Positions 1-32,383 of a stretch of DNA of 32,383 nucleotides are shown here, in pieces (position 1 is the stretch's first letter; every line of letters starts with the position of its first letter). The stretch is taken from the NCBI GenBank assembly GCA_011523305.1, contig WTHB01000018.1, positions 1 to 32,383 of the forward strand. Reading direction: 5' to 3'. Both the position numbers and the translations under genes were made by a program. The stretch comes from Planctomycetaceae bacterium. GTDB lineage: Bacteria; Planctomycetota; Planctomycetia; Pirellulales; UBA1268. Below the pieces are notes generated by a model that was not told where the DNA came from, ran no database searches, and saw only the letters and a program-made list of their open reading frames with translations.

Positions 1-161
1 GGCTGGTAGGGCTAGGCCATGCAGCGATTCTTCCTGGTGATTAAGCCACCGCGTTCCCTGGCAACGCCCCTGCTGGTCAGACTCACCAAACACCCGAACG
101 GCGTCCGGGGCGTTCCCGTCGGCTTGTATTCACTCACCTTCGCCGGCGCTCTGCAGAGCAA
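1..161. other. Non-coding left edge of window
   Basis: I see no supported gene here. A short plus-strand open frame begins in this stretch, but it runs antisense into the release-factor-like gene and resembles nothing I know. The only structure is a perfect 12-bp palindrome at 148-159, listed separately. Confidence 0.5.
148..159. repeat. 12-bp perfect palindrome after the release-factor-like gene
   Basis: GCTCTGCAGAGC lies two bases beyond the stop codon of the minus-strand release-factor-like gene. Read on that strand it has no T-run after it, so it is not a standard intrinsic terminator. It shares the CTGCAG core with the palindrome at 678-689. Its function is unknown. Confidence 0.4.
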
Positions 162-677
162 TTATTTAAGCGGCAGCAGTCCGTGCTCGGTCCGCAGCCG
201 ATTGAGCTGTTCCCAGGCCATCGAGTCCTTCCGAAACAAGCCAGCCAGTTGGGTTGGTGTCACCGCCAGATCAATCGCCACTACCCGCATGTCGGCCTTC
301 TGAAGCACGAGGTGATCAAACGCTTCGGCCACCAGTGCCGGGTAGTCAGCATGCTCAGCAGATATCTGCAGCCGCCCCTGCCGCACCCGCTGCCGCCACC
401 GCGGCGTTGGCTCACTCGGCACCCGCCTAACCCGCAGCCCGCAGGCCAGCCGCAGCCGCAGCCGCCGCACGGCAACCGCCCGGTTCTCAGCCTGACTCCG
501 CCGCTCGCCCGCCTCGGCCCGCAGGCCGGAGGGCAGGTGCTCAAGCACCACAGCAGTCTCAACCTTGTTGCGGTGCTGTCCACCGGGACCACTCCGGCGA
601 GTGCGGGTCTCACGGCACTCGGACAAAAGCCGTTCAACCCCAAACTCCGCTGGATGGACAACCGTCAACTCGCTCAC
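162..677 (-). CDS. Peptide chain release factor-like protein (GGQ domain)
   Basis: The 171-residue protein carries the RF-1-type peptidyl-tRNA hydrolysis domain, with the motif GPGGQHRNK near residues 31-39. In release factors the GGQ glutamine enters the ribosomal peptidyl transferase centre and releases the nascent chain. There is no stop-codon-recognition domain, so it is not RF1 or RF2; the size resembles ArfB/YaeJ-type rescue factors. ArfB, however, ends in a basic tail that binds the mRNA channel. Here the last 60 or so residues instead look like a small helical unit (pattern ...AIDLAVTPTQLAGLFRKD... ending HGLLPLK). The start is a GTG only 12 bases after the xylA stop, so the two are probably co-transcribed. 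Ribosome rescue is an inference from the family; the tail's role is unknown. Confidence 0.8.
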   Translation of the reverse strand: MSELTVVHPAEFGVERLLSECRETRTRRSGPGGQHRNKVETAVVLEHLPSGLRAEAGERRSQAENRAVAVRRLRLRLACGLRVRRVPSEPTPRWRQRVRQGRLQISAEHADYPALVAEAFDHLVLQKADMRVVAIDLAVTPTQLAGLFRKDSMAWEQLNRLRTEHGLLPLK

Positions 678-689
678 AGGCTGCAGCCT
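678..689. repeat. 12-bp perfect palindrome filling the xylA/release-factor-like gap
   Basis: AGGCTGCAGCCT occupies exactly the 12 bases between the TAA of xylA and the GTG start of the next gene. On the mRNA it could fold only into a very short hairpin, and it contains an AGG just before the start codon that may act as part of the ribosome binding site. Confidence 0.45.
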
Positions 690-2006
690 TTACCGGCGAT
701 CGAGGTACCGGTTGAAGACGTTTTCGAGCATTTCCTGCCGGCCGCTGGTATTCGCCGCTGCCTCGCCCTTCTTCAGCATGACCGCCTCAAGTTCGGCAAA
801 ACTGCTTTGCCCGGCCTCAATCTTCTTGCCAAGGTCGCCATCCCAACTCTGGTAGCGGTCGGCAACAAACGACGACAGGGCTCCATCCTCGATGATTGCC
901 GCCGCCACCTTCAGTCCTCGGGCAAAGGCATCCATACTGCCGATGTGGGCATGGAACAGGTCGATCGGCTCAAAACTCTCCCGGCGAACCTTGGCGTCAA
1001 AGTTCACCCCACCCGGGCTGAGGCCATACTTCAACAGCACCAGCATGATCTGGGTGGTGAGATAGTAGTTTGTCGCAAACTGGTCGGTATCCCAGCCCAG
1101 CAACAGGTCACCGGTATTGGCGTCGATCGACCCGAGGAAGCCCTGGCTACCGGCGGCTTCCAGTTCATGCATCATCTCATGACCGGCCAGCGTGGCATGG
1201 TTGGTCTCGAGATTCAGTTTGAAGGAATCAGTCAGGTCATACGCCCGCAGAAAGTTGAGGCAGGCGGCGACATCTGAGTCGTACTGGTGCTTGGTTGGCT
1301 CCTTCGGTTTTGGCTCAATCAGGAACTGCCCGGTGAAGCCGATCTGCTTGGCGTGGTCGACCGCCATATGGAAAAACCGAGCCAGATGGTCAAGTTCCCG
1401 CTTCATGTCGGTGTTGTAGAGACACTGATAGCCTTCGCGACCGCCCCAGAAGACATAGTTCTCGCCCCCCAGTTCCTTGGTTACTTCCATCGCCTTCTTC
1501 ACCTGGGCTGCCGCGTAGGAGTAGACCTCAACGTTGCAGGAGGTCGCCGCTCCATGCATGTAGCGGGGATTGCTGAAGAGGTTGGCCGTCCCCCAGAGCA
1601 GCCCGATGCCTGTCCGCTCCTGCTCTTCCTTGAGCACCGCGGCTACGGCATCAAGGTTGGCATGGCTCTCGGCCAGGGTCGCCCCCTCTGGTGCGACGTC
1701 CCGGTCATGGAAGGCATAAAAGGGCGCCCCGAGCTTTTCACAGAACTCAAACGAGACCCGGGCCCGGTTGCAGGCATTCTCGACCGACTCGCTGCCGTCA
1801 TCCCACGGCCGCTGCAGAGTAGCCGCCCCAAACGGGTCGCTGCCGGTCCCTCGGAACGTATGCCAGTAGACCACCGTGAACCGAAGGTGATCTCGCATCG
1901 TCTTGCCGGCCACGACCTCGTCAGCGTTATACCAGCGAAATGCCAGGGGATTGTCGGAATCAGGGCCCTCGTAGGCAATCTTCGGAACTTCAGGAAATGC
2001 AGCCAT
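690..2006 (-). CDS. xylA: Xylose isomerase
   Basis: This cytoplasmic enzyme of 438 residues interconverts D-xylose and D-xylulose (also glucose and fructose) using two divalent metal ions. The length matches the family (E. coli about 440). Visible motifs are the catalytic histidine/aspartate region [10 protein letters not shown] (His100, Asp103), the VFWGGREGY signature, and [13 protein letters not shown] with its metal-binding Glu and Lys. The start at 2006 is preceded by an AGAGAA-type purine stretch. The release-factor-like gene follows after 12 bases. No xylulokinase or transporter gene is adjacent in the window, so the sugar pathway is not clustered here. The gene is divergent from the secreted beta-propeller gene. 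Confidence 0.97.
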
Positions 2007-2091
2007 CGGGTCGTTCTCTTTCTCTCAACAACAGAAAAGCGGATACGCTGGTGCCACCGTCACGCGACATACTCACGGGTCAACACCTCGC

Positions 2092-2102
2092 CGCGAAAGT
2101 GT
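2092..2102 (-). promoter_or_regulatory. Candidate extended -10 promoter for xylA
   Basis: Read on the minus strand the sequence is TTTGCTACACT, an extended -10 (TGC followed by TACACT). It would start transcription roughly 80 bases upstream of the xylA ATG. I see no good -35 hexamer. This is a weak, by-eye assignment. Confidence 0.25.
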
Positions 2103-2112
2103 AGCAAAACCA

Positions 2113-3402
2113 ATGCCACCGCACCTGCATTCCCGACCCTCGTTCCTGGCCCGGGCCATCGGCGTTGGGATCGCCCTTCTGCCGCTGTCGGCTGGTGCCG
2201 CAGATCCGCTTGCCCAGTGGGGCCATTGGCGCGGCCCGCTGGCAACTGGAGCAAGCCCCACCGCCACACCTCCCACCTCCTTCGGTCCAACCGAGACCTG
2301 CCTCTGGAGCCAACCGCTGCCCGGGCGAGGCTCTTCCTCGCCCGTGGTCTGGAACGACCGCGTCTTCGTCACCACAGCCGTCGAAACCCTGGCAGGCAAT
2401 GGCCAACGCGACTTTCGGCTGCTCTGCTTGGACCGGGCAACCGGCAGGCTCGTCTGGGAGCAAACCGCCGTCACTGCCGTTCCCCACGAAGGAACTCACA
2501 GCACCAATGGCTATGCTTCCGCATCCCCTTGTACCGATGGCAGACACGTCTATGCCCACTTCGGCTCGCAAGGTCTGTTCTGCTACACCCTTGATGGAAC
2601 GCTCATCTGGAGCCGCGACTTCGGTGACATGCAGACCCGGAACGAATTCGGGGAGGGCAGTTCCCCAACGCTGGCTGACAACCAGATCTTCATTCCCTGG
2701 GATCACGAGGGGCCCTCCCGTCTGTTCTGCCTCAATGCCCAGAACGGCGAGACGGTCTGGGAGGTTCCCCGCGACGAACCGACTTGCTGGGCGACGCCAC
2801 TCGTTGTCACGCTTGCCGACTCCTCTCGGCAGGTTGTCATGAACGGCGAAACCAAGGCCCGGGCCTATGACTTTGCGACCGGGCGGGAACGCTGGCGGTG
2901 CGGGGGCCAAACGTCACGCCCAGTCGCCACCCCCGTCGCGACTGCAGGACGGGTCTACATTGGCAGCGGGTTTCGTGGCTCGTTTCTGGCCTGCTTTGAT
3001 CTCACCGGAACGGGAGACATCGAAGGCACTGAGCACATTCACTGGAGCGTGACCCGAGACACCCCAGACATTGCCTCGCCGCTGCTGCATGCTGGCAGGC
3101 TGTGGTTTTACAAGGAGAAATCAGGGCTGTTGACCTGCCTCGATGCGACCACGGGCCGGCCCCACTACGAGCGTCAACGCATTCCCGGGATCAGCCGCAC
3201 CTATGCCTCTCCTGTCGCCGCTGGGGGCCATCTCTACCTGACTGACCGCAGTGGCGTGATCACCGTCATTGAGGATGGACCTGAACTTACGGTGGTCGCC
3301 ACCAATGATCTCGGTGAGGGCGTCGACGCCACCCCCGCTCCGGTTGGCAACCAGTTGTTCGTGCGAGGCGAGCGACACCTGTTTTGTTTCGGCACGCCGT
3401 AG
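2113..3402 (+). CDS. Secreted PQQ-type beta-propeller repeat protein
   Basis: The 429-residue protein starts with a plausible signal peptide (charged start, hydrophobic core around residues 12-27, cleavage near SAGAADP). The rest shows the repeat pattern of PQQ-like/BamB-like beta-propellers: blades of about 40-50 residues with 'SPVVWNDRVFVTT', 'GRHVYAHFGSQGLFCYTLDG', 'SPTLADNQIFIPW' and 'ASPVAAGGHLYLTD'. The opening 'QWGHWRGP' after the signal is common in planctomycete members, from general knowledge. Such proteins are periplasmic or surface scaffolds. No quinoprotein dehydrogenase active site is evident, so an enzyme activity should not be assumed. It is monocistronic in appearance, divergent from xylA and convergent with the next gene. 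Confidence 0.82.
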   Translation: MPPHLHSRPSFLARAIGVGIALLPLSAGAADPLAQWGHWRGPLATGASPTATPPTSFGPTETCLWSQPLPGRGSSSPVVWNDRVFVTTAVETLAGNGQRDFRLLCLDRATGRLVWEQTAVTAVPHEGTHSTNGYASASPCTDGRHVYAHFGSQGLFCYTLDGTLIWSRDFGDMQTRNEFGEGSSPTLADNQIFIPWDHEGPSRLFCLNAQNGETVWEVPRDEPTCWATPLVVTLADSSRQVVMNGETKARAYDFATGRERWRCGGQTSRPVATPVATAGRVYIGSGFRGSFLACFDLTGTGDIEGTEHIHWSVTRDTPDIASPLLHAGRLWFYKEKSGLLTCLDATTGRPHYERQRIPGISRTYASPVAAGGHLYLTDRSGVITVIEDGPELTVVATNDLGEGVDATPAPVGNQLFVRGERHLFCFGTP

Positions 3403-3501
3403 GCAGCACCGCCACACGTTAGCTTCACCACACAAAAGCCCGGAGCGCGCGCTGAGGGAATGCGGGCCAGATACGGCACGGTAATGCTATGCCCTATCGC
3501 C

Positions 3502-6162
3502 CTATGTGGTCTTTTCGGCTTCGATCCAGGCTCGGAGCGTCTTGTAGTCGGTCTTCCCCGTCCCGAGCACGGGGATGGCGTCCACTACCCGAACCTCATC
3601 GAGCCGCATCACACCCCGCAGCCCGGCTTCCAGGAGGATGTCCGAGGCCTCGCGCAGGGTGAGTGTTTCTGTCGTGAACAAGACAATCTGTCGGCCACCG
3701 GGAGTCTCAATCCCTTCGACGGCCACCTTGGGGCCGTTCTCATCGGCGGGAAACCTCTTTTGCAGTGGCGCTTCAATCGCCGGCAGCGAAATCATCTCCC
3801 CACCAGCCTTGAGAAACCGTTTCAGGCGTCCGCGGAACCGGAGGTACCCGTCGCCATCCGCCGAGACCAGGTCACCCGTTCGGTACCACCGCTCACCCTG
3901 CACCTCGAGAAACGGGCTCGGCCCTTCGTAAGCATGGTAGCCCTCGAAGATCGATGCTCCACGGACCAGCAGCATGCCGGTTTCGCCCTCAGCAACGGGC
4001 TCATGGGTTTCGTGATGCACAATCTTTGACTCGACATGCCCAACCGGCCGGCCGATGCTGCCATGCTTGATCTTGTCGAGTCGATTGGCCGCCACCACCG
4101 GTGAGCATTCCGTGATGCCATACCCCTCCAGAATCATGGCCTCAGGCGCCTTCTCTCGACACAGCGTATAGGTCGACTCCGGACAGGCTTCAGCACCGGT
4201 GATGATCTTGTGCAGGCTCGCCAGTTCATTCCCACTGCAATGATTCAGGATGTAACTCAGAAAGGTCGGCGTCGTAAACAGGAGTGTCGGGTGATATGCG
4301 TCGATGAGGCGGACCAGTCCGGCCGCATCAGTTGGGTCGGCATACCGCACGCTCCGGATCCCTGCCAACTGCGGCAGCAGCACATTGCCGGTCAACCCAA
4401 ACGAGTGAAACGGCGGCAGGAATCCGAGCAGTCGGTCATTGGCTTCAGGTTTCAGCACATCGAGGCTGTCGATGATGTTGGTCAGCAGGTTGCGATGGGT
4501 CAGCGGTACCGTCTTGGGTGCAGACTCTGAACCCGAGGTAAACAAGAAGACGGCCGGGTCCGTTTCCTGCTGTTTCGGAAGGTTTCGCAGCAGGCGCCCG
4601 GGTCGCACGCGGGCGGTGAGCATTGTGCTGATCGCCTCAGCCTTCCCGATCGTCTTTTTGACGTCCTCAAGAAACAGGTACTCAGCTCCAGCAATCTCAA
4701 CACCGAGCCGATCGACGAGGCGACTCGATGAAATCACCTGCTTGACGCCGGTCACCTCGATCCCGTGGGCAAGATTCGCCGGGCCGGTCGTCCAGTTCAT
4801 CATCACCGGCGTTTTGCCAGCGAGATGAAGGCCAAAAAAGACGAGGTCTGACGCGACGCTTGCGGGCAGCATCACACCAACATGAGGTTCGGGGATGGCC
4901 GCAAATCGTCGGGCCATCAGCGTCGCTCCGACAAGCAAACGCTGGCGAGACAAAAGGCCCGACAGCGGATCGCCGGTGGCCGCCGCCTCCGGTACCTCGA
5001 GCATCCGCCGCACGAACGCCGCTGCCACCGTCTCGTCCAACAGCCAGTCTGCCCCACTCCGCGAGGTTCCCCCCGCCATCGGCGCAAACCACGCCTTGGG
5101 CACAGCAAGTGGCTTGACGGTTTCCGGGCCGGCCAGCTTTCCATCGGCCAACGCCCAGAGCCCGCCAAGCGTGTCGACCACCGCGTCACTCTGGAAGCCG
5201 AACTGTTGTTCGATCCGCAGGGCAAGTTCCATCCGGTCCAGACTGTCGAGGCCCAGATCCTCCAGGCGGGTCGCGGCCTGGCACTCGGACTCATCGAGAT
5301 CACGCTTCAGAAAGGAGGCCACCAGTTCATTGACCTGCCCAATGGTCTTGCTGGCAATGGACGCTGCATCGACCGTCTCTGCCTGCGCCGGTGCATAAGC
5401 CCCCGTCGTCGGCCCGAAGAACCAGTTGTAGCGAACAAAGATCGGATCATCTGGGGCGTCGACGTTGTACCAATCTTCCAGAAATCGATTGAACGATTCC
5501 CGCGACTCAAGCGGCAGGCGGTCGCGGGTGATCGGTTCGACGTGCAGGTGGACCCGCCGGCGAGGCAGAAAGAAAACCAGGCTCGCCAACAGCCAGCCGG
5601 TCGCCTGCAGCACGGTCTTCGTCAAGTCAGGCGGCTGTCCGCTGCGGGCACATCCCCAGAGGCTGCCCCACAGCCCACGGGTTCGGACGAGCACCACCTG
5701 CAGTTCTGGACACCGGCTGACCAACTCATGAACAAACCGGGCTGAACCGATGATTTCTCGGTTCGTTCGCTGGAGCCGCCCTGATGGATAGATGATGAAA
5801 CTATCACCCGCCTGAACCCGCTCGACAATACTGTCGATCAACTCCTGCGTTCGGGTGGCGGCCGATCGACTTTGCTCCGCCAGGTCTGGCACCTCATAAG
5901 CCTCCACGAGCTTCATCAGCGGCAGGAGAAACGGCACCCGATAGGTGCCGGAATAGACCAGCGGACGCAACTGCGGCTTCAGCCCACAGGCCAGATGCGA
6001 CATCACCGTCGGAGGATCGATGTAGCAGGGATGGTTTGGCAGCACGAGGACCGGCCCGGTGAGATCACCGACGGCCTCAAGCCCTCCGACCGTCACGCGA
6101 TATCGGAGCCTCAGAATGATCCTGATCAGCCCCCAGAACAGCGTGTTAAGCAGCCACCGCAT
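3502..6162 (-). CDS. Fused 1-acylglycerophosphate acyltransferase / acyl carrier / AMP-dependent acyl ligase
   Basis: Three domains are readable in an 886-residue protein. Residues about 1-230 are a PlsC-type acyltransferase, with one N-terminal hydrophobic segment, the HX4D motif in NHPCYIDP (His44) and a YPSGR motif near 125 in place of the usual FPEGT. Residues about 270-345 are an acyl carrier domain with the attachment serine in GLDSLDRMEL (Ser307). The remainder is an AMP-binding acyl-activating enzyme, with FTSGSESAPKTVPLTH (phosphate loop), EGYGITECSP and YRTGDLVSADGDGYLRFRGR. E. coli Aas has only the first and third domains. The likely role is activating fatty acids onto the internal carrier and re-acylating lysophospholipids at the inner membrane. 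I chose the ATG at 6162 (MRWLLN) because TTGGAG lies six or so bases upstream; an in-frame ATG at 6222 would add 20 unlikely residues. Confidence 0.85.
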   Translation of the reverse strand: MRWLLNTLFWGLIRIILRLRYRVTVGGLEAVGDLTGPVLVLPNHPCYIDPPTVMSHLACGLKPQLRPLVYSGTYRVPFLLPLMKLVEAYEVPDLAEQSRSAATRTQELIDSIVERVQAGDSFIIYPSGRLQRTNREIIGSARFVHELVSRCPELQVVLVRTRGLWGSLWGCARSGQPPDLTKTVLQATGWLLASLVFFLPRRRVHLHVEPITRDRLPLESRESFNRFLEDWYNVDAPDDPIFVRYNWFFGPTTGAYAPAQAETVDAASIASKTIGQVNELVASFLKRDLDESECQAATRLEDLGLDSLDRMELALRIEQQFGFQSDAVVDTLGGLWALADGKLAGPETVKPLAVPKAWFAPMAGGTSRSGADWLLDETVAAAFVRRMLEVPEAAATGDPLSGLLSRQRLLVGATLMARRFAAIPEPHVGVMLPASVASDLVFFGLHLAGKTPVMMNWTTGPANLAHGIEVTGVKQVISSSRLVDRLGVEIAGAEYLFLEDVKKTIGKAEAISTMLTARVRPGRLLRNLPKQQETDPAVFLFTSGSESAPKTVPLTHRNLLTNIIDSLDVLKPEANDRLLGFLPPFHSFGLTGNVLLPQLAGIRSVRYADPTDAAGLVRLIDAYHPTLLFTTPTFLSYILNHCSGNELASLHKIITGAEACPESTYTLCREKAPEAMILEGYGITECSPVVAANRLDKIKHGSIGRPVGHVESKIVHHETHEPVAEGETGMLLVRGASIFEGYHAYEGPSPFLEVQGERWYRTGDLVSADGDGYLRFRGRLKRFLKAGGEMISLPAIEAPLQKRFPADENGPKVAVEGIETPGGRQIVLFTTETLTLREASDILLEAGLRGVMRLDEVRVVDAIPVLGTGKTDYKTLRAWIEAEKTT

Positions 6163-6270
6163 CGCAACTCCAACTTTCCTGTAAGGCCGGACCGAGCCAG
6201 GCGATAGACTTAATGCCACCATGAATGAGGCGAGGAACTTCCACTCGCTGTATCGTATCGTCTCCAGCTC

Positions 6271-6302
6271 CGTGGCTTAAGGCATCTCAAGCCGATGCCA
6301 CG
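6271..6302 (+). promoter_or_regulatory. Overlapping alternative hairpins in the sulfatase leader
   Basis: Between the two divergent genes three overlapping inverted repeats occur within 32 bases: CGTGGC (6271-6276) with GCCACG (6297-6302), GGCTT (6274-6278) with AAGCC (6289-6293), and GGCATC (6281-6286) with GATGCC (6294-6299). They lie 21-52 bases upstream of the sulfatase ATG. Some pairings exclude others. Whether this is an operator, an RNA switch or chance cannot be told by eye. Confidence 0.3.
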
Positions 6303-6322
6303 ATTCACGGGAACACAGCACC

Positions 6323-7951
6323 ATGAAATCACCTGTTTCGCACATCAACCTCGTTGCTACGGCCATCGCGCTGATCTGCCTGGCAGGCATGGCGGCAAAC
6401 CAGGTCTCTGCCGCCACGGCCCGCCGGCCCAACATCCTGTTCATTTTCAGCGATGACCACGCCCAGCATGCAATCTCAGCCTACGGCTCGACCGTCAACG
6501 ACACGCCCCACCTCGACCGCCTCGGTGCAGCCGGGGCCATTTTTGCCAACTCGTTCGTCACAAACTCCATCTGCACCCCCAGCCGAGCGACGCTGCTGAC
6601 GGGCCAATATTCCCATCGCAACGGCGTGCCGGTGTTCAATCGATTTGATGGCAGCCGCGACACGGTGGCCAAGCGGCTGCAGGCTGCTGGTTATCACACC
6701 GGCATGATCGGCAAGTGGCATCTGGGCAGCACTCCAACCGGCTTTGACCGCTGGATCGTGCTGCCTGGCCAGGGTGCCTATTGGAACCCCCAGTTTCAGA
6801 CACCCGCCGGAACGCTCAGCCTTACTGGCCACACCACCCCGCTGACCGGTCAACTCGGCATCGAGTTCATGAAGACCCGGCCCACCGACCAGCCCTTCTT
6901 CCTGATGCTGCACCACAAGGCGCCACACCGAAATTGGGACCCCGACACCATCAACAAGGCGAGGTTTGCCGGGAAGACGTTCCCCGAGCCAGCCACCCTC
7001 TGGGACGACTACGCCACCCGGCCTGCTGCACTCCCAGAAAACCGGCAGACGATTGCCAAGGACCTTACCCGGCGGGATCTCAAACTCGTTCCTCCCGAGG
7101 GGCTTTCCGCCCGCGAACAGAATGCCTGGCTCAATCAGAAGCCCACGACTGTCACGGCAGACGGACATGATCTCACCGGCCCAGCACTCGTGAAGTGGAA
7201 GTTCCAGCGGTACATGCAGGACTATCTTGCTTGCGTTCAGGGTGTCGATGACAGTGTTGGCGAGGTTCTCGACTACCTCGACACCAGCGGCCTGGCCGAC
7301 AACACGATCGTCATCTATTCCTCTGACAACGGCTGGTATCTGGGCGACCTCGGACTCTACGACAAGCGGTTCATGTATGAGCCCGGCCTGCGGGTGCCCC
7401 TGCTGGCCCGTGGCCCCGGCATTCAATCAGGCCTGCGACCCGATGCCTTCGTCGCCAACATCGACCTCGCTCCAACCTTTCTTGACCTTGCCGGCGTCGC
7501 CATCCCCGACTCCATGCAGGGCCGCAGTCTGAAACCATTGCTGTTAGGTGATACGCCCACCGACTGGCGGCAAACGATCTACTATCGCTACTACCACGAC
7601 CCCGGCCACCACAACACGCGGGCCCACTACGGGGTCCGGACGGCCACCCATAAACTGATTCACTACTGGAAAAAAAACGCCTGGGAGCTCTTCGACCTCA
7701 CCGTTGACCCCACCGAACAGCACAACCTGCTCTTTCCGTCTCCTGAAGAGGCCCCTGCCGCGGTTCAACAACGCTTCGCGGACCTTCGGGCTGAAATCAG
7801 CCGACTCCAGCAGGTCTACGGAGACACTGGCCAGTACGCCGATCCCACCGACTGGCCCGCCGGTGGCGTTGGTGGTGAACGAGGGCTCCCGAACCTTGGC
7901 ACCCTCTCCGTCGCCGAAGCCATTGCGCGGTCAACCGGCCAACACCCCTGA
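6323..7951 (+). CDS. Secreted S1-family sulfatase (1 of 3)
   Basis: The 542-residue protein begins with a signal peptide (hydrophobic stretch about residues 9-24, cleavage near VSAAT). It then shows the alkaline-phosphatase-fold sulfatase signature: metal-binding FSDDHA (Asp44, Asp45), the activation motif CTPSRATLLTG (Cys84, to be converted to formylglycine), IGKWHLG, and SSDNG further on. These residues hydrolyse sulfate esters with a calcium ion. The 'DDHAQHAISAYGS' opening and HRNGV after the signature resemble sulfatases acting on N-acetylglucosamine or choline sulfate esters, but substrate cannot be assigned from this. A C-terminal domain with ELFDLTVDPTEQHNLL is typical. The gene is monocistronic and converges on a TSUP transporter gene 32 bases away. 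No sulfatase-maturing enzyme gene is in the window. Confidence 0.93.
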   Translation: MKSPVSHINLVATAIALICLAGMAANQVSAATARRPNILFIFSDDHAQHAISAYGSTVNDTPHLDRLGAAGAIFANSFVTNSICTPSRATLLTGQYSHRNGVPVFNRFDGSRDTVAKRLQAAGYHTGMIGKWHLGSTPTGFDRWIVLPGQGAYWNPQFQTPAGTLSLTGHTTPLTGQLGIEFMKTRPTDQPFFLMLHHKAPHRNWDPDTINKARFAGKTFPEPATLWDDYATRPAALPENRQTIAKDLTRRDLKLVPPEGLSAREQNAWLNQKPTTVTADGHDLTGPALVKWKFQRYMQDYLACVQGVDDSVGEVLDYLDTSGLADNTIVIYSSDNGWYLGDLGLYDKRFMYEPGLRVPLLARGPGIQSGLRPDAFVANIDLAPTFLDLAGVAIPDSMQGRSLKPLLLGDTPTDWRQTIYYRYYHDPGHHNTRAHYGVRTATHKLIHYWKKNAWELFDLTVDPTEQHNLLFPSPEEAPAAVQQRFADLRAEISRLQQVYGDTGQYADPTDWPAGGVGGERGLPNLGTLSVAEAIARSTGQHP

Positions 7952-7983
7952 CCGCCGCACGGGCGCATTGCCGCCTGCAAGGC

Positions 7984-8808
7984 TCAGTGGCTTGCCTCTG
8001 CTGCGACTGCAACTCGGTCGCCCGCTGGCTCTCTTGGGGTGGGTTTGAGATAGGCGTCGTAGCCCGTCTTGAGAATCAACCCCGCGACCATGACGAGAAA
8101 GACCCGCCGGACAAACCCGCTGCCCCGGTGCAGGGCCAGCCAGGTACCCAGGGTCGCGCCGGCTACATTCACCACGGCCAGCGGAACGACAAGGCCCCAC
8201 CAGATCAGGCCGCCGAGGGAAAACATCGTGATGGCCGCGAGATTGGTGGTTGCATTGAGCAGTTTGGCTGCGGCCGACGCGTGCAAGAAGTCATAGCCCA
8301 GCACCCGGACAAACAGGAACACGAAAAAGCTCCCGGTGCCGGGCCCAAAGAAGCCGTCATAAAACCCGAGCCCGAGCGCGATCAACCCAGCCCAGAGCAT
8401 TTCGTGACGCGGTGTCTGCAAGGGTGCGTGCTCACGGCCAAAATGCCGATTGGTCAGGGTGTACGCAAAGACACCCGCCAGCACGATTGGCAGTCCCTTC
8501 CGCAGCCATTCGGAGGGCACCTGCGTCAGCACCCACGCGCCAGCGAGCCCCCCAACCGCCGCCAGACCGACTGCAGGCAGCAGCCGCCGCCACGGTAGAG
8601 ACACCCGTTTTGCATACGAACGGGCGGCCCAGGCAGTGCCCCAGACCATACCGCCCTTGGTCGTGCCAAAAATGGTCGGCAGCGGCGTATTCGGAAACAC
8701 CCCCAGCATCACGGGGAGCGTGACCAGTCCTCCACCCCCAGCGATCGCATTGACGAAGCCACCAAGAAAGGAGCCGGCAAGCACAAGCGTCAGGTCAAGG
8801 GCCGTCAT
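7984..8808 (-). CDS. TSUP-family membrane transporter (TauE/SafE-like), copy 1
   Basis: The 274-residue integral membrane protein has about eight predicted hydrophobic segments in two similar halves. The glycine-rich halves typical of the TSUP family are clear: GGFVNAIAGGGGLVTLPVML near the N-terminus, and GLGFYDGFFGPGTGSFFVF in the middle, matching the conserved 'G..DGFFGPGTG' pattern. TSUP members export or import sulfite, sulfoacetate, thiosulfate or other small organosulfur compounds across the inner membrane; the substrate here is not determined. The gene lies 45 bases downstream of the MscS gene on the same strand and is probably co-transcribed with it. The C-terminus carries a short hydrophilic tail. 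Confidence 0.9.
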   Translation of the reverse strand: MTALDLTLVLAGSFLGGFVNAIAGGGGLVTLPVMLGVFPNTPLPTIFGTTKGGMVWGTAWAARSYAKRVSLPWRRLLPAVGLAAVGGLAGAWVLTQVPSEWLRKGLPIVLAGVFAYTLTNRHFGREHAPLQTPRHEMLWAGLIALGLGFYDGFFGPGTGSFFVFLFVRVLGYDFLHASAAAKLLNATTNLAAITMFSLGGLIWWGLVVPLAVVNVAGATLGTWLALHRGSGFVRRVFLVMVAGLILKTGYDAYLKPTPREPAGDRVAVAAEASH

Positions 8809-8853
8809 CCGGCAGCATTACCCTTCCAGGCACGAGGCACCAACCAGCTGCTC

Positions 8854-10167
8854 CTACTTGGCCTGATAGACGTGCACGTCTTGCTGCGGGTATGGAATCG
8901 AGATACCAGCAGCCGCAAACTCTTTCTTCACCGCCGCCATCACTTCCCAGTAGATCGTCCAATAGTCGCCAGTCTTCGACCAAGGCCGCACAATAAAGTT
9001 CACCGCAGAGTCGGCCAACTCATTCATGCGAATCAGCGGGGCCGGATCCTTCAGCACCAACGGATGGGCCATCACAACCCGCTCCAGAATTGCCTGGGCC
9101 GCCTCGACGTTGTCGCCATACCCGATCCCAAACGTCATATCGATCCTGCGGGTGTCACTGGCCGTGGCATTGGTAATGGCGTCTCCGCCAATCTTGCCGT
9201 TGGGCACGATCATTAACTTGTTGTCGAAGGTTCGAATCGTCGTCGATAGCATGTTCATCGAGTCGACGATGCCGCTGACACCCCCGGCATCAATCACGTC
9301 ACCAACATCGAATGGGCGGTAGGCCAATATCAAGAGCCCTTGCGCAAAATTGGAAAGGGTGCCCTGCAGTGCCAGACCAATCACAAAGGCGGCACCACCG
9401 ATCAGCGCAAGCACCGGGCTGGTATTGATGCCAAGGGCCGACAGCGACACGACCAGCCCCAGCAGCAGCGTTCCCTGCCGCACAAAGTTGACCATGAAGG
9501 TCCGCAGCAAGGACGACGCCCCTTTGATGCGAGTCAGCGCCTGCCCGGTGAGTCGGCTCAGCACTCTGGAGAGCAGAAAGGCGGCGAACAGAATGACCAG
9601 GAAACTGACGAGGTTCGTCAGCCAGCGAAGCCCACCCTGGGCTGACAGCAGCCAGTCCTTGGCAAAGGCGATGACCGTGCGGGCATTGCCTAGGTCGACC
9701 TCCATGCCACTGACGGCGGCGGCGTAGAGACGAAACTCCTTTGGATCTCCACCCTTCCGCTCCCAGTCGTCGAGCACCAGCCGCAGCCGGTCAATCAGCG
9801 TCTCCCGTTCTTCCTGCAGCCGGGCCAGTTCAGCCCCAACCGCCGCCGACTCAGCCCGGTCTCCCTGCTGGAGGCGGATCGTGCTGATCTCGGCCACTTT
9901 GGCCTTGAGGCGATCTCGCCAGACCTTTGCCCGATCTGCCACCTCAGCGGCGGTCAGGGGCCGCACCTGAAGCCGGAGTGCTTCCCGCGATGGGATGGGC
10001 GACTCTGGGGCAGCGAATTCCGCAGGACCTGCTGCCTCCTGTGCAGCCAGCAACCGCTGTCCGGCCAGGCTCCACCCGACCAACATTGCTCCCAACGCCA
10101 TACAGGCCAGAAGCCGGCATCCCCGGCCGGCCGCCGTTAGTCGTCGCTGTTTCATCATCTGTCTCAT
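8854..10167 (-). CDS. MscS-type mechanosensitive channel with periplasmic coiled-coil domain
   Basis: The protein is about 437 residues. A signal or first membrane segment (ACMALGAMLVGWSLAG) is followed by a hydrophilic, charged region of roughly 130 residues likely to form helices or a coiled coil in the periplasm. Then come three membrane segments and the MscS pore helix, rich in Gly and Ala (ALIGGAAFVIGLALQGTLSNFAQGLLIL). The soluble beta domain (PFDVGDVIDAGGVSGIVDSMNMLSTTIRTFDN, VPNGKI) follows. MscS channels open under membrane tension to release solutes on osmotic downshock. I took the ATG at 10167; an ATG pair at 10158/10155 is equally possible. Longer frames extend upstream into the divergent gene and are implausible. 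A TSUP gene follows 45 bases later. Confidence 0.9.
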   Translation of the reverse strand: MRQMMKQRRLTAAGRGCRLLACMALGAMLVGWSLAGQRLLAAQEAAGPAEFAAPESPIPSREALRLQVRPLTAAEVADRAKVWRDRLKAKVAEISTIRLQQGDRAESAAVGAELARLQEERETLIDRLRLVLDDWERKGGDPKEFRLYAAAVSGMEVDLGNARTVIAFAKDWLLSAQGGLRWLTNLVSFLVILFAAFLLSRVLSRLTGQALTRIKGASSLLRTFMVNFVRQGTLLLGLVVSLSALGINTSPVLALIGGAAFVIGLALQGTLSNFAQGLLILAYRPFDVGDVIDAGGVSGIVDSMNMLSTTIRTFDNKLMIVPNGKIGGDAITNATASDTRRIDMTFGIGYGDNVEAAQAILERVVMAHPLVLKDPAPLIRMNELADSAVNFIVRPWSKTGDYWTIYWEVMAAVKKEFAAAGISIPYPQQDVHVYQAK

Positions 10168-10273
10168 CCCGCAGAGAAGGCATACCTGACTTGTCAGAGG
10201 ATAGCCTCGGTGGACACTTGCACTCAATGCGGGCTTTCGCCCACCACCACCGCCCCCCCACCTCGACACCGCG

Positions 10274-11017
10274 ATGCCCGAACTTCCGCTGACCTCGTGG
10301 CTGCTGCTAGCCCTCGGTGCCCTCGGCGTTGGGATCTCCAAGAGTGGCCTGGCGGGGGTGAGCCTTGTGCATGTTCTGGTCTTTGCCCACGTGTTTGGCG
10401 CCAAGGCCTCAACCGGCGTGCTGCTGCCGCTGCTGATCGTAGGCGATTGCTGTGCCGTCTGGCTCGTCGGCCGCGAAGTCGACTGGCGCTATGTGCTGCG
10501 GCTGCTGCCGCCCGCTGTCGTTGGCGTGGTGATCGGCTGGGCGTTGCTGGGACGGCTTGATGAGAGCACCTTCCGGCCATTGATCGGCAGCATCATTCTG
10601 ATGCTCTGCGGTGGCCAACTCACCCGGATGTGGCGACCCGAACTGTTCAGCCGGGCCCCGCACACCGCAGCCTTTGCCTGGACTATGGGCATTCTCGGTG
10701 GCATCACCACCATGCTGGCCAATGCCGCCGGCCCTGTCATCGCCCTCTACCTGCTGGCTGTCTCGCTTCCCAAACTCCGGCTGGTGGCCACCGGTGCCTG
10801 GTTCTTCTTCGTCCTCAACATCAGCAAGATTCCCTTCAGTGCCAGCCTGGGCCTGATTGACCGCAGCACCCTGCTGACTGATTTCGTGTTGGCTCCACTG
10901 GTCCTCCTGGGCCTCGTACTCGGCCTGCTGGTGGTCCGCCGCCTTCCCCAGAAACTTTTTGACACCCTGCTGCTGGCCTTTACGGCCGTTGCCGCGACGC
11001 GGCTGATCGTGACCTGA
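10274..11017 (+). CDS. TSUP-family membrane transporter (TauE/SafE-like), copy 2
   Basis: The 247-residue, almost wholly hydrophobic protein has the TSUP layout of two four-helix halves. The first half contains LGALGVGISKSGLAGVSLVHV, where 'GxxKSGLAG' replaces the usual 'AG.GGG', and the second has GILGGITTMLANAAGPVIALYLLAV, matching the family 'G..TM.ANAAGP' pattern. This subtype is distant from copy 1, so the pair is not a recent duplication. The ATG at 10274 follows CACCTCGACACCGCG without a clear Shine-Dalgarno. The 106 bases separating it from the divergent mscS start must carry both promoters. The likely substrate class is small sulfur or organic anions; this is inferred from family membership only. 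Confidence 0.88.
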   Translation: MPELPLTSWLLLALGALGVGISKSGLAGVSLVHVLVFAHVFGAKASTGVLLPLLIVGDCCAVWLVGREVDWRYVLRLLPPAVVGVVIGWALLGRLDESTFRPLIGSIILMLCGGQLTRMWRPELFSRAPHTAAFAWTMGILGGITTMLANAAGPVIALYLLAVSLPKLRLVATGAWFFFVLNISKIPFSASLGLIDRSTLLTDFVLAPLVLLGLVLGLLVVRRLPQKLFDTLLLAFTAVAATRLIVT

Positions 11018-11228
11018 CCGGCCACATCCCTGAACCATCGACCTGACAGTCCTGTTCCGGCCCGAACGAGCCGCGAGGGCCAGCCTTCAGCTTGGGCCTG
11101 CCACACCTGGTTTTGGGGTTCGTTGTAGACTCACGTCAATGTGTCAGGGTCGGCGGCTCCTTGCGTCGGTGAGCCCCACGACACACGGTAAGGCAGGCCA
11201 CACCGGACGACACAAGGCACCCTCAGAC

Positions 11229-11459
11229 ATGGAGCACGAGCAGAACAGTCAACGGCACACCGCGCCCACCATGACCGGGCAACAGCCCATCGCCGAGTGC
11301 TACCTTGAAAACGGGTACGTCGTCTTCACCGAGGCCTACCACCTCCGACGCGGCAGCTGTTGCGGTTCCGGCTGCCGTCACTGTCCGTTCGTACCCAAGC
11401 ATCTCGCCGGCAGCACCACGGTGGCCAGCGGCCAGCCGCTGAACCGGCGAACTGCCTGA
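11229..11459 (+). CDS. Small Cys-rich protein, DUF5522-like
   Basis: The 76-residue protein contains the compact block VVFTEAYHLRRGSCCGSGCRHCPF. This closely matches what I recall of the DUF5522 family (…FTE.YHL.RG.CCG.GCRHCP.), whose function is unknown. The four cysteines and histidine suggest a metal or iron-sulfur site. I chose the ATG at 11229, with AAGG about 11 bases upstream; a later ATG at 11271 would leave 62 residues and still keep the whole motif. The zinc-ribbon gene follows after 26 bases, so the two may be one transcript. Confidence 0.6.
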   Translation: MEHEQNSQRHTAPTMTGQQPIAECYLENGYVVFTEAYHLRRGSCCGSGCRHCPFVPKHLAGSTTVASGQPLNRRTA

Positions 11460-11485
11460 ACGGCACACTCACCCCCCACCCGCTC

Positions 11486-11734
11486 ATGCTCGACGAACCT
11501 GAAGACACCTGGGCCGACGCCGACTGGGAGGATGACCTCGACGACGAGGACGCGGTGACCATCGACTGCCCCACCTGTGGTGAGGCAATGTATGACGACG
11601 CGCCGCAGTGCCCAGCCTGCGGCCACTACCTCACCGATGACGACCTTCAGCACGGATCAAAACCGCTCTGGGTCGTGCTCACCGCCCTCATCTGCCTGGC
11701 ACTCGCCGTTGGCTGGGCCCTCGGCGGCTGGTGA
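11486..11734 (+). CDS. Zinc-ribbon protein with C-terminal membrane anchor
   Basis: The 82-residue protein has an acidic N-terminus (EPEDTWADADWEDDLDDEDA). A four-cysteine zinc ribbon, CPTCG and CPACG separated by about a dozen residues, follows. One C-terminal transmembrane helix (VVLTALICLALAVGWALGGW) ends the protein. I chose the internal ATG at 11486 because upstream codons in this frame overlap the previous gene and look random. The topology suggests a cytoplasmic metal-binding head tethered to the membrane. Function unknown. Confidence 0.65.
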   Translation: MLDEPEDTWADADWEDDLDDEDAVTIDCPTCGEAMYDDAPQCPACGHYLTDDDLQHGSKPLWVVLTALICLALAVGWALGGW

Positions 11735-11771
11735 GCAGACCGGCTCAGCACCACCTGCAGCCTGTTCAAAC

Positions 11772-12296
11772 TCAGAACGCGAGCCCCAGGTAGGCCAGGA
11801 GCGATGCGATCGCCATCATGCCTGCCAGCACTCCAGCCGTGTTGGGCAGCCAGCGAGCCCCGGCCAGAATAAACCCAAGAATGAGACCCGCGACCGCTGC
11901 CTCAACCATCAGCACCCCGACAGTGGCCTGTTGGGCGATGCGGATGGCCAGAAATATGATCACGCCTCCCGTGCCGGCAACCGTCGCGGTCATCGTTGAG
12001 CGGACACGCAGCCGGCCGGTCAGGAAGGCTGCCACGGCCATGGCGAACGGGAAGAACAGTTCGCGGTTCTCCGTCAGGACCGCCGCAGCCAGCCAGACGA
12101 AGGCAGGGACAAACGTGAGCAGCCCCCAGAGTTGGCTTCCTGCCCCCACCTCAGCCAGACAGGCCAGAACGGTCATTCCCGTCCAGGCAGGGCCACCGAA
12201 AAAGGCCGCCGCAGCCAACAGACCGAGTTCCGTCACCACAAAGGCAACGCTACTCGGCCCTCGCTGCTGCATCGGGAAGGTGTTCTGACGAGGCAT
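11772..12296 (-). CDS. Hydrophobic membrane protein of unknown function
   Basis: About 174 residues with five or six hydrophobic segments, for example VVTELGLLAAAAFFGG, LWGLLTFVPAFVWLAAAVL, FPFAMAVAAFLTG, TVAGTGGVIIFLAIRI and AAVAGLILGFILAG, ending LLAYLGLAF. I recognise no family motif. The ATG at 12296 (MPRQNTF) was preferred because the upstream 76 codons of the same frame are polar and resemble non-coding sequence; the ATG at 12272 is also possible. It converges on the zinc-ribbon gene and is divergent from the RNA helicase gene. Confidence 0.6.
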   Translation of the reverse strand: MPRQNTFPMQQRGPSSVAFVVTELGLLAAAAFFGGPAWTGMTVLACLAEVGAGSQLWGLLTFVPAFVWLAAAVLTENRELFFPFAMAVAAFLTGRLRVRSTMTATVAGTGGVIIFLAIRIAQQATVGVLMVEAAVAGLILGFILAGARWLPNTAGVLAGMMAIASLLAYLGLAF

Positions 12297-12509
12297 TCTG
12301 ATCGCTACGGCGTTGTCTTCGGCTAGCGGCTTGATTAGAGTCGATTCTGACGGTTCGAGAAGACGCTCTTCGATGCAGGCCGGGCCTTGGGCCCCGTTCA
12401 CGACCTGCCTCGACTCGCCTTGATCCTCCGGCGGGTCGACGTTTGCACCCCTTTCGCGTGTGCTCCCGAAAGCAAATATTGGGGCGCTCCAGCCACGAAA
12501 GATATCGCA

Positions 12510-14090
<1,581 letters not shown>

Positions 14091-14196
14091 CTCTGAGGGA
14101 GGGCGGCTGCTACAACCCAGACGTATCGCTGCCTATCCTTGTTCAGCGGTGCTGCTTTCAGTCGCTCGCCACCCCTCAGACCAACGTTGGGCCCTC

Positions 14197-14787
14197 ATGC
14201 TTCTCCCGATTCTTTCCGTTGTCGCCTGGTTTTCGGCACTTGTTGTGGTGATGTCGTTAGTTGAGCATCAAATACATTGCAAACTGATGCACAAGAAGCC
14301 ACGACTCGCTTTTCTCAGGAACCTGCCAGCCCGCGAGCGGATTTTCAAAAGCCATGCGGTGGAGCACCACGGCCAGTACCGCAAAGACTTCCACGACGAC
14401 CCGCTTCCCCCCGGGGAAGATCGCGGCATCCGCCTTAACCAGGCGGAGGGCCTGCTTGAGGCTCTCCCGCTGAGCCTCGTATTCTGCCTCATCGCCTGGG
14501 CGAGTGGCCTGACAACTTTTTATGTCGCCGCCATCATCTGGCCTCTTGTCGTCATCCTGCACCACACCATTTGGAACCAGATCCATCTGGAAATGCACCA
14601 GCCGAAGGGACGGTTCTTCGCCAACTGGAAGGCCTACAAGTTTGTGGCTCGGCATCACTTCCTGCACCACCGCTATCCGGACAAGAACTTCAACGTCGCC
14701 TTCCCAGTGGGCGATTTCCTTTGCGGAACGATTGCCCACCCGTCTGCCGCCGATTGGGAAGCAATGCGAGCCGAAGGCATCGCCTAA
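14197..14787 (+). CDS. Histidine-rich membrane protein, fatty-acid-hydroxylase-like
   Basis: The 196-residue protein has an N-terminal membrane helix (LPILSVVAWFSALVVVMSLV), two central hydrophobic segments and histidine clusters typical of membrane di-iron oxygenases: EHQIH (24-27), HAVEHH (53-58), LHH (122-123), HLEMH (130-134) and HHFLHH (153-158). In the fatty acid hydroxylase/sterol desaturase superfamily, HX3H and HX2-3HH boxes hold the two iron ions that oxidise lipid substrates. Spacing is not a perfect match, so this is a family-level guess and no substrate is suggested. The ATG at 14197 is preferred; the frame extends upstream into the helicase gene, where it reads antigenic noise. 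It may be co-transcribed with the helicase, 106 bases upstream. Confidence 0.6.
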   Translation: MLLPILSVVAWFSALVVVMSLVEHQIHCKLMHKKPRLAFLRNLPARERIFKSHAVEHHGQYRKDFHDDPLPPGEDRGIRLNQAEGLLEALPLSLVFCLIAWASGLTTFYVAAIIWPLVVILHHTIWNQIHLEMHQPKGRFFANWKAYKFVARHHFLHHRYPDKNFNVAFPVGDFLCGTIAHPSAADWEAMRAEGIA

Positions 14788-14850
14788 CGCCACCTTGTGG
14801 TGCCCCCTAAAGAACGCCGCTCATTTACAAACTGGCAGGGCTGCGATTCT

Positions 14851-14871
14851 TGGTTCATATCGGCTGAACCA
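14851..14871. promoter_or_regulatory. 7-7-7 inverted repeat upstream of the sialidase-like gene
   Basis: TGGTTCA, seven spacer bases, then TGAACCA. The 14-bp centre-to-centre arm spacing is suitable for a dimeric regulator. It lies just upstream of a possible extended -10 element (TGCTAGGCT, 14881-14889), where a bound protein would cover the -35 region. No T-run follows, so a terminator for the preceding gene is less likely. Confidence 0.4.
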
Positions 14872-14909
14872 GCGGTCTCGTGCTAGGCTGGTGGCTCCCG
14901 CAGAATCTT

Positions 14910-14929
14910 GATGCGGCAGCTGCCGCATC
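14910..14929. promoter_or_regulatory. 20-bp perfect palindrome in the sialidase-like leader
   Basis: GATGCGGCAGCTGCCGCATC is its own reverse complement over all 20 bases. It lies 30-49 bases upstream of the chosen ATG and just upstream of the ribosome binding site. Either a dimer operator or, in RNA, a hairpin next to the initiation region is possible. Ten independent base pairs make it unlikely by chance in a window this size. Confidence 0.5.
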
Positions 14930-14958
14930 CTGCTGGCCTCGGACAGAGGAGAGAGCTG

Positions 14959-16167
14959 ATGTGGTTTTCCCGGCGCCTTCTCGTGGTCGCCATGGCCGCT
15001 GCCTGCCTTGATTGCCTGCCAGCACCGGCCACTGAGGACAACCAGGCTCTGCCGTTCGCCGTGGCTGCCTCCGTCGAGGAGTTTTGCGGCAGGCCGCTCT
15101 TCGTCCCAATTCAAGAACTGTGGCGGAAACGCGGTGGCTGGGGCGGCATTCTGACCGCGGCCGACGGAACGGTAATCGCTTTTCGTTCGCCCGGAGGCGG
15201 TGAAATTCGCCGCAGCCATGATGGAGGCGTGACCTGGCAGCCAGCCCAACCGATTGACCAGAACAGTGACCCCGCCACCGCCAATGGCGGCAACGCACTC
15301 GTCGATGAAACCACCGGTGCCTTGCTCTACGTCAATCCAGAGAAGGGCTGGCTGTACCGGAGTCATGACTCGGGCAGTACCTGGAACCGTGAGGCGATTG
15401 AGGTCCGCGCCGACCACGCAGGCCTGCGGCCCGGCGTCGAAGGTGCTGGTGCCATGCAGTGCGGCATCACCCTGGCATTCGGCGCTCACAAAGGCAGGCT
15501 GCTCAGCCCTGCCCGGATCATGGGGCCAGAGAACTCCAACGACGTCCAGTGGCGGCCCTACCACTTTTCCACCGCCATCCATAGTGACGACCACGGCAAG
15601 ACCTGGCAGACAAGCCATCCCTTCCCGGTTCTTGGTACCGGGGAGGCGGCGATTGCTGAACGCTCCGACGGCACGCTGCTTTACAACTCCCGGGAGCACA
15701 TGAGCCGGGGCAACCGGTTCCTCGCCACCAGTTACGATGGCGGCAACCTTTGGGTCGAGCCTCGCCGCAGCACTGATCTCCCCGATGGCCCACGCGGGAG
15801 TTCCTATGGCCTGATGGGAGGCATGGTCCGGCTACCTGTTGCCAATCATGACATCCTGCTGTTCAGCAATGTTGACACCAATGCTGGTGCCATGCCGTCC
15901 CAGACTGGTGGTTCCATCGCAGGAGGCCGTGAAAAAATCACGGTCTGGGCGAGTTTTGACGGCGGTCGTTCGTGGCCAGTCAAGCGGCGGCTCTACGAAG
16001 GCCCGAGCGCCTACTCCTGTCTCGGGGTGGGCCGCAGCGGCACTCCCAGTGAGGGCCGAATCTTCTTGATCTTCGAGGGTGGTCCAGCCGGCAGCCATGC
16101 GGCGGTCAACGTCACTTCATTCAACCTGACCTGGCTCCTCAACGGCCAGCCACTGCCAACACCATGA
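14959..16167 (+). CDS. Secreted sialidase-like (BNR/Asp-box) protein
   Basis: The 402-residue protein starts with a signal peptide (MWFSRRLLVVAMAAACLDCLPAPA). It is a six-bladed propeller by pattern: five Asp boxes are visible, SHDGGVTW (86-93), SHDSGSTW (135-142), SDDHGKTW (209-216), SYDGGNLW (258-265) and SFDGGRSW further on. AFRSPGGGEIRR resembles the first arginine region, and ERSDGTLLYNSRE matches the sialidase segment with the nucleophile-assisting Glu and triad Arg. Exo-alpha-sialidases cut terminal sialic or related nonulosonic acids; relatives in this bacterial group are often of untested specificity. The ATG at 14959 was chosen for the GAGGAGAG Shine-Dalgarno ahead of it. It is followed in the same direction by a sulfatase gene 211 bases away. 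Confidence 0.85.
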   Translation: MWFSRRLLVVAMAAACLDCLPAPATEDNQALPFAVAASVEEFCGRPLFVPIQELWRKRGGWGGILTAADGTVIAFRSPGGGEIRRSHDGGVTWQPAQPIDQNSDPATANGGNALVDETTGALLYVNPEKGWLYRSHDSGSTWNREAIEVRADHAGLRPGVEGAGAMQCGITLAFGAHKGRLLSPARIMGPENSNDVQWRPYHFSTAIHSDDHGKTWQTSHPFPVLGTGEAAIAERSDGTLLYNSREHMSRGNRFLATSYDGGNLWVEPRRSTDLPDGPRGSSYGLMGGMVRLPVANHDILLFSNVDTNAGAMPSQTGGSIAGGREKITVWASFDGGRSWPVKRRLYEGPSAYSCLGVGRSGTPSEGRIFLIFEGGPAGSHAAVNVTSFNLTWLLNGQPLPTP

Positions 16168-16378
16168 ACGCCTGCGCAGGAGACAAACTTTTTTCGTCGG
16201 AGGCTTCTATAGATCTCATTTCGCTCTTGGCCATTGATGAGAAACCTTTCTATCGCTCAAGAAGTCGCACAAGCTCACTGATCCACCGTTGGCACGCGCC
16301 CTCGTGAACGCCCCACCGAGAAGAAGCCGTTTTGAAACTGACCTCGCATCACTCCATACCCTTGAAAATTTGTTCCTC
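16168..16378 (+). promoter_or_regulatory. Intergenic region with weak promoter candidate for sulfatase 2
   Basis: A short palindrome CCTGCGCAGG (16171-16180) follows the sialidase-like stop and a T-run comes 8 bases later. A -10-like TATAGA stands at 16208-16213 without a good -35. The rest shows nothing clear. The coding frame of the next gene is open back to 16289 but lacks protein-like character there. Confidence 0.25.
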
Positions 16379-17875
16379 ATGAGTCGTGCCTGCTTTGTCC
16401 TGTTGTTTTTTAGCTGTTCGCTCGCTGCGTCCGCGGCACCGCTTAATGTGGTGTTCATCATCGCTGACGATCTCGGAGCCGCGGACACCACGCCGTTCAA
16501 TCCTGACTGCTTTTACGACACTCCAAACCTCCAGCGGCTTGCTGACTCTGGCATGCGGTTCACCAACGGCTATGCGGCCTGCCCGGTTTGCTCACCGACC
16601 CGCGCTGCGGTCCTCACCGGTCAATGGCCCGCCCGGACGCGGAACACTGACTTTTTCGGTGGACCCAACCAGCACTTCGGCCAAGCCTTGCCGGCAGGTT
16701 ACAACCCCGCCACGGACGGCTCCTTCGGCCGACACAAAAACCGTCCACTCTGGCCAGCCCCCTATCTTGGCCAGCTAGCCGACGCCCATACGACGCTGGC
16801 CGAGGCTCTCAAACAAGAAGGCTACGCAACCTTCTTCGCCGGCAAGTGGCACCTTGGCAGGTTGGGCTCGTGGCCAGAGGATCATGGGTTTGACATCAAC
16901 AAAGGCGGTTTCGATCGGGGTGGCCCCTGTGGAGGCAAGAAATATTTCTCACCCTATGGCAATCCCCGGCTCTCAGATGGTCCGCCGGGCGAGCACCTGC
17001 CCGACCGTCTGGCCAGCGAGACCGCCCGGTTTATCTCAGAGCACAAGGATGGGCCGTTCCTCGCCTACCTCTCGTTTTACTCGGTCCACACGCCGCTGAT
17101 GGCGCCGAAGAACGTGGTGGCAAAGTACGAGCGACGAAAGCAGGACCGCGGTCTGAACGATGGCTTTGCACCGGAGCCGCCGCGCCAGAACCGGACGGTG
17201 CAGGCCCATGCCGTCTACGGGGGCATGGTCGAGGCGATGGATGCTGCCGTTGGAAAGGTTCTTGATGCCCTCGAGCAGCATGGCGTGGCGGACCGAACCC
17301 TGGTGATTTTCACCTCAGATAACGGTGGGCTCTCGACATCGGAAGGCTCACCGACGTCAAACCTGCCTTTCCGTGCTGGCAAGGGCTGGCTCTACGAGGG
17401 AGGCATTCGCGAGCCGGTGATCGTGCGACTTCCGGGGGGCACCCCACCGGGCAGTTCAGCGGCCTGGCCGGTCACTTCCACCGACTTCTTCCCCACAATT
17501 CTCGAGGCAGCCGGCCTCCCGCTGCGGCCGGATCAGCACCGCGACGGCGTTTCCTTTCTAGCCGCCATCAAAGATCCGGCCGCCGAGCATCCTGACCGAC
17601 CGCTGTTCTGGCACTACCCCCACTGGGGCAACCAGGGCGGCACGCCGGGAGCGGCCGTGCGGCTGGGGAATTGGAAGCTGATTGAGTGGTATTGGGGCAA
17701 GGACCGAGAACTGTTCAATCTCGTCGATGACCCTGGCGAGCAAACCAATCTGGCGGCCCGTCAGCCAGAGAAACTCCAAGAGCTTCAGACCCTGCTCGAT
17801 GCATTCCGCAGGGACACGGGAGCAATCATGCCGGCGGTCAACCCGAACCCGACGGTGCCCTTTGAAAATTGGTAA
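16379..17875 (+). CDS. Secreted S1-family sulfatase (2 of 3)
   Basis: The 498-residue protein has a signal peptide (MSRACFVLLFFSCSLAASAAP) and then NVVFIIADDLG (metal-binding Asp30 and Asp31), the activation motif CSPTRAAVLTG (Cys71, formylglycine precursor), AGKWHLG, and FTSDNGG with KGWLYEGGIREPVIV. That last block is typical of arylsulfatase A-like enzymes. The role is cleavage of sulfate esters outside the cytoplasm; substrate unknown. The ATG at 16379 gives a clean signal peptide directly at the N-terminus. It follows the sialidase-like gene in the same direction and converges on sulfatase 3, leaving 124 bases between the stops. Confidence 0.93.
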   Translation: MSRACFVLLFFSCSLAASAAPLNVVFIIADDLGAADTTPFNPDCFYDTPNLQRLADSGMRFTNGYAACPVCSPTRAAVLTGQWPARTRNTDFFGGPNQHFGQALPAGYNPATDGSFGRHKNRPLWPAPYLGQLADAHTTLAEALKQEGYATFFAGKWHLGRLGSWPEDHGFDINKGGFDRGGPCGGKKYFSPYGNPRLSDGPPGEHLPDRLASETARFISEHKDGPFLAYLSFYSVHTPLMAPKNVVAKYERRKQDRGLNDGFAPEPPRQNRTVQAHAVYGGMVEAMDAAVGKVLDALEQHGVADRTLVIFTSDNGGLSTSEGSPTSNLPFRAGKGWLYEGGIREPVIVRLPGGTPPGSSAAWPVTSTDFFPTILEAAGLPLRPDQHRDGVSFLAAIKDPAAEHPDRPLFWHYPHWGNQGGTPGAAVRLGNWKLIEWYWGKDRELFNLVDDPGEQTNLAARQPEKLQELQTLLDAFRRDTGAIMPAVNPNPTVPFENW

Positions 17876-17999
17876 GTCGTAACTGAACAATGAGTGGGGA
17901 TGACTGCTTTCCGTGCCTGCTACCAATCGCGTTGTTCAGGCCCCTGCTTTCAGTCTGGCCTGCAGCCTTGTGGAAGACCAGCCGGGGCCTCCTGCGTCA

Positions 18000-19511
18000 T
18001 CATTGCTCGATCTCGTGAAGCTGCTCTTCCATGGCAGCAAGGCGTTCTGGGTGGCTTGCGGCCAGATTTTTCACCTGCCCCAGATCGCTGCCAAGATTGA
18101 ACAGGAGTGGCGTGTCTGGAAGGGGTGTGACGCCACGGTCTCGCCGATACCAGTCTGGCTCCTGAAGGTTTCCACCCCGCCGCAAATACACCCAGTCTCC
18201 CTCGCGTAGTGCCAACTTGCCGTTGGCGGCATGGTAGACCAGGTTTTCTCGGACGGGTTTGTTGCTCTGGAGGGCTGGCAAGAGATTGACGCTGTCCTCA
18301 GCGGCCCCGACGGGGATCTCAGCCCCTGTGATGGCGGCAACAGTGGCGAAGAGGTCAGTCAGGCTGATCAATGCGTCAATCCGCCGCCCCCCTTCAATCC
18401 CCGCCTTGGGCCATGAGGCGACAAAGGGGACGCGATGCCCACCCTCAAGCAGATCACGTTTCATCCCCCGGAACGCTCCTGCAGGCCGGTGCTGATGGGT
18501 CTGAGCGAGTCTTCGGGTGAACTCTTCTGGGCCGTTGTCACTCGACACAACGATAAGGGTATTGGCGAAGGCACCGGTCTGTTTCAGCGCAGCGACCACA
18601 CGGCTGACCGCTGCGTCGGTCTGCACCACATAGTCACCGTAGAGTCCAGCTCCACTTGTTCCATGGAATTCCTTGATCGGCACAATCGGCGTGTGGGGCG
18701 ACGTTGTGCTGAACACGAGGAAAAACGGCTTCTGCCCCTTCGCCTGGCTCCTGATGTGGCTCACGACGCGGTCGGTGAGCTCTGGCATGATGGCTTCAAG
18801 ATGCCAGCCCTTCTGGCCCGGACCACTTCCATGGATGTATCCCGCCTTGAGCATGACCTCAAGTTTGCGGCCATCCATATCGACGGGCTCACAGGTGAGA
18901 CGCTCATTCTCAATGAAGGCGTACGGCGGCATGTTCGGAACATCAACGCCGAAGTAGGAATCAAAACCAGCAGCAAGCGGCCCTCCCTGAATCGGCTGAC
19001 TCCAATCAAACATCGCATTGGTCGCCTTACTCTGCCCCCCGCCCAAGGCCTCCTTCGACGGCCGCACACCATCCTTCCACGGCCAGAGGAAGCCGAGGTG
19101 CCACTTGCCGAAAAACGCCGTATCGTACCCAGCCGCACGCATCATGGTTGCCAGCGTCGGGCGGCTGGTTTCAATGACCGGTTCATCCCACGGATTGAGA
19201 CGACCCCGCTTCAACACACCACGCCACGCGTATCGGCCGGTCAGCATGGCATAGCGGCTGGGGCTACAGACCGCACAGGGAGCGTGGGCATCGACTGCGG
19301 TCACACCTTCCGCTGCAAGGGCATCAAGCCCCGGGGTTTGGATTTTGGACTCAAGATTCAGGTGCGACACGTCGCCGTACCCTAGGTCATCCGTCAGGAT
19401 GACCACGATGTTGGGGAATGCGCTCGCAGCGGACTGCTGTTCCTTCGCTTCACACGCACCCAATACGGCAAGGCAGAGCACAACACCCACAGTTGCTGGA
19501 GATCTGACCAT
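18000..19511 (-). CDS. S1-family sulfatase with lipoprotein signal (3 of 3)
   Basis: The 503-residue protein starts with a lipoprotein-type signal: a hydrophobic stretch ending LAVLGAC, so Cys20 would be lipidated and the enzyme membrane-anchored. Motifs are VILTDDLGYGDVS (Asp41, Asp42), CSPSRYAMLTGRY (Cys82, formylglycine precursor), FGKWHLG and SSDNGPEE. The GYGDVS opening and GGHRVPFVASWPK block are those of arylsulfatase-type enzymes. GTGAGGAC just before the ATG is a good ribosome binding site. It lies 54 bases downstream of the copper ATPase gene on the same strand, so read-through is possible although a shared function is not obvious. Confidence 0.92.
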   Translation of the reverse strand: MVRSPATVGVVLCLAVLGACEAKEQQSAASAFPNIVVILTDDLGYGDVSHLNLESKIQTPGLDALAAEGVTAVDAHAPCAVCSPSRYAMLTGRYAWRGVLKRGRLNPWDEPVIETSRPTLATMMRAAGYDTAFFGKWHLGFLWPWKDGVRPSKEALGGGQSKATNAMFDWSQPIQGGPLAAGFDSYFGVDVPNMPPYAFIENERLTCEPVDMDGRKLEVMLKAGYIHGSGPGQKGWHLEAIMPELTDRVVSHIRSQAKGQKPFFLVFSTTSPHTPIVPIKEFHGTSGAGLYGDYVVQTDAAVSRVVAALKQTGAFANTLIVVSSDNGPEEFTRRLAQTHQHRPAGAFRGMKRDLLEGGHRVPFVASWPKAGIEGGRRIDALISLTDLFATVAAITGAEIPVGAAEDSVNLLPALQSNKPVRENLVYHAANGKLALREGDWVYLRRGGNLQEPDWYRRDRGVTPLPDTPLLFNLGSDLGQVKNLAASHPERLAAMEEQLHEIEQ

Positions 19512-19565
19512 GCGTCCTCACCTTCTGCCTGTCTGGCTTCGTCATCCAATAGCCTGCCACTGGAT

Positions 19566-21983
19566 TCAGCAAGCAGTGGTCTTCCTCCCGGAAACCTCCG
19601 AGAGCGTTACGGAACGCAAGCGAAGCGCATTCGCGATAACCGACACGCTGCTGAAACTCATTGCCGCCGCCGCAAGCATAGGGCTGAGCAGCACCCCGAG
19701 AAACGGGTAGAGCAGTCCAGCGGCAACCGGCACACCGAGGGCGTTGTAAATAAACGCAAAAAAGAGGTTTTGCCGAATGTTCCTCATCGTCTTTCGGCTG
19801 AGCTGATACGCCGCCGCAACCCCGCGAAGATCACCACTCACCAGCGTGACACCCGCCGACTCAATGGCCACGCCTGTTCCCGTTCCCATCGCGATTCCCA
19901 CATCCGCCTCAGCCAAGGCGGGGGCGTCGTTGATCCCATCGCCAGCCATCGCAACCACGTGCCCGTCGTTTTTGAGTCGCTTCACGAACTCGTGCTTGGC
20001 TTCTGGCGACACGCCGGCATGGAATTCATCGATCCCGACTTTCTCCGCCACCGCCCGGGCAGTTGGCTCGGCATCGCCGGACAGCATCACGACACGCACC
20101 CCGAGTGCTTGCAGTGAACGCAGGGCCGCGGGTGTGCTCGGCTTGACCGGATCGGTGATTGCCATGATGGCCGCCAGCGTGCGATCAATGGCGACGAAAA
20201 TCACTGTTGCCGCGTCAGCTTGATACTGCCCTGCTTCAGCACGTCCTGCAGCGACCCCGGCCACAGCGTGTTCCGCCAGAAGATCGGCACTTCCAACCAG
20301 AATTTGATGGCCTTCCACCGTCGCCTTGACCCCACCTCCAGTGATGCTGCCGAAGTGGGAAGCCTCGGCAACCTCATGGCTACCAACTCGGGCCCGCTGC
20401 ACGATGGCCTGTGCCAGCGGATGCTCACTGAGGACCTCCACGGATGCTACCAACGGGAGCAGCTCCGCCTCGCTCCATTCACCAAATGTCTTGACGGCGG
20501 TGACTTCCGGACGCCCCTGGGTCAGCGTGCCGGTCTTGTCAACCACCACCTCGTCGATTCTTTCCATGACCTCAAGGACTTCGGCATTCCTAATCAACAC
20601 CCCATCTCTTGCGCCCCGTCCGACCCCGACCATCACCGACATCGGTGTCGCGAGCCCCAACGCGCACGGGCAGGCGATAATGAGTACGGCGACAGCTGCA
20701 ACGAAGGCGTAGGCAAGCCGGGGCTCGGGCCCAACCAACGCCCAGCCGGCAAAGGCCAAGAGCGAGCAGACGAGCACCGCCGGCACAAAATACATCGCCA
20801 CAGCATCGACCAGTTTTTGGATCGGAGCACGACTCCGCTGTGCGTCTGCGACCATCTGCACGATCCGATGCAGCACCGTGTCAGCGCCGACGCCAACCGC
20901 CTGGACAACCAATGAACCGCTCTGATTGAGCGTTCCCCCGGTCACCTGATCCCCCTCCCGTTTTTCGACTGGCATCGGCTCACCGGTCAGCATCGATTCA
21001 TCGACAGTGCTGCCTCCACTTGCCACCACGCCATCGACGGGAATTCTCTCACCAGGGCGCACCCGTAGCTGATCGCCCTTCTGCACAACGCTGAGGGCCA
21101 CTTCTTCGTCACCATCAGTGGTGACTCGGCGGGCAGTCTCGGGAGCGAGTTGCATGAGTTCCCGAATCGCACCACCGGTCTGTTCCCGGGCGCGAAGCTC
21201 AAGCACCTGGCCCAGGAGCACCAGCGAGATGATCACAGCCGAGGCCTCGAAGTAGAGCGGCGGCTTTCCGTCACCAAAGAACGCTTCTGGGACCAGCCCC
21301 GGAGCAAGAATCACCACAACACTAAACAAAAACGCCGCCAGTGTTCCCACCGTGATCAGTGAAAACATATTGAGATGCCGTGAGCGAAACGACTTACCAC
21401 CCCGGACGAGCAGCGGCCAGCCACACCAGAACACCACGGGTGTAGCGAACGCACACTGAAGCCAGCCAACCGCGGAAGCAGACACGCTGTCCGGAAGGGT
21501 CAAGCCAACCATCGGCCCCATTGAGAGCGCCAGAAGCGGCACTGACAAAGCAGTGCCGACCCAAAACCGCAACTGCATCTCGTCGTACTGCTGCTTCCCA
21601 CTCGCATCAGACAGCTCAACTAGTTTTGGTTCCAGGTCCATGCCACAGATGGGACAGTCCCCGGGGCCGATCTGCTCGATCTCGGGATGCATCGGGCAGG
21701 TGTAGACCGCGGTGGGATCAGCAGGCGGCTGCGCCCCCTCTGCTGTTGGGGCTTTCCCATGCGAGCAGCAGCCGTGGGGTGCCACATCAAGCGTGTCCGA
21801 CGCCACCCCGGACGCTGCCTGCCCGGACCTTGCCAGAAACGATTGAGGGTTTTCCTTGAACCTGCTCCGGCAGCCTTCGCTACAGAAAAAGTAAGCCTTC
21901 CCCTCAAACTCGTGCGAGGGTGCGTCTTCCGCTGAGACGGTCATTCCACAGACAGGGTCTATTGCTGAACGTGGAGTCATCAT
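19566..21983 (-). CDS. copA: Cu(I)-type P1B ATPase with YHS and heavy-metal-binding N-terminal domains
   Basis: The 805-residue copper exporter is read as follows. Residues about 8-47 form a YHS domain (DPVCGMTV...[12 protein letters not shown]). A His/Cys-rich linker (PHGCCSHGK) follows, then a heavy-metal-binding domain at about 94-120 ([11 protein letters not shown]...[10 protein letters not shown]). The ATPase core has [10 protein letters not shown], the membrane metal site CPC near residue 438 ([13 protein letters not shown]), the phosphorylated Asp in DKTGTLT near 482, HPLAQAI and GDGINDAP. The last helices contain YNALGVP and MSFSSVSV, the marks of Cu(I)-transporting members. No classical HMA domain is present. 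It should pump Cu(I), or Ag(I), out of the cytoplasm using ATP. The ATG at 21983 follows GAGGG; no copper regulator or chaperone gene is adjacent. Confidence 0.93.
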
Positions 21984-22005
21984 GATGAGAGCCCTCGAAG
22001 ACACC

Positions 22006-22021
22006 CCCGCTGCACAGCGGG
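22006..22021 (-). promoter_or_regulatory. Short hairpin in the copper ATPase leader
   Basis: CCCGCT and AGCGGG flank a four-base loop, 23-38 bases upstream of the ATPase ATG. It could be a small operator or leader hairpin. I see no recognisable CueR or CsoR site. Confidence 0.25.
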
Positions 22022-22204
22022 CACCTTGCATGTGGCCGGGAAAACGCGAGAAGCCTTCACCACGTGGGCAACAACCCGCCTACCGCGCAAGCCCCGCCCG
22101 AACACGTTGACTCATGGCGGCAGGGAGCGTCAGACTCCTTCCCAGCCGGCCTCAGCAGATGCAAGAATCCTGCGATGCCCTCTCCTCCGACAAAACCCCA
22201 AAAC

Positions 22205-22290
22205 GGACGGGGTGGGATTCGAACCCACGAGCCGCTTTCACGACTGCCGGTTTTCAAGACCGGTGCATTCGACCACTCTGCCACCCGTCC
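22205..22290 (-). tRNA. trnS: tRNA-Ser (anticodon UGA)
   Basis: On the minus strand an 86-base cloverleaf can be drawn: acceptor GGACGGG paired with CCCGTCC, discriminator G as expected for serine, and an anticodon stem CCGGT/ACCGG around CTTGAAA with anticodon TGA. A long type-II variable arm, and a T arm GTGGG-TTCGAAT-CCCAC, complete it. The long variable arm is diagnostic of Ser, Leu or Tyr tRNAs, and UGA reads UCA/UCG serine codons. No CCA is encoded. It lies between the copper ATPase and a small basic protein gene. Confidence 0.97.
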
Positions 22291-22306
22291 CGGTGACGGC
22301 CGCGGG

Positions 22307-22335
22307 CAGATACCCACCAGCCGATGGCTCGGCAA
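22307..22335 (-). promoter_or_regulatory. Candidate promoter of tRNA-Ser
   Basis: On the minus strand TTGCCG, 17 bases, then TATCTG form a plausible housekeeping -35/-10 pair. The -10 ends 16 bases upstream of the tRNA 5' end. Confidence 0.4.
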
Positions 22336-22462
22336 AGTTTACTCTGCTCACCCCCAGCCCCCCAAGGGGCTCGGACCCTTTCTTCCGAGGTGGGCTTTGA
22401 CGCAACCGAACCGCTCAACTACATTACGCCATTCCCCGAATACCGAAGATCAGGAGTCAACC

Positions 22463-22657
22463 ATGGGTGGCATCAGCAACCGGATGAAGGAAATCAAGCG
22501 GCGGCGGCATCGCCGTCAGCAGGTCACCAAGTTCCAGGCCCGTATTCCCAAGGCAACGGCGAGTGAAAAGCAGGTCATCGCGGAAAAGATCCGCAAGCTG
22601 ACCCCTGGCTGCGAGGATCTGATCATTCGTCTGGGCCTTGAAGACGGCAAGGCCTGA
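22463..22657 (+). CDS. Small basic protein, DUF6800-like
   Basis: The 64-residue protein begins MGGISNRMKEIKRRRHRRQQ and ends with KIRKLTPGCEDLIIRLGLEDGKA. A highly basic N-terminal helix and a short conserved C-terminal part match what I recall of the DUF6800 family, largely known from planctomycetes and without known function. The ATG has CAGGAG seven bases upstream. The frame is open much further upstream, across the tRNA, but that part is not coding. The basic helix suggests nucleic acid or ribosome binding, which is only an inference. Confidence 0.65.
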   Translation: MGGISNRMKEIKRRRHRRQQVTKFQARIPKATASEKQVIAEKIRKLTPGCEDLIIRLGLEDGKA

Positions 22658-22832
22658 GCCGTCGCCCGCCGGCTGCCCAAACGCCCACCTACGCCGTCGC
22701 GGTCCGCCCGAACTGACACCGCAGCGTTTCGCCAACTGAGACCGTGCGCCTTCGGCAGGCCTCACCCCTCTCGCCTGTGATCGCCCGCGACGAAGTCTTC
22801 ACCACGGCGGCGCCAAGCCAACCTGTCTCTCG

Positions 22833-25487
<2,655 letters not shown>

Positions 25488-25588
25488 GATTGAACCCCTT
25501 TCCCCGAGCAGGCATGCACCGGCTGGACCGAGCAGACCCTCCCCACAGAACCATCGTTCCCCGCCTCAAACCGCGTACCTGAGCCACC

Positions 25589-25619
25589 CGTTGGGGAGCC
25601 CACGGGGGGCTCCCCAACG
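25589..25619 (-). terminator. Strong hairpin between dnaK and clpB
   Basis: A perfect 13-bp stem (CGTTGGGGAGCCC with GGGCTCCCCAACG) closes a five-base loop, 8 bases after the dnaK stop. AGCC and GGCT outside it can lengthen the stem past a bulge. No U-run follows on the minus strand, so it is not a standard intrinsic terminator. It could lower read-through into clpB, protect the dnaK mRNA 3' end, or mark a processing site. Confidence 0.6.
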
Positions 25620-25626
25620 CGGCTGA

Positions 25627-27552
25627 CTACTCGTCGTCCTGTTTGACTTCAAACTCGGCGTCGATCGTGTCGTCGGCTGCCGCAGTTGCTCCGGCTGGCT
25701 CGCCACCGGCGGCCTCACCGTCCGCTGACCCCGCCTGCGCCTGGGCCTCGTAGAGCACCTTTGAGAGAGCGTGCGATGCCTGCTCAAGCGCATCGTGGGC
25801 AGACTGAATCGCATCGGCATCCTCACCCTTGGCCGCTTCACGGGCCTTGGCGATCGCTGCCTCAAGCGGTGCCTTATCGGCCGCCGAGAGCTTCTCATCA
25901 TTTTCCTTGATCAGCTTTTCGGTCTGGAAGCAGAGGGCCTCGGATCGATTCCGCACCTCTGCCAGCCGCTGCTTCTGCTTGTCTTCTTCGGCGTGCACTT
26001 CGGCATCCTTCCGCATCCGCTCGATCTCTTCCTCATTGAGACCGCTCGACTGCTCTATCTTCACCGACTGCTCTTTGTTGGTGCCGAGATCCTTTGCACT
26101 GACCGCCAAAATGCCGTTGGCATCAATGTCGAACTTCACCTCGATCTGTGGTGTTCCCCGCGGCGCTGGCGGAATGCCTTCCAGGTTGAATTGGCCGAGC
26201 AGGCGATTGTCCTTCGCCATCGACCGCTCACCCTGAAAAACACTCACCGTGACCGCAGTCTGATTGTCGGCGGCTGTACTGAAGACCTGCTTTCTCTCGG
26301 CCGGAACCGTCGTGTTCCGCTCAACCAACTTGGTGAACAGCCCGCCTTCGGTCTCAATCCCGAGCGACAGCGGCGTCACATCGAGCAGCAGCACGTCCTG
26401 CACGTCGCCAGCCAACACGCCACCCTGGATGGCGGCACCCAGCGCGACAACCTCATCGGGGTTCACACCCTTGTGCGGCTCCTTGCCAAAGATCTTCTTG
26501 ACAAGTTCGTTGACCTTGGGGATGCGGGTCGATCCACCAACCAGCACCACTTCGTCAATCTCTTTAGGGCTGAGCTTGGCGTCCTTGAGGGCCTGCTCCA
26601 CCGGACCCCGGCACCGCTCGACCAGCCCGTCGCACATCTCTTCAAATTGCGATCGGCTGATCGTCAACTGAAGATGCTTTGGGCCTGACGCATCGGCGGT
26701 GATGAACGGCAGGTTGATGTCACTGCTCTGCGCTGAACTGAGTTCCTTCTTGGCCTTCTCGCAAGCTTCCTGCAACCGCTGCAATGCCATCGTGTCCTGA
26801 CGCAGGTCGATCCCCTGCTCGCTTTTGAACTGGTCGGCCACGAAGTTGATCAACGTCTGATCAAAGTCGTCGCCGCCCAGATGGGTGTCGCCATTGGTGC
26901 TGATCACCCGGAAGACACCGTCGGCAACTTCCAACACCGACACGTCAAAGGTGCCACCACCAAGGTCAAAGACCACGATCTTTTCCTGATTTTTGCTCTC
27001 CAGTCCATAGGCCAGTGCCGCGGCCGTCGGCTCATTGATGATCCGCATCACTTCAAGACCGGAAATCTGGCCAGCATCCTTCGTTGCCTGCCGCTGGGCA
27101 TCGTTGAAGTAGGCCGGCACGGTGATGACCGCCTTGTTGACCGTGTGCCCCAGGTAACTCTCGGCCGACTCCTTCAGGGACCGCAGCACCTTGGCGGAGA
27201 TCTCCGGCGGTGTGAACTCCTTGTCGCCAGCTTTGACCTTGACGTAGTCCTCAGGGCCGCCCACGACCTCGTAGGGCACAATCTTTTCTTCGCTGGCGAC
27301 CTCATTGTGCCGCCGCCCCATGAAGCGTTTGATTGAGTAGACCGTTCGCTTGGGATTGGTCACGGCCTGGCGGCGGGCGATGTCACCAACGAGTGTTTCG
27401 CCTTTGTCGTTAAAGGCAACCACACTGGGGGTGAGGCGATTGCCCTCTTTGTTGGCAATGACTTTTGGTTCCTTCCCCTCCATCACTGCGACGACAGAGT
27501 TCGTGGTGCCGAGGTCGATGCCAATGATCTTTTCGCCCTGCTTGGTTGCCAT
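25627..27552 (-). CDS. dnaK: Chaperone DnaK (Hsp70)
   Basis: The 641-residue protein has the actin-like ATPase domain, with [42 protein letters not shown] and [12 protein letters not shown]. The hydrophobic interdomain linker [16 protein letters not shown] follows, then the substrate-binding beta domain and helical lid. The C-terminus is Gly/Ala-rich and ends [12 protein letters not shown], like the acidic DAEFEEV tail of typical DnaK. It binds exposed hydrophobic segments of unfolded proteins, driven by ATP with DnaJ and GrpE, neither of which is encoded nearby. The ATG at 27552 was chosen because GAGAGAGGAAG lies before it; the frame's upstream 33 codons look non-coding. A sigma-54 promoter is found about 160 bases upstream, and clpB lies downstream. 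Confidence 0.98.
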
Positions 27553-27976
27553 AGTGTTTTCTTCCTCTCTCGCGATGCGCTGCCTGTCAAAACGATGTCT
27601 GTAGTGGTGCCGTGAACCGGCCGACGCCCCCTGTCCCTGCCGACCGCCCATCGCTGGACCAGTCGCACCGTGAGGGATCGGAATTGTCGAGCCACTCCGA
27701 CGACGAAGAAATATTGCAAAGACCGTGCCAACACTGGTCGAAGCCTGGTTTTCAGGGGCTTAAACTCGCAAAAATGGTGATTGGGCCGTATTTACGCCGC
27801 TGATCCAGAGGGTAAAGTGGTCCGCGGCCCTGCGCGAAAGCAACGCCTCCTATTTGCCGGCTGCCATTTTGACGGGCCTGAGGTCACCCAGCCCAACTGG
27901 ATGAAATACCGCCGGAACGCGACCGTGGTGGCCTCCTTCCCTCTAGCCTCCCTCCTCTGACCGCCTTCAAACGCCC
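27553..27976. other. Intergenic region between dnaK and pheA
   Basis: This 424-base divergent region holds the sigma-54 promoter for dnaK, a probable 150-base dnaK leader and the unidentified pheA promoter. An imperfect inverted repeat (27741-27761) and a near-palindrome GGTCCGCGGCCC (27819-27830) are also present. I see no CIRCE element and no convincing small gene. A TTGACA at the dnaK-proximal end lacks a -10. Confidence 0.6.
27714..27731 (-). promoter_or_regulatory. Sigma-54 (-24/-12) promoter upstream of dnaK
   Basis: On the minus strand the sequence reads TTGGCACGGTCTTTGCAA. It matches the sigma-54 consensus YTGGCACG-N4-TTGCW at every position, with the invariant GG and GC exactly ten bases apart. 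Transcription would start near 27704, giving a leader of about 150 bases before the dnaK ATG at 27552. Such promoters need RpoN and an ATP-driven enhancer-binding protein; neither gene is in the window. Confidence 0.75.
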
Positions 27977-29095
27977 ATGGCTCAATCGCCCCCGCCTCGT
28001 CGGAAAAAAGCCGCCGCCAAGCGACCAGGTCTGGCGACCCTCCGCAGTCGGATCGACAAGATCGACCGCGAACTGGTCGGCCTGATGAACCAGCGGGCCG
28101 AGGTTGCCCGCGACATCGGCCACCTCAAGGCAGCCAGTGGCGAACTGACCTATGACCCATCCCGAGAAGAACTGGTCTTGGACCGGGTTGCCGGCGCGAA
28201 CAAGGGGCCGCTTGCCGACGACAGCCTGAAGGCCATCTTCCGGGAATTGATTTCGGGGTCGCGGGCGATTGAACAGCACCTCCGCGTCGCCCACCTTGGG
28301 CCCGCCTGGACCTACAGTCACCTTGCTGCGCTACACCGCTTTGGCAGTGCGGTTGAGTTCGTACCGGTCTCGAGCATTTCCGCAGCCTTCGAGGAAGTCT
28401 TGGCCGGGCATTCACACTACGGCGTGGTGCCGCTGGAAAACTCCACCGACGGTCGCATCGCCGACACGCTCGACAATCTCTCCCGGATGCCGGTCAAGAT
28501 CTGTGCCGAGGTGCCCCTGCGGATTCATCACAACCTGCTGGCCGCCTGCGAACGGCACGACGTCCGCGAGGTCTACAGCCGCCCCCAGGCGCTCTCGCAG
28601 TGCCGCAACTGGCTGGCCCGGCACCTGCCCAATGCCACGCTTGTCGAAGTGACCAGCACCAGTGCTGCCGCCGAAACCGCCGCCCGCACCCCCCACGCGG
28701 CCGCCATTGCCAGCCGCCAGGCAGGCGTGCATCACGGCCTCTCCGTGCTGGCGGAGAACATTGAAGACATCGCCGGAAACACCACCCGGTTCGCCGTTAT
28801 TGGGCACGCCGATGCCAAACGCACCGGCAAGGACAAGACCGCCCTGATGTTCGAGATTGAACACCGCCCCGGTGGTCTGGCCGATGCCCTCTCCATCCCG
28901 AAGCGGCAGAAGCTCAATCTGACCTGGATTGAGTCGTTTCCACTGGCCGGTGAAAAACGTGGCTACATCTTTTTCGTGGAACTCGAAGGCCATCGTGACG
29001 ACCTGCGGGTCAGGCGGGCGATTGCGTCGCTCGAAAAGCGGTGCACCCGGGTCGCGATTCTCGGCAGCTATGCTGCGGCCAGCCTCGTAGGATGA
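27977..29095 (+). CDS. pheA: Bifunctional chorismate mutase / prephenate dehydratase
   Basis: The 372-residue protein catalyses chorismate to prephenate and prephenate to phenylpyruvate, the committed steps to phenylalanine. An AroQ-type chorismate mutase domain (about 18-100: LRSRIDKIDRELVGLMNQRAEVARDIGHLK) is followed by the dehydratase domain (about 103-280), with LGPAWTYSHLAA, VVPLENSTDGRIADTLD and the catalytic TRF in GNTTRFAVIG (270-272). A C-terminal ACT domain follows. In the ACT domain the usual GALV and ESRP phenylalanine-binding motifs read GGLA and ESFP, so feedback control may differ. The N-terminus is Lys/Arg/Pro-rich. It opens the plus-strand housekeeping series and is divergent from dnaK. 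Confidence 0.95.
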   Translation: MAQSPPPRRKKAAAKRPGLATLRSRIDKIDRELVGLMNQRAEVARDIGHLKAASGELTYDPSREELVLDRVAGANKGPLADDSLKAIFRELISGSRAIEQHLRVAHLGPAWTYSHLAALHRFGSAVEFVPVSSISAAFEEVLAGHSHYGVVPLENSTDGRIADTLDNLSRMPVKICAEVPLRIHHNLLAACERHDVREVYSRPQALSQCRNWLARHLPNATLVEVTSTSAAAETAARTPHAAAIASRQAGVHHGLSVLAENIEDIAGNTTRFAVIGHADAKRTGKDKTALMFEIEHRPGGLADALSIPKRQKLNLTWIESFPLAGEKRGYIFFVELEGHRDDLRVRRAIASLEKRCTRVAILGSYAAASLVG

Positions 29096-29235
29096 TACAA
29101 CCGTCCGCCGACACGTCGGTCGCGCAAGTGCCGTCGCCCCACTCACTTCGTCCCCACTCACATCGTCTTCTGCCGAACCGCTGACCACTGGTCGGCATCC
29201 CCTCCCCTCTGCCCCTCAGAAAAAAGGACCCTCAC

Positions 29236-30024
29236 ATGGCTGACCGTCGTCGTATCGTTGCCGGTAACTGGAAGATGAATCTCGATCATGCCGCCGCCGT
29301 GGAGCTCGCCAAGGGCGTGGCTGCCGGAGCAGGCAAATGCGGCGGTGTCGACCTCATTCTCTGCCCGCCGGCGGTCTACCTCGAAGCCGTTGCCGCAGCG
29401 ATCGACCTGACTGACGGAGCCAGCCCTTCTGGGGTGACCCTTGGCGGACAGAACCTGCATGATCAGCCCAAGGGCGCCTTCACCGGTGAAATTGCCCCCG
29501 CCATGCTCGTCGATATCGGCTGCCGCTCCTGCATTCTCGGCCACTCCGAGCGGCGGACGCTGTTCGGCGAGACCGATGCAATTGTCAACACGAAGACCAA
29601 GGCGGCTCTCGCTGCGGGCCTTACCCCAATTGTCTGCGTCGGCGAAACCCTTGAGGAACGCGAGCAGAACCGCACCGCTGACGTGGTGGCAGCTCAAATC
29701 CAAGGGTCGCTGGCAGGACTCTCGGCTGCTGAACTAGCGGGCATCATCATCGCCTACGAGCCGGTCTGGGCGATTGGCACTGGCAAGGTGGCCACGCCCG
29801 AGCAGGCCCAAGAGGTGCATGCCCTCATCCGCCAGCAACTCGCCACGCTCGCCGATGCAGCGACGGCCGACCAGGTCGTGATCCAATACGGTGGCAGTGT
29901 CAAGCCGGACAATGCCGCCGTTCTGGCCGGCCAGCCCGACATCGACGGGGCCCTGGTCGGCGGTGCCAGCCTCAAAGAAGCTGACTTTTTAGCGATCGCC
30001 GCCCATTTCGCCGCCAGCACCTGA
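29236..30024 (+). CDS. tpiA: Triosephosphate isomerase
   Basis: The 262-residue TIM-barrel enzyme interconverts dihydroxyacetone phosphate and glyceraldehyde 3-phosphate in glycolysis and gluconeogenesis. All active-site residues are visible: Lys13 in GNWKMN, His103 in LGHSERR, and the catalytic Glu175 in AYEPVWAIGTGK, whose GTGK begins the mobile loop. QYGGSVKPDN and GALVGGASL form the phosphate-binding end. The ATG follows AAAAAAGGACC at a normal distance. It lies 140 bases after pheA and 109 before secG. Confidence 0.98.
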   Translation: MADRRRIVAGNWKMNLDHAAAVELAKGVAAGAGKCGGVDLILCPPAVYLEAVAAAIDLTDGASPSGVTLGGQNLHDQPKGAFTGEIAPAMLVDIGCRSCILGHSERRTLFGETDAIVNTKTKAALAAGLTPIVCVGETLEEREQNRTADVVAAQIQGSLAGLSAAELAGIIIAYEPVWAIGTGKVATPEQAQEVHALIRQQLATLADAATADQVVIQYGGSVKPDNAAVLAGQPDIDGALVGGASLKEADFLAIAAHFAAST

Positions 30025-30133
30025 ACCTGCCCACATCGGGATAGTCGCCGCGGGCGGCCCCCGGTACATTAATCGACTTCTCCGGGCCTGGCCCTGACGC
30101 CGCCCGGTTTCGCCCTTGGAGGTTACGTCCGCG

Positions 30134-30643
30134 ATGTTTCTGTTCGTCCGCTTTCTGCTCGGCTTCATGCTGGTGGCCACCTCGATCTTCCTGATTCTGC
30201 TGGTGCTCATTCAGCGCGGACGCGGCGGCGGCCTGGCTGGCGCCCTTGGCGGCATGGGAGGCCAAAGTGCTTTCGGTACCAAGGCAGGAGACCTGTTTAC
30301 GAAGATCACCATCGGTGTCGCTGCCTTCTGGATTCTGCTCTGCATCCTCTCGATTAACGTGCTCAGCACCCAGCAGTCGCTCTTCAGTACGAACCTTGGC
30401 GGCGCAGCCCCGGCGGCACTTGAGGGTCTCGGAACGACCGAGGAGGTTCCTGCCGACATCGCCCCACCTGCGGACGACGCGGCGACTGACCCAGAAACTT
30501 CCCCGGAGGCTGCCCCAGAGACGACGGCAGAACCGACTGACGGCGGAGCGGATTCCACTGAGTCCGCCGCACCAGCAGCTGCGGATCCGGCACCTCCGGC
30601 TGAACCGGCCGCCGAACCCGAAGCCGAAACGCCCGCCGAGTGA
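30134..30643 (+). CDS. secG: SecG, protein-export translocase subunit, with long acidic tail
   Basis: About 169 residues. Residues 1-85 are standard SecG: a first membrane helix ([23 protein letters not shown]), the conserved loop [27 protein letters not shown] and a second helix ([19 protein letters not shown]). SecG assists SecYE by helping preprotein movement through the inner-membrane channel. The final 80 or so residues are an unusual tail of Ala, Pro, Glu, Asp and Thr, of low complexity and negatively charged; E. coli SecG has none. The ATG at 30134 follows GGAGG by 11 bases. It is placed between tpiA and the yicC-like gene, the latter starting 18 bases after its stop. Confidence 0.93.
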
Positions 30644-30661
30644 CCGCCCGGGAGATCCACC

Positions 30662-31543
30662 ATGGCCCGCAGCATGACCGGGTGTGGCGAAGGCTTCGCC
30701 GATGATCAGGGCGTTGTCTGCCGGGTCGAAATCCGCAGCGTCAATCATCGACACTTGAAGTGCTCGATCCGCACGCGCGAGGGCTTTCACCTCCTCGAGC
30801 CCCGGCTTGAGTCCGCCATCCGCGACCGCATTCGGCGAGGTAGTCTTCAGGTCACCCTGGAGGTGAGTGGCTCCGCCGTACCGACCGGCAGGCGGCTCGA
30901 TCGCGATCAACTGGCTGCCTATCTCGATGACTGGGAGGCCTTCTGCGACGACCGCGGGCTGCCGACACCTCAGGCCATCGACCCCTTACTCAGCCTGCCG
31001 GGAGTGCTGCTCGACGCGCCGCCCGATGCCACCGCCGTCGAGGCGACCTGGCCAATCATTGCCACCGCCACCACTGCGGCCCTCGACCAACTCGACACCA
31101 TGCGGCAGACCGAAGGGGCAGCATTGGTCGCTGATCTCGAGCAGGCCTGCTCTGCCATCATTGATCGTGTCGAACAGATCAGACAGCGGGTCCCAGAAGT
31201 CGTGGCCGAACACCGCCAGCGGCTGCTGGAGCGAGTGGGGAAGGTCCTTGAAGCCCACCAGACGCGTCTTGATGAGAACGATGTGCTCCGAGAGATCGCC
31301 CTGCTCGCTGATCGCTCGGACATTGCCGAGGAATTAGTGCGGCTGGAGAGCCACATCGAACAGTTCCGGAGTCTGCTCGCCGACCCTGCCCCCGGCCGCA
31401 GCCTCGACTTTTTAGCGCAGGAACTCGGCCGCGAGGCCAACACCATCGGCTCGAAATCGGCCGATGTCACGATCGCCCATGCCGTGGTCGACCTGAAATC
31501 GCAGGTCGAACGAATTCGCGAGCAGGCGGCGAACATCGAGTGA
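30662..31543 (+). CDS. YicC/YloC-family endoribonuclease-like protein
   Basis: The 293-residue protein opens with the family signature ARSMTGCGEG and contains VEIRSVNHRHLKCSIR, LEPRLESAIRDRIRRGSLQVTL and near the C-terminus LDFLAQELGREANTIGSKSAD, the conserved DUF1732 end. The central part is helical. YicC members have been described as endoribonucleases affecting small RNA and mRNA decay. GGGAG stands before the ATG. It is probably co-transcribed with secG, 18 bases upstream. It precedes gmk and rpoZ, an arrangement found widely in bacteria. Confidence 0.93.
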   Translation: MARSMTGCGEGFADDQGVVCRVEIRSVNHRHLKCSIRTREGFHLLEPRLESAIRDRIRRGSLQVTLEVSGSAVPTGRRLDRDQLAAYLDDWEAFCDDRGLPTPQAIDPLLSLPGVLLDAPPDATAVEATWPIIATATTAALDQLDTMRQTEGAALVADLEQACSAIIDRVEQIRQRVPEVVAEHRQRLLERVGKVLEAHQTRLDENDVLREIALLADRSDIAEELVRLESHIEQFRSLLADPAPGRSLDFLAQELGREANTIGSKSADVTIAHAVVDLKSQVERIREQAANIE

Positions 31544-31674
31544 GCGGCGTTGGGACACGCCGGCCCGCACCGACCGCTGCCCCACCACAGCGATCCACGG
31601 CCTGCCGGGCGGCCACCCCCGGCGGCTCTCGGGCCCACTTTCCAAGGGCACCGCTGGTGGGGTAGAACAACGCG

Positions 31675-32277
31675 ATGATCACTGCCCCGGGACAACTCGT
31701 TGTCATTTCCGGCCCGTCAGGCGTCGGCAAATCGACGATCCTCCGCCGCCTGCTCGCCGATCTTCCTCAGTTGGTGCCGAGCATTTCCGCGACCACACGC
31801 CCCCCCCGATCGGGTGAGCAGGATGGCATCGACTACCACTTTCTGTCCCAGGACGAGTTCGACCGCCGCCGAAATGCCGGCCAATTCATCGAGTGCTGCC
31901 AGGTCTATGGCCGCGAATCCTGGTACGGCACCCTGGAGGATGAGGTCACGCCCCGGCTGGCCCGTGGCGAATGGGTGGTGCTTGAGATCGACGTGGAGGG
32001 TACCCTTTCTATCCTGACGCGGTATCCTGACGCGGTGACGATTTTCGTTGAGCCAGCCGACCCGGCCCAACTCGAGCAGCGGCTTCGTGGCCGCGGCACC
32101 GAGAGCCCCGAGGCGATTGCCCGGCGGCTGGAGGTGGCCCACCGCGAACTTCGTGAATCGGGTCATTATCGCCACCGGGTGGTCAATGATAATGTTGAGG
32201 TTGCCCTCGCGGCGATCAAAAACATTCTCAATAACGCCGGCCTGCCGAACGATCCTGCCGAAAAAGCCTCCGTCTGA
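31675..32277 (+). CDS. gmk: Guanylate kinase
   Basis: The 200-residue cytoplasmic enzyme phosphorylates GMP to GDP with ATP. The P-loop GPSGVGKST (residues 13-21) and the GMP-binding segment [23 protein letters not shown] are clear, as are the lid and FIE region ([17 protein letters not shown]) and [10 protein letters not shown]. Length is normal. The gap to the yicC-like gene is 131 bases, and rpoZ begins 47 bases after the stop. yicC-gmk-rpoZ order supports all three calls. Confidence 0.97.
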
Positions 32278-32324
32278 CACCTCCCGTTTCCGTTTTCCCC
32301 ACCTGCTCAGGATATTCACGCAAC

Positions 32325-32383
32325 ATGATCGACGACCTCCGCGAAGAAGAAATCGTCAACAAGGTTGGCGGCCGGTTCAAGCT
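32325..32383 (+). CDS. rpoZ: RNA polymerase omega subunit, start only
   Basis: Nineteen codons are present before the window ends, reading [19 protein letters not shown]. The '[13 protein letters not shown]' start matches bacterial omega subunits, and the position directly after gmk is the expected one. Omega aids assembly and stability of RNA polymerase. The rest lies outside the window. Confidence 0.8.

Follow-up and report, generated by a model that had tools for sequence, protein, structure and literature searches.

The question raised by this locus is which system controls the chaperone gene dnaK in a planctomycete of the order Pirellulales. The window, that is, the whole stretch of 32,383 nt analysed, carries dnaK (HSP70) on the minus strand at 25627 to 27552, with its ATG at 27552 (Pfam PF00012, 868 bits). 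It is followed 139 nt downstream, on the same strand, by clpB (22833 to 25487), recognised by its Pfam ClpB domains. No sigma-54 core was found in the gap between the two genes, allowing up to 2 mismatches, and they are probably co-transcribed. On the other side of the dnaK leader, a pheA-like gene for a chorismate mutase/prephenate dehydratase (27977 to 29095, plus strand; Pfam PF00800 and PF01817) is transcribed divergently. An initial annotation had proposed that a sigma-54 promoter stands in front of dnaK, so that chaperone expression would depend on RpoN and an enhancer-binding protein.

The proposed site exists: the minus strand from 27731 to 27714 reads TTGGCACGGTCTTTGCAA, and the -24/-12 core itself, TGGCACGGTCTTTGC, occupies 27716 to 27730 of that strand. 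It matches TGGCAC-N5-TTGC exactly, its GG and GC are ten bases apart, as announced, and its -12 GC lies about 164 nt from the ATG, in agreement with the distance of some 160 bp first given. No other exact TGGCACN5TTGC is present in the window. The chance expectation of 0.06 per window was also about right, as genome counts give 0.08 to 0.09 per 32 kb. In the 3.49 Mb of the genome, however, the exact core has 10 matches, against 8 for a reversed control pattern. The bare match is therefore not significant genome-wide, we discarded it as a measure of significance by itself, and the case for a real promoter rests on conservation.

Conservation of the -24/-12 element in close relatives had been chosen beforehand as one of the points on which the proposal would stand or fall. 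Of the dnaK leaders from the family, 50/50 keep the core, always beginning with TGGCAC or CGGCAC, and, when counted at 9 or more of 10 positions, it is present in 29/34 leaders of the order or class and 16/33 leaders from other classes of the phylum, these leaders being related by descent and the counts not independent trials. Dinucleotide shuffles of the same leaders yielded on average 0.75, 0.65 and 0.4 cores per set, and reverse complements 0, which places the conservation above chance. The eight genomes of the genus with sufficient upstream sequence show an invariant core in a leader that otherwise drifts, and the core persists in leaders whose surrounding sequence is unrecognisable or unalignable. 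On these comparative grounds, we consider the site before dnaK to be a genuine sigma-54 promoter, sigma-54 control of the gene being close to certain; RpoN dependence and heat induction of dnaK would be expected. Judging from the same leaders, a sigma-54 chaperone promoter is the rule in Planctomycetota, and no peculiarity of the window genome.

The usual heat-shock control sites were not detected, as had been remarked at the outset. For CIRCE (TTAGCACTC-N9-GAGTGCTAA) the best score is 10/18 in the window and 9 to 13/18 across 117 leaders, and for HAIR (CTTGAGT-N7-ACTCAAG) it is 9/14 in the window and 7 to 11/14 across the 117 leaders. As to sigma-32 (CTTGAA-N11-17-CCCCAT), no site was found in the leader, the best score, 9/12, falling where another conserved element accounts for the match. 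Compared with the sigma-32, HrcA/CIRCE and HspR/HAIR systems, the target genes are alike, but the sigma factor and the sites differ, and it is with respect to these three systems that the description of this heat-shock control as unusual is right.

Sigma-54 promoters are silent without an activator. A dyad, TGCCA-N3-TGGCA, is conserved across the phylum 80 to 165 nt upstream of -24, with the consensus CTGCCA-N3-TGGCAG in other families, where the distance is mostly 80 to 160 nt. Its copy in the window, element A1 (CCGTCAAAATGGCAG; 27861 to 27875, minus strand), is situated about 130 nt upstream of -24 and is degenerate (left half 3/5, right half 5/5), the left half being degenerate throughout the genus. 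All 50 family leaders nevertheless contain the family pattern [GT][CT]CAAAATGGCAG upstream of the core, and YCAAAATGGCAG has one match in the whole window genome, which is A1. The core is accompanied by the dyad at 70 to 170 nt in 42/50, 28/34 and 14/33 leaders of the three sets; shuffles gave 0.0. Within the family, the distances from A1 to -24 cluster near 122, 129, 143, 154 and 165, and mostly step by about 11 bp, the periodicity expected of a DNA-looping activator that has to face the polymerase when bound. This conserved candidate falls at the distance at which an upstream activator site of a sigma-54 promoter is looked for, some 100 to 200 nt from the start, and we regard it as likely that the dyad is the enhancer of the dnaK promoter.

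The dyad had escaped the initial annotation, together with two other elements of the leader: a conserved divergent pheA promoter and a half-site 3' of -12. The former is a promoter-like pair, TTTACG-N16-TAAAGT (27786 to 27820, plus strand), situated between A1 and the sigma-54 core, and its spacing is exactly 16 in the 44/44 family leaders in which both parts were recognised. One element of this region, CGTAAATACG, was examined as a possible enhancer and rejected, its fixed 16-nt spacing to its neighbour assigning it to the divergent pheA promoter. Since the latter sits between the candidate enhancer and the core, the controls of pheA and dnaK may interfere. The half-site-like element A2 (CGACAATTCCG; 27679 to 27689, minus strand) is variable and lies about 26 nt downstream of -12. 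It is conserved in the genus alignment; beyond the genus, its enrichment is weak and position-specific, and we ruled it out as a general second enhancer (38/117 leaders versus 30 in a control region).

The same arrangement is found in front of groESL. Leaders of this operon in the family, including that of the window genome (L186), contain a -24/-12 core, with CTGCCAAAACGGCAC or close variants about 90 to 145 nt upstream. In the window genome the groESL core has CGGCAC and so escapes the exact pattern; among the exact matches listed for this genome (L011 to L018), no clear chaperone promoter was seen besides that of dnaK. A composite of dyad and core, TGCCA-WWW-TGGCA-N86-116-TGGCAY-N5-TTGC, was then searched irrespective of genes in 84,980 species genomes, where it occurs in at least 118 places. 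Of the 111 listed matches with a readable downstream ORF, 84 directly precede dnaK (36), groEL (38), hsp20 (7) or clpB (3), the classes being drawn from sequence signatures rather than full annotation, with examples verified using Pfam. The 80 titled rows among the matches listed are mostly from Planctomycetota, including Blastopirellula marina, Kuenenia and Scalindua. Chaperone matches outside the phylum, again among those listed, come from Poribacteria (groEL, hsp20), Gemmatimonadetes (clpB, hsp20) and, before dnaK, a Bacteroidaceae MAG.

Which protein could act on the dyad? Six clear sigma-54 activators are encoded by the window genome, and three of them are reciprocal best matches in all six other genomes compared: L093 (G000:C74), an NtrC-like response regulator; L094, an FHA-GAF protein; and L095, a sensor-less AAA+-Fis protein. 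The first has a receiver domain (REC, PF00072), a sigma-54 AAA+ domain (PF00158), a Fis-type HTH (PF02954) and a partner kinase. This adjoining kinase, composed only of HisKA (PF00512) and HATPase (PF02518), is soluble, and no sensor domain was recognised in it. L093 orthologs occur immediately upstream of dnaK, in the same orientation, in nine genomes from other classes (G085, G123, G124, G129, G150, G190, G218, G269 and G337); in G085 and G123, at least, the kinase gene precedes the regulator. These dnaK-adjacent regulators have their best match in the G000:C74 group, and the recognition helix ERTLYRK is common to them. In the window genome the kinase-regulator pair is not at dnaK; it adjoins a gene that visual inspection suggests to be mutL.

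The association is incomplete in both directions: G085, G190 and G337 have the regulator beside dnaK and no recognisable -24/-12 there, and G308, G209 and G117 have the promoter and no strong regulator match at the cut-off used. The loop contacting sigma-54 reads GAFTDA in five Pirellulales regulators (L093, L150, L152, L155 and L165), and GAFTGA or GSFTGA in the other members of the group that were read, from other orders and classes. Copies of the enhancer were also sought in the promoters of enhancer-binding-protein genes, as a sign of autoregulation, and none was convincing. Taken together, these sequence data make it probable that an L093-type regulator activates the dnaK promoter, in which case the G000:C74 pair would be the ortholog acting in the window genome. 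As for the sigma factor, rpoN (PF04552) was not found in the 95%-complete assembly of this genome, its six sigma-54 activators notwithstanding. It is present in 65/72 genomes of the family and 8/10 of the genus and, since relatives mostly carry it, its absence is likely due to an assembly gap.

Other readings have to be weighed against the one that emerges here. The core might be a chance match, and dnaK might be transcribed from a sigma-70 or ECF promoter that escaped notice; the count of about ten exact cores in the genome, no more than in the reversed control, and the missing rpoN would fit. Against this stand the persistence of the core in every family leader despite the loss of its surroundings, where shuffling yields less than one per set, the specificity of the composite for chaperone genes among the matches listed, and the dnaK leader itself, in which no sigma-70 consensus match was found, though it may contain an extra promoter. 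As the main explanation, chance is refuted by the conservation seen in the compared leaders, and we judge this reading to be extremely improbable. It is less far-fetched, if still doubtful, that the dyad is the operator of a different regulator, either a repressor or the regulator of pheA, the true sigma-54 enhancer having gone unrecognised. A1 does fall within the pheA leader in the family, in some leaders (L257, for example) the dyad occurs but no -24/-12 could be recognised, and a half-site is often present about 25 nt downstream of -12. However, groESL, hsp20 and clpB, beside which no pheA was seen, have the dyad in front of them at a comparable distance, and the spacing of the dyad to -24 is restricted.

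Among the alternatives, the one to which we give most weight, though it remains unlikely, accepts the promoter and assigns it to another activator, such as the lone PspF-like L095 or the FHA-GAF protein L094. Both have reciprocal best matches in all six genomes, L095 is highly conserved in the class, and a stress response would be well served by an activator that lacks a sensor and is restrained by a chaperone. L095 was our initial favourite, and was dropped because its orthologs are mainly confined to the class: clear ones are limited to it and perhaps G168, whereas promoter and dyad are phylum-wide, and G209 and G342, in which no L095-type match was obtained, possess both the dnaK promoter and the dyad. 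Moreover, an L093-type regulator is the only kind found beside dnaK (L094 having been compared in six genomes). As a separate observation, L095 and its orthologs overlap a long ORF on the same strand that has receiver-like stretches.

We therefore favour a sigma-54 chaperone regulon driven by a two-component system, an overall model that we hold to be likely from the comparisons made. The dependence on RpoN and an enhancer-binding protein, put forward initially from the core, gains support from the conservation of this core, the common dyad, the matching groESL promoter and the NtrC-type gene beside dnaK. In this model, dnaK, and probably clpB too, would be transcribed from the promoter with its core at 27730 to 27716 (minus strand), where RpoN-RNA polymerase would be held as a closed complex. 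The soluble histidine kinase would phosphorylate the NtrC-type response regulator encoded beside it, and the latter would bind the dyad CTGCCA-N3-TGGCAG (27875 to 27861 in the window), its presumed binding site, and drive open complex formation by means of its AAA+ ATPase. The same regulator would drive groESL as well as, in relatives, hsp20 and clpB, constituting a chaperone regulon in which activation takes the place of sigma-32, HrcA or HspR. The signal would be protein-folding stress, and heat is a plausible natural signal. A broader proposal, for which we see the chances as evenly balanced, is that one ancestral two-component system runs the core heat-shock response in Planctomycetota, and probably in Poribacteria and some Gemmatimonadota: the kinase would sense folding stress, perhaps through DnaK, and the regulator would switch on dnaK, groESL, hsp20 and clpB via sigma-54 and CTGCCA-N3-TGGCAG. 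If true, bacterial chaperone control would have a fourth major design, next to those based on sigma-32, HrcA and HspR. With a sigma-54 promoter, the usual logic of a heat-stable sigma factor or of repressor release would give way to the ATP-driven opening of a closed promoter.

Part of this picture was already known. Predicted sigma-54 promoters are enriched at the DnaK, GroEL, GroES, GrpE, DnaJ and IbpA groups in Planctomycetia and Bacteroidota (PMC12316311, 2025); that survey offers a group-level statistic, and searches of its main text brought up neither an enhancer site nor a regulator of the chaperone genes. What is added here is the enhancer element and the candidate regulator. We found no report of either, and the study of Pirellula sp. 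strain 1 enhancer-binding proteins by Studholme and Dixon (2004), which lay outside our search, may already mention chaperone promoters. In Chlamydia, which belongs to a related phylum of the PVC group, a sigma-54 promoter activated by a two-component system is described at hrcA-grpE-dnaK (2020). There, however, much of the heat response depends on HrcA and sigma-66, whereas CIRCE was not found in the 117 leaders scored here and the planctomycete element is also present at groESL. In Myxococcus xanthus, the histidine kinase HsfB and the NtrC-like HsfA activate the heat-shock gene lonD (PMC9109919, citing Ueki and Inouye 2002), but HsfB is a kinase of the hybrid type and has other targets, while the planctomycete candidate is a small soluble HisKA-HATPase protein with the core chaperones as predicted targets. 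When Rhodopirellula baltica is heated, dnaK, groEL, clpB and hsp20 are induced, but not the rpoH, rpoE and rpoN transcripts, and a significantly different cascade was suggested (PMC2754498). Now that a candidate enhancer has been defined and a candidate two-component system named, heat-shock control in planctomycetes becomes directly testable.

Some further matches of the composite, among those listed, deserve mention. L394, titled Bacteroidaceae, and L435 both have it before dnaK, and their dnaK starts are near-identical. None of the proteobacterial rows precedes dnaK, groEL, hsp20 or clpB. In L347, L421 and L428 the composite stands before similar proteins, that of L347 (a Desulfobacteraceae MAG) belonging to the methylenetetrahydrofolate reductase (MTHFR) family. 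One further common protein family follows it in L373, L379, L390, L410 and L457, where the titled rows are Myxococcales, Deltaproteobacteria or Proteobacteria.
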